From Clonostachys chloroleuca (lineage: Eukaryota > Ascomycota > Sordariomycetes > Hypocreales > Bionectriaceae), in the NCBI GenBank assembly GCA_037952775.1, contig JBANAY010000003.1, forward strand, positions 14,322,001-14,386,000: a stretch of DNA of 64,000 nucleotides. Reading direction: 5' to 3'. The notes beneath the pieces were generated by a model. It did not search any database. It was not told where the DNA came from and was given only the letters and a program-made list of their open reading frames with translations. The position numbers were made by a program, and so were the translations under genes. Shown here one piece after another: positions 1 to 64,000 of the stretch; the first letter of the stretch is position 1, and each line of letters begins with the position of its first letter.

Positions 1-245
1 AAAAGATCAACGAGGAGTTCTCCGACCTGTGCGGCCAGTAACCCCGCCGCCTGTTCTACTTCGCCGCCCTCCCCCTCACAGCCAGCATCGAGGACATTCT
101 AAGCTCCATCGAGCACGTGCGCAGCCGCAAGTACTTCAATGGGCTCGAGCTTGGAGGTATGATGTTGATGTGTTGATGCAGGTATTTGCGAGTGTTTGTT
201 GGAGCTTCATCCGGCCGCTTTTGAGTTAACCAGCGCTTCTTAGGT
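1..245. other. unassigned GC-rich edge fragment
   Basis: The first ~160 bases are GC-rich and read like coding sequence on the + strand, apart from a stop near position 40. I do not recognise the product. The segment is cut by the window edge and runs directly into the Tc1-like transposase, so it may be the remnant of a gene disrupted by that insertion. Composition is the only support. Confidence 0.25.
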
Positions 246-857
246 AATCTTCTCTGGCGAGTCAACCGCACAATCGCAGCCTAATTCAAAGAGAGGCTGG
301 GTCTTCCGGAAGCCTCATAAGAAGTTCCTCTCTCAATGTGTAAATATCACAGTTCACGGGAAGTTAAAAATATCCCTTATGGTGTGGGCAGCGATCTGGC
401 GGACCGGCAAGAACAAGCTTGTTATTATGGAGTGTGATCCAACGAGCAGAAGAAATAGATATGCAGCTAAGAGCTATCAAAATGTATTATTAGAAGGCCT
501 TCTTCTTATTTATGACGGAACAAGGCATTTCCAGCAAGATAACGCAAGAATTCATAACTTTGGAGGCACGCCGGAGTAGCTGCAGATCACGGAATTGAGT
601 GGATTGACTGGCCGCCACACTCGCCCGATATCAACCCTATTGAGCACGTTCGGAAAGCTTTAAAAGCTAATCTTATGAAGATGCACCCTCAAACTCGTAA
701 TTTAGATAATAATGAGGTTTACTGAGTGAAATTGGTGGAATGATTGCAGAAAGCGTGGGATACAATTGACCAGCCCTTTATCTGCAAGCTTATTGACTCT
801 TTGCCACATCGCATCCTTGCAGTCATCTGGGCCAAGGGCTTTTATACAAAATATTGA
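246..857 (+). pseudogene. Tc1/mariner-type transposase remnant (dead)
   Basis: The + strand keeps the C-terminal two thirds of a Tc1/mariner (impala-like) DDE transposase. In order there is the first catalytic block (FSGES, where the family has FSDES, so the first Asp is lost), a VWAAIW block near 380, the second catalytic block QQDNARIH near 530, and WPPHSPDINPIEHV near 610-650. Translation then runs to a terminal YTKY near 857. A frameshift near 577 (net minus one base) and a stop at about 731 break it. The DNA-binding N-terminus is missing and I saw no terminal inverted repeats. This is established family knowledge applied to visible motifs; the element is certainly inactive. Confidence 0.85.
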
Positions 858-1858
858 TTCGCACGCTCCAGGCTATCTATTGATAATATAAAACTTCATT
901 TGGGCTAAAATTGGAAGAATTATCGTGGGTTGAAAAGGGTGTGTTGAGCGCGTCTTATGGGTGCTGACGTCGCTGTTCGTAGACTTATATCACCAAACTG
1001 TAGCTCGTACAGTTTGGCAAATCATGTCAGCATATTCTTCGCATTCTTTTTTAGCTAGGGATTAGTTAGCGGTAGTTGAAACCAAGTACTAGCATACAAG
1101 TGCCCGGCAATTACTACCCTACTTCCTCAAGTGAACAAGCTCAGGTAAGCGCTAGAGAGCAAGGTAGTTATTAAGACCACTTAAAGCTTTCTTATTGGCT
1201 TATTTTGCGAGCCGGCAACTCCACAGGCCACATTGAGAGTGGCGATAAGTGAGGAAGACTTATTGCTAAGGCAGCCAAAAAGAGACAAAAGCTGGCGATA
1301 GGTGGGCCAAAGGAACAAAGTTCTAAATAAAAGATTCCGCCTAATCTAGCAATATGTTGCATTTATAGCAATTAATGCGAGCGTAATAGCTAGCTGTAAG
1401 GGCTGTTACGCTAAACCGTAACACTTATACCTCGGCTAAGCATTCTAAGAGACTATGATATTTCAGGTTGGCGCCTTGCAACTAGATAAAAGGAGCGTGT
1501 GGTGGTGAAGTTAGATAAGAGCTACAATTGGTCAGGTTTTACGAGCACATTCATGGTATTTTGCAGCTGACTGTGTTTCTCTTCTTTTATGAACTAGGAT
1601 GGTTAGGGATCTAATTAGGTATGTAGCTATGTTTCTGGAAGTCGCTGGTTCTACCAAAATAGTAAATTAAATTACTCCTTAGATATACCAGAGCAAAGGG
1701 ATATTGTAGCAAAAAGGGTATATAAACACCTTCTTTCCATGCTTAAATTCAAAGTCATAATCATCCAGCAACAGTCCTAAATATCCAAGCAATTACCTCG
1801 TCTTATATCCATTTTCTTTCAATTTCCTCTCAACCTGTCTTGCTATCTAAACTTCAAG
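858..1858. other. intergenic region upstream of the secreted-protein gene
   Basis: About 1 kb with no convincing ORF. It is moderately AT-rich with no recognisable repeat. The last 140 bases form the promoter and 5' leader of the cysteine-rich protein gene, including a TATA box. Confidence 0.5.
1719..1726 (+). promoter_or_regulatory. TATA box of cysteine-rich secreted protein gene
   Basis: TATATAAA lies about 135 bases before the ATG in the context AGGGTATATAAACACC. The paralogous gene at 59,669 has the similar AGGTATATAACCTCC at the same relative distance, which supports a conserved promoter. Confidence 0.6.
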
Positions 1859-2227
1859 ATGCATTTCACCAAGACTATTATTTCTCTCTTTGCCCTCTCC
1901 AGCTTTGCTACTGCACGGCTTGGCGACTCTGAATCCAGCTTTGCTCGCCGTGAGGTTGCCAGAGATGCCCATGAGCAGTATCTTGCAGCACGTGATGAAT
2001 ATATCGAGAAGCGTGAGCTTTTCCGCCGTGTAAGTTCCATTTTATTTTGCTACTGATATTAGACTTCGTACTAATATAAATTCTAGCTTGGTGGTAATGG
2101 TGTATGTAAGCCTAACGGTGGTGGTGGCAAAAGAGCTTGCTTCAAGAAGGATGGCAGACTATGGAAGTATTGTGGCAGCTGCAGGACAGGTGCTGCAGAG
2201 GGCGAAAACTGCCTTTGCAACGCTTAA
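1859..2227 (+). CDS. small secreted cysteine-rich protein (effector-like), 103 aa
   Basis: Two exons (1859-2029 and 2087-2227) join in phase 0 across a 57-bp GTAAGT..TAG intron and give 103 residues. Residues 1-19 are a clear signal peptide ending in a small-residue cleavage site. A charged spacer follows, ending in EKRELFRR, whose KR and RR are possible Kex2 sites. Exon 2 is a glycine/lysine-rich domain with six cysteines spaced C-x10-C-x10-C-x2-C-x9-C-x-C, fitting three disulphides. The small size, secretion and cysteines are typical of effectors or antimicrobial-type peptides, but I do not recognise the family. A paralogue with the same exon structure lies at 59,669. Codons and splice sites are intact, so it is probably functional. 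Confidence 0.85.
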
Positions 2228-4325
2228 GACCCTGCCCGGTCTTTGTTGCGTTTCACGAAGGATCTCCTTACCTCCAGAGGGCGCAACGTAAAGCATACAG
2301 TTCAGCTGAAGAATTATGGTATCAACAACATATCTCTATATGGGCTATGTAGACTATCGGGAGAACGATGGGTTAGGCTGTCTGAACAACCCCAGCCCTG
2401 ACAGACACAAGCAGGTTCTCTACTGAATAAAGTTCTACTATTATACTATAACTAGATAGGTCTTAGAAAACTATATATATTTTTCTCAAAGGATATATTT
2501 CTATTCTAGGGAGAAGTTTGTATTTAACTATATTCTTACTGTGGTTTACCCTCTGCAAATGTTGCTAGCTTGTTGGTTTCTGCCAAACAGCTTACTACAT
2601 CCTCCTACTTCGTATCTTTTGGCCGTCCTGTCCGGCCGTTGTGAAAGAGCAGTCCATAGCTTTCATGGCACAGTTTATAAAACTCCTCGGACGCTGTCTC
2701 AAGCTCGGGCACCCGCCCAAAGTATAGGTACTGCTCTGTGCGCGACTACTTCGATGCGCTCTGCAAGTATCCGCCGCTTTGTCCGGGCTCACTATATTAT
2801 AGCCAACTGGATTATGGTGCCGAGAGTTGAATACAAATAAATTCGCTGATTCTTGCTTAATAAGAAACAGACTGGTGCTCTCTTGTATATAACAGGTCTT
2901 GCCGCCTCGATTATCTTGCCATATCGGCTGACCTCGCTATCGGTGCACCCCGATGGCCCCACGGTAATAGTTCAGTCACCAATCGTTCCTTCTTTATCTT
3001 GCCAAACCCTAAAATCTAACACTCTAGAATGATTTCTGTGCCTTGGCCAGGGTCCACCTGTCTAGGCGAGCGTTCGTTTGTATCCTACTTCCGCCGTTGC
3101 TATGGGCAGACATTGAAAAGGCCCAACAAGGGCACCAAAAAGGGCACCAAAACAGAAGCTAGAGCGGGCCATTTCCACATTTAAATCGTTTCGCACGCCC
3201 AAGAAAAGAGCTGGGTAGCATTCGAATCGAACCAAGAACCATTGTGGGGCTTGTTCGCTGGAATGGTTACTTTTGTAGTCGCTTTAAAAGGCAGAGGTTC
3301 TGGTCTCGCGAGCGCTGCGTGCCAAGACGGCTTTTGTCGGAAAGCGTGAGGTGTGTTGAAGGGTCACGTGTTGCATCCATCCGACGCTTTGGTATGCTCA
3401 GAGCCGAACGCAACCCCTGGCAGCACTATGTAGCGACGGTCACATGGTAATTTGGGGGCCTCACCCTTGTACCAACATGCCGTCCGGCTGTGCCCACACT
3501 CCCCCCGGAGCTTTGAATGCGAATGCAATAACATTACATTACGTGACCGTCTTCTAAGAAGTGCTAAGGTAGGTCATGGTGGAGTAACATAAGCTCTCAA
3601 TAGAAATAATCTTACAGGGACTTGTGAGTGTGTAGCCTCTGATATTCTATTACTCACGGAACGGAATCGAGCGTCTTCAGAAGATTTCGACTAGAATCTG
3701 AATGCAGTGGGTTCATAGGACCCTGCATGCGCGGTGTTATTGGGGGGCTACTTTTTTCATTCGCGCGTTGACTAGCGCCCTCGCTGCCTCAGCCAATCGA
3801 ATGAGGCTTAAGCTCGCATTTCTGTGTGCAAGGGTGAGAAAAAGGGCATGTTTTGGACCATTGCTCCACCTTGACAGTGCCTTTGATGCAATCGTTTGCT
3901 GTGGATCTTGGCATCCCTACGGGCGCCGGGCCTACTAACTCAATGGTGACATTGCCCCGATGAGTATCATCAAACATCCTTGGATTATGGCCCGCTATAA
4001 CCACAAAGAAACAACTCGCATAGCGTGTAAGTGATTCGCTACCAAGAGCTGGAATTTCCTAACCAGGTAATGTCCTATAATGATTCCGATATGGGTTGCG
4101 GATTATATCGCCCGCGGTCTACGTCTTGCCTATCTGAATATTAGCATTCCCGGAGAAGGAACCATTGTTGCGGCTTTTCCTAGTGATGCTCGCCGAGTGC
4201 TAATATCGATGCCTCGAAACTGATATCCTTAACCGGGGCAGCATGCCTATTTGTACATGCCTAGCATTAGCCTATGGCAATCCTATCCATTCTCAATTGC
4301 ATAGGTAGATAAGAGAAATGATGTA
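2228..4325. other. intergenic, no gene recognised
   Basis: About 2.1 kb. Several short ORFs occur on both strands (for example 2541-2840 and 3702-3938) but overlap each other and show no domain or signal peptide. I see no repeat or RNA gene. The right end may contain unrecognisable upstream remnants of the ferric reductase below. Confidence 0.45.
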
Positions 4326-4957
4326 ATGCCGAATAAGCTATTTAGTGATATACAGCACAGCACAGCTACACGCAAACCGCAAATATCATTTGTAATCCGC
4401 GCCAGGACCGGAATGACGAGAAGCTTATACCGCAAAGCCGTGGCTACGCATGGCGGAACAATGAAAATGATGTGCCTTGTAGAGGGCCACTATGGTGTCA
4501 AACACTCACTTGGTTCTTATGGGACCGTTACGCTCTTTGCCGGAGGTGTCGGTATTACACATCAACTGCTCTACCTAAAATCCCTCGTAACTGATCTCTC
4601 TGAAGGTATTATAGCTACACGTAAAGTGGTGCTCATTTGGTTCATTCAACAATTTGAGCATCTCGAGTGGGCGCTCCCTTGGTTAAAGCAAGTGCAGGCA
4701 ATAGAGGTGCGCAATGAAATACTTCAAGTTATGGACTTTGTGTCGAAACTTCAGTCCATTGATATGGTTTGAGTCCACTATTACAAGGTTCTGTATTTGG
4801 AAACCGCCCTGACATAGACATGTTGGTTACAAGAGAACAAGAGCAGCAGGTTGGTGCTATGGCTGTCTCGGTCCGCGGACCTCGGGGGTTTAGTGATGAG
4901 GTCCGTCGCATCTTGAGAGAGCGCCAGAGTAGTAGTAACCTGGATTTCGTTGAGTAA
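4326..4957 (+). pseudogene. ferric reductase (FRE family) C-terminal remnant
   Basis: Translation gives the NAD(P)H-binding half of a fungal ferric reductase. There is an EGHYG block near residue 53 (family G/D-GPYG), then LFAGGVGITHQ near 71, and at the end QVGAMAVSV followed by a DEVRR..SNLDFVE terminus. The frame changes near 4768 (net minus one base), splitting the reading at IDM|SPLLQGSVFGNRP. The family's CGP cysteine near the C-terminus is Arg here. The transmembrane ferric reductase domain and FAD motif are absent upstream, so this is a truncated fragment. Intact proteins of this family are plasma-membrane metalloreductases that reduce Fe(III) or Cu(II) chelates. Confidence 0.75.
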
Positions 4958-5183
4958 ACCTCTTCCCTGTAATCCACGTTGTCATATTTATGATAGAAGA
5001 TTCGTCTATGGGCGCGAGTGGTTGAAGAGTGACGTTAATTACGTACTTCAAATATTGTTATTCTAATGTTTTATCTAGGTGCTGAGCCTGGATGCTGCAC
5101 TTAATTCTATGACACGCCAATTCCCTCCCATGGAGAGCCTTTAAATCACGTAGACGTTTCCGATATATAATTCAGAGACACAG

Positions 5184-5620
5184 CTAGCTTGTGACGAGGG
5201 CCCTGAGCATATCGATCTCTTTACCAGCGAGGCTGTTATGGTGGACGAAGGATTGCCCCCGTCTCGTCTGTGTAAAGTCATCCTCGATGCTGGCAAGGGG
5301 GGCTGTGAAACGCTGATCGTCACCCTCCTTAAAGATGAGCTGGTCCCGGAGCAGGTCCTCGACATCGGTTGTCATCGCCATACTCCAGAGGTCCTCCATT
5401 AGGATTGGTTTTCCTATGAAGTACATCATCTCACATTGCTTGCTCCAGGACACCATAAGCCTGCTCCCGGTCTCACTCACGATCTTTTTGCTATAATAAC
5501 AAGCTCAGTATATAGACCATGCGCGAGTATGTTGCCTTGCAGAGCCAGGCGTCCCGGACCTGGGTGAACCGTTGCGTGAGGTCGATCATGCCAGGCCTCG
5601 TGTATCGCTAACGATCGTGC
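5184..5620 (-). pseudogene. fragment resembling fungal telomere-linked/RecQ-associated proteins
   Basis: The minus strand encodes about 140 residues in at least two frames. The pattern recalls long fungal proteins that carry or accompany RecQ-like helicases: a 'YSRMVYIL..LLLYSKKI' segment, a W-S..MMYFIGKPI segment, LLRDQLIF, then 'IEDDFTQTRRGQSFV'. This is by-eye pattern memory of the family, not a search. No helicase motif is present and both ends are lost. If the call is right it is subtelomere-type repeat debris. It could also be an unrelated orphan fragment. Confidence 0.35.
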
Positions 5621-6236
5621 GAGTGGCAGCTTCATTTCCTCATTTACTCAGTCAATGACCGTCGCGGACTTGTGTACGTTCAAACTTCCCGAGCGCGCTT
5701 AAGCCTTACAACCTTTTCTCGTCCGCACCTGGCTTCAACCTGATGGAGAGACTCCCAACCAGGCGATAGCAAGTCAATCTAAATGCCCTAAGTACATGAC
5801 TTTAGGGGAGTTCAAAGCCTTGGCTGTCTTACCATACGGATATCTTCTTCAGTGGATGAGCATCTTGGTACAACTCGCTATGCCAACGATTGACTTCAAC
5901 CAAGACGAGACGGTAATATTCTTGCTCCAAATAAGCCTATAAGGCTGGGCCACACTCAGTTTATGAGGTCACCCGAGAAGCTCACACATGCCTCACTGAC
6001 GTGGAGCTTGGTCGTCGGCTGTTGAGAACCTCTCGCAGGCAGTTTCAAGGATCGAAAAGAATTGGAGTCCCACATGGCCTTATGTTCTTTCACACTGTTA
6101 GCAATTCGGTTTCTGTCTCTGGCTAGCCCGCTGCTGTATAAGGCATTATGAGGCTTCTATGTTATTGTCGCTGTATCTCATACCAGTGGTTAAAAACTTC
6201 GATCAGGAAAGTCCAGGATACGGCTGATGACATGCA
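5621..6236. other. intergenic, nothing recognised
   Basis: About 0.6 kb of mixed composition between two weak coding-like segments. No ORF with recognisable motifs and no repeat was seen. Confidence 0.4.
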
Positions 6237-6584
6237 ATGAAGGGATTTTCGGAGTCGGCCCTTAATGTTGCCATAATATGTGTACAAACGCTTAACGTTG
6301 ACGATAAGCACTTGAAGAAGATCCTAGAAGACTCACAGCAGGCGTCTCATCTTGTTGAATCCTTTATCGTCAACTACAACACCACTCTTGCCAACAATAA
6401 GGCCCAAAGCCCACTTCAAAGCATCATGGACGACAGAACCAAAAACTCTTTGCACCGTACTCGGTCAGTCCTTATCCATGAGGTCATATATCGCGGCAAT
6501 GAATGCCTTGATCTAGCTATCAAGCAAAGCTGGCCAGACTTCTCTTGGACAACAGAGTGGTCTCTAGCCTCTTCGACATGTTAA
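6237..6584 (+). CDS. hypothetical 115-aa ORF, probably a fragment
   Basis: An ATG-initiated ORF of 115 codons predicted to be mostly alpha-helical, with Leu/Ile spacing in residues 1-75. It has no signal peptide or membrane segment and no motif I recognise. No neighbouring exon could be joined to it convincingly. It may be a chance ORF or the remains of a larger gene. Confidence 0.3.
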   Translation: MKGFSESALNVAIICVQTLNVDDKHLKKILEDSQQASHLVESFIVNYNTTLANNKAQSPLQSIMDDRTKNSLHRTRSVLIHEVIYRGNECLDLAIKQSWPDFSWTTEWSLASSTC

Positions 6585-6805
6585 TGGCTTGAAATAAACT
6601 CTGGACGAAGACAAGTCAATCGTAACATCCCGACAGGCGAACTATTGGTCAATGGCGCCCCATTGACACGTCTAACTCATGACGATACTAGGCTTCACAT
6701 CGCAGTTATACATTTACAGTGTATATGTATGACGCTGATTTTTATTTGCACAATATTCAACTCTACCCTTGTTTATAATTTATTCAGCTACTGCCTGAGC
6801 ACAAC

Positions 6806-7224
6806 TTAAGGCGTGTACATTAGAGCCAGGCATTCAGTGCATCTAACAATATATAAATGTTTCTCACCGAAAACCCTATCTATTGTTCGGGCAAGAGCAG
6901 TCTCTATTAGCCTCTCCTTGATTTCTTGGATTCCTTCAATTCTGTGGAACAGAAAGGTCGAACCAAATGTCTTGACATCCCGAGTTCTCATAATATATTG
7001 CATTCCTGCCAACAGCAGTGTGTCTCGAAGGGTGACTGGATTATATATGAGGAGAGAGAGAGGCTGCGAGCTTGGTTAATTGACAGGAAAGTTTGTCCCA
7101 TTACTGCTTTATTATCCAATTTACCAGTCCATCTACAACTCTTTAGGGCAGATTCGAAGTCGATTCTGAGCTGCTGGACTAGCCACATGAGGCCAGCTAC
7201 TGTTGTGTCTGTGAGACCCCACAC
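6806..7224 (-). pseudogene. TPR-like protein fragment, frameshifted
   Basis: Two overlapping minus-strand frames (7224-6988 then 7012-6806) read as one protein of about 135 residues with a net minus-one shift near 7000. The first part has RIDFESALKSCRWTGKLDNK, and the second has a hydrophobic helix and the ending VFGEKHLYIVRCTECLALMY. The G-E-K-H..L..LA..Y pattern resembles the tetratricopeptide helices of fungal TPR_12 proteins. No start codon region or complete repeat array is visible. The single-protein reading is fairly secure; the TPR assignment is only suggestive. Confidence 0.4.
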
Positions 7225-7774
7225 ACGTACAATAGTACAAAAGCTGTCTGGAGTTTTAATGATATTTTAATTGGTAAAGTATCGAAAGGGTCTGAGATGT
7301 TCAATAGCTGTAGGGTTACTTACGGTTGAGAGTAACAACTCAGTGTCCTCTGGAGGATTCCGACCCTTCAAGCGCTAGTATGGAACTGCTTTGAGGACCT
7401 TGAAATGTTTCTGCAGCTTGAGCTTTGCTTTGATTGACGTGTTGATGCTTCTAGATGGCACACCTCCCTTCGATCTGTCGCTTGAAACTTGTTAAAGGCA
7501 GTCCTGAGATAGCATTAATAGTAAGCCTGGGAGACTTGAATAGCCAGAGCATAGGCGGCCTCTATAGCTTTAGTATTAAGGATTAAGCGCAGGATTAAAC
7601 CTTACAATAGACATTTTTCCTTAAGTTAGGAATATGATATCGGAGTAAGGTCATATAGCTTACTGTTAGCTATTTAAACAGTTCCGCAGTCTCTCTTAAT
7701 ACTAAAATTATACCTCGATCCTAACTATTAAACAAAGAGTCAATTTCAACAAATAAGAACTGTCAATAACAAAT
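7225..7774. other. intergenic, nothing recognised
   Basis: About 0.55 kb, increasingly AT-rich towards 7,700. No ORF, repeat or RNA gene was seen. Confidence 0.5.
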
Positions 7775-8715
7775 CTATATGACAAAACGAAACTTGAGCG
7801 AGTCTCTGGCGATAATCTCCTCCCTTTTGGAGAGAAACTCCTCCATGTCCCAATTTGAGGTTATCATTCTTCCAGACAACCATTGCCTCTTCTCCTTGGT
7901 TAGAAACACAAGAGTATCGCCCGCCAGTTCTGGTTTGTCTTGACTGATCATACTCGCTTGCCCGGGCAATTTACGACTCAAATCCGTGAGAACATCACCT
8001 GGGTTAAAGGCGATTGCCAGGAGACCTTCTTTCTCATATTCCGTAGCGAAGACCTCTGCCATACGTGATACTGCGAGCTTGCTAATAGGATATGATGTAC
8101 CACCAGCTGCCACTAATAACGACGCGATGCTTGTGAAGAGGACGACGGTTCTAACCTCGCTTTTGAGCAGCAGTGGCAGGAAACACCTTGTCACTAACCA
8201 AGTGCCTCTCACGTTGACTTCCCAAATCTTCCACCAGTCATCTGGGTCCGTCTGATCCGTGTAGTCCCAAGTACTGCCATATCCAGCATTGTTAATGAGA
8301 ATATCCAGTGAATCAAATTGTTGACTATATTCTCGAACCATGTATTCAATCCCGACAGTATCAGTGATGTCAAGTTGGTAAGTTATCACCTTCGGGGGCT
8401 TCTTCCAGCCATCGTAGCTGCATTTTTGAGTTCCTTTTCCAGTTCTCCAAACGAAGAACGTGCCGCTAGGGCTATGATAGATGCACCAGCCCTTGCATAA
8501 GAGACTGCTAAAACGCGGCCAATGCCATAGGATCCACCCGTGATTAAGACCCGCTTCCCACTTAGGTCTGCTTTAGATGGGTCAATATAAGGATAGGTGT
8601 CATGATGGTAGGTAGGCACAAAATTGAGGCCACCCTTTTGAACCTGAGGGAAGATTCGTTCGGCCAGGCCCTCTTCTTCGTAAAGTTCTGCAATATCTCT
8701 TGGCGAAAGATACAT
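7775..8715 (-). pseudogene. short-chain dehydrogenase/reductase, one frameshift
   Basis: A classical SDR on the minus strand. Reading starts at the ATG at 8715, because upstream codons look like leader sequence. After an N-terminal extension come the cofactor motif TGGSYGIG (TGxxxGxG), NNAGYG, the catalytic Ser in FTSIAS, the catalytic YPISK (YxxxK) and NPGDV. The protein is complete (about 313 residues) except that the frame slips at a run of five G on the + strand (8394-8398); one further base would make it continuous. Either it is a recently broken gene or the run length is an assembly error. A TGxxxGxG Rossmann SDR uses NAD(P)(H) to oxidise or reduce alcohols or ketones; the substrate is unknown. 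A heavily decayed relative lies at 30.8 kb. Confidence 0.85.
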
Positions 8716-10156
8716 AGTGAGAAGAAGTTCAGTTTTGAGGATGTATTTTAACTTGTTGTTATGATGATACGTAAAAATTAGGTTCCTTTCTATATAGGGG
8801 TTAACTGCTGTCTTAAATAGACAAATTGGAAAGGTTTGCATATTATATTTTCATGCGTTACCTAATCAATGCATGCCTTATGCAAAAGTCTCCATGTTTG
8901 GTCAAATTACCTAACTCAGGTAAGGCGGGAAGCTGACATGTTAACAATCTAAATAGAGGAGGAAAATGCCTTGCAAGTTACCCGATAGAGGAATTGAGCG
9001 TAAGCTCGTAACCCTTGGATCTAGGTTCTCGGTCGAATTGTAAAGCAGCTAACATCTATTACGAATGGCCCACTTTAAAGCATAGCCCATCATGGCAAAA
9101 AAGATGCTCCCCTAGACTCTGTAGTGCGAGGAGGGCAGTCGTGAAGAGCGGTCAATGCCTGGGGCTTGTATATTTAGTATATGGGCCTATGCAAACCATG
9201 CTAATGGATGTCTGGTCTACTGCTGTTTTAGTCACTCGCTCGTAAACAGGCAGCCAATCGGATGCATTTGTCCCATCCCAAGATCTGAAAGAGTCTTACT
9301 TCACGAGTAGCACAAAACTATGATAAACTTTAGTATGGATATTAAAGCTTGTCAACGAACTTTTGGTATGTTAGTTTAGTAAGACCCGACCACAACAATT
9401 TCCATAGTTCATACTGGATGTATCAGTTTTTGGTTGTTACAACATCATCAACCCCGAATTTTGTCCCTTAAAGAAAATCCTTCTCATCTACACTTGCCGT
9501 ACATGATGATACATAAAGATAATACATAAAGTATATAGCTAGTGCAGTCAGTTGATGATTTGTCTTTCACCATAGCTCAATTCAATATGGGCAAAGGCCC
9601 TCGAACCCGCAGGCATTACACTCGGAATCAAGAAGGGTACCACACCGCTCGATGTAATGGGAACAAGCTAAACTGGTAAGGCCGTCCAGCTTCTCGTTTG
9701 GTTTTTTTAAGACCACTCTTGGGTAATCTAAGCCCTATAGAAATCCCAGTCGAGAGCTCCACCTATCTCAGTTAGCTGGGGAGGGGTTAGCGCAATCAGC
9801 TCGTACATCCTCCCCAATAACAGGACTGCAGAGGGATAAACCATAAATCAGAGCCATGCCATTTAGGGAACATAAAATAAACACTCTTTGCTAAAGGCTA
9901 GGACAATTAGCCTTTTGGAATCCGATGGGTACTATTGGATAAGCCAAGTTGACATCTGCATTGCCAAATACTGAACGTGAACAAGGGCCAAGATGTCTTT
10001 TTTTCACAACTGAGAATGATTTAAAGGACGAACGGCGCCGATCCCAAGAAGCGAAAGATAGGTGCACGAACAAGCAGTAACCCATCAATCACCTTTCCAA
10101 AATATCTTCCCCACACTTTTACAAACCACCTACACTATATTGTGCTTCGAGACAAG
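8716..10156. other. intergenic, promoter side of SDR and peroxygenase
   Basis: About 1.4 kb. Short ORFs at 9015-9245 and 9891-10088 have no recognisable features. A weak variant of the dispersed CTCGTAA motif occurs near 9005. The right end is the upstream region of the peroxygenase gene. Confidence 0.45.
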
Positions 10157-10951
10157 ATGAAGGCCTTTGTTCTTCTTCAGCTTGCGGCCATGGCCGTTGC
10201 TCTGCCAGAATGGGCCCCGGCAGGACCTTCTGACTCACGCTCGCCCTGCCCAGGACTCAACACGTTAGCAAACTACGGTTATCTGTGAGTACCACTGAAT
10301 CACTCTTGTTCTGCTCATAACTCTGACACTGACATTTTCCGTAGTCCTCGCGATGGCAAGGCAATCCCAATGTCCAAGTTCATCTCGGCCATCACCGAGG
10401 GCTTCAACTTTGACGCTTCCGTCGCCCAGTTCCTGGCCAGCGGCGCCTTCCAGATCTTTGGCCTCGACTCGGCCAAGGGCACCCTGGACCTCGAGACTCT
10501 CAACACGGCCGGCCGTCTCGAGCACCCTGCCTCTCTGACGCGCCAGGACCAGCCCGGCGGCGACAGCCTCAACGTCGACCCGGCATGCGTCGACGCCATG
10601 CTCGCTGACAGCCCCAACCCCTACCTCGACATTGTGAGCGCTGGCGTCAGCCGCCACCGCACCTTTGTCGAGTCGGGCAAGCCCACCATCAGCGACACCA
10701 TCTGGACCGTCATGTTTGGCGAGAGCGCCCTGACCCTCATCGCCATGAACAACGGCACCTTCCCCGCTGCCGGCTTCCAGTCCGAGGACGTCTACAAGAT
10801 CCGCGCAGCCAAGGACTGGGTCAAGGTCTGGTTCGAGGAGGAGCGCTTCCCCGAGGGCTGGACGCCCCTGCAACGCCCCATCACCATCTCGGAGCTCAGC
10901 GCTGTTGGCGCCGTGGCACGTACCGAGTTTGCCAAGGCAGGAGCCGCCTAG
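10157..10951 (+). CDS. unspecific peroxygenase / chloroperoxidase-like heme-thiolate enzyme, 244 aa
   Basis: Two exons (10157-10284, 10345-10951) with a 60-bp GTGAGT..TAG intron in phase 2 encode 244 residues, the size of the short UPO/chloroperoxidase family (Peroxidase_2). Residues 1-16 are a signal peptide. The heme-ligating motif P-C-P is at 30-32 (Cys31 axial thiolate), in SPCPGLNTLANYGYLPRDGK. The distal-side motif, usually EHD, reads EHP at 102-104, and a Glu lies at 169 in MFGES. Secreted UPOs use H2O2 to oxygenate aromatic and aliphatic substrates. The coding strand is very GC-rich, which gives long spurious antisense ORFs. The reading frame and splice sites are intact. The Asp-to-Pro change near the active site makes activity uncertain. 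Confidence 0.9.
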
Positions 10952-11613
10952 TTTTTCACCTGGTCGTATGTGTACATGCGAATATTACTCGTATGAGTCG
11001 GTGAAGATGGAACGGATCCGCTCTTTAGCAACAGGGGAAGGGGACCTGGCTGGGCCAGGGGCGGAGGTGCGTTTGTTTTTAGCAGGTAGCAAGCAGGACA
11101 CATATTTTTAAATGAAAAAGGAGAGACGTCTCAGGCATTAGAATAGGTTCACTCAATGAGAATAATGATTCTACATGCTGTCATGCATTAACAATGAAGT
11201 TGAATACACTGCAGGATTCTGGCCTAAAATTATATATAATCAAAGGAACATGCTGTGCCGCACTATAAATAGTTGTAAACGCCCCCTGTCTTAAAAGCCC
11301 AGCACTTAGTAACCAAAGAATTCTGATTGGGTCCAGCTTATCCAGATGGAATTACAACGGAGTGTCGAGTCTGAAGCTCGGTCTCATCAATTTACGTCTT
11401 ACAATGTGAATACATATCCTGGTCGACAAGGGCGGAGTAGGAAACACGATGATGGCTCTCCGTATCACGGAGGTATTGTGGAGAGAGTGAGAAGAAGACT
11501 GAGGAGTATGCTGTCTCGAATTCTCTCCATTGACCCCATCTTGCTCTCAACTAAGACATTCGTACATTATTGATACAAAAATTGCCGTACTTCGCAGCTA
11601 CATCACCAGCTTG
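10952..11613. other. intergenic, 3' regions of convergent genes
   Basis: About 0.66 kb between the peroxygenase and the convergent esterase. AT-rich around 11,200-11,280. The short ORFs here show no features. Confidence 0.5.
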
Positions 11614-12731
11614 TCAGGTTTTGCCAAAATAGAACTCGCGGGCATCGCCGAATGCCTTTTGCATTTCCGACGTCAATCCTGTCGCCAGGTGAGAAAAAAT
11701 GGAATTGTGCGGAGCCAGATCCGTCACATGCAGCTTGACGCGGTTCTCTTTTACTTCAGACATCTCTTGAGCAAAGGCCTGAGTAGACTCGTATAATCCT
11801 TCGATACCCCTTACATGAATGAAGAAGGGTATCGGGGTTTTGAATGGGTGGTGCAGAGGAGAGATGTAGGCAACCACCTTGCTCGACGGGCCCTCTTCCG
11901 GCATATACGCCTCTGCACCCCATTGAAGCATTTCTGACACCAAAATGTCCGCGTCAATATTGGCCTGCTTCCGATAGTCTCCTCCGGCCGTGTTGGTGAC
12001 ATGCACCCAAGGCGACCATAATATTGCACCCATGGGCGGAGCAAGGACCTGCTGCTGCTCGAGATAACGAACCAGACCGATGGTGAGGTTACCCGCTGCA
12101 GAGTCGCCCGAAAGAATGATGTTTTGCGGGCCGTATCTCAAGGACACAATGTAGTTGTAGAACGTAACCAGGTCCTGTAGCGCTGCGGGGAAGCGACTGC
12201 TGTGATCCTCTACAACTCGGTACTGGGCCAAAAACAGGCGGGTTGCTTTGAAGTCCTGCATCACAAAGTGACACAGCATCTAACCGTTAAAGTCGGAGCC
12301 GAGAGCGATGACAAATGCGCCTCCAGGAAAACGGACGACCACCTTCTCGTTCCGCAGATCTTCTAAAGACTTAGGGGGCTTAGGTACCAGAGTCCGCCCA
12401 CAGTGGCTGGTTTTATGGATGCGTCGGCCGCCAGCGCGCCCTTGTACAACTGTTCATCACCAGGAGGGACTCTGGAGAGATGCTCATTGGCCTTGAGTTG
12501 GCTCGCCTCCACTGCCCTTTTATCCGTGGACCGAGTATGCACTTGGTAGAGGAGAAGCTCACGGACCAACCTAACGAAGAGGCTAATTCGGAAAGGCAGG
12601 TTTGGTAATGGGCGAAATGCCTGAAAACAATACCTCAGTGAGAAGAACAAAAGCGCAGGCGTCTTGATCAGGAGAACAAAGGCAATATAAATCGTCTTGT
12701 ATGGCTGGGTACACTATATCGAAGGAATCAT
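11614..12731 (-). pseudogene. alpha/beta-hydrolase esterase (CE10-like), broken
   Basis: Minus-strand protein of the hormone-sensitive-lipase/CE10 type. It begins with a hydrophobic N-terminus (YKTIYIAFVLLIKTP) that could be a membrane anchor. The oxyanion-hole segment is degenerate (RFPGGAFV where HGGG is usual), the nucleophile motif is GDSAAG, and a C-terminal APHNSIF supplies the catalytic His. The total length from the ATG at 12731 is one base short of 373 codons. Breaks are TAG at 12714-12716, TAG at 12280-12282, and a minus-one shift in or beside the G run at 12374-12378. The degenerate HGGG and two stops argue for genuine loss of function. Confidence 0.8.
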
Positions 12732-14447
12732 GGCTGCGGGTTCAGAAATGAGCATGTCAAGACAAAGAAAACGGTGAGTTGACGCTTTTGAGGCTTTCAA
12801 TTTCCAAGAATGGATTGAATGGATTGCGGACCGGATCGGAGGCTTTGCATGTAACGGTCAGCCTCATTTCCTTGCAATCCTCCGTCGGACATTAAGGCCA
12901 CTCAAAGTCTTAACAAAATACAACTTTGAAACCATACAAGAGTGAGATTATTTTATCATTCGCCCATTTTGCGCAATACGGGAGGTTAGGATTGTCCATA
13001 CTTCGGCAGGTTGGTGCTGCTTTCCTTGATCGCTTCTGTGAGAGGTTGATGCCGTGCACTACCAGATTGGCAAAAACTAACAAGTTATCAACTATCGCCG
13101 TTTCTCTGGAATTGAGGCTGGTTTCAAGTGCGTACATTTATTCTGAACTGATCAGCGATCCTCAAGCTTAAGAGCAGCAGCGTTCATGATGGTTGCTAGG
13201 ACTGCAACCCAAATAAGTCCCTCGGTGCGAGTCACTTTAATGCATACTTCACAAAATCATATCAGTAAAACACCTATCAAACATGTTATATATATGGAGG
13301 CAAAGAGGAATCGTATGGGTAGGCAGAAGATGTAAGCTAGTGTCTCACCTCTCAAGGAGTATTAGGCAACTTTGCAATATGTTACTACACACGGGAAAGA
13401 CAAAAACCGTTCGCCAACTGGAATCGGCACCAGTGTGGTTCGCTGTTTTCCGTGTTTTTACGCTGCGCATAGCTGGCAATAACACTACTCTCTTAGCTAC
13501 AGTCTCTAACTCTTTTAACTAGCAACTACATGACGATCTTCGTCATATGATCTCTCTGACCAACGGTAGAATAAGCAAAGACCCAACGATACTATCTAAC
13601 TACACTAAAGCCCGATAGTAACCAACTCGTCACAATTGAGCGCTCTATGCGAGCTGCGCCTTAACGTGTGCGTTACGACGCCATAGGAAATTGGCCTGGG
13701 CAAGCTATATAAATCCTTACAGTTAGAGCAAAGCATAGCATCAGAAAGGGGAGTTTCTGCTAGCCGTCAGCCCTGCATAGGCGCACACCAACACCAGAAA
13801 ATCGAGAACAACCCTATAAAAGGATATTAGTAATATGCCTTTTAAGAAGCAGAGCAAAGGGGAGTTGAATCTGAAATCTTAGTATAAGTTTGAATCATCA
13901 GCATTATGTACACTAGGGAGATCTGTTCAACCTAGTGCGTATAGCATCTGCTTTGTGCACTCCCTTTAAATTACCTAGGCTCTAGAGCTTATCTCAGACT
14001 GGAGATTGATGGAGTTGTTGTGTGCAATACTGTGTGGGGAATGGCGGTGGGCCTGTAAAATGAATTATAGAATGAATGAGCTCGGAACGTCTGGCCAATG
14101 AACAAAGCGAGCCGTCTGGAGATAATATTCGCTTGGTGGAGCTGATGCGTACTATAACGAAATATGGTCCCAGTATCAGGCCACCCCCAAGTTCAGAAAT
14201 AGTCCCTTGGATACGGGAGCAGATGAGCAGTGATTCTCAGCTCCAAGCTAGGTAATTATTAAGCCCTATCCCGTGCACTTTCTTACCCTTATACTAAAAT
14301 TTCATAGAAGGCATATAAAAAAGACCTCTGTGCTTATTACAATAATAGTAATGATCTAAAAGGTCTATCCTATGTACTATTCTTAAACCTTTTATCCTTG
14401 TTTCTAGTCTAATTACTTTATTCTTAATGCAATCCATTATTATTTAT
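12732..14447. other. intergenic, no gene recognised
   Basis: About 1.7 kb without a convincing ORF. One copy of the dispersed CCAAT-type motif lies at 14081-14101. The last 150 bases are AT-rich. Confidence 0.45.
14081..14101 (+). repeat. dispersed CTCG..GGCCAATGA motif copy
   Basis: CTCGGAACGT followed by CTGGCCAATGA, a variant of the motif that recurs about ten times in this window. Similarity to the copy at 42,213 extends over about 22 bases. Confidence 0.45.
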
Positions 14448-14846
14448 TGTGACGAGCTGGGCTCTATCTAACTATAGGGTAGCTAGATAGTGGCCGACTT
14501 TGTTATCCGTTGGTGCAGGGAGATCGAGCAGGTCAATCCATCAGTCGCTAGTTTACAGAGTTGGAGGATGTAGGTAAGAGACTGTAATGTTATTAATAAC
14601 TAGCGAGTGTATCTATCTAGAGAATGAATGTTCATATATATATCTATGCTGTGTTCCTTGACCTGTTCCAGATTACCTAGATCAAGCAGTCGCTCTGCTC
14701 GATCTTCCCCAGATCAGAAAGATTGGACGACGCTCTGTGCAATCTGCTCCAGATTGCCCAGGTCGCTCGGACATGCTTTTCTCCGCTCCGTTGGCTGACT
14801 CATCTTGGTGTGGCCGCCTCCAGGCCATTCAGCCAGGGTCGTGACA
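14448..14846 (-). mobile_element. solo LTR of a retrotransposon
   Basis: Read on the minus strand, the segment starts TGTCACGACCCTGG and ends GCTCGTCACA. These are the TG..CA boundaries and near-palindromic ends of fungal LTRs, 399 bp in total. The inside holds semi-repeated CCAGATTxCCxAG(A/G)TC units. No internal retroelement sequence lies on either side and I saw no perfect target duplication. It is much less AT-biased than the Gypsy LTRs at 47-58 kb, so it is a different and probably younger family. Confidence 0.6.
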
Positions 14847-14849
14847 AAA

Positions 14850-15060
14850 GGCTAGGAATGGGATATAGATTTTAGGTCTATCCTTTATTATACTTAAGTC
14901 CAGGAAGTTTTTAAACCTTACAATGTCATGTTTTAAAGTCACTGGGCAACCAGAAGAAATAAAGATGACACTGGATTGTTTATTGTCACTGTAAAGTAAG
15001 GTTAAAGTAGATAAACTCTTAATAAAATATATAATAGCGTCTTAAGAAGTTAAAAATTAA
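14850..15060 (+). pseudogene. mutated relic of a DUF3176-type gene
   Basis: Nucleotides 14850-14965 align well by eye with 40458-40570 of the DUF3176 gene, for example AATGTCATGTTTTAAAGTCAC against AATGTCACGCTTCAAAATCAC. Most differences are C-to-T or G-to-A with the A/T copy here, as RIP produces. Alignment weakens after about 15000. It has no open frame. Confidence 0.6.
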
Positions 15061-15185
15061 AAGTTAAGAAACTAATAATTGTTGAAAGTTCTTATAGATA
15101 GTAGGTGACAGGTAATAGTTTACAGATAAACTGCATAGGTGGAGAATAGATGTAATGTATATACTTATTGCATTTGGATAAATTA

Positions 15186-15350
15186 CTGAAACACTGTCAG
15201 CTCGCAAAATCGAGTGAATGAGAGAATAGTTGTCTCTGACAAGCTTCATTTTTCTCAGCCTTAGTATAGATCCACCTGGCTCTCTAGTGCTTACAGGAGA
15301 ATTTTTTACTTTGGGAAGTAGTAATTGCCGAGCTCTAACCTCTCCACCAA
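15186..15350 (+). repeat. dispersed ~165-bp repeat, copy B
   Basis: Aligns over its length with 50683-50851. Both start CTGAAACACT(G/A)TCAGCTCG, share the block 'agatc(c/t)acct(g/a)gctctctag', and end with GAGCTCTA..ACCTCTCCAC. The short antisense ORF across it (15064-15399) is a by-product. No terminal repeat or coding capacity was seen. Origin unknown; possibly a MITE or SINE-like unit. Confidence 0.65.
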
Positions 15351-15620
15351 CTGCACCGCCATGCCCCTGCGCCACGATAATGCTTAGCCAGCGTAACAAT
15401 CCCAGCGGGAGGTATAATCTCGGTCTCGGACTTTAGCCATTTATGTAGGCGCTAGGAGATAAATAGTAGAAACAATATCCAATAGTGTTAACTGTTTCAT
15501 AGTTGTCAGACTGCCGCATGACTGGGAGCTAATGGACGCCTTACCTTTAAAAAGAGTAGGTTAAAAGTAACAAAAAGAGACCACTGTGTCCCTGATTTAC
15601 TGTAAATGAAGTAAGCAAAG

Positions 15621-15629
15621 ATATATAAA
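15621..15629 (+). promoter_or_regulatory. TATA box of GPI-protein gene
   Basis: ATATATAAA lies about 190 bases before the ATG at 15809, followed by a pyrimidine/CAA-rich leader (ACAAGCAACACAAGC). Confidence 0.5.
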
Positions 15630-15808
15630 GGCCGGAGAGATCGCGGTATAGTGTCAAACTTATCTCAACAAGCAACACAAGCGACCTATCTAATTAAAGA
15701 ACTTCAAAAACACACCAACATTCTACATCTTTAGCAGTTCAAACCTATCCATTCAGGTCACCCATTTCCTCCATTTTTTAAGACCCAAACCTAATTGACT
15801 TCAAAAGG

Positions 15809-16450
15809 ATGCGCTTCAACAGTTTCCTGGTTGAAATTACAGCTCTTCTGGCAGCTGCTATTCCTGCGGACGCTGCTCGCGCCAGTAGCAGCACATTCGT
15901 GGACAAGAAGGCTACCTCTACTGTTTTCATTCCACCTGCTAGCACGGGCAAGGGTGCCCTGTACGCCTCCATACTCACTGAGTCCGCATCCACGACGCAA
16001 TATCTGCTCGGCTGCGAGGCCAACTGGAGCGCTCCCAGAAGTTGCAATGGGGATTTCAAGGGCGTCACTCTTACTAAAGGGCCTTCAATGGTCTACGTCG
16101 CCCTCGCCGGCACTACCTATGACTGCACTCTCAATTCCAACAATGCCGTTTGCGCCACGAAGACGGCTAGCAGTGGCCAACCATCGACCACCACTATTAC
16201 CGAGACCAGTAAGTGGATGACTCCTGTCACGGTTGTGGACACTCGTGTCAAGGTCTGTAGGATGACGAAGAGAAAGAACAAGCCATCTACGACATCGTGC
16301 TCTGTACGGGCGATCAACGCCACGGTCGCGGAGGACAGCGGTGACACCGATGAAAGCGCCGCTCTTGCCCTTCACAGGCAGAACACCACCGGCATTGCCG
16401 CCGTAGCTGTTGCTCTGGCCGCCTATGTTGGAACTATTCTTCTCTTTTAG
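15809..16450 (+). CDS. secreted, probably GPI-anchored cell-surface protein, 213 aa
   Basis: An uninterrupted 213-residue ORF without introns. Residues 1-22 are a signal peptide ending in PADA-A. The mature part is Ser/Thr/Ala-rich with paired cysteines (CEANWSAPRSC, DCTLNSNNAVC, CRMTKRK..TSC). The last ~20 residues are hydrophobic after a small-residue stretch, the architecture of a GPI-attachment signal. NATVA and QNTTG are possible N-glycosylation sites. I recognise it only as a generic fungal GPI-type surface protein, without known enzymatic function. The ATG context (AAGGATG) and the TATA box at 15621 support this start. Confidence 0.8.
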   Translation: MRFNSFLVEITALLAAAIPADAARASSSTFVDKKATSTVFIPPASTGKGALYASILTESASTTQYLLGCEANWSAPRSCNGDFKGVTLTKGPSMVYVALAGTTYDCTLNSNNAVCATKTASSGQPSTTTITETSKWMTPVTVVDTRVKVCRMTKRKNKPSTTSCSVRAINATVAEDSGDTDESAALALHRQNTTGIAAVAVALAAYVGTILLF

Positions 16451-17342
16451 AAGAAGATGTTACTTCAGAAGACGTTAATAAACTGATTGGGTGTTATGCA
16501 ATTATAATGAGGGTAAACCTACTGCGAAAAAATACAGACTCCAAGATGTATACGAGAATAGGTCTAGGGCATATTACTGGAGAGATTGAGAGCGCATAGG
16601 AGTAGGTTCGGTTGGGTAGCCTAGCCCATAATAGAGATTTACTGTTAGATAAATGGCCGGGCTCCAGACTTCTACGAAAATAGATAAATTTTCCTTTTGT
16701 TATTATTTCATTTCAGGCTCGTGAATACGCTGTGTTATTCTACGTCTAGTTTGGCTCGTCTGAAGACCAGGATGGCCTTAGTCAACTGATCGAATGCGGA
16801 TGTGCCGGCTAAAACAATAAATCATACTAAATTCCTTGTGATTGTTGCCTTTGTCTTGGTATTTGTATGTGTTGAATTTCTTTGTCGAGGCCGCTGTCCC
16901 AGCCACACTCTTCTGTAGGGCACAGTTGTGGTGTAGGGTGGTTGAATTTCCTTGACGGGACTCACTATTTACAAGTAGAATAAATATCACTTTGCCTTCT
17001 GAGAATTGCTAAGACGAGGTACTAGTTCGCTCTGATGGTACTTCGTTTAAACAAGAAACATAATGTGACTTATTCAAGGGTCTGAATTTTCCCTGGCATG
17101 TCCTGCCACGGCCTTTAAGCATCACTCTATTATATACAAAAAGGTAGCTTATGCCAGCGTTCTCTGAACAAGAATTGGAATTCACCAAGCCATCATCTTG
17201 AAAATGGGGAAACTCAAACTGGAAAGTCTACGAATGGTGATCTTCCCAGTGATTCCAGTTTTCTTCTAGTAAGACAGCTCTCCCAGGATATATACAAAAG
17301 ATGGTTAGTCAACGATGTTGAAGAATTGATTTTGATACTCAC
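16451..17342. other. intergenic between convergent genes
   Basis: About 0.9 kb. Short ORFs only. The right end may contain the last small exon of the CAP protein on the minus strand, which I could not place with confidence. Confidence 0.4.
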
Positions 17343-18174
17343 TAATTGCCATGCGGGGAGTAGCGGGCGACAACCCAAGTACCACTGTTGCCGGTAGCCT
17401 TGGCCATACCGAGCTTGGTGGTTTTCTTCCAAACAACTTGAGCTGTTGACTGGATTAGATACAATTGTCCAACATACGGATGGAGAGGATCATTTTGGGC
17501 AATTGCTTACTATAGTGGCTGTAGTTGGTGTCATCGATCACACCGCTAGTGTAATCACTCTTCTCGGAGTTGAAGGCGTTGACGGCGTTGAGGAAGGGAT
17601 TGTCGGAGTCAGACTGCATATAAAGGTTCTCACACTGACCAGTACCATCAGAGTGCGCCAACTTTCCGATAGAAACCAGGTGATCAGCCCATAACTTGAT
17701 ATCAGATGCGAGATCTGCGTCCCAGACAAGATCTGGGGAGCCAACCTCAGCATGGGCAGCTTTGTGGGCCTCGAGCGCAGCCTACTCGTCAAATATCAAT
17801 TCAGTGGCGAAGGAAGAGATGCTGAGGGGAGCCGCGGAAGAAGCAGCCTGCAAAGTGGACGAGACATTCGTCGAGGCCGCGACCACGGCGACCGTTGCGG
17901 GCGTTATGCTGGCGACGGAGATAGAGGTTGTAGATGCAACCGAAGGAATGGGCCCAATGGCGGTCGGGATGGTAGAGACAATGCTCTTCTTGGAAGTTGT
18001 CGGACTAGTTTGAATCAGGCTCGCAGAGCTAATAGGGGTGGAGGAACTGGGGATCCCAGGGCAACCGGCGGTGACGGTGAAGGTCACATAATCGGTGTGG
18101 ATTTTCTGGGAGCACGATTTCTTGGCCACGGCACTGCTCGCGAGAAGGAAAACTGCAAGAGTCGAAAAATGCAT
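17343..18174 (-). pseudogene. PR-1/CAP superfamily secreted protein with in-frame TAG
   Basis: Minus strand, ATG at 18174. A signal peptide (about 18 residues) precedes a Cys-containing head and a long Ser/Thr/Ala-rich linker. Then comes the CAP (SCP/TAPS) domain: AALEAHKAAHAEVG, LVWDADLASDIKLWADHL, GKLAHSDGTGQCENLY and, after a 68-bp intron (17443-17510), YTQVVWKKTTKLGMA. These match the conserved His/Glu and HYTQVVW features of PR-1 proteins, which in fungi export sterols or fatty acids. A TAG (17782-17784) separates linker and domain; CAG-to-TAG is the obvious origin. A weak in-frame intron (GTCTCG..GAGTAG) could remove it. The exon after the donor at 17342 is unclear. Confidence 0.75.
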
Positions 18175-18308
18175 TTTGAGGATTTGATGAGGAACGTCTG
18201 GTCCGACCAAATACAGGGAAAATTGCAAGAGACCGCAAAGAAGTGTCAATGTTGAGAAGGAGAAAAGTTTGATCAGGGAAACTCTCAACTCCATAACGAG
18301 GGATACGC

Positions 18309-18662
18309 CTAGTATTTTATTTCTTTAACATTGGGATTATAAGGATATACACCAGGAAACCAGGCTCTGCTCTTCATCCCATTAGCTCTGGGCCCAACTA
18401 AAAAAGGTGAAGCAACATGAAAGACAATGGAGCATCCTTGCATAGAAGTGAGGAATGAATCACGCTCAAGAAGATGAGCCTCAAAAAGCTTCAACTTGCT
18501 AGGATGCTGTGCATCCAACTTTTCCAGTGCGCAGAGCTTCTCTTTATTCTCAAGACTTTTTACCGAAGCATGAACAGTCCAGCCTAACTTAAGAAGCTGA
18601 CTAACGATATGAAGGCCAACATATCCGCTAGCCCCGGTCACCAAGGCAATCTTTGCCCTCAT
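18309..18662 (-). pseudogene. N-terminal fragment of NAD-dependent epimerase/aldehyde-reductase
   Basis: The minus-strand ATG at 18662 opens an extended-SDR Rossmann fold: KIALVTGASGYVGLHIVSQLL (TGxxGYVG cofactor loop) and, near residue 80, CSIVFHVASPFLVGP. These are hallmarks of GRE2/cinnamyl-alcohol-type reductases of about 330 residues. Similarity stops after 'VGP' and the ORF ends at 117 residues. Catalytic YxxxK and the substrate domain are missing. It is truncated, with the lost part replaced by sequence adjoining the CAP gene upstream region. Related enzymes reduce aldehydes and ketones with NADPH. Confidence 0.75.
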
Positions 18663-19233
18663 AGCTCTGGGTTATTAGAATTAGAATAGAATTATATAAT
18701 ATATATTGACATAGATTGAGCTACCTTATCTCCTTTTATAGTCACAGGACAAGAAGTCTTTACTCTATACAATATCTTTCCTTACAGAGAAATACCCATG
18801 TTATCCATGTCAGATTGCTCCATTTGAAGGCGGCCGCCTCAGCACTAGAATATCCCAGAGAACACTTTACCAATTATAGCCCCACTAAATGTTTTACGAG
18901 AGAGGGACTGTAGTAATTTGAAACCCAGATAACTAACCTACAGGGCTCTTATTTGTATCTCTTTCTTTGTTTATTTTCATTTTTCAGTTATCTTTAATTT
19001 TACTTATATCACTGCGCCAGACCTTTATATATGTGCCTACATATTGGCATAAGTATGTTCGGTTTTGTAACTTACACATGCGTATTAATTCATTCACATA
19101 CACAATGTTCCGCTCAGCTATGGTCCAGCTGCTTTCGTGCCTGCCATTGTCTCCGCTCCAAAAAGTCAGCGGTGGGTGCGATGATGTAGGGGCAACAGCA
19201 ATATATCTGTCATATAAGTCGCTAGTCCACACG

Positions 19234-19258
19234 AGCTCGTAAATCCTGGCTAATGAAA
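19234..19258 (+). repeat. dispersed CTCGTAAA motif copy
   Basis: GAGCTCGTAAATCCTGGCTAATGAAA, with the CCAAT-like part altered to CTAAT. It lies 120 bases upstream of a better copy. Confidence 0.45.
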
Positions 19259-19349
19259 CGCAAGCCGCCTTGGATAGTATCCTCGGTCTAGCCACACATC
19301 GAGTATCTTACCTCCATAAACCTAGTCCTGCTGAATCAACCTGTGAGGC

Positions 19350-19460
19350 TGACAACTCGTAAATTTGAGCCAATGAGAAGGCAGCTTATCTTGCATACAG
19401 GCTTTCCCCGATTTTAGTTCACTCAAATAGTTTGCTCCCTGGCGCTTACCTAGGGTGAGC
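19350..19460 (+). repeat. dispersed repeat, copy F
   Basis: CTCGTAAATTTGAGCCAATGAGAAGGCAGC, then a TCTTGCATACAGGCT segment and GCGCTTACCTAGG. It aligns by eye with 63020-63130, including the GCAGCYT and CTTACCTA blocks, so the repeat unit is at least about 105 bp. Confidence 0.6.
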
Positions 19461-19607
19461 TTCTGACGTGCAACTTAAACGCTGGTCTGGCTAGTGCTCG
19501 GCGTAACTGCAGGGCATGCGCATGGCTTATCTGCGTGGTGCATGCGGTTCAAGGGCTAGCATGGGGAGTCCCCATGCATTTCTCATTGAACACTACGAAA
19601 AGAGTTC

Positions 19608-20630
19608 AAAGAGCAAGATAATACCGATGCTGCTAGAGACGCAAAGGTTGCCGCAAAAGAGGCCGCAGAGGCAAGCAGGATCGCGGTCGACATGGTTCGG
19701 GAGCTGAGAAGAGCGGGGCAGAAAGGGCAGGTAGCGATGCCGTCGACCTACGCCGCAATAGCGGCCAGGGGTGTACTGCCATCTAGCATATGTAATACGC
19801 AAGGTCATAGAGCAACGCCGGCTCAAACCCTGCGCGAGATCATTGTGAACATCAGGAACCCTCTCGCTGTAGCTAACATCAGAGCCATGAACCCTCGAAA
19901 CCTCAAAGCTTATGTAGACCAGGCGATTGAACAAAGCGGCAATAAGCACATAAAGCATATCAGAGTAGCCTCAACTAACCAGCTCAAGAGCGGTGATTTG
20001 ATCATCAAGACAGCCACCACCGAGGACATAGAAGCATTAAGACAGTTTGCTGAAGACTAGGAACACCGGCTTGGCACCAACGCCGCGGTCAGAATTCCAA
20101 CTTACGGTATTCTCGCACATGGGATCCGGACCAGTTCCATCAACATGAAGACTTTGAACATAACAGAGACGAAATATTACAGGACAACAAGCCCTTTATC
20201 CCAAATACAAGCATCAAATATATTGGCTGGCTGACTCCGACATCGCCAACCAAGTCAGCATCATCGGTAATTATCGAGTTTACCAGGCTAGAGGATGCCA
20301 ACAAGATCATCGATGAAGGACTCATCTGGCAAGGAGAAGTCTTCCAATGCGAGCGATACGACAGACAGTGCCGTCTGAAGCAATGCTATCAGTGTCACAA
20401 ATACGGCCACATAGGAACCCAGTGCAAGGCAACAATCAAATGCGGCTACTGCGCCCAGGACCATGCGACTCGAGAATGCCCAAACAAGGCCAACAAGAAC
20501 ATGCGGAAATGCGCCGCATGCCATGGAGATCATGGCAAACCGTAATGCATGTCCTGCTACAATGCCAAAAATACTAGCGCCTTCGACGACAACTACTGGG
20601 GCCATACCCAGGAAGTCTTCGAAGAATAGT
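19608..20630 (+). pseudogene. Tad-like non-LTR retrotransposon ORF1 (gag-like) remnant
   Basis: The + strand shows, across shifting frames, an Ala/Lys-rich coiled segment, a central domain (RNPLAVANIRAMNPRNLKAYVD, then GDLIIKTATTEDIEALRQFAED) and three zinc knuckles near 20370-20540: CYQCHKYGHIGTQC, CGYCAQDHATREC, then CAACHGDHG. This is the ORF1 layout of fungal Tad-clade LINEs. TAG at 20058-20060 (TGG-like position), a minus-one shift near 20157 (run of T) and TAA near 20543 break it. No reverse transcriptase ORF follows, because the two-gene DNA transposon begins at 20979. Confidence 0.8.
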
Positions 20631-20978
20631 CAACGAGCGCAAATCAGCCGTCAAGGCCATCAAATTCATGGAACGAACACAGATCCTCGGGCAGTTCAGG
20701 ATCGAGACCTAACTAGACGAAGCCCTGCACTGGGGGGAGACTGGAGGTATATTGGACGCAGAAACGAGGAAACCGCCCCGTAGGAGCCGAAGAGCGCATG
20801 TACATCAATATTAGAACCACTATCCACAGAAGCTGGCAGGCGGAAGTAGATGGAGGTTGAAGTGGAAGAAGCGAGAATTTCGGGGACAGCTGGTTATGTT
20901 GGCATAACATGGCGAGGTGGGGCGTCACGGATTATCTGCGGCGCTTCGGCTGTTTGCCGGACCACGCTTACCGGGCAT

Positions 20979-21020
20979 TACGGCTGTATGGAGAAAAAAA
21001 CACTGCCCGAGTGCCATTTT
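20979..21020 (+). repeat. left terminal inverted repeat
   Basis: A 42-bp repeat, TACGGCTGTATGGAG followed by a seven-A run and CACTGCCCGAGTGCCATTTT. It is a perfect inverse of 24611-24652. The internal CACTGCCCGAGTG is itself nearly palindromic and could be a protein-binding site. Confidence 0.95.
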
Positions 21021-21092
21021 GACCCACTTCACCGCCTCAATACCAACAAACCACTCACAATAACATAACGTATCTCAAGCCCGTATTTCAAC

Positions 21093-22913
21093 ATGCCGCC
21101 GCATAATGATCTCACGCGATATTATGATTTTTTTTTAGACCAGCTTGCTCGCAATTATAGTGGAGAGCAGATACTTTTTTCGCTGAATGAATTAATTATT
21201 GCTGAGGGTGGTAGTACGATTTCAATCCGAACCCTCCGACGTCACCTAGCCAAACTTGGTATTAGCCAGTCAGGAACAAGAGCTGATATATCTCATCTCT
21301 ACGAGGAGGTATCAGAGCGATATTTTCAAGGTGACTCAATTGAGGCTATACGGAGCGATGTTAATACTTATCTTCAAGATAGGGGCCTTCCAATAATGGC
21401 CCCTCGTACGTTCTTTCGGCAGCTCCAGGACTGGCATTTGGATACCCGACATCACGGCCTAGAGGCATCAGAAGAGCTTATCAACCGGGTGAAGTTCCTA
21501 TTCTATAAATACGGATACTCTGACCAATCCCTTCTTCGTGACCTTCAGCAAGAAGGGTTTTCCGTACATCCCTTTCTTATCCGGAAGATCCGATTCCAAG
21601 AAGGCCTCAAGCGTCGAGCGAAGACGAAGGAAGAGCAGCTTGTCGGCCTACAGCGCGCGCTCGAATTCTTCCAACAAGACCTTCAAAAAACCAGTATGAT
21701 CTTAGGGCTCGGCAGAGGGCTTCTTTGGAACTACGTGCGTCAACAAGGCAAGATCTTAATATCACAGCACCGGCTTTATAGTGCCTATGCAGCTATTTTT
21801 CCTCAGGAAGTCGCTGGCCGGCGTGATACGAAGCTCAGATATCGAGGTAACTTCAAGGTACCAGGGCCTAACTTCCTGTGGTCTCTTGACGGCTACGAGA
21901 AGCTGAAGAAGTTCGGATTTCAAATATATGCTTGTATTGATGCCTACTCGAGATGTATAATCTGGTTCTTCGTTGGAAGATCTGCGACGACCTCTATGAG
22001 CACGTTGAAGCAGTTCCTTCAAACCGTTAAGCAGCTACGAATGCGGCCCTTCCTCACCCGCTCTGACCACGGCACAGAGACTCCTTTGTGGGCAGCAGCC
22101 CAAGCCACGCTCGCGAAGCTTGGGCCTAAGAAACTCAAATTCATCGATATTGACGGAATTGAGCATTTCTATACTCAAGGGGATCGTCTTAGCAGCTGTC
22201 ACTCATATGGCCCTAGCACAAGGAATATCAGGATTGAATCCTGGTGGCGGCAGCTTCGTCACGGCGTTACAGATCGTTGGATCGCGTTCTTCAATGAACT
22301 CGCCGGATATGCGGTTTTCAGGGAAGAAAGTCAGGCAGATCAAATTGCGATATATGCTATTTACGGCGGTATTATTCTTGATGAACTGGCTCGGTTTGTG
22401 AGCTTGTGGAACGGCCACAAAATAAGGAAGCAGAAGAACCGCCCTCACATCAACCACGGCATCCCCCAAGACCTATATCACACACAAGAGGTTGAAAATT
22501 GGGGTGTTTCTTTGAGCGAAGATGATGAGGCTCAAGATTGGAAGCTCCTCAACGAGATGCTTAATCCTCTGCTTCCATTAGATATGGAATCTCTTCTTCC
22601 TGGCTTCACAATGAGCTGGTGCCAACAGCAGCTGGAAGAGATAGGATTTGACTCTCGGATTGATCTTCAAGATGACCCTGAGAGACCTTTTATTAATGAG
22701 TTTATTAAGCTACAGGATCGCATTAAAGCATACGAGGCAGCAGGGCTACAGCCGGAGCTAGCCCTCACCCCAATTTATAAGGGCGGCGTAAAGGAGTATA
22801 AGCGGCTACTTCAACGTAACTATACTGCAGATGCCGGTCTCTCTGGGGACGCTATTCCACGAGATATGCAAATAGAGATTGAAATAGCGGATAGAGAAAA
22901 TCCAGAGCTCTAG
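21093..22913 (+). CDS. integrase-core (rve-like) DDE transposase, 606 aa
   Basis: A single 606-codon ORF starting 72 bp inside the left inverted repeat. Residues ~20-60, ~80-115 and ~130-170 look like three consecutive helix-turn-helix modules (GSTISIRTLRRHLAKLGIS; MAPRTFFRQLQDW; DQSLLRDLQQEGFSV). Residues ~255-400 form an RNase H-like integrase core with D266 in FLWSLDGYEK, D325 in LTRSDHGTET and E382 in IRIESWWRQLR, followed by a helical region with WNGHKIR near 440. D-x58-D-x56-E spacing and the rve-type motifs place it with retroviral-integrase/IS3-like enzymes rather than Tc1, hAT or piggyBac. It presumably cuts and joins the 42-bp repeats and makes the 5-bp staggered target duplication. 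No stop or frameshift; all three catalytic residues are present. Confidence 0.9.
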   Translation: MPPHNDLTRYYDFFLDQLARNYSGEQILFSLNELIIAEGGSTISIRTLRRHLAKLGISQSGTRADISHLYEEVSERYFQGDSIEAIRSDVNTYLQDRGLPIMAPRTFFRQLQDWHLDTRHHGLEASEELINRVKFLFYKYGYSDQSLLRDLQQEGFSVHPFLIRKIRFQEGLKRRAKTKEEQLVGLQRALEFFQQDLQKTSMILGLGRGLLWNYVRQQGKILISQHRLYSAYAAIFPQEVAGRRDTKLRYRGNFKVPGPNFLWSLDGYEKLKKFGFQIYACIDAYSRCIIWFFVGRSATTSMSTLKQFLQTVKQLRMRPFLTRSDHGTETPLWAAAQATLAKLGPKKLKFIDIDGIEHFYTQGDRLSSCHSYGPSTRNIRIESWWRQLRHGVTDRWIAFFNELAGYAVFREESQADQIAIYAIYGGIILDELARFVSLWNGHKIRKQKNRPHINHGIPQDLYHTQEVENWGVSLSEDDEAQDWKLLNEMLNPLLPLDMESLLPGFTMSWCQQQLEEIGFDSRIDLQDDPERPFINEFIKLQDRIKAYEAAGLQPELALTPIYKGGVKEYKRLLQRNYTADAGLSGDAIPRDMQIEIEIADRENPEL

Positions 22914-23100
22914 AACAGTATATATTTTGATTTTTTCCCATCAGATTTAGGGTAGTTATTGATGAGTGTTATCAATCGCGATATCAATGCGTGGTGGTGA
23001 TATATCCACCTGCTGCATTCAGCTAAGCTTGCAACAGCCTCACCTCCACCTGCAATTTCCCCCCTTTCAACACCACAACACTTTGACTTTACCTATCAAG

Positions 23101-24435
23101 ATGGCTACACAACAGCAGATTTCTCATCGTGTGGTATTCAGGGAGCTTCAGAATATTTTTTTTCAACCTCTAGCGATAAATTCAATACCCACAAGGTGTG
23201 CGAAGCACCCAGGGAGGATAAAGCACTCACAGATCCAGGAGGTGTACGGGCACGAAGTTCGCTGCCCTTTCTGCCGCTTGGATTGGGCAAGACCTCTCGA
23301 TCTTGATACGAACTTCTCTCCTCCTCCTCCTCCTCCTAGGCAGCCTCATCCGGCATCTTCATCACGGGCTTCATCTTCACCGGCGTTAAATATTCCGCAC
23401 CAGTCTCCTGGCCCTAACTTTAGCAGATCCTCACCATCTTCAAGATCGTCAACGCCGGCTTCAACACGTGGTGAGAGGCTTCACATGTTCACAAACAGCG
23501 TGCACGAGGCAACAGCACAAACGCGAGGCGCTACAGACCATCCTCTAGATAATCCGGTTGGCCTACGGCTTCGTATCAAGCCTCTTCACTCAGAGGGATT
23601 CCTACTTTCAGCTGGCCTCTTCAAGGCTATGAAGTTGACCCCATTAGGTGAGAATTATGTCTTCTTCTTCCTCTATCATACTGACGATTCACAAGATATA
23701 ATAGACCTTCCTTTAATCCCGTGGGATCGAGCGAAGAGGCTTGGAAAAGATAGCCTTCTTGATGACTTCCTCTCTACCTCTCTCACACTCGAGAGCTTCG
23801 ATAAATCGCTCATACAATTCGGCACACGTTGGGATAAGGCGCCGCGGGCGGAGGCTGGCACCCTCTTTACAATAACCTCCGATAAGTGCCCTTTCGAAGG
23901 CAAGGATATATTTAGTAGGCGGAACGATTTCCAGTGGCAAATTGAGGAGAAGAGACTCGTCTTGTGGGTTGACCTACGGATAGTCACAGAAAAGCCTGTA
24001 TCACAGAAGAAGCCTCGTGCCGCTGCAAAGCCGCGCAAGCCAGCGGCCTCCCGCGAGATAAAGAAGGAGCGAGTTCTCGAGCTGGACCTCAATGCGTTCC
24101 CCCCACGCGAAGTTATTACGGAAGACGAGGAGGAAATAGAAGTTGATGGCTTCTCGATTAACGAGGAAGACGAGGAGGAGGAGGAGGAGGAGGAGGATGA
24201 GCAGCAGCAGCTTCAAGAAGCCTCTGTTGAAGCTGCTGTTGAGATAGCTGTTGAGTCTGACGAGCGAGAGGCACAGGAGCGTAGGCCAGAGAACACAACT
24301 GAGTCTCCTGATCGTCAAGTCTCAAGGAAGCGGCAAAGAGCCCTCACAAGTGATAGTAATAATCATCATGAAGATCGCTCTCATTCCCGTGCCGGGCGGC
24401 TACGGAAGGCCTCTGCAAAGTTGCGAAATGACTAG
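23101..24435 (+). CDS. transposon accessory protein: zinc finger, acidic C-terminus, 444 aa
   Basis: The second gene of the element, starting at ATG 23101 (context TCAAGATGGC); the frame is open further upstream but without an ATG. Residues 33-58 hold C-x2-H-x18-C-x2-C (RCAKH..VRCPFC), a likely treble-clef or short zinc finger. Residues 73-125 are Pro/Ser-rich disorder. Residues ~150-295 are a folded-looking domain with alternating strands (VGLRLRIKPLHSEGFLLSAG, YVFFFLYHTDD, RLVLWVDLRIV). Residues 300-325 are Lys/Arg/Ala-rich, 340-370 almost pure Glu/Asp, and the end is basic (SRKRQR, RAGRLRKASAK), a probable nuclear signal. I recognise no family. Its place in the element suggests a role in DNA binding, targeting or regulation of transposition, which is inference. 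Confidence 0.85.
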   Translation: MATQQQISHRVVFRELQNIFFQPLAINSIPTRCAKHPGRIKHSQIQEVYGHEVRCPFCRLDWARPLDLDTNFSPPPPPPRQPHPASSSRASSSPALNIPHQSPGPNFSRSSPSSRSSTPASTRGERLHMFTNSVHEATAQTRGATDHPLDNPVGLRLRIKPLHSEGFLLSAGLFKAMKLTPLGENYVFFFLYHTDDSQDIIDLPLIPWDRAKRLGKDSLLDDFLSTSLTLESFDKSLIQFGTRWDKAPRAEAGTLFTITSDKCPFEGKDIFSRRNDFQWQIEEKRLVLWVDLRIVTEKPVSQKKPRAAAKPRKPAASREIKKERVLELDLNAFPPREVITEDEEEIEVDGFSINEEDEEEEEEEEDEQQQLQEASVEAAVEIAVESDEREAQERRPENTTESPDRQVSRKRQRALTSDSNNHHEDRSHSRAGRLRKASAKLRND

Positions 24436-24610
24436 TTAGAAATATTCAAATAAAGCGTTGAATTCAAGCGTTGCATTTCCTCTAATTTCACCCTACATCT
24501 TGCAGCTTCGAAATTATAAATAATAAGAGAATAAAATATATGTGATCTGCCGCAAAATTCATTATTCCCGGTTTCTTAAAACCTGAAGCCGCTTGTGTTG
24601 AAACAAATTG

Positions 24611-24652
24611 AAAATGGCACTCGGGCAGTGTTTTTTTCTCCATACAGCCGTA
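24611..24652 (-). repeat. right terminal inverted repeat
   Basis: An exact 42-bp inverse of 20979-21020, followed at once by the GGCAT target duplication. It lies 175 bp after the accessory gene's stop codon. Confidence 0.95.
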
Positions 24653-24864
24653 GGCATAGCTGCGTAACTGCATAGCGGCTGAAACCGAGTAGGATTAAAT
24701 CAATCAATCAATGTACATACGTCGTCTTGTTCTCGAAGACCCGATTTGCCAAATGTACAATAATTGCGCTTGCGGCGCAGCAGCAAGAGAAAAATCAAGG
24801 TTCTGAGCTCATTGCAGACTACGGGGCAGATGTGGCAAGTCTATTCGTCCGGCTCCTCAGCACC

Positions 24865-25572
24865 ATGCCGCGGGCAATGCGGTTCAGAGAAGCCATGGAC
24901 ATTTTCAGCATATTGAAACTGCACCGTGCTAGCAAGGAAACGATTATCTCTAGCATGCCGCCCAGCCTTAGAAATATCTCCTTTGGGGTCGACTTTGCTC
25001 ACCTCGGACACCTCAAGCACACGAACCGGGCTGGCCAGCCCATCTGTGATTGGCGTGATCGAGGAAACGATTCCACGCCATTCGAGCTGGATGACAGCCA
25101 GAAACAGGAAATGGGCAGCAACGGGTTTTTTGAGATTACTATGGGGAAATCTCAATGTGTGATGGCTAGTCATGGTGTCGGACCTTGGTACGAATTGACA
25201 CCCAACGATAGCTGTGTAACTTGGGAAGGCCCGCAGGAAAGTGACGAGGTTTTTCTGTCAGAGGGTTGCAACCTCGTTTTGATTCGGCGAGAGGAGGAGT
25301 CCGAATCAGCACCTCAACGACGGACAGTACGTTATACACCCGGAGTACTCACGAATACTGGTGAGACCGATTCTATATCAAAGGCTGTGGCAAAGTTGCA
25401 TATCCTTAAGGAGCACTTACCCAGTTTGGAATACACAGACGCTGATTTCCGATCCGAGACGCGCCGGATGGATATTGAGCGGAAGTATGGCGAGTTGAGC
25501 TTGCAGCAGTTGGTGGTACTGGTTGTCTTCGCTGGTAGGCATCATGAATATTGGGATACACCATTGCAATAG
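24865..25572 (+). CDS. uncharacterised protein, 235 aa
   Basis: An open frame runs from 24727. The best ATG is at 24865 (CACCATGCC, a good fungal start context), giving 235 residues. There is no signal peptide or membrane segment. Features are a FGVDFAHLGHL segment, a GNDSTPFELDD segment, 'MASHGVGPWYELTPNDSCVTWEGPQESDEVFLSEGCNL' split by strand-like repeats, and a charged helical C-terminus. I do not recognise the family. The upstream open frame and nearby transposon leave open that the 5' part was lost when the element inserted. Codon use looks like a genuine gene and there is no internal stop. Confidence 0.6.
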   Translation: MPRAMRFREAMDIFSILKLHRASKETIISSMPPSLRNISFGVDFAHLGHLKHTNRAGQPICDWRDRGNDSTPFELDDSQKQEMGSNGFFEITMGKSQCVMASHGVGPWYELTPNDSCVTWEGPQESDEVFLSEGCNLVLIRREEESESAPQRRTVRYTPGVLTNTGETDSISKAVAKLHILKEHLPSLEYTDADFRSETRRMDIERKYGELSLQQLVVLVVFAGRHHEYWDTPLQ

Positions 25573-25741
25573 CGCATCCTGAGCACGTCTCTGGGTCATA
25601 TGCATATTCGAGGGTTGATATATAATGATTGGCTTCTAGATGGATATCTACCCTAGGCAACTATCTCCCTCTCGTGGTTATAGTAATGAGCGGGGTTTCT
25701 AAAAGGAATCGGAGCCTTGTAGTGCTTTGTTATTCTGAATC

Positions 25742-28124
25742 CTAGAAATTGACCAAGTCACATTGTTTCTTGGCTGATTCTGAAATTATGTCCGCCGCCC
25801 TGATACCCAGCATGTAAACAGATGTAACAGGAAATGCGCCTGGGGTGTGAGGGAAGATTGAAGCGTCCACAATGCGCAAGTTCTTGACACCATTCACGCG
25901 AAGTTCCGAATCCACGCAGTAATCGGTATTTCCCTTTGGACCCATTCGACAAGTAGAACTACAGTGGTGCCCGAAGGCTTCGTCTTTGAGGTTCTGGCGC
26001 AGGTCGACACCTTCCGCGGGCTGGAATCTCGTCAGGGGCGTGTAGGGTGCGGGAGCCGCATCCCAGGCGCGATAGGCAACTTCAGTGCCTTCCACAAAAG
26101 GATCCAGATCACGCTCGCCAATATCTCCTTGAAGCCAGTCGAATACAATCTCAGGGACGTCGCGCGGATCCTTGGATCAAAGAGTTACGGTGCCCTTGGC
26201 GTGGTCTCCATCGCCTGCTTGGTGCAGCTTGACGATATCCCATGTGAATACCGACGGCTGGGGAGTTGGGTGAGAGTAGCCTGGGTAGAAGCCTCGAAGC
26301 TCAACGCCGGCAAAACCAAACCAGAACTGGTCTGCCTGTTCACTCTCGCTCACCTGGGAGCGATATTAGACGGCGAGTGGAGCTGCAGCCTCGCCGTAAG
26401 GTCCAGTTCCGCTCTCTAGCCACTCCGTATAGCATGGGTCTGTTTCGTCGAGGGTCATTGTACATCGTGCGTTCGGATCGTTCTCCCAGGGCACCGAGGA
26501 GTTAACCAAAACAATGCCTTCGGTATGGTCTTGCAGGTACTTGCCCTAAAATATACGTGTTATTGAGCAGTGCGGGTCTTGAGTCTGTGAGAAATTACTT
26601 ACCACTGCAGGTAAATCCACAACCACAGGGATGCCGAGACTCTCCAGCTCTTCCCGAGGACCGATGCCGCTTAGCTTCAGGATCTGTGGAGTGTTGAAAG
26701 CGCCTCCTGCTACAATGACCTCCTTGGAAGCGAATGCCCTTCGTAGGGTACCGGTCTGATCTGGGTTATAGCGCTTGTCTGCACCATAGAGACCCTCACC
26801 GACCAGATACTCGACCCCAACCGCCGTCGGCTCACCAACGTCTTTCTCGTCAAAGAGAATTTGAGTGGCAAGAGAGTGAGTGCTAATGGTGAGTTGGTAA
26901 GCGGCAGAGCCATTTGCCGTGTCGACGAGGAAGTCTCTAGCACCAGGCCGCCTTCGCATACCGCTAGTGCTCACGACGAGCTGATAAACACCAGGTGTGT
27001 AAGTGTTTTCGCCGTTGACGTCGCGTTGAAGCAGGTGACCCAAGCCCTCTGTGTCTACTTCGACTCCTTCGATTTCATGCGCCAGGTTAGACATGACTTC
27101 TCTAGTTCCTGGTCGACCCGTTATATAGGTGACGTTGTTCTGATTGACCTTTGAACATGTCAGCACTCGCAACCAGCTATCTGAGGTGTTTGTTGAACTC
27201 TTACTGAAATCATACCGTCGAAACCATGCTTCGGTGTACCTTCTGGGAGGTAGTGAACTCTTTCCATGCGCTCGAAGTATTCCTCCATTGCCGCGATGCT
27301 CCCCATGACTCATCTCCTGTGAGCTGCGCCAGGTAGTCCCACTGCATTTTTTTTAGAGGTTATTAAGATATCGCAATAGCTAAAATGGAGGAGGATAAGG
27401 ATACACCGAGGATTTACATCGGCACTGCGTGGCTTGATGAAGTTCATGGCATTGGTCTGGCTGCTTCCACCTAAAGTAGCTCCACGGGGATAAAGAGTAC
27501 CCAGACTAATAATATATAATCAGACGCAAAAGACAAGAAAGGGGCGCTCTCAGAGCGCAGAAATCGGAGTGCTAAACTCACGGTGTAGCATTAGACGGAG
27601 GGTCAAGCCCATAGTAGATCGAGCCATCTTCAAGGCGATAGGAAAACTTGCTGTCCCTGCGACCTTGTGTCTCGTTCGCAAAATATCGAATATAGAAGTT
27701 CCAGGACATTTCGGGATCTTCCCCAGATGTAGGCCATCTACCATATGATTAATTGTTGTCAGCAAGCCTTTGATCCTTGAATCTGCCAACGAACTATCAG
27801 AGAGATCCTTACAAGGCTGGCATTTGTTGGCTAGGTGCTGTTCCATGATCCCCTCCGGCTTCAATCAGAAAGACCGAATGCCCCTTCCGAGCAAGACTTG
27901 CCCTATTGAGGAAATTATGGTCAATTGTGTTTCAGCCTATTGCAAAGAATTGGGTCCTAGAAATCATACGCCAAAGTCCCTCCTCCTGCACCGGATCCAA
28001 TGATGACATAGTCATGGATAATACTATCATTGGTAGTACCACCGGCAGGCAAGGCTGCGAGGGATGTTGGTAAAAGAGTCCAAGCCAGGGCCGAGACCAG
28101 CTTGAAATTGCGAGGTGCCAGCAT
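25742..28124 (-). pseudogene. GMC oxidoreductase (secreted FAD enzyme), seven exons, broken
   Basis: Minus-strand exons 28124-27970, 27902-27813, 27737-27582, 27505-27418, 27341-27205, 27148-26603 and 26545-25742 join with consistent phases. Features in order: signal peptide, FAD-binding DYVIIGSGAGGGTLA, RGATLGGSSQTNAMNF, the GMC signature GGAFNTPQILKLSGIGP, then FGHHCSSTCRMGP with the catalytic His and a PGAFPVTSVYMLGIRAADII tail. Expected length is about 658 residues. Breaks: one base short at the C run 27301-27304, TAA at 26366-26368 and TGA at 26177-26179. GMC enzymes oxidise alcohols, sugars or choline and pass electrons from FAD to oxygen; the substrate cannot be told. The two stops make it a likely true pseudogene. 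Confidence 0.85.
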
Positions 28125-29600
28125 TTTGAACCACTGGTATTGCGATATAATCCTATATAGATAGCAAGAAAGGTTGGATTGTTGGCATTTGGAAAGACTG
28201 AACTACGCGGCAACTCTTACCTATTATATACTACTTGCTTTGGAGTAATTATCCGTGGCCCAAAGCCATTCTACGGTGACATTCCTCTCTGGGTAAAAAC
28301 GCAGTCAACGACGATCCTTGAGTTAAACAAGATGCTTGGATTTACGGTCCTGGAGTTTCGGAAGTCACAAAAAGTCCTCCAGTTAAAAAAGATCATCGAT
28401 CCGGAGTATTCAGGAGTTCCGGAAGTTGTAGACAGTCTCGGAATTAAAAACCATACTGGAGACACAATTCCGGAATTACGATTACAGTTAGGGACAGTTC
28501 TGGAATTAAAGTCTCAGGCATTGATTGATAACCTAATTCGGCAAATGCTCTCGCATCGGAGAAGACCAGGGGGACCCTCGCACATATGGATGAGTCCATT
28601 CAAATCCCGGTTGTGGATATTACACTTGACCAAACACAGAAAAAATGACACTTAAAGCATACAACATGACTAAAGATACGCCGTATAAACCAATGTTGTT
28701 CTAAGCGCTGATACATAATTCTAACAACTACGTAACTATAATCCTTATCCAGAGCCTGAAGCTTACATATCCAGTGATCAGATTACTCCGTCTACCAGTT
28801 TTCTGTGCTAGCCGGAACTCCACCCTACTCTTTTCCATGCCCATCTGGATAACGCCCTGGCTTGTTCAATATGTGAAGGCAAGAACATTTGTTCTGGAAA
28901 CAGGACCAAGCCTTGCAAGTCTTCGTGGCTTGTCTCAAACAGGGACTCCGACCCTTGGATTGACCTCGATCCAATACCCTGTCCACATGCCCAGTTGGGA
29001 ACACCATTATTTGTCACATCGGAACCGACAAGACTTGTAATTTGTTTATTTATCGACGAGATATATATAGTGCTATTTTCCAAGGTAGCTAGTAAACTAC
29101 GATCGACGGATCAAAAATGTGACAATATTACAACGACTTAAACTTGCAGACAACATTTGAACATAAATATCTAGGTTTATCCTTAAGCCGTACGAGACAC
29201 CACCCACCGGACCTAGAAGCAGACCAAGGAGACGGGCTTATCGCTTCGCCGAGACCTCGAGAAGTACTTGGCACTCGAGCAACCTGTCGGCACAGTAGAC
29301 TCAAATATCCCAAAAGACGTGATTTAGTCTAATCAACCCACCCCGGGGCTCCTCATTTGGACGGATACCCACCTTTGGAGGTGGACACACGTAGCGTATG
29401 ATGACCACCGACCTCTGAATTTGAAACCTCGCTGACATTGTTTGCCACGAGTTGATTCGCTTCAAAAGAAATAGTGGAGACATGTATCGGCCCAAGTACT
29501 AAAACCATGAATCGGGCCGAATTTGATTTTTTACTTTGCTCATTGGGTCAGGCATTTGGGCCGTGCGAGTAGATCCGAGCTCGATATGCGGGCCTGTTGT
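28125..29600. other. intergenic with degenerate GGAATT-rich stretch
   Basis: No gene recognised. A 158-codon open frame at 28179-28655 is made largely of imperfect copies of (C/T)(C/T)GGAATTA/TTCCGGAA-like words between 28310 and 28510. This looks like repeat-derived DNA rather than a protein gene. Other short ORFs are featureless. Confidence 0.4.
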
Positions 29601-29623
29601 GCTCGTAAAGTTTGGGCCAATCA
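29601..29623 (+). repeat. dispersed CTCGTAAA motif copy
   Basis: GCTCGTAAAGTTTGGGCCAAT, the same motif as the other copies, with CCAATC instead of CCAATGA. Confidence 0.5.
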
Positions 29624-29771
29624 AGTCCCAAAGTTGTGACCGCTCGTGCTCCCCTAGGAAAGCTTTCCAGCCTCTCCGGAGTACGCAGTCATCATAAGGG
29701 TTTCCACCGGCTTTGTTCAAATGAGCGAGACAAGGGAGCCTTGGCTTATAGAACTTCCTTGACTCCTGTCA

Positions 29772-29894
29772 TACCATTGTTCATTGGCCAGTCTTTACGA
29801 GGAACAAGACGGCGTGAATACGCACTAGCCCAGCTCCACTCGCCATCATTTATGGATGCAACGCTGGGCAATCACCCAGCAATGCTTCCAGTTT
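29772..29894 (-). repeat. dispersed repeat, inverted partner of 42108-42240
   Basis: The reverse complement of 42108-42240 matches here over about 120 bases: CATTGGCCAGTCTTTACGAGG, CGCACT.AGCCCAGCTCCACTC, TTTATGGATGCAA and GCTGGGCAATCACCCA are shared. It includes the CTCGTAAA..GGCCAATGA motif on the minus strand. The two copies are about 12 kb apart and inverted. Confidence 0.7.
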
Positions 29895-29974
29895 TGACTA
29901 CCTACCGTATTGCAATGGCCGATCCTCTTGAGACGTTTGATGACGTGAGAGACGTTATAACCTTTGTTGACTGA

Positions 29975-30808
29975 TCTATGTAGGTTTCTTGAATACGCAT
30001 TTATACATTTTTGATTTCTATAGCCAATCTAGAGCATTTTGGCTATAAATAGAGCCATATTATATTGTATTGCGGTAGTTCTAGGGTAATCAACAGCGCT
30101 AGCTAACAAAAAAATCCACGATGTTTTGAGTACCTAAGTTTGTTGGTGTCGCCACCAACAGCTTCCAGTTATACAGGTAAAAGGGATATATTGAGACTGT
30201 TACTTCTAACTAGTAATTACAGAGGGGATCCGTGGCCCCTTATATCCTAGGGAATCCCTTGTTCGTAACCTCATGAGAGTAGCCCGGGCTCGGGCTTATA
30301 AGGTCCGTCAATTATCCCGTCAGTATATAATTTGTTAGGGATCTTCATATCCGTATGACTGAGGTCATGACCTTCCTTCAAACCGTGTGTTCAATGGGAT
30401 CAGAACGTTCTTCGAGGGATCGGGCCCGTGCCGATCTCTCGGTATTAGGTTGATCGTCAGGTCAGTAGGTTCGCGATCAATCCTACCGGCTAGGGTTGTT
30501 CGAGCGGATAGGTCAGGGCTCTCGATCGGTTTTAGTTAGGTTGTAACCTTCCAACCTAGCCAACTGACCCCTCACGGATGACCTGATCCTTCTAGGTCTG
30601 TTGAATCGTAGCCGCGGCTATCGTGTGATTGAACCTTAGTTTTGCCTTCGAAGCCGGGCCGGCTTCCACGGAATTCCTGATAGTATTTGCTAGTGAATTG
30701 TGTGTGCGTTCGAACAGGCTGGGCTGCGGGCTTCAACCTTCATGGATTATCTCGGTGATTGACGATATCCCTCTATCGCCCGCTTGGCACCAATAAAGTT
30801 ATTAACCA
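29975..30808. other. intergenic, nothing recognised
   Basis: About 0.8 kb with many imperfect GATCGG/CCGATC-like words around 30400-30560. No coding signal. Confidence 0.4.
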
Positions 30809-31080
30809 TGAAAGAAATTGACAACCTTTACAAGGAGAATGGGCTCGTCAAGTATCCTCCCCTAATTTATTTGTTACACGAGCTTAAATGGTATTCCAAC
30901 TTTTCATTTATCCTACTATAGACCCTTTAAAAGGTTAACCTGAATGGAAAGAGAGTTTTCATTACTGGAGCGTCCGATAACTTATGTTGTACTATGGTTC
31001 TATCTTACGCTGAGTCTGGCGTGTCTGTGATAGCTCTTGCGCCTGGCTAGATCATTCTCCCATCGTTGTGTCCTTGTCTG
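30809..31080 (+). pseudogene. decayed short-chain dehydrogenase relic
   Basis: The + strand reads like the N-terminus of the SDR at 8.7 kb: an 'IDNLYKENGLVKYPP' leader, then VNLNGKRVFITGASDN and VLSYAESGVSVIALA, matching the intact gene's ADLSGKRVLITGGSYGIG and VSYARAGASIIALA. Stops (for example the TAG near 30919) and missing segments show advanced decay. The glycine loop is destroyed (TGASDNLC). Only the first quarter of the gene remains. Confidence 0.65.
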
Positions 31081-31256
31081 TGCGGGATGCAATGTTGCTG
31101 GCAACCGACGCAGGGATTAAACAGCAAGCAGAAAATGGACGCGGTAACTCTATGAGTAATAAAACAGAAATCAGGTAGGATGAGATGTTGCTAGTAATTA
31201 TACGAGTAAAACAGAGATCACATGGGATGAGTGTCCCTTTGTGGAAACCAGCAATA

Positions 31257-33642
31257 CTAGGCCTCCGCCAGGTTCAGGTCTTTCCCAGCCTCTTGAAGGA
31301 TCTGCCTCATCCTGGCATACAATCCTTCATCCTCTCTCACCCACCTCCCACTATTGGGGAACACTGTTCTCCGTAATCTATTGATCCATGCAATCAATGG
31401 ACGATAGTACGACGTGAAGTTCGCCTCAGCGATTCTGAGGAAGTCGCCTTCATTGCTGTTCACGCCCGTTTTAGAGAGTGCTAGCTCTTCCGTGTCAGCG
31501 AAATTCCACTTGTCGAAGCGTGGAACCACTTTGCCCTCGTCTGGGCTGTTGTAGTGAATGCATACCCAGAAAAGAACCCAGAAGAACGACTTGAGATCGT
31601 GCATAAAGGAATGCTGCTCGCCAAGCAACACGCCAATAGCCATAAAAGCTCTCGTGCCGGTCTTACCCTTTGCTCCAGAGGACACTGCTCGTTGCTCCTT
31701 GATAGATCAAGATCAATCAAAAATGAAGGCCACGAGGGGTTTTCATCGTCCTCATTGATCATAAGATTATTAATCGAAATGTCTCTGTGCAGAAAACCTG
31801 CCGCGTGCGGAGACTCGTGCCCCCCAATGCAGTCCTCGAGAGCAGTAAGCAGGGCCAATCGGGAGCTTGCCTTGTGTATAGCCTTTCCATAGTCTCGGAG
31901 AACGACACGCCGATGCACCCGATTTGGTACACTGACAACCTTGGTCGGAGACGTAGAATAGGATCGCTTGCTAGGAGGGAGAGGGGCGCCAGTTTGGCTG
32001 GATGACCGTTTCCTACTGCTATGGCAGCTATTTCGCGACGTGCCGGTTGTGATGCTGCTCGATGACATCGGGTGTTCGCGCCAGTAGTTCGTCGCTTTTG
32101 TGTTATTCAGTCCCCCTCGAATGTTTTCCCGAATGTCGTCATATATTCCGCGAACTGTAACTGCCTCATGGTGATAGTACCGGACCACGGTGACAACGCC
32201 TTTACGAGTCACCTCGCATAATAAGTCTCCTTCTTCATCGCGTTCCGAATACTGCCATGAATCCTTGATCACAAGCGGCATCTCTGGGTGCCCTTCTCGG
32301 TGAGCTTTCCAGCAAGTCGTCGCCCGGCCCACTATGCAACGTGCGCGTTGCATCACTGTGCCGATGATGATCCGCTCAGCTGAACCGTTCTGCTCAACTT
32401 CTATGAAGCGCTCCGTGTTTACCGTCATGATCGTCGGATCAAACCCCAGCTGCTCCTCGTTCATCCAGAGGAACCCGAGGATCGTAAACACAAACCGCAG
32501 CCCATCTTCGTTAATGTCGAACTGATCGGATGCGATCCCCCGAGCCGGTCAAACACACATACCCTCGTGGGAAATCCGCAGATGGTAAAGCCCAAGACGA
32601 AGCGACGAGTATCCTGAGCAGCGAGCGCTTCCCTTACGTACCTCCCAAGATCAAGCCATGCTTCGAGGCTTTGTCGGCTGATCGGTTGCTCTTTAGCTCT
32701 CCTGGCACGAGGATCTGAGACCAATGGCACCTCGATTCCTTTCTAGCTTCTGGGTCATTCACAAAGCCAACATCCACCTTTCGTTTCCCTATAGAACCAT
32801 CAATCGACTCGTTGGGTTTCGCCAATGGTCTTCGTTGACGTGTCGGTATTGACTTTCTGCCCTCTGCAAATGCTGTCAGTTTCTCGCTGAGGTCTGCAAA
32901 CCAACTCAGCACATCTTCCTGCTTTGCATCTTCTGGCCATCCCCTGCAGCCATCATAAAAAAGCGGGTCGTTGCCTTCTTGACATTGCCTAAAGAATGCG
33001 TCGGATGCCGCTTCAAGGTCGGCTACTTCTCCGAAGTATGTGTCGTGGAAGTTGCGGAGGCCGACATACATGGAGCCAAGCTCCTCTTTAAGCACATCAT
33101 CCACATATTTATGATGTTCCGACGAATTCGCGAAGCTGCTCGTGTTCCTCACCCAAGGGGTTTGTTGGAGGGAAGAGACTACCGGCCGGGGAGGCGGAGG
33201 CGATTCGGTAACGGCATTGTAGACCTGATTCCAAATGAGGACATCGTCTAGTTTGTCGGCGAGGGCGGATTGGAGCAGAGGTTTGATGCGATCAAAGTTG
33301 AAGTCAGCAGATGTGACTGCAGAAATGATCGTCAGGAGATCGCTTCAGAGAGTACCACGCCCCATCTTGAAGTTAGAAGGCGGGTGGCAGGGAGAATTTG
33401 AAGTGCCAATAGAAGGCTAGACGCAAGATCCTGTACATCTGCAATAGGTTAGATAAACTCCTTGCAACGAGGCTGGGTCGCAAATACCCACCTTCTTGGT
33501 CAAGCTGATCCAACGCGTCGGGTACGCATAAGTGTGAGATCCCCCTACCTTCGCAGGTCAAGTTGAACAAAGAGCGGAAGGCATCAAGGCCGTTTCCAAT
33601 AGGATTATCCTCAATAACTTTCGATTGGGCTTGGTGTGCCAT
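31257..33642 (-). pseudogene. FunK1 fungal-type protein kinase with four frameshifts
   Basis: Minus strand, ATG at 33642, one 53-bp intron (33439-33491), then one long exon. Family features in order: an N-terminal helical region (SSEHHKYVDDVLKEELGSMYVGL), HWSQILVPGELKSN, DLGRYVREALAAQDTRRFVLGFT, FTILGFLWMNEEQLGFDPTI, VIKDSW with the ATP-site Lys, the catalytic loop HRDISINNLMI, FLIDLDL in place of DFG, TGTRAFMAIG and HDLKSFFWVLFW. The frame slips at about 33344, 32663, 32537-32541 and 31703. The length is exactly four bases short of 779 codons, with no nonsense codon elsewhere. FunK1 kinases are fungal-specific and poorly understood. Whether this is a pseudogene or a mis-assembled intact gene is open. 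Confidence 0.85.
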
Positions 33643-33870
33643 GATAGGCCCAGTCTTCGCATGTTGTGTAGCGTTGAATATGTAGAGACCCGTGTTTTGG
33701 AGCATTTGGTCAACGGATATTGCACAGCCACACTTTATCAAGCCACCCAGCCACGTATTGAGATGAAATATCTCTGAAAAGCAGCTAAGGCTCCAACTTG
33801 TACCTTACAGGGGTTTGATTGGATGAAAATCCCTGCAATAACAGGTACTTATTTTCCCACCTAATTTAGC

Positions 33871-35764
33871 CTATGATACAGAGTAGAAGTTCCAACAATA
33901 CTTCCTGTTACAAAGGGCAGCATTACAAGTAATACAGCCGTATCGCGTTTGAGAGGTCCGGCGATTGTGGCTACGCTCTCGTAACGGCTTCCCCTTTTCG
34001 CGGTCCTCATTGAAGCGGACACCTTTACAGGCAAGGCAGGGAGCCTTTTTATCCCGACGATCAGAAATATGCTGTGGAACAGGCACATTTACGTTTCCCG
34101 TCTTATTCCTTTTCCGCAGACTTCCCTTGTGGCCGTAATGCCTTAGGAGATCACCACAAATCCGCTCCCGCCACTCGTGTAAGGTCCGAAAGGGCTTCCA
34201 ATTTGGCTTTCCATGCTTTTGAAGTAGAAAGCTGTTGCAAAGAGCGAGGTCAAGGAGAAAGCCCCACGCTAATGCCCGCCAAGGCCCCTTACAAACCCGG
34301 TGATCCAATCCCTCTTGGGCCCGAAGTTGATTGCCTCTATCAACAGCCCCCATATGATCATTATAATCAGCAGATACAGACAGGATAGGAGCCTCTTTCA
34401 CCGGCTCTGCACCAAAATAATGCTTGATAGCGCGTGCCCGTACGTGTATTGTTGTCGGCCGCTTCCGTGGCCGGGTTGTCATCTGGGAGCCCTCATAGAC
34501 CGTGGAAAGGAACAGCACAAGGGCATTATCGTTCCAAGCGATTTGATTGACCTATAAAGCTTTTAGTAGGGGGTTTCCTAGGAAAGGGATTTCTAGCTTA
34601 ATCAACCTTATTGTCAGGCGTTGGAACCGTTGCCAATTCGCCCCATTTCCACTTCAATTTGCCGTTATTATCAGCCTTTTTGAGCTGTATGAGGGTTTTG
34701 AAGATGCCGCAATTCATACGGCAGGTGCCCGTAGCCCCAACGTTCAAATCCCTCAAAACGACGAAGAGGTCCGGGCTTGAAAAGAGGTTATCGAGGAAGA
34801 CGTGATAGATGGCTGGCGGCAGCCGTTGTACTAGTAAAACCACCACAGCTTGTGTCGGATTGAGGCTAGGTTTGCCGTCTTCTGCCTTCTTCTCTGTTTG
34901 AGGCTTTTTAGTGCTAATAGAGTCAAACACCTTGTTAGGAAGGTGCGGCTGCCACCCAAGAAGATAGCCTCGTTCAGCTATAGCCCGGAATTTGAACCCT
35001 TCAGGCGTTGGCTTTGACTTGATAGTCACTTTCTCAAGTGATCTCCCCTCAAAGTGCTGCATACACTCATCTACAGCGATATCAGTACCTGGAATCCAGA
35101 ATTGAAGAGAGACCTTTTGCATGACTTGAGACCAGTTGGAAATACGGTCAAAAGAGCCCCATAAGAGCCTCTTGGGTCATAAGGCCGGAAAGAGCGATAA
35201 AGCCGTTCAAAAGTCTCGTGGCTCATAAAGCGTGCGATAGGGTGCGTTGGCTTCATATTATCCGTCTTGGAAGTACTCCAATGGTCTTGAATACGCTTTT
35301 CAACGTGATCACCCATATAAATTGACATCCCAAGCAAGAGATATACATGGTCAGAGGTGATAGCCTAGCCGCCCTGACTGCCAGCTCACTTTTACGTGTG
35401 TGGCTCGAAGAGGTGTGTTTTTTGAACGCATTGAGGGCCCGGCTTGGCTGCTTACCCAGTCAGTCGGAAGGTCGTAGTTTGTGTAACTAGCCCATAATTC
35501 AGCTAGATAAAGAGGTATAAAAGCTTGGAATAGTGACAAAAGGTCTGACGGCAGCGGCATAATCTGTGGTTTGCGAATAGGTTCAATCACGAAAGGGTCG
35601 AAATGCGTGCCGCGTTTCGTAGCTGCCTGCTTTGACGGACGATAGGTGCAGTCAGCCGGCTGCTCACGCAAAGCTTCGTCAACGCGTATGTATAATTCAA
35701 CATTTTCAGAAGCTTCAAAGACAGCCGCTAGGGTCGGGTCGGGCTAGGGAGGAATGCTGGCCAT
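33871..35764 (-). pseudogene. piggyBac-family transposase, nearly complete
   Basis: Minus-strand exons 35764-35456, 35364-34607 and 34551-33871 (introns 91 and 55 bp) total one base short of 583 codons. Features: MSIYMGDHVEKRIQDHWS and SFRPYDPRGSY upstream; catalytic Asp motifs in DIAVDECMQHFEGRS, YHVFLDNLFSSPDLF and NDHMGAVDRGNQLR; and a cysteine-rich C-terminal finger (CLACKG..CITCNAALCNRKYC). Breaks: TAG at codon 7 (35744-35746; CAG is the likely origin) and one missing base in a run of four A (T on the coding strand) at 35150-35153. I found no inverted repeats or TTAA duplication pair. PiggyBac transposases move elements seamlessly at TTAA. Confidence 0.85.
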
Positions 35765-38658
35765 AGTAAATTGTGTGGGGAGGTTTGTTGTTGTGCTACG
35801 CGTAGCTCGAGGTCACGGCTTGAGGCCTTTGTGAAAAGTGGAGAAATACGTGGTTGGGAGCCTTAGTTGCTTCAAAGAGATAACTATTTTAACAGGGGCC
35901 ATTTATGGCTGTTTGACAAACTACCCTTGTACCTCAATGTACCAGTAACATGATCTAACAAAGCCCAATTCTTGTCCCTGCCCTGACTTCTAGTCCTCTC
36001 ATGATAACCTTATTTTCACCATCTGAGCAATCAACCAAATTTAAAACTACTCGCAATACTGCAATCTGGGCTCATATTGATTGATATTCTGTGGAAATAC
36101 TCGCCTTAGTATTATTTTCTGATACATAGTTACTTAATATACTTAAAAGTAATAGATAGTATTATCTAAGTATTAGAATTTTACTACTATAGCTAAGGCT
36201 ATAGAATATATCTATAGTATTAACCTTGACTTTACTTATGAAGGTAGAAGATAAGTTATTTAGCCTATAAATAAAGTAGTGGTTGATACTGACACAGGTT
36301 GTTAGTATTTGTATTACTGTGACCCTTGATTAGGCTATCAATAAGAATATTCTTCGTCTACTTACGGGTATATTGACAGATAGTGTCTACTTAATTAATA
36401 AGAAGCTAGATTTAAGAAATTATATTAAGGGTACTAAGCTCTTAGGAGTATACATATACTATATTACGATAGAGCTCTAGTCTTGGAGATATCTTGAGGA
36501 TACAGGGTATAATTTAAAAGTAATTCTACACTGATAAAAGTACTTTATGTTTAGCATCGCTGATAATATACTGGAGAATATTGTATTAAAGAGGCCAGTC
36601 CCAGTACTTAATTATATATAATATATATACTACTTGTGTGCTACACAGCTCCTTAAACTTAACTAAATCTCTTTACTACTTTCCCACTTTAAGACCCTGG
36701 TAGTTAAAATAGTGATATAATACAAATATACTGACTCTATTACTCAAATCTTAATCAGTACTGAAAACTTACTCAGATAATAATCGGCAAGGGTATTAGA
36801 GAAGTCCAGAGTAGACTAGTTTCCTCAAGGCTGATATTCTTAGCAGATGGTCCCGAGACAGTAGTTCGATATTACTTGGATGAGATTCCAACCATGAGAA
36901 ACGCTTACTAGAAGCTTAACATCTAGGTAGTTATAATAAGGTATATAGTTACCCCACCCGTCGAATACTGAAATAAACGATTACCAAAAGCTCACGAGAC
37001 CTGTAAAACTCATCTCGTACCTGTTTGAAAGCTGCGGCATTCTTTTTTACAGAAGGTCCCTCCTCGGTCATATATACTATCCGTAGCCATCTTGAGTAGA
37101 AGCTTGTCCTTGTTTCGGGCTCTGCAAAGAGCTTTAGCTGTGGTATTCTGTGTGATATTATCCACGAACGTACCTTAGTCATGGGTCTTGAGTTGCAGCT
37201 TAAAGGCTGTCTGGCTCATGACCCAATACAAGCCAATGCCGTGAGGGGAGCTTCCCTGGGATCGCAATAAGCAACAACCTTTGGAACATCCCACCCATGG
37301 TTCAAGCTAAACATTACATCCTGGCTTAAAACCCTACTTTCATATATTACTACTGAAAATGTACTAGTTATACCTCGTCTATGACGAGACTAACAATTGC
37401 ACGCAATCAGAGTACAATGGTGGATGGAAACTATCCAGGCGTAGGCAATGCTGCCATGGCATGAACATTTGACTATTACGTGCGACTTCGGCCGGAGGCT
37501 GGTAACCGACATAGTAAACTAGGCGGAAGTAATTTCCATCGCCGCAAGCTTCGTCGGACAAGGACGACTAGTCGGTATTAGGGTCCGGTCACGGAAATGG
37601 TGGCTGCAACAGATGTCAACTTTCAGTCGGGCCAGGGAAATCCAACTCTGATTTTCATCTCGGCTTCATCGACTACGATCGGACCAAGTACCTTTGAACA
37701 TGAATTATCACAATTCCGACAACGATAACCACCTGACCATGATCCTTGTTATAAACTTTCATGTGTGGGGAAGTGTTCGGATTTCGGACATGTCACAAGC
37801 TTGTCGCACTCCGACCGGGAAGGGCGGATGCAACCGCTGTAAATCTGCGAGTCAGTTCCGATCGGCATGATTGGCTTCATGAAGAGTATGGCCGCTTAGG
37901 TAAAGCTTTGAGCAGCGCCACCGACCGATGGTACGTATATCCCCTAGAAGCGAACCGTTTGTGGGCTTGGCTGTTTACTATGCTTACGGTATTGGCTAAT
38001 CGATTTTCTGGGAGCTGGGTACGGTGATTCGTAGCGGACTTTATTCTACACCTGAGGGCAGGTAGAGCTAGTATGCTGAGCTTATTCCACAACCTTCAAC
38101 CCTGGCAGCTCTTAAGCTTAGATTTGGGTTATTATTAAGAGCCTGGATAGCAAGAAGTATTCTTGCTTCGTACGAAGGTGTTGACATAATTTATGGTAAA
38201 GATATTAATAAAGTAATTAAAAGGAAGAGAATTTTAGGTGAAGTGGTCCGTTCACGTGTGTGGTCCGCTCACTTGTGGATTACGTTACGTTTGAATATCG
38301 GGGATATGGTCAAGGATTTGGTGATGGATCAAATAAAGCATAGAAGCATGGAGAAATACATTTATTATATTGGAGAGGAAGGAGAGGAAGCAGAGTCTAT
38401 CTTTGAGGTAATCGTGGATGATATCCTGGACCAAACTAAAGTCATGAAGAATGCCATAGAGCAAGTTGAGAAAGCCATACATGGGGCCATAAGGCAATTT
38501 CAGATAAACATATCTAATAGGTTTTAGATACTACAACAGCCATCCTGGACACTATTCAAGTATTTACTACCTGTTTCTTTAATCTCGGTGTATATTAAAC
38601 ACTCATTTTGCGCCTTTTGAAAAATGTTTAATCAAGGAACCCGCGTTCCCAATATATC

Positions 38659-38660
<2 letters not shown>
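35765..38660. other. long AT-rich intergenic stretch
   Basis: About 2.9 kb. 36,000-36,950 is strongly AT-rich with TA-dense, stop-rich sequence like mutated repeat DNA, but I could not identify the source. 37,200-38,100 is more balanced with no recognisable gene. A 77-codon minus-strand ORF at 36949-37182 and a 94-codon + strand ORF at 38243-38527 show no motifs. Confidence 0.4.

Positions 38661-38689
<29 letters not shown>
38661..38689 (+). repeat. poly(A) tract (29 A) with GAA repeats
   Basis: A pure run of 29 A followed by GAAGAAGAAG. It could be the tail of a non-LTR retroposed copy or simple slippage; upstream sequence gives no recognisable LINE. Confidence 0.8.
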
Positions 38690-38691
<2 letters not shown>

Positions 38692-39239
38692 AGAAGAAGT
38701 CTTTGCGTTGTGTTATGGTTACGAAATTCCCCAAGCTCAAGAAGCTTTGACAGAAAATAAGAAAGCTTTATAACAGGCCAGGCTAGCCTAGCTTCTTCGA
38801 CCTTTCGCTAGGGCCCTTGGAGCTGTATGGCAAGTTCTGGCTCATTAGCCTCATTCCAGAAAATCTGTTTTAGCGTAATAAAACTAATTAGAGAAGCTAG
38901 GTCTGGGCTACTAAAGCATTAAAGGATAATCGCATGAGTCCTCAGATAAGCCTTGTTGTTAAATAACTAGTGATATGGCCTAGGCTATGTTTCTATACCA
39001 ACCCGTGCTACCTATACGATTGTAATCTAAGTAATCCATTTCCTGCTGTGATAGTTGCCATTTGAGATGCCACCCCATTATCAGAAGTCAGACTGCTCTC
39101 AAGGCCCTGAAGGGGTATTCTAGCGGTCGAGTTAAATCAACCAAGGATTACAACTGATTGTTAACATGAGATTTATATCTAGTCTCCTAAACAGTTGTTT
39201 GAATTCTCCCCGGTATTGGAAGTAGCGGTGCATTAGATC

Positions 39240-39778
39240 TCATTGGGGACCTGGATCGTTGAACCGGATGGAGCTCGAGAGGCTCTGCTGGCGCAGAAGG
39301 GGACTTGAAAAGATTCTGCGAAGGTTGAGTATTTTGCTGGCAGACATGAAAACGAATGGACAGCTCAGCATACCTGTATGAGACGTAGTATTATAGATAT
39401 CAAATAGAAGAGGCAGAGGCAATTTTGTATGGCAAAATGAATCTCGTTGTAACCGAATAGGGCGAGAAGAGTTGCAGTTCCAGATACCAAAGTAACACAT
39501 ATACTAAATATCAGAAACTTTAGCATCTCTAGTTTGTCCGTAGCCATGCTTAAAGCATTATGAGCTACTGCGAAACCCAAAGTATTGCTGAAATGAGTAA
39601 TAAGGGGCAGGGCCCATATGATCTCTAGGCCTCTATCGAAAAGCTTGCATGCAGCCACGCCTAAGAATAGAGCAGATGTAGTCAAGTTCATAATGAAAAG
39701 AACTCTGATTATCGGCTTCTGATCAGCAGCTAGCGAAATTGGATATGTAACTTCTAAATTACTTCGTTCTTGACGCAA
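39240..39778 (-). other. possible small membrane-protein fragment
   Basis: The minus-strand frame of 137 codons (39778-39365) has about four hydrophobic segments (VLFIMNLTTSALFLGVAA; WALPLITHFSNTLGFAVAH; LKFLIFSICVTLVSGTATLLAL; NCLCLFYLISIILRLIQVC). The frame begins without an ATG, so an upstream exon or loss of the start is implied. A second short frame (39500-39240) follows. Family not recognised. It could be part of a membrane protein gene divergent from the DUF3176 gene. Confidence 0.35.
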
Positions 39779-39938
39779 TCTACTATTACCTATGAATCAA
39801 GGTCCGTCCTCTCGAAGCATACCGAAGTACCATCTGCACCATTTGCCCAATCCTTCCCACCAAGGTTTAAAGATGGTGACACAAGTGGTAAGAAAGTCAT
39901 TAGCACTCATCCAAGCGCTACTGTAGTTGTCTAACTTG

Positions 39939-39954
39939 TTTTTTTTTTTTTTTT
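39939..39954 (+). repeat. poly(T) tract, 16 T
   Basis: A run of 16 T immediately before CTCAG, which is the 3' splice site of the DUF3176 exon; unusually long for a fungal polypyrimidine tract. Confidence 0.7.
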
Positions 39955-39959
39955 CTCAG

Positions 39960-41266
39960 AAAAGTTTGTGGACGGACTCTCCCACATCTCGTTCCAAGCC
40001 GATTTCCAGCCTATTCATGAGCCATGGCCCCTGCCAGACGTGCAGTGCAAGGCCTCCAACTGCAACTGGCCAGACTTTAGCACCTTGGCCGTATGTGCAA
40101 GCATGCAAAACATTACTGGTCATCTCAACGTTACTACACCAGAAAGAGGGTACCAAACTGTGAGCATACCAGTACAGGCTCCTGGATCAATCCCACACGA
40201 AGCAGCAATGCTTATGCACTCTACCGGCATAGTCGAAGTCCTGAACATAATATCAGCTTGGATCATGAAAAACACGAAAAATGAAGACAACTGGCCCCTG
40301 AGCCGAACACACGTAGCGGACTGGGACAACCCCGACCTTCCACTCGTTACGATTGCGAAGCTCTTTATGATCTACAACAATCGTCGAGCCAGCAGTAAGA
40401 GCAGCTACAGAGCTATCGAGATTCTGCTCCATTTCTGCGTCAAAATATATAGTCTCAAGGTCGAGAATGGCATACAGATCTTGAGTCTATCCTCTACCAC
40501 TACTAAAGTCCAGAAAGTTTTCAAATCCCACAATGTCACGCTTCAAAATCACTGGATAACTATGAGGAACGAGGATAGAACCAAAGCGGTCAATATCACC
40601 GCGATACAGGAGTACTTGAACTTAGCTTTAAGATATACGGCCGCCTTCAACGGCTACAGAGAGGCCGTCGTCGACAGCAACACCCAACCTACTTTTGGAT
40701 ATCAGTTTGTTGTCAACTTGTACAATGGAGTCGAGGATGCGTATCGAAGGCAACGAGGCAACTGGGAGAAGGACGAAATTAAGCCTGATAATCGGTATTC
40801 GGAAGAAGAAATTGACAAGACCATATAGAAGAACTTTGAGAAAGTGACAGGGACCATCGCTGATGCAATGACGGCATAGTAAGTCCCAAACTGAAACATT
40901 GCAAAGCAGATGTGGAAGAGTATCAGCCAACTGATTCGGTATTAAAGTTTGCGTACCTCTGGGGGAGATGGGACTGTTCATGGACAGGCGTTTGTGCAAG
41001 AAAATCATATCGTCGTTCGTTGGGAGTAGCTTTTTCTACTGGCCATACAAATCGGGTTTACCATTATATTCTTGGCTGCGGTGATCTTTCACACGGAAAG
41101 ATTAGGTATAGATATTGTCAAAAGCTCGAATATGGCAGAGTTGTTTGCCCTCCAAGACACCCTGGAGCAAGAGGCCAAGTTCGTTGGCATCAACCCTCGA
41201 ATTGATAATAACGCGACTGCAGAACTCACGAGAAGGAACGGAGTATGGAAATTAGATCTTCGATAG
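39960..41266 (+). pseudogene. DUF3176-family membrane protein, C-terminal part, broken
   Basis: An exon starting after TTTTCTCAG encodes the ectodomain-like region of DUF3176 proteins: a CKASNCNWPDFSTLAVC motif near the start, several NxT/S sites and a long helical part. After a probable intron at about 40878 the frame resumes with a 'GTVHGQAFVQENHIVVRWE' block, a transmembrane helix (LAIQIGFTIIFLAAVIF), then GIDIVKSSNMAELFALQ and a soluble tail ending at 41266. TAG at 40826-40828 (CAG-like context) and at 41027-41029 (family Trp, TGG-to-TAG) interrupt it. The N-terminal membrane region is not found upstream. DUF3176 proteins are large fungal membrane proteins of unknown role. Confidence 0.75.
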
Positions 41267-42807
41267 AGTGATGCCTGGCGTCCTGTTTATTAGTACATAT
41301 ACATATAATATTAAGTGCTACTCTAGATCAAGGTTTGAAATTCTTATCTTAAGTTACTATATTAATATTGAAGTTATGTTATTCAGCCTATCATGCTATT
41401 ACGTTTTTTAAGTGGTTTTCTATCTAATATCATAAACTATATCATGGCTTCTGTCAAAACTCGTTCTGCTTCATTAATAGTGCTACGTCCAGACCAGCGC
41501 CCGGTTCCGGAGAGTTAGGAGGCAAGAATAGTGAGCTCCTACTCAGACGTGATAATTGTAGGTTTATCCGCACCGCGACTTGAAGCTGGCATGTTGTGCC
41601 TTGGCGTAAGCACACATCACAGGGGCATCTCATGTCTCACGTCGCTCGTTATTTTGGCCAGACACGCTGTCATCACGATTGTGAATACGTCGGGGCTCAG
41701 TTGCGGTTGCATTATAGCTACTTAGCGGCGGTATTCCAGTCCGCACGGAGTGTTCAATCTATCTTTCTTTTTTGGATGACATTGAAGACATGATAGGATA
41801 GCGCGATGCCGCAAATCCAATCCACATGCCTTCATGGCTGGTAAGGGTCGTGACCCAAAGAGAGGGCGGCTGACGGAAACTCGTATTCATCAGATTATCC
41901 CAGTAGCCAAGCTCGCGTAAACTCTCCTTTGAGTTAATACTAATTACTGCAGGAGCTAGAACAGAAAATGAAACGGCGTTCTAAGTCGGTTGGGTAGCCC
42001 TGCGGGAAGTTAAACCACCACAATTGAGAGTTTACGCTAGTGAGAGAAGGTCTGGTGCTCACTTCGCGGGTCTTTGGTCGTAATGTCTAGACGTCGTAAC
42101 AGAAGCTCAGAACTGGAAACATTGTTGGGTGATTGCCCAGCATTGCATCCATAAATGATGTGCGCGCTACAGGAGTGGAGCTGGGCTGAGTGCGTTGTCA
42201 CGATGTCTTGTTCCTCGTAAAGACTGGCCAATGAATGAACATCCCCTTGGACTCAGCCGTTAGGTGGCCAGCCACCATTCCATAATTGGGGATATGTGGG
42301 CCTCTCTTAACACTCGTGACTTAGAACCAATCATGATCCTGCAGATATCGGATTCCGAGCGAATTCCAGCTCATCACAATTTTAGACTCTTCACAGCATC
42401 TCACCAAACCAAATTCTTACTATATCCACTGCCGTATAGAGGGTAATACCATTGGCACAATCAAAACCTGGCCATTTTCAATCCCCACAGTCTCATCTAA
42501 GGACCACCTGGCTCCGAGCATTTTGCTGTTATAGATTATTAATCTAGAAGCTCTAGATATGCAGACGCTATCGTTCTATTACCACTAGGGTCTCGCATTT
42601 GGTGTAAGCTCCTGGTCATTCATTTTAATTTGTACGTGTTGGCCTTACTGAGAGCGGCCATTGGCTGCGGGAATTTTCTCAATGTGTTTTTATATTTGTA
42701 AGTATGCTACTTCCCTTCAATCCCACTCTAGATTAAACATCACATCTCATCCTTTCACACGGAATGCATCAGAGGCTGGCGACCAGGACGAATCCTCCCT
42801 GAATAAG
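41267..42807. other. intergenic; possible flavoprotein start at 41.5 kb
   Basis: No complete gene. Near 41531 the + strand reads SSYSDVIIVG followed by L-E-A, reminiscent of the first strand of an FAD-dependent monooxygenase, but nothing follows. One dispersed repeat copy lies at 42108-42240. Confidence 0.35.
42108..42240 (+). repeat. dispersed repeat, partner of 29772-29894
   Basis: Holds CTCGTAAAGACTGGCCAATGA near its right end and GGGTGATTGCCCAGCATTGC near its left. It matches the inverted copy at 29.8 kb over about 120 bases with a few indels. Confidence 0.7.
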
Positions 42808-44684
42808 ATGCTGTTTGACACTAATAGCAGCCTACGCCTTGCGGCTAGCGTCCTTGTTGGCGCCGCTGTCTATTTTATTGTGCAGCTGGTGTCGCATCGT
42901 CGCTTCCACCATAATCTTGTATGTATGCAGGACCTCCATCCCTCCTTCGGCGCTCGAGATGAGTGAGGTCATCGACATTGACATGTGCGCCAGCCTGGTC
43001 CGCCCCATTCGCCATTTTGGGGTCATCTGAAGCTAATGGGCTTGTACACGCAAAAGTTGCCGCCCGCTGGCTATATACACTTCGCTATAACGCAGATGAA
43101 GCAGGATTTTGACCTCCCTGATATATTCTATCTCGACCTGTGGCCTCTTGGTCCTTGCCTTCTCCTCCTCACAAGCCCGGATGCCGCGGCCATCCCCACT
43201 ACTGCGAGTAACTTCCCCATGCCTGACGTCGTGACAAAATCCTTTGACGGCAACATCGGCACGACCTTCATCGAAGCAACCAACGGGCCACTATGGAAAT
43301 ATCTTATGCAGCAGCTTGCCCCCGGACTAAACCCTACTGCCGTCAAGACATTTTCCCACAGCATCATCGATCATGCCAGAGCACTCCATGACTGTCTGGA
43401 GCAGTGCGCCGAGATGGCACAGACCGTCGACATTCAACTCGAGTTAGGCAAATATCCGTTTCAGGTCCTGGCTACCGTCTTTTTCGGCGAGAGGCTGAGC
43501 GAGCAGGCGTATAAAGACACGACACACATGGTCGACCTCATGCTGACCAAGAACAGTACTGGTGCTCTCCTCAACCCAGTGACAAAGTGGCGCTGGAAAA
43601 AAGAAATGGATGGATGTCTGTGGAGGCTTGAAGGTGAGATTGAGGCCCGAGTAAACGCCCGGTATGCAGAACTTCAAGAGCACCAGGGAGAATCTGCTAC
43701 TACAAAAGCGCCTACGCTGCTTGACAGGATGCTCTTGCCTCGGGTGCAGGGTCAACTACCGCTAGACAGCAGTCACATAAAGCTTATCTTGGAAAAGTAA
43801 GCGCGAATTTAGTTATACTGCCGTATTCAGGCAATATGAAGTGCTAACGATGGCCAAGTGCAAAAGGTTTCATCATAGCTGGCTACGGTACCACCACGGA
43901 TACCTCTACTGTATAATTCTCTGCCGCACCCCCATTGAATCGCATACTAAGCAGGATGTAATACAGTATATTTGGATGCTTCTCAGCGCATTTCCAGAAG
44001 TCCTCAGAAAGCTGCGCGAGGAGCATGACCGGGTCTTCGACACTGATTTCGACCGAACCCTCGAGCTGTTGCACGAAAACCCCAGCCTAATCAAAAGCCT
44101 TCATTATACCACCGCGGTCATTCATGAGACGTTGCGTCTGTTTCCGATTGGAATGACTGCACGCAAGGCACCTCCTAATCTGTAAATTACCCCCTTTGTC
44201 TTCATTGCTCGCAGGCTAGAAATATGTTTGCTCATCCGCTTGCCATAAGTGCTAACTATTTAGAACAATGCTTGAGCACAAAGGGGCCAAATATCCGCTT
44301 CTAAAAAATCATCTTCTCGGTATCATGACGCAATCGATACACTACGATCCCGAAGTCTTTGAGGACCCCAAGCGATTCTGGCCCGACCGCTTCCTCGACG
44401 CGGATTGGCCCATACTCCGCAACGCCTACCGTCCCTTCGAGAGGGGAGTGCGAGCCTGCATTGGTCAGGCTCTGGCAATGGACGAGTTGAAAATTTCGCT
44501 CGTCATGCTAGCGCGTTGGTTCGAATTCGACCTCGTGGACCACCAACCCGCCAAGGAACCCCTCTTTACCCACACTGACCTGGATACTAAGTTGGGTAAG
44601 CACGCATTTCAAGTCCATGCGTTCACTGCCATGCCCGCAGGCTCAGTGAAGATGAGGATCCGGCGTGCAGGCCTGCGTACGTAG
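42808..44684 (+). CDS. cytochrome P450 monooxygenase, 534 aa
   Basis: Five exons (42808-42918, 42991-43796, 43859-43910, 43967-44181, 44264-44684) with consistent phases and GT..AG introns of 72, 62, 56 and 82 bp give 534 residues. Residues ~8-28 are a membrane anchor; PGPPHSPFWGH is the proline hinge. The I-helix reads AGYGTTTDTST (313-323), the K-helix ExxR is E377-R380 (ETLR), FWPDRF follows at 433-438, and the heme loop FERGVRACIGQ has Cys460. The enzyme is a microsomal-type heme monooxygenase using NADPH via P450 reductase. The pattern is like fungal secondary-metabolism P450s, but no biosynthetic neighbours are present. No frameshift or stop: apparently functional. Confidence 0.92.
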
Positions 44685-45420
44685 GTTATCATGCAAATGC
44701 AAGACTACAACCGAGAAATTTCTATATACTTTTACTTAAATAAGCTCTCATTGCGTTGGTATTTTTGCGACTAATATGCATCTTTGGTCTCTTTGAAATG
44801 CGATCCTCTGAATTAAGTCACTCACGCTCAGCCTCCGAGTTAGCTCTGCAAATATTGCAATAGTACAATGATGTTATTCCACATACTCAGCCTTGCTGAA
44901 CAGGCTGTCAATTCTTGCTCACACAGCTTCAGCTTATGTAGTAAGAGACTACGGTTGCACGTATCCGAGTATCCGTCAACTGGCCAAAATCAATCTCGCA
45001 AGCCCCGTACACCGCATGAAATCACTTAAATATAGATATCGCACCATTGACTGCTTAAAAGAAGGATCTAAGTATCGTACGAGATGAAATTATTTCTCTT
45101 TTTTTACCAAGGGAAAAGAATAATACGATTCTAGCCATTATTAATTGTTGCCTATATACAAGGGGCGTCAGCAGCATTGGAAATGCATCTCTCAAGGACT
45201 GCATCACATCTCTTAGGCTTAGGAGAATTTTTTTCTGGTTTATACAAAGAGATTGTTGGAACCGAGGCTTCGTGCAATTCGATACGATTAGTCATAATCG
45301 AGGGCGGTTTGCCCCAAATACGCCTCCTTTCCCAGATTGGAAGAGCATTAGGCTCAAAGGAGAGGCGTATACTAAATTGCATAATTGTTCCTACCGGAAG
45401 CGCCGGAACAGCATAACTTA
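44685..45420. other. intergenic, short coding-like patch
   Basis: About 0.7 kb. Around 45177-45416 both strands are open for about 80 codons; the + frame is moderately protein-like, but I recognise nothing. The right end grades into the AT-rich Gypsy element. Confidence 0.4.
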
Positions 45421-46662
45421 GATGAATATAATAATATAATTTTCTACCTATCTAATATGTAAGATCGAATAATTAAGAGTCTCAGAGCTGTACTTTATAA
45501 AGGTGACTGTAACTATAATATAGCTAATAGGATTATAAAATCTCTATTATTAAAGAAGGAGAATTAGCTTTTTATAAACTCTATAACCTTATAGAACCTT
45601 AGTTATAAATACTCTATAAATATATTAATAATATATTAGTAAAAAGCTATATATAATTATTAAGTTTATCTATAGAATATTCTATAATATTTATATCTAA
45701 AATAAATAGTAAACTCTATTTAGTTATTAATTACTATTAGCTAAATAAGATTATATATAAAGATAGAATATCCTTACTACTAATTATAGAACTTAGAGAT
45801 TAGTTATAGAATAAATAGTAGTTTATAGTACTAGATCTAAAGGAAGTTTATAACTTAATATAAATAAAAGAAGGAGATAAATAGAAAATAGTATTTAGAA
45901 TAAAGTTTAATTTATATAAGTACTTTATTATATCCTTCAGATTAATAAATATATCTATAATATTCTAATAAATAATTAATTAAATACTTTAAAAGTATTT
46001 TAATATCTTTATAGTTATTTATCTTAATAATATTCTAATATTTTTAGATAATCTGAATATATATAAGGAATATATATATAAGGTTTTAAAGAAACTAAAA
46101 GATATAAATCTCTTAGTAGAATCTAAGAAAAGTTAGTTTTATATTAAGGAAATTAACTTCCTAGAATATATTATTTAATCTAATAAAATATAAATAGAAA
46201 AAAGTAAAATTATTATAATTTTTAAATAGGAGGAACTAATAAATATTAAAGAAGTATAAGTCTTCCTTAGATTTACTAATTATTACTAATAATATATTAA
46301 AAACTATAGAAAGATTACTATATCTCTATATAATCTAATAAAGAAAGAAAAAGAATTTTAATAGAATTTAAAATATTAAAATATATTTAATAATATTAAG
46401 AATTATATAACTAATAAACCTACACTATAGATATTTAACTCTAATAAGAAAATAGAATTTAAAACTAATACTTTAGATTTTATAATTAGTATATAAATTA
46501 GCTAAAAAGATAATAAAGGAAAACTATACTCTATAGTATTTTACTTAAAGAAGCTATATAGTATAGAACTTAACTACTCTATCTATAATAAGGAATTTAT
46601 AGCTATTATATATATATTTAAGGAATTTAAGTACTACTATCTGGAAATATAATATAAGGTTA

Positions 46663-47425
46663 TTTTGAAAGGTCAAGGTCTCTAGTATAGGGTAGACCAG
46701 CTGTAGGGTAAGCTGGGTCTAGATAAAGCCTATAGGGTAGGCTCTGAAATACTAGAGAAGGATCGTTTGAAAAGGCGTAGTAGAAGGTACGGGCTCTATA
46801 AGAGAAAATAAAGCTCTATCAGCTACAGGGTAGCTAAGAAAGATAGACTATAGGGTAGATAAAAGAGTGTATTGGTAACTTGTAGAATCTCTATCTAGCA
46901 GGGAGGAAGCCCTGTACTTATAGGTATTTCCAGGCCGTAAGGGCCCTGAAGATAACACGTTGCCTTCTGTAATACGGGCTCGTAACCGCTATAAGGTTCT
47001 CGTACAGAGGGATACGAGGCCGCTAATGCAGATGCTACAGCGGATACGAAGTCCGCTAATACAGCTGCTATAGTGGTTACGAGGTTCACTAAACTAAGTG
47101 CTAAGGTTCTCGTACAGCGGATACGAGGTCTGCTAATGAAGCGCTGCAGCGGACACGAAGTCCGCTAATGCAGCTGCTTCAGCGCAATACGGGATCGCTA
47201 GCATGGACGCCACAGCGGCCGTTACAGCGGTTGTGACCGCTAACGCAATTGCCCCAACGGGCAGCCACAGTGGGTTGGGCCAGTGGCTTCAGAGGGCTCC
47301 CAGCTTTGGAGAGCCCTAAGTAAGTTATTTCATTCCCCCTTACCCTATACTAATTATATATCATTTGATCAATTAATATAGGGTAATCTTGATCTACCCT
47401 ATAGTCTATAGGGTAAATCTCAACA
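46663..47425. mobile_element. young nested 763-bp element with hairpin repeat array
   Basis: A GC-balanced island inside the AT-rich Gypsy RNase H region, flanked by GGTTA on both sides (46658-46662 and 47426-47430). Its ends are imperfectly inverted (TTTTGAAA at the left; ATCTCAACA, i.e. TGTTGAGAT, at the right). TATAGGGTAGA-type words near both ends are also inverted. Read on the minus strand it starts TGTTGAG, so it may be a solo LTR or a MITE/TRIM-like unit. There is no protein-coding frame. Because it is not AT-biased, it entered after the host element was mutated. Confidence 0.65.
46980..47250 (+). repeat. degenerate ~33-bp tandem repeats forming hairpins
   Basis: Six or more imperfect units of the type CAGCGGATACGAAGTCCGCT + AATGCAGCTGCTA. 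Several contain a perfect 6-bp inverted repeat, AGCGGA-n7-TCCGCT (47039-47057, 47148-47166). Variants are CTCGTA-n8-TACGAG (46999-47018) and AGCGGT-n4-ACCGCT (47226-47241). Stem-preserving differences suggest the hairpin matters. Confidence 0.7.
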
Positions 47426-47655
47426 GGTTAAGATATATATAGATTATAAGAATATTTAGTATTTTACTATAACTTAATAACTTAATAGAAGGTAAATATA
47501 CTATACTGAATATCTATCTAAGTTTAATTATAAGATTATATATTAAAAGGAATTAGAAAATAAAAGAGCTAATACTCTTAGCTAGAAATCTAAATATAAA
47601 TAAGTAGTTCCTAAAATAAATAGATAATTATTTACTATAAATAATAAAGAATACT

Positions 47656-48032
47656 TATTACAAACAACCCCTGCATTACCTAACAGGACCAGCCTTAGTT
47701 ATTATATAAGGTTATATATAATTAAACAATATAGTTAATATTTTATATATTACCTATACTACTAACTGATTACTAACAATATATCCTATATTATATATAT
47801 TACCCTAATATATATATATATTTATTCCTATAGCTTAGATACTCTTTCAGATAGTTATTAATAATATTATCTATATATCTATTATTACTAGCTCTATAAT
47901 ACTTATATATTAATAGTAACTCGTATTATACAGCCTAAGATAACCTAATTATATTACTCAGAATAATACTCTGATTAGTTTAACCCTGACCTACCCTAGA
48001 CCCTGTTCAGTATAAGTTATCCAACCGTTATA
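47656..48032 (+). mobile_element. solo LTR nested in Gypsy pol, TSD ATACT
   Basis: A 377-bp segment matching the 3' LTR at 49877-50270 along its length (both begin TATTA..AACCCCT and end CCAACC(G/A)TTA.A). It interrupts the region between RNase H and integrase and is flanked by ATACT on both sides (47651-47655 and 48033-48037). The duplication shows it arrived as a separate insertion of the same family. Confidence 0.8.
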
Positions 48033-49876
48033 ATACTTAGTATAGAAAACCTTAGGTATTATACTAAAGGAAATAGTATATACTAAAGTTTAGATAGAGG
48101 CTATAAGATATAAACCCTATAGAGAACTTAAATCTATTTTAATATTAAAATAACTATAGTAATTAATATTCTTTAATTATATTATTAAACTACTATTATT
48201 AATAGAACTAATAATAGAAGTATAATATAATAGTATTTTAGTTATTATTAATAGATTTATAAAATATAGATATTTTATTCTATATAAAAAAGTAAGTTCT
48301 ATAAAAAACCTTATATACTAATTTCTATAATATATAGTTAGTTACTATAGATTACCTAAGGAGATAATTTTAGATAGAGGAATAATATTTACCTCTAAGT
48401 TTTAATAATTACTTATAGTATAAATAGGTACTTAATATAAGCTCTTAATAGCTTATTATTCCTAGAGTAATAGATAAATAGAATATTTAAACTAAATATT
48501 AAAATAATATTTATAAGTATATATTAATTATAAATAAGATAATTAGGTATAATTATTATCTATAGTATAGATTATATATAATAGTTTAGTATAAGAATCT
48601 ATCTAGCTTATATCTATATATATAAACTATAGATATAAATTAGAATTCTAAAACTAATAAATACTTAATAGACTAAATATATCTACTACTATATTTATAA
48701 AAAAAAAATACTATATTTATTATATATAGAAATAAAAATAGAATTAGAATTTATCTAAAAAAGAATAAAAAAATATTATAATAAAATAAGATTAAAAAAA
48801 CTAATCTTAAAGAAAGGAGATAAAGTCTATCTACTCTATAAAAATATTATAATATTATAACTAAATAATAAATTAGATTATAAAAAACTTAGATTATTTA
48901 TAATTAAAAATAAAAAATTATATACTAATTATAAATTATTACTACTAAATATAATATATATCTATCTAGTTTTTTATATCTTACTATTTAAAAAAGTACT
49001 AGAAAATATTCTAAATTAAAATTATCTAATTAAGGTTTATAAAGAAGAATATAAACTAGAAAAAATACTATAAAAAGAAGTTAGAAATAGATAAATATTT
49101 TACTTCCTTAAATAGAAGGGATATACTAATAATAATAATATCTAGAAATCTACTAAATATCTAAAGAACTATTAGAAGCTTATCTAATAGTATTACCAGG
49201 CCTAGAAATACCTATTCTAATAAACTAAGAAGGGAATAGTTCTATACCCTTTTAAAGAAATACTAGATCTATCTTAATCTCTAAAAATATAGATTTAGAT
49301 AAAGGAGTAATCTCTGAAGAAGAAGCTACCTTATAGACTACCTCCTCTATCTCCTTATACTCTACCTGTTCTAACTCTTTAATACTATTAATATTATAGA
49401 ATATTACTTATATTATCTTATTAAGCTATATTTTCTTTTATTTATATAAATACTATACTTTAGTACTTATATACTCTAACTCCTCCTCTACTATATCTAG
49501 CTCCTCTTTAGCCTATTAATAATAGACCCTAATATAATAAATCTACTATTTAGATAAGCTTTAAATATTATAGTATAATTAACTGTATAATATATATTCT
49601 ATATAATAAGAAGAATCTAATAGAGATATCTAATAAGAATACTTATTATAACCCTTATAGTAAGAATATACTAATATAATAGAAGGATTATTCAGAATAG
49701 TAAAAAGAAGGGTATTTCTATAAATTATAAATAACTCAGTTTTTAGTACTTTTATTTTTAAAATATAACTAGATAATATAGTATTAGTATAAATAATAAA
49801 GGAGGGAAGTTAGATAATATACTAGCTAGACTGCTGAATATAGTCTTAAGGATAAAACTAATAGGAGGGAGTATTA

Positions 49877-50270
49877 TATTATTAATAACCCCTATATTAC
49901 CTAATAGGATTAATCTTAGTTATTATATATAGTTATATATAATTAAACAATATAGTTAATATTCTATATATTAACTATACTACTAATTACTAATAATATA
50001 TTCTATATTATATATATTATTCTATATTATATATATTATTCTAATATATATATATATTTACTTTATTAAATAGAATACTCTCTTAAATAGTTATTAATAA
50101 TATTATCTATATATCTATTATTACTAGCTCTATAATACTTATATATTAATAGTAACTTATATTATATAGCTATATAATAACCTGATTATACTACTTAGAA
50201 TAATACTCTGATTAGTTTAACCCTGATCTACCCTAGACCCCCGTCCAGTATAAGTCAACCAACCATTACA
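49877..50270 (+). repeat. 3' LTR of left Gypsy element
   Basis: About 394 bp, following the integrase-derived region and ending CCAACCATTACA. Strongly AT-shifted relative to the unmutated fragment at 50430-50654. Confidence 0.75.
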
Positions 50271-50429
50271 TCAATTAACTTATCGTAGCCGCTGTAACAT
50301 AGATAAAAGACTTATCTTTCAAAGAAGGGATTTTCAAAAGTGAAAATAAGAAAAAGTAAACAGGATGTCATTTTCTGCGGATGCTGAAAAATAGCTAATT
50401 TATCTAATTTGGCCGGTTTGACAAGTGGG

Positions 50430-50654
50430 CCCCGACTCAATACACATTCATTTCTTAGCTAGAAACACTCTCTTAGACAGTTATCAATACAATCGCTACC
50501 GCCTTCATTGAAACTAGCTCCCCAGTGCTCGCACATTAGCCGTGACTCGCACAGCACCAAGACAACCTGATCGCGCCACTCAGAACAATACTCTGATTGG
50601 TTACATCCTGACCTACCCTAGACCCCGTCCAGTGTAAGTCGCCCAACCGTCACA
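50430..50654 (+). repeat. unmutated LTR fragment of the same family
   Basis: The last ~220 bases of the LTR in near-original form, for example CTAGACCCCGTCCAGTGTAAG and a GC-rich AATCGCTACCGCC segment, ending CCAACCGTCACA. Adjacent mutated LTRs have T or A at the corresponding C or G. The LTR's first half is missing. Confidence 0.8.
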
Positions 50655-50682
50655 CAACGTCATTAAATCCCAACCGAAATGA

Positions 50683-50851
50683 CCTGAAACACTATCAGCT
50701 CGTAAAATCAAGCGAATGAGAAACCGTTATCTCTAATAAGCTTTAAGTTTTTCCAGCCTTAATATAGATCTACCTAGCTCTCTAGCGCTTATAGGAGATT
50801 GTTACTTTGGGATGTGGATAGTAATTGCTGAGCTCTACTAACCTCTCCACT
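50683..50851 (+). repeat. dispersed ~165-bp repeat, copy C
   Basis: Aligns with copy B at 15186-15350 (CTGAAACACTATCAGCTCGTAAAA.., TTACTTTGGGA, GAGCTCTA..ACCTCTCCAC). It sits between the two Gypsy elements, ending about 20 bases before the LTR at 50870. Confidence 0.65.
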
Positions 50852-50869
50852 AATGAAAATCTCTTGGCG

Positions 50870-51252
50870 TGTGATGGTTGGATAACTTACACTGGACAGG
50901 GGTCTAGGGTAGGTCAGGGTTAAACTAATTAGAGTATTATTCTGAGTAGTATAATTAGGTTATCTTAGGCTGTATAATATAAGTTACTATTAATATATAA
51001 GTATTATAGAGCTAGTAATAATAGATATATAAATAATATTATAGTAGAGTTATAACTATATTAATAACTATCTGAAAGAGTATTCTATCTAGTAGAATAA
51101 ATATATATATATACTAGGGGATTATTAAAGCTTAGTAATAATCCTAAGTTAAGAATTATAGGGATTATTATAAGATCTAAATAATCTAGATATAATTAAA
51201 GAGAAAAGGTAGAGTCTATATATAATAATATATATTAGTTAAATTTATAATA
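50870..51252 (-). repeat. 3' LTR (right Gypsy element)
   Basis: On the + strand starts TGTGATGGTTGG, whose first ~60 bases are almost unmutated; the remainder is AT-shifted. Same length as 57951-58333. Confidence 0.85.
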
Positions 51253-54200
51253 TAATATTCCCTCTCTATTAGTTATATTCTTAAAACCAGATTTAGTAGC
51301 CTAGTTAGTAAGTATACTAACTTCCTCCTATTATTTCTTTATATTTTCTAGAATAATATCTAACTATATATAGAAATCTCTTTATAAGAAGACTATTCAG
51401 TATAATTCTTTAATTAATACTATTTTACTTAATTTTTTTATAATAAAAATAGAGTATAATTATTATAAAGTATATAGCTATAAGTATTTTAGATTTAAGG
51501 GTTCTTTATTAAGGTATTTCTATTATATTAAAAATAATTAAACCTATTATAATACTTAGGGTCTAACTCCTAGCTAGCTATATTAGATTACTAATTAATA
51601 TAGAAAGCTTAAGTTTAAGCTTAAGATAGTAGAGGAATAGTATTAGCTTATAGATATAAAAATTTAATATTTTTATTAATAAAAGAAATTATAGCTTAAT
51701 AAAATAATATAAATAGTATTTTATAGTATTAATAGTATTAAAAAGCTTAAGTATATTAAGAAGAAGGAGGTAGATAAGATAGTTTATAAGATAGCTTTTT
51801 CCTTAAAAGTTACTTCTTTATCTAAACTTATTTTCTTAGAGATTAAGATTAATCTAGTATTTCTTTAAGAGGGTATAGAGCTTTCTCCTTCTTAGTTTAT
51901 TAGGATAAGTATTTCTAGGCCTGGTAATATTATTAAATAAGCTTCTAATAGTTCTTTAAATATCTAGTAAGTTTCTAGGTATTATTATTATTAGTATATC
52001 CCTTCTATTTAATAAAGTAGAATATTTATCTATTTCTAACTTCTTTTTTTAATATTTTTTCTAACTTATATTCTTCTTTATAGATCTTAATTAGATAGTT
52101 TTAATCTAGAGTATTTTCTAGTACTTTTTTAAGTAATAAAATATAAAAAACTAGATAGATATATATTATATCTAGTAGTAATAGTTTATAGTTAGTATTT
52201 AATTTTTTATTTCTAATTTTAAATAATCTGAGTTTTTTATAATCTAATTTATTACTTAGTTATATTATTATAATATTTTTATAAAGTAAGTAGATTTTAT
52301 CTCTTTTCTATAAGATTAGTTCTTTTAATCTTATTTTATTATAATATTTTTTTATTCTTTTTTAGATAAATTCTAATTCTATCTTTATTTCTATATATAA
52401 TAAATATAATATTTCTTTTATAAGTATAGTAGTAAATATATTTAGTCTATTAAGTATTTCTAGTTCTAAAATTCTAATTTATAACTATAGTTTATATATA
52501 TAAATATAAATTAAATAGATTCTTATACTGAACTATTATATATAATTTATACTATAGGTAATAGTTATATCTAATTATCTTACTTATAATTAATATATAC
52601 TTATAAGTATTATTCTAATATCTAGTTTAAATATTCTATTTATTTATTATTCTAGGGGTAGTAAGCTATTAAAAACTTATACTTAGTATCTATTTATACT
52701 ATAAGTAATTATTAAAATTTAGAGGTAAAAGTTATTTCTCTATCTAAGATTATTTCTTTAGATAATCTATAGTAACTAATTATATATTATAGGAATTAAT
52801 ATATAAAATCTTCTATAGAGCTTATTTCCTTATATAGAATAAAATATCTATACTTTATAAATCTATTAATAATAACTAAGATACTATTATACTATACTCC
52901 TATTATAGATTCTATTAATAATAATAGCTTAATAATATAGTTAAAAGATATTAATTACTATAGTTATTCTAATACTAAAACTAATTTAAATTCTCTATAT
53001 AGTTTATATTTTATAGATTTAATTTATATATAAGTATTATATTCTGAAACTATAGTTTATATATCTTTTTATAAACCAGGGTAATTATAATATTATTTTA
53101 TCCTATTAAATATCTTTTTAACTCCTTAGTATCCTAAGAGTAGGTATTTATAAATTTCTTTAATAAGTACTATTCTTATATTTTATTATAATATCTTTAT
53201 ATCTAGTATAGTATTTATCTAGACTTTAGTATATACTATTTCTTTTAATATAGTATCTAAGGTTTATTATACTAAATATTCTTTATTATTTATTAAAAAT
53301 AGTTATTTATTAGTTTTTAGAATTATTTATTTATACTTAAGTTTCTAGCTAAGGATATTAGTTTATCTATTTTCTAATCCTTTTTAATATATAATTTTAT
53401 AGTTAAACTTAGATAAATATTTAGTATAGTATATTTATTATCTATTAAGTTATTAAGTTATAGTAAAATACTAGATATTCTTATAATCTATATATATCTT
53501 AACCTTATATTATATTCCTAAATAGTAGTATTTAAATTCTTTAAATATATATATTATAGTTATAAATTCTTTATTATAGATAGAGCAATTAAGTTCTATA
53601 TTATATAGTTTCTTTAAGTAGAATACTATAGAGTATAGTCTCCCTTTATTATCCTTTTAGCTAACTTATATACTAATTATAAAATCTAAGGTATTAGTTT
53701 TAAATTCTACTTCTCTTATTAGGTTAAATATCTATAATATAGGTTTATTAGTTATATAGTTCTTAATATTATTAAATATATTTTAATATTTTAAATTCTA
53801 TTAAAATTCTTTTTTCTTTTTTATTAGATTATATAGTAGTATAGTAATCTTTCTATAATTTTTAATAAACTATTAATAGTAATTAGTAAATCTAAAAAAA
53901 ACTTATACTTCTTTAATATTTATTAGTTCTTTCTATTTAGAAACTATAATAATTTTACTTTTCTTTATTTATATTTTATTTAATTAAATAGTATATTTTA
54001 AAAAGTTAACTTTCTTAATATAGAATTAACTTTTCTTAGGTTCTACTAGAAGATTTATATCTTCTAGTTTCTTTAGAATCTTATATATATATTCCTTATA
54101 TATATCTAGATTATCTAAGAATATTAAAATATTATTAAGATATATAACTATAAAAATATTAAAATACTTCTAAAGTACTTAATTAATTATTTATTAGAAT

Positions 54201-57200
54201 ATTATAGATATATTTATTAGTTTAAAGGGTATAATAAAGTACTTATATAAGCTAAACTTTATTCTAAATACTATTTTCTATTTATCTCTTTCTTTAATTT
54301 ATATTAAGTTATAAGCTCTCTTTAGATCTAGTATAATAAACTACTATTTACCCTATAACTAGTCTCTAAGTTCTATAATTAGTAGTAAGAGTATTCTATC
54401 TTTATATATAATCTTATTTAACTAGTAATAGTTAATAACTAAATAGAGTTTATTATTCTTTTTAGATATAAATATTATAGGATATTCTATAGATAAAGTT
54501 AATAACTATATATAGCCTTTTATTAATATATTATTAACATATTTATAGAGTATTTATAACTAGGGTTTTATAAGGTTATAATGTTTATAGAAGGCTAGTT
54601 CTCTTTCTTTAATAATAGAGATTTTATAATCCTATTAGCTATATTATAGTAATCCAGTTTCTAGGGTTTTCTTAAATAGCTTATTATATTTCTAGTATTT
54701 ATTTAGGATATAATCTAGTTTTCCCCTTTTAAGATATTTTTCTTTATCTTTTTATAATTATTTCTTTCTTACTTATTTATATTATAAATTAAATTTAATA
54801 TTATAGTTATATTTTTATTAATTTATTATATATATTTAATTAATAAAGTTTATTTCTAGAAGTTATTCTAATTTTTATATCTAGTTTAAGATTTACTTTA
54901 TTTATTATAATTCTTAGCAGAATAGATTCTTTAGTATACTAGGTTATAGTACTATTAAGATTATAACTACTATATTTACTTATTATTATAAGTTATTATT
55001 TTAGTTTTTTATAGTAGTACTTTTAGTTATTAAGGAATTATTATATTCTTCTAATATCTAATAAAATTTTAATTTCTATTAATCCTAATATAAATTTATA
55101 AGAGTATTCCTCTACTCTATATAGTTAGTAAACTAGTTTATTAATAGATTTATATTTTATAGCTATAGTAATCCTAATATAATATTATAGGAATTTAATA
55201 GTACTAAGTTATATATAATATTAAATTCTTTTTCTTAGATCTTAATTATAAAATAATTAGTTTTAGAATTAATAATTTTATTATTATACTTAAATAATAT
55301 TCTATCTAGAGTTATAATATTATAAAACTTTTTCTTTATTCTCTATAGTAAGTAGAGTTAGTTAATTACTACTAGTAAGATATAATTATATAATACTCTA
55401 TAGTCTATCTATATTATAAGCTAATATCCCTTAATCTTAATATCTATAATAATATTAATTAAATTTCCTCTCTCTATAGCTTTTAAAGTCTTTTAATTTA
55501 ATATTATTTTATTATACTATAGCTCTATTATAGATAGTTTATATTATTTTTTATCTAATTAACTTATTATTTAAACTATTCTTATTCTTCTTTATTCTTA
55601 GATATTTATTTTAGGATATCTATAAGAGTTCTTAGTTTATTTATAGAATTAAAAATAAATTATTTATATTTCTTTTTCTAATTATTTAATTTATTAATTA
55701 TAATTAGTATCTTTTTATTAGAATAAGCTTTACTCTATTTCTTTTTATTAATAAAAGTAATTTCTTATTCCTTTATATTACTACTATCTCTACTATCTAT
55801 TAGAGATAGTATACTTTATTTATAATATTATTTTATTTCTTCTTCCTATAGTTAGTATTACTATAGATATATTTTAATAGGGTTTATATTATTATTACTA
55901 TATTTAGCTAGTTCTAGTACTATTATTTTAGCTTCTAGATAGTTCTTATACTTCTAGTTATAATATTATTTAATTCAGCTATTATATTTAGCTATTATCT
56001 AATCTTTAAGGTCCTTATTTTTATACTATAGTTTAATCTTAGCTTCCTTATAAACCTTATACCTTAGCTCAGGATATAATTCAGCTAGTAGCTTACTATA
56101 GATATATTCTTCAGGGTATTCTTTTAAATCTTCCTTAAAAATAGTATATTATTTTATACTATATTATTAATATATAAATTATTATATTTATTTTATAATA
56201 TATTTATTAAGTATTCTTCTATTAGAGTATAGAAAGAAATTATTCTTAGCTTTTTCTATCTAATATACTTAGTACTAATTATTATAATAGGTTATTTAGA
56301 ATTCTAAAGAGTAGTTATATATCTATATTATCTCTATATAAATTAGTATTTTATATATACTATTACTATATTATATAGTACTAATTATATTATTTCTAAA
56401 AATAACTAATTCTTTTAATATATCTAGATATTATTTTTATATCTTTTCCTAATAATATATATAGAGTTTATTATATTTAGCTTTAATTTCTATTCTTATC
56501 TACTAGTATTATTCTTTCTTAGTAGTATTTTATAGAATAACTCTATTAGTATAATAGAATATATATTTATATTTAGTAAGTAGTTTAAATCCTAGGATTT
56601 ATTCCTCTTTTTTAAGCTTTTTCTTAAGCTCTTAGAAGATCTATTAGATTTTCTTTTATTATTTCTTAGCTATACTAAGGTTTATATATTCCTTAGGTTC
56701 TAATACTTCTCTGAAGATAGGTATATTTCTTAGTAGAAATTTAGGAATTATAATAGTTATAGAATTTCCTTCCTAATTAATTTTATATATTATTTCTAAA
56801 ACTTTAATATTAGTTTTCTTAATTACTTTTAATTACTTTTTACTATCTTTAGTAGGTTTCTAATCTTTCTTTTTTTCCTTCTTAGGTTCTGGATATTAAG
56901 ATAAGATATATCTAATCTTATTATAATTATAGTATTTATATTTCTCTATAGCTCCTAGCTCTATAAGTTCTATATATATCCTAGAGGCTATAGTATATTA
57001 CTATTATAGTTTCCTAGTATTAGTAAAATAAGTTATCTTTCTATTATAGGTTTACTAATAGTATTACTAGTTATTAATTCTTATAGCTATAGTTATATAT
57101 TTATAAATACTTTTTAGTCTATCTTCTTTATATAGTTCTTTTTAAACTTTCTTCTTAAGTTAGTTAAAGTAGTAAGATATAGTATATTCCTTATCCTATT

Positions 57201-57950
57201 TAGTTTTAGCTAGTAGCTAGAGATAGTAAGTACTAAAGATTAAATATAATCTTTTCTAAATAAGTATATTAATCTTATATTCTATCTTATACTTCTTATC
57301 TTAAATACTAAAGGTTTATTTAAGAACTTTTATAAAATAATTAAAACTTATTATAATATTAATAGTTTATTAGCTTCCTTATTTACTAAGATATTCCCTT
57401 ATAATAGATTTAAACTAATTAAGTATAACTCCCTTAAGTTATAAATAGATATATATAACTTTCCTTTTACTAGTATTAAGTATAATAGAAAAGTAATTAA
57501 AATATACTTAGAGTTAAGTTATAAATCCCTAGAGTATATCTTAGGTTCTATTAAATATCTCAGATAATAGTAGTTTAAGTAGTTATCCTAGCTCTCTTCT
57601 TTAAATAGTAGTTATAGCTTAAACCTAGAGATTAGTATATATAGTAGCTTATTATACTATAATAGCTATTATATTAGCTAGCTCCTAGTAGATATCTATA
57701 AAGTATATATAAAGCTAGTTAATTTAGTCTTATAAGAGCTATATTTCCTTAGTATAGTTATTATTATCCTTACTACTATTATTACTATCCTTATCTATAG
57801 TATTATCTTTAATAGTTAGAGTAGGTAGGTTATTATTAGCAGTAGGAGTATACTATTACTAGGCTTAAAGTACTATAGTAGCTATAATATCTTCTTTATT
57901 ATTATATAGTAATTAAGATAAAGTAATTAGCTGAATAAGAGTTATTAATA

Positions 57951-58333
57951 TATAATAGTTAGATAACTTATACTAGATAGAGGTCTAGAGTAGATTAGGG
58001 TTAAACTAATTAAAGTATTATTCTAAGTAGTATAATCAGGTTATCTTAGGCTATATAATACAAGTTACTATTAATATATAAGTATTATAGAGCTAGTAAT
58101 AATAGATATATAGATAATATTATAGTAGAGTTATAACTATATTAATAACTATTTAAAAGAGTATTCTATCTAGTAGAATAAATATATATATATACTAGGG
58201 GATTATTAAGGCTTAGTAATAATCCTGAGTTAAGGATTATAGGGATTATTATAAGATCCGAATGATCCAGGTATGATTAGAGAGAAAAAGTGGGGTCCAC
58301 ACGTGACGGTGCACGTTGGTCAAATTCGTAACA
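57951..58333 (-). repeat. 5' LTR (right Gypsy element)
   Basis: A direct repeat of 50870-51252. Here the opposite end (58240-58333, GTGGGGTCCACACGTGACGG) is unmutated and the first part is AT-shifted. Together the two LTRs therefore show most of the original sequence. Confidence 0.85.
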
Positions 58334-58920
58334 GATTGAAACCTATAGCGAGGATCGTTGCATTCCCCTCATGACTAGTTATATACAGTATCATAATTAT
58401 ATTTGACTTAGTTACCGTAGCCTGGCAGGTATAGCTAGCTATAGGAGCCTACTATTAAACTACTGACTAGTAGGCGATATGAGGATTTGGTAAGAATCAG
58501 ATGAAGCAGAATGACTATTATGAAGCAATGAACACGCCGCTTAGGGTATACAGCTGGTCGTTGTCCAAACTAGAGAGGTAATAGTCAAGCCTCGAGTAAG
58601 GTATAAGATTGCTAATGCTCAGGGCTTCAGAAGTTTCAAATCCTCGTCAGGGCGAGAAAATGTGGGCCTTTCTCGCATTGTGGATGAACCAATAATTATT
58701 CTGTTGATATTGGATACGAGCGGATCCTAGCAAACCCACTAATTCAAACTCGCTTTTGGGAGCATCTCCATCCACTAAACTCTCCCTGTCTCCACTACCG
58801 TAACTGTCAACCTCCGCTCATTGAGCCGCTCGGGCCATCATTTCCGGCCAGAACCGTAGACTTGTAAATATTATTGCTCTCTTACATCAGGGCTAGTCAG
58901 TTCGAAACCACCACGAATGC

Positions 58921-58943
58921 GCTCGTAAAACTTAGCCAATAGG
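58921..58943 (+). repeat. dispersed CTCGTAAA motif copy
   Basis: GCTCGTAAAACTTAGCCAATAGG, followed by CTAACCTCGCCACCA, which recalls the ACCTCTCCACCA end of copy B. Confidence 0.5.
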
Positions 58944-59533
58944 TAGCTTTTTCTAACCTCGCCACCATTCGCTCCGTTTATTCAGCTGTAACGTACTACA
59001 CTGAAAATATCTTAGTCTCTAAAAATGAATGTTTAGCCAAGTTAAAAGGGTGGGCGATATGTACTCTTACTTACAGCACCAAACTGAAGCTCATGGAATT
59101 TACCTCAGTCTACGTCTCGAAAAGACATTAAATAATGATCTGTTATAATAAATGCAATAAAACTTAACCTTAGCTAAAAATCCGATTACATTTTCTTTCA
59201 ATATATCTGAATCCGAGCTGGTCCGCTAGTACACTACATGGTAAACCAGTTCTTATCAAGCGGAGTTTTAGCTGTGTATAAATCCAAAAATATATTCCCA
59301 AGACTGGGATCTAACTTCCACTATAGTTAAAGCAGGGGTCACTAAAAACATAACCAATATATCTAACTAGATCCCTCATCATCCTATTCTGTAAGTAGAG
59401 GAGAGGCACAGTCAGCTGAAGGCAGTGGCGGCTACTCTCAGTCTATAGCAGTCAGCTAAGCTCATTTAGAATCAGAACTTAGTATACTATATTAGGCTCT
59501 CTATATATATACAAGAGTGAAGGAGAGAAAAGG

Positions 59534-59540
59534 TATATAA
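59534..59540 (+). promoter_or_regulatory. TATA box of second cysteine-rich protein gene
   Basis: TATATAA in AAAAGGTATATAACCTCC, about 130 bases before the ATG, mirroring the promoter of the paralogue at 1859. Confidence 0.6.
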
Positions 59541-59668
59541 CCTCCCCTTCTGCCATTGATTCAGGCTTTTAATTTTCTACTATCAATCATCAAATATTCT
59601 AAATCATCAATTTACTTAACCCCATTTTACTTTTATATATTAAATCATATTTCTTTCCGATTTTCAAA

Positions 59669-60045
59669 ATGCGTTTTATTAAGACTATCATCTCTCTTTT
59701 CTCCTTCACTCATCTTGTTGCTGCTCGTCTTGATGGCTCTGATTCTGGCCTCACTCGCCGTGAAATGGCTGAAGCAGCCCATGAGGAATACCTCGCAGCC
59801 CGCGATGAATATATTGAGAAGCGTGACCTCTTCCAGCGTGTAAGCATTCATTCATGATTAACCTATTTAATATATCCTACTAAGATATGCCTATAGGCTA
59901 AGCGTGCTGGTAAGGGGGGAAATGTCAATCGAGCCTTGTGGGAGTCATGGAGTGCCAGCGTTTGGATGGGAAGACGAGAAAATACCAACCCTGCGGGCCT
60001 TGCGCTCCTGGTGACCCCCGAAATACACCCTGTCTTTGCAAATAA
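59669..60045 (+). pseudogene. second small secreted cysteine-rich protein, frame-broken paralogue
   Basis: Exon 1 (59669-59839) is 57 codons, the same length as in the paralogue at 1859, with a signal peptide and an almost identical ARDEYIEKR segment. The 57-bp intron (GTAAGC..TAG, 59840-59896) is also the same length. In exon 2 the cysteine pattern C-x9-C-x12-C-x2-C-x9-C-x-C and a stop at 60043-60045 lie one frame away from the exon 1 frame. The slip falls in a run of six G at 59914-59919. As written, translation instead continues to about 60078 without that cysteine pattern. It is either a new pseudogene or an intact 106-residue protein with a one-base assembly error. Confidence 0.75.
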
Positions 60046-60530
60046 ACCCTGCCTTTGCATTGCCGGTAATATCAGATAACTCCGAGGTAACTATTTAAGA
60101 GGTTTAAACTATGGATAGCGGCAGATCCAGCCTCTACACTAGCTTTTCGAATTTCTCTACACCTCTTACACTATTAAAACTTTCTATCTCTAAAATATGG
60201 CAAGATTTAATAGAGTAAAAGGTTTGCAAACCTTTAAAAAGAAGACTTTCTGTTTCTTAGGCCTTGGAAATAACCCGGCTCGACCGGAAACGTGCACGAG
60301 CCGCTCCCACCAGTTTCCACTGGCTTCATAGCTAGATAGAACCTATTCGTTAGTTCTCGACAACAACACAATAGTCTACTCGCTACATTCCCTAGCTTGA
60401 TTAATGCTACAGCTACGTGACTATCTTGTCTACTACTGATTTCCTTGAAAGTTGAAAAACTGCAAATGGTCAGTATAGGTGGTCTTGGCAATACTTCAAA
60501 CTACCTTTGTTATTCTAATTCTTAGTATGC
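60046..60530. other. intergenic, nothing recognised
   Basis: About 0.5 kb, no convincing ORF or repeat. Confidence 0.4.
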
Positions 60531-61330
60531 TTATCCCTGCCAAATGAATTACAGGCAACAATCGGTAGAAACCTTCATGGACCTGATTTAGTTAATGCAT
60601 TAGGTTTTGGTTTACAGGTTGACGATTCAACAAGACTTCGTGCACAGCATTCATTTATATGGTCTTTTTTTCTCAGTAATGAAGAATTTTCAGAGGTTGA
60701 AAGAGCTTTAAAGACATACGGTAATATATTAATTATTGGCCATAATCTTCAACAACTTTATAAGGAAGCATTTAAGAAACCTAAATCGACAACTATACCG
60801 ATACATCTTCTCTTAGCTTGGAAAGCAGAGGAGATACGGATTCAAAAATTATAAAATAGCGATATTGAAATTTCAAATCGAAGATTCTTTTAAAATCAGC
60901 CCAGATGGATTCACATAACAGACTTATGGTAGATGACCTTGGACCCTACTTGAACAATGATAATGGAAAGCTATCAACATCAATTATATACTTTAAGGAC
61001 AAGACCTGGAGTGTATATGATGTGAAAGTAAAGTTCTGCCACCACTATGAAGAAATCAATACGCAAGGAGACCCTTATTCCAGTTAATATATATACTCCT
61101 TTGATATAACAAACGCACGAAGGAATTACTTCTGGTTCAAACCTGATCGACAGACAATACACCTAGAGGAAAAAGTTGAGAACGACATACAAAATCCACG
61201 GCGACCACGGCATCTGACTACAAGCTCTGATACCTATGCAGCTAACGATAAGACTCGGTGGAGAGATTTAATTAGTTTGACAAAGAGTAAGGGTGAACAT
61301 CACACCAAGTATGGTCGGAAGGAATGCTGG
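60531..61330 (+). other. unrecognised decayed coding-like region
   Basis: From about 60531 a + frame is open for about 105 codons without an ATG (it includes a LRAQHSFIWSFFLSNEEFSE segment and VERALKTYGNILIIGHNLQQ) and ends at a TAA near 60856. A second frame (60905-61087) and its read-through to about 61330 also look protein-like (KTWSVYDVKVKFCHHYEE; NARRNYFWFKPDRQTIHLEE). Together they suggest an AT-rich gene broken by stops or containing unrecognised introns. I do not recognise the product. Confidence 0.35.
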
Positions 61331-63019
61331 TGTAACCGAGGGTCTGTGACGACTTCGATCTCATCATTGGCCCGGTCGAGAACGGGGCTGGCTGGCAGCG
61401 CGATGATAGAAAAGTCGTCGTCAAGAAGCTGTCGGATTGAGAGGGGTTGATTCGACGCACAGTAATAATCAGGTACATGAAGAGGGTACACTTTTAGCCC
61501 CTATTCTCAGTACTCTAGGAAGTACTTCCGGGAGAGCCGGCCTGATTTGGTTCTTCCCTTTTCTTTGCTCTCGACATCGTCATCTCACGCACCAGTGGAA
61601 GGGCCCTGTTTCCGTCCGTTTAGGGTGGCCCATATGGCACCTGCCAGGGATCCGAGTGGTTATTAGTCAAGAATGCATGAGACCCTCATTTATGTCACGT
61701 GTAATCCGTCTAGTATAAGAGAAGACTCACTGGCGAGTCTCCGAAGAAGGAGGCTCGGAGGTCAAGATGACTTTACGAACCCTAACTACGAGATACCTGC
61801 TTTACAGCTGCTAGTTGCCAACCAAACCACTGTAAACCAGGGTTCTGACTACTTCACTCTCCATTGTACAAGCCGACACTCACATTCCGGATGGGCTAAA
61901 GTGTAGTATCGTAGGTACACCCTGTGGTGATATGAAGAGATCTGTATCCAGTAGCTTCAAATGGCTTCATTGCGTCAATTCTAGGCAAGGAAGTCTTCAA
62001 GCTTATGAAGTAATGAAGGCCGAAGTATTGGGCTGGATGCCCATGTCCCTGGGTTAACTTTCAAATCGGTGCGTGGCCTACCGCTTTATAATCTCAAACG
62101 CAGCGGCCGCCTCCCGGAGTACCTCGTATAGCCAACAAGAATTAGACTGTAGCCTAGCCCGGGTGACCAACTTTTGTCTGTAAAGTCAAGCCTACCTCTG
62201 GAATGTCGACCGAAGTCTGAAGAACTATATTTAGCCAATCATCAGGCCTAGTCAAACGTAATGAGATGCCACTCCCAATTTCGCTGAAGATGAGTTTTGG
62301 CTTAAAGGCCCAACAGTCCCGCCCAGCACCTTCCCCTCTTAGTGTTCGGCTGGGCAATGCTACTGTCCAGCTTGTCAGCTTGTCAGCTTTTTGGATCCGA
62401 TAAGCGTTAGATGGCAAGCTCGCTGAGTACGCCAAAAATGAAAAAAGCCCGAAACTTATGCGAGACAAGCTGCCTGTTCACTGGTTCGATTTTGCGAGCT
62501 GGCGATCGCACAGGCCACTTCGGCTGCTCCTTTTCCAAGGGGAAGGCGCTAGACATAAAACCTCCGACGCAGTCTGTGCCTAGCCCTCTGAGTACGGATT
62601 TGAGGGTTAGCGACGTCAACTGCAGGAGAAGATCTGTGCTACGAGCAACTCACTAGCCAGTCGAAACCTCCCCTCAAGGTTTCATCTAGTGACCAACCGT
62701 GCTAATTATCCGCTTACTGTGGCGCTATATTAACAGAGAGAAATCATCCAAGTCAGTGAATCTCAAGTCATGAAGCAAGCTCCTGTGATTGCCGCTGCCA
62801 GAGGTTGGCCGAAAAAGTATGTTGATCAGTATGTGATACGATACTGCAGTCTGCCGTATGCAATCCCGACAATGATAGACCACTGGCATGGACGATCGAA
62901 CCCCGTGCTAATGCGCTTGTGTGGATATCTCGGAAGAAGCCAATCATGCCGGTTTTAGCTCGTGTCACTTTGTCTCGTATCTCCGTGCGATATCCGTTGG
63001 CGTAGACCCATGAGCAAAC
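61331..63019. other. intergenic, no gene recognised
   Basis: About 1.7 kb of balanced composition. A minus-strand 63-codon ORF (61300-61491) and several others lack motifs. No repeat family was identified. Confidence 0.4.
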
Positions 63020-63130
63020 ATCTCACCTCGTAAAATTGAACCAATGAAAAGGCAGCCTGTTCTCGCATAGGCTGCGAAAACACCCTTTAGATTCCACTTA
63101 TGCAGTTGTTTTGTCTAGGACTTACCTATG
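63020..63130 (+). repeat. dispersed repeat, copy G
   Basis: CTCGTAAAATTGAACCAATG then AAAAGGCAGCCT, a TTCTCGCATAGGCT segment and GACTTACCTATGAGC, parallel to copy F at 19350-19460. Confidence 0.6.
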
Positions 63131-63706
63131 AGCAGAAAGTCCTAGCGGTGATCCCGAGCCGCCAAACTAGAGATGTGCGATGTTGAGTAGCCTACGTTGC
63201 GTTATGGTCTACGATCGCCATTCAGGGAGTTCGCCCATCTTCTCTAATTACAATCCGAATTATGAGATTTCGCTAGCCCGTTGTTTTCTGCACATTATCC
63301 CCGCCGAAAAACGAGGGTTTGAATTATATCATTGGTTGATACTAGAGTATAGAACACACGTAATACCGTTTTGATATCAAGAAGTTTCCTGGGCTATATT
63401 TAATTAGAAACCCAAGGATAACTTAACTAGGGAAAGAGCGCGAGACGAAACTTGACGCAAAAAGCAAGCTAGTGTACCATAGGTCGGCTATCTGTAGAAT
63501 ACTAGCATCCACCTTATTCTGTACTCTTGTTCTTAATCTCCTTTTTCTATATTACCTATTGTAGGAAGGTAAACCTAATTCTTACAAGATTTGCCTATAA
63601 ATTATACTGACAGTCGACTATATTGTGATTAAACCGGTACCTATACAGCGAGCTTGAGGATAATTCATTACTAAATGAAGGTCTTCCAGCAATATTCCTA
63701 TTGTAA

Positions 63707-64000
63707 AATCTGCACTCTGAACCCTCCGATCGCGCATCTCAAACAGGAAGTCACAGTATTCCTCCTACTTCCGCCCCAGAACCGACATTAAAACATTTTA
63801 GGTTCCATTACAGAGAGGGCTACTTGGGTTGGACCAGCATCAGCCAGCCCGGAACTATAATCCGAGAAGCCAACTTAATTGGGCGTGGTGTGTTTTGGCA
63901 CCTGGAAGCTTGGGCTGGAGAGATAATTTGGAGCTTTCTTGCGGTCCTGCTGTTCCTTACCCTTATCATCATCCTCACTGTCTACGATGGACGACCTATG
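63707..64000 (+). CDS. DUF3176-family membrane protein, N-terminal part (runs off edge)
   Basis: The frame is open from 63707 (after a TAA) to the window end. A Ser/Pro-rich disordered start is followed by a 'WHLEAWAGEIIWSFLAVLL' segment and a strongly hydrophobic helix ending LTVYDGRPM. The W-E-I..TM..YDGKPL pattern is the first transmembrane segment of DUF3176 proteins. No ATG is visible in frame, so an upstream exon is expected. The gene continues beyond 64000. It is the third DUF3176 locus in the window. Confidence 0.6.

What the first reader, a model, noticed from the sequence alone, without database searches (positions are those of the whole stretch)
20979..24652. Apparently intact two-gene DNA transposon of uncertain superfamily
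Seen: 42-bp perfect terminal inverted repeats, a 5-bp GGCAT duplication on both sides, and two long unbroken same-strand genes in a region where almost every other element is broken. The transposase has an rve/IS3-like core (D266, D325, E382) behind three HTH-like modules, unlike the Tc1, hAT, piggyBac or MULE types usual in fungi. Known families: TAC..GTA ends recall IS3EU, but a 5-bp duplication and a second structural gene do not fit my knowledge of it. Inference: a recently active, possibly undescribed two-component transposon lineage.
Basis: partly seen in the sequence, partly recalled or inferred. Interest (0 to 1): 0.88.

Follow-up and report, generated by a model that had tools for sequence, protein, structure and literature searches.

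The report
Intact IS3EU-like fungal jumping gene
In a mould (Clonostachys chloroleuca, as inferred from a database match) sits one unbroken copy of a two-gene jumping element flanked by a 5-base footprint, while its two full-length twin copies elsewhere in the genome carry hundreds of mutations of the kind made by a fungal defence called RIP; it is likely a recently mobile member of, or close sister to, a known transposon group (IS3EU) whose members usually leave 6 bases.

Summary
Window 20979-24652 is a 3,674-bp element with perfect 42-bp inverted repeats (TACGG..CCGTA), a 5-bp GGCAT duplication and two open same-strand genes. Seven aligned paralogues of the target repeat show the empty site. 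Two other full copies have the same ends and their own 5-bp duplications (AAAGG, CACTG). They differ from the window copy almost only by C>T/G>A changes (619 of 622 and 755 of 767 differences), so the copies were nearly identical before RIP-like mutation. Gene 1 is a DDE transposase (Pfam rva_4; D266, D325, E382) with a predicted integrase/TnsB/IstA-like core behind three helix-turn-helix-like modules; relatives show 0 to 6 detected modules. Gene 2, a predicted zinc-finger protein, is known only from this lineage, including a mutated second family with 5-bp duplication. Ends and TIR length match published IS3EU (usually 6-bp TSD). A same-genome relative, 41% identical in the transposase core, has TATGG..CCATA ends and a 6-bp TSD. 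So this is not an unknown superfamily but best read as an IS3EU-like lineage whose cut is 5 bp, with its own accessory gene. Formal IS3EU membership stays open, because no Repbase IS3EU sequence could be compared.

The parts
20974..20978 (.). left target-site duplication GGCAT
   Evidence: single copy in paralogous empty sites
20979..21020 (+). left 42-bp terminal inverted repeat, begins TACGG
   Evidence: same end at two other loci
21093..22913 (+). gene 1: DDE transposase, 606 aa
   Evidence: (PF24764 E 1.3e-26)
21111..21254 (+). HTH-like module 1 (aa 7-54)
   Evidence: predicted structure; repeat HMM
21291..21431 (+). HTH-like module 2 (aa 67-113)
21471..21599 (+). HTH-like module 3 (aa 127-169)
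21852..22445 (+). catalytic core rva_4 (aa 254-451) with D266 (21888-21890), D325 (22065-22067), E382 (22236-22238)
23101..24435 (+). gene 2: accessory protein, 428 aa after removal of a 48-nt intron at 23648-23695 (482-aa ORF 22987-24435 if unspliced); predicted CxxH..CxxC finger, acidic run and basic tail
   Evidence: finger and tail read from sequence
24611..24652 (-). right 42-bp terminal inverted repeat, ends CCGTA
24653..24657 (.). right target-site duplication GGCAT

Best explanation
This is a complete two-gene DNA transposon with 42-bp inverted repeats, and its integrase-like DDE transposase is predicted to cut the element out and join it across a 5-bp stagger in new target DNA. Shown: ends, 5-bp duplications at three sites, paralogous empty sites, two open genes, a conserved DDE triad, and twin copies that differ almost only by C>T/G>A changes. 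Inferred: (1) the three helix-turn-helix-like modules would bind the 42-bp repeats; (2) the DDE core would cleave the ends and perform strand transfer 5 bp apart, the gaps being filled by host repair; (3) gene 2 is likely a DNA-binding or regulatory helper, role untested; (4) RIP likely inactivated the duplicates while the window copy escaped it or arrived later from another lineage. By ends, TIR length, transposase type and helper-gene habit it works like an IS3EU element, and is best placed as a 5-bp-TSD lineage of, or sister to, IS3EU.
Against: No IS3EU reference sequence was available, so the family link rests on ends, TIR length, an integrase-like core and a 6-bp-TSD relative with TATGG..CCATA ends, not on a direct alignment. 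TSD is 5, not 6 bp. Gene 2 has no known domain, one database relative besides itself (P0078, 53%; the search scored only the 7,989 candidates sharing most words) and an unusable predicted structure (mean pLDDT 30.6). No transcription, excision or strain polymorphism data. One intact copy only. The DNA of relatives outside this genome could not be read, so their ends and TSDs are unknown. The 6-bp side of the comparison in this genome is a single element.
Confidence: 0.87

Rival explanations
1. A new superfamily of eukaryotic transposons unrelated to IS3EU, with its own 5-bp target cut and its own second gene.
For: 5-bp TSD in 4 of 4 two-ended copies of the clade; a second gene found only in this lineage and on the transposase strand.
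Against: Ends TACGG..CCGTA and 42-bp TIR fit published fungal IS3EU. A same-genome relative 41% identical in the core has TATGG..CCATA ends and a 6-bp TSD; both fall among fungal rva_4 proteins in one tree.
Confidence: 0.08
2. An ordinary IS3EU element whose 5-bp duplications are eroded 6-bp ones.
For: IS3EU TSDs are 'usually' 6 bp (PMC10045372, passages).
Against: Four different sites all give exact 5-bp repeats that fail at 6 in register. The empty paralogues confirm which flank bases are target DNA at the window site.
Confidence: 0.03
3. The intact copy is a host gene pair or a domesticated transposase kept by selection, not a mobile copy.
For: It is the only unmutated copy of its family found, and four aligned Claviceps relatives lack two of the catalytic residues, so loss of catalysis with retention of the protein may occur in the wider family.
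Against: DDE triad intact, perfect TIRs and TSD, empty paralogous sites, near-identity to the twins once C>T/G>A changes are set aside.
Confidence: 0.04

Closest known systems
IS3EU / GingerRoot superfamily (PMC10045372 and PMC12730594, passages read)
   Same: TA..TA ends, in fungi TAYGG..CCRTA; TIR over 30 bp; DDE integrase-like transposase without HHCC finger; fungal members may carry extra genes
   Different: TSD 5 bp here, usually 6 bp there; in TET+ families the extra genes include an alpha-kinase in opposite orientation, here a same-strand protein without kinase match
Styx of Zymoseptoria (PMC10853768, passages read)
   Same: IS3EU-related fungal element with TIRs and a DDE transposase; [quoted passage not shown] recent activity
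   Different: 7,927 bp and four ORFs, 6-bp TSD; new copies in the pedigree studied showed no RIP signature, whereas the twins here carry RIP-type mutations
Same-genome family at C1:5001767-5007167 (L036 268-5668)
   Same: rva_4 transposase, 41% identical core; TATGG..CCATA ends
   Different: 6-bp TSD GTCCGA; the longest ORF after the transposase lies on the opposite strand and has no detectable similarity to gene 2, nor was gene 2 found there by search; one stop in the transposase frame
Bacterial TnsB / IstA transposases and retroviral integrases
   Same: RNase-H-fold DDE core; HTH-like DNA-binding modules before the core in TnsB and IstA, and 5-bp duplications of Tn7 (both recalled)
   Different: 11-18% identity in the 50 rows seen; no ATPase partner gene recognised in the element

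Membership tests
IS3EU/GingerRoot | terminal motif TA..TA, in fungi TAYGG..CCRTA | tested here: met
   TACGG..CCGTA; definition
IS3EU/GingerRoot | TIR longer than 30 bp (as reported for TET+ fungal families) | tested here: met
   42 bp perfect
IS3EU/GingerRoot | 6-bp target-site duplication (stated as 'usually') | tested here: not met
   exactly 5 bp in 3 of 3 copies of the family and 1 of 1 of a relative
IS3EU/GingerRoot | transposase nested with reference IS3EU transposases | not testable with these tools
   no Repbase sequence held; indirect support from the 6-bp-TSD relative
IS3EU/GingerRoot | DDE triad in an integrase-like core without an HHCC finger upstream | tested here: met
   no cysteine in residues 1-262 of the protein printed
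TET+ fungal IS3EU with alpha-kinase | alpha-kinase gene opposite the transposase | tested here: not met
   gene 2 has no kinase match; none of the six alpha-kinase matches in the genome lies within 2 Mb of the rva_4 copies found
TnsB/IstA transposases | element carries an ATPase partner (TnsC/IstB) | tested here: not met
   only two genes; gene 2 has no Pfam match below E 0.3

The most novel reading that the evidence does not exclude
A distinct lineage of eukaryotic IS3-type transposons that changed its target cut from 6 to 5 bp, took up a private same-strand zinc-finger helper, and reads its ends with a tandem helix-turn-helix array that grows by module duplication (up to 6 detected modules among relatives), so that repeat recognition and footprint length evolve separately inside one transposase family.
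Probability: 0.5. Interest if true: 0.65.

Novelty: new variant of a known kind. Interest (0 to 1): 0.5.

Why it matters
Footprint length reflects the geometry of the transposase-DNA complex. Two related fungal families in one genome, one cutting at 5 and one at 6 bp, give a natural pair for testing which residues set it. An unmutated copy beside two heavily RIP-type-mutated twins gives a clear case of a transposon that escaped or re-entered a RIP-competent genome, and a candidate autonomous element.

Tried and rejected
Structure of gene 2: model worthless, not searched further. Gene 2 against the longest opposite-strand ORF of the 6-bp family: no similarity. Alpha-kinase partner: six matches in the genome, none near these elements. 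Relatives with DNA in viral contigs and genome contigs: 24 and 20 stretches matched a pattern, none confirmed by tblastn. Non-autonomous derivatives: the first 27 bp of the TIR with up to 3 mismatches occurs only at the 6 ends of the 3 full copies; a more decayed 5' fragment exists at C3:13611933-13612155 (78% to element bases 16-236). PDB by sequence: no match. Single ends not scored for TSD, because no partner end was found: C1:6470250, C1:6398133, C3:14284136, C3:14593598, C3:21754454; for C3:14284136 and C3:14593598, whose flanks are alike, I could look only inside 3,021-base loci. Two weaker matches (C3:25510312, C3:26401673) were not taken as ends; that call's reversed-pattern control gave 3 matches against 14. 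Strain-level empty sites were not testable, as no sister genomes were available to the search.

Literature searches: IS3EU 35 papers, 30 listed, passages of 4 read; Clonostachys with transposons 16 papers, 10 listed, none opened; GingerRoot 4 papers listed, one of them among those read; IS3EU with alpha-kinase 1; alpha-kinase with transposon, fungi and integrase 0; Styx 3 listed; PF24764/rva_4 55 papers, the 10 listed match through an unrelated abbreviation, 45 not seen; IS3EU with tandem helix-turn-helix 0. None of the passages I read describes a 5-bp IS3EU lineage; most subscription journals are not held and Repbase was not searched.

Full report
Identity of the host. The deposited protein P0077 (V2G26_007394, Clonostachys chloroleuca) is reproduced letter for letter from the window once a 48-nt intron is removed, and its contig length (37,472,460) equals that of contig C3 of the window's genome. 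The host is therefore taken to be that species (inferred).

The element. 20979-24652, 3,674 bp; 42-bp arms 100% complementary; GGCAT on both sides, exact at 5 bp and failing at 4, 6 and 7 in register. Two + strand ORFs, 606 and 482 aa. The second likely starts at 23101 and has one in-frame intron, 23648-23695, as in the deposited model.

Other copies. A DNA search of the own genome found two further full-length copies: C3:24974840-24979381 (4,542 bp, with an 870-base insert) and C4:6647691-6651438 (3,748 bp, with a 104-base insert), besides a short decayed 5' fragment at C3:13611933-13612155. Both full copies have the same ends and their own 5-bp duplications, AAAGG and CACTG. Against the window copy they differ at 622 of 3,668 and 767 of 3,640 aligned bases; 619 and 755 of these are C>T or G>A in the direction window to copy, and only 2 and 10 are transversions. 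C>T sites lie mainly before A or G. GC falls from 0.476 to 0.325 and 0.273, and TpA/ApT rises from 0.77 to 1.53 and 1.51. So the copies were almost identical before RIP-like mutation, and the window copy is close to the unmutated state. Why it escaped is not shown; a copy entering from another lineage after the others were mutated, or a copy that was never a duplicate in the same nucleus, are both possible.

Empty site. The joined flanks match a dispersed repeat (18 matches, 2 of them the flanks themselves). Eight of the 16 others were cut out as loci; the match of one (L055) stops before the junction, and it was not aligned. In the other 7 the alignment has no gap at the junction and a single target copy; in 5 of 7 the ten bases GGCATAGCTG are identical, in 2 they carry substitutions. 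Eight matches were not cut out, so not read at base level. The target repeat has an AATC-rich tail and is preceded by a zinc-knuckle-like reading frame (read from the sequence), so it looks like a non-LTR retrotransposon end (inference; no Pfam match).

Related families in the genome and TSD length. C3:7365131-7369852 (45% identity over its longest transposase stretch): TAGGG ends, 5-bp duplication CAAGG. It also holds a gene-2 relative (31%, E 3.8e-15) on the transposase strand and downstream of it. C1:5001767-5007167: TATGG..CCATA ends, 6-bp duplication GTCCGA; transposase core 41% identical to the window's; none of the six gene-2 matches lies there. Two-ended elements examined: 5 of 5 have a clean duplication, 4 of 5 bp and 1 of 6 bp. 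Five further single ends had no partner found and are not counted. In a quick tree of 46 rows (44 of the 76 hits, the window and the C1 core) the window lies in a 19-row fork (SH-aLRT 99) within a 32-row fork (98), and the C1 family in a separate 6-row fork (100) with Fusarium, Ilyonectria and Thelonectria proteins. Some long branches and open forks make deeper placements unsure.

Module array. A profile of the N-terminal module, seeded with the window's three modules and grown over four rounds on the hits plus the window protein (77 proteins), finds 134 modules in 55: 1 protein with six, 3 with five, 5 with four, 16 with three, 15 with two, 15 with one; 22 show none at this threshold, some short, others such as P0045 and P0046 (559 and 579 aa, kin of the 6-bp family) near full length. 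Gene-model cuts lower some counts, for example P0001, which lacks the first 100 or so residues. Reversed and shuffled controls give 0 modules; 104 modules lie before the core motif, 0 after, and 30 are in proteins where the motif pattern was not found. In Claviceps P0011 adjacent modules 2 and 3 are 44 of 51 identical, so the array grows by tandem duplication there; the window's own three modules are only 20-26% identical to each other. That the modules bind the repeats is inference.

Gene 2. Two database searches found only itself and one metagenomic relative (P0078, 53%; only the 7,989 candidates sharing most words were scored). In the own genome it is found in both twins, in the related 5-bp family, and as a remnant at C1:6397431-6397973 just before a TAGGG-type end, so it belongs to this lineage of elements. 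From the sequence: a CxxH..CxxC motif, a Ser/Pro-rich linker, a conserved middle domain, an acidic run and a basic C-terminus. No Pfam match above threshold and no usable model. A DNA-binding or regulatory role is a guess from composition.

Known families. Passages of PMC10045372 give IS3EU as TA..TA ends with TSDs usually of 6 bp and no HHCC motif. PMC12730594 gives TET+ fungal IS3EU ends TAYGG..CCRTA, TIR over 30 bp, 6-bp TSD and an alpha-kinase gene opposite the transposase. PMC10853768 describes Styx, an IS3EU relative with 6-bp TSDs and extra genes, two with putative DNA-binding motifs. The window element matches ends, TIR length and transposase type, and departs in TSD length and helper gene. 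No reference IS3EU sequence could be aligned, so I call it IS3EU-like and leave formal membership open.

Verdict. A real, likely recently mobile transposon; a 5-bp variant of a known kind; not an unknown superfamily.

Noticed in passing
P0018, P0020, P0039, P0043 (Claviceps relatives of the transposase): Four of 45 aligned relatives, all from Claviceps, lack both D266 and E382 although they are 622-668 aa long; P0018 stands for 21 sequences. They may be catalytically dead, retained transposase-derived proteins.
   Followed up: partly
L036 268-5668 (C1:5001767-5007167): Related element with a 6-bp duplication GTCCGA, a transposase frame with one stop, and opposite-strand ORFs including a CxxC-containing piece; no family match above cut-off for the three opposite-strand ORFs scanned.
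   Followed up: partly
L031, the copy at C3:24974840-24979381: The mutated twin holds an 870-base insert that begins TGTTGAA and ends TTCAACA between AAATA repeats, apparently a nested element.
   Followed up: partly
L031, L032 against window 20979-24652: RIP-type changes occur before both A and G (C>T before A 180, before G 115 in one copy), a broader context than the classic CpA (recalled).
   Followed up: no
window 33871-35122 (-): Broken piggyBac-like transposase (name recalled); the piece 34598-35122 matches DDE_Tnp_1_7 (E 1.6e-16), the other has no match.
   Followed up: no
window 31481-32464 (-): Fungal protein kinase fragment (PF17667, E 4.7e-74).
   Followed up: no
L059 3134-3175; L068, L069, L071: Single ends similar to the TAGGG-type family without a found partner, so more relatives or remnants likely exist in the genome.
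   Followed up: partly
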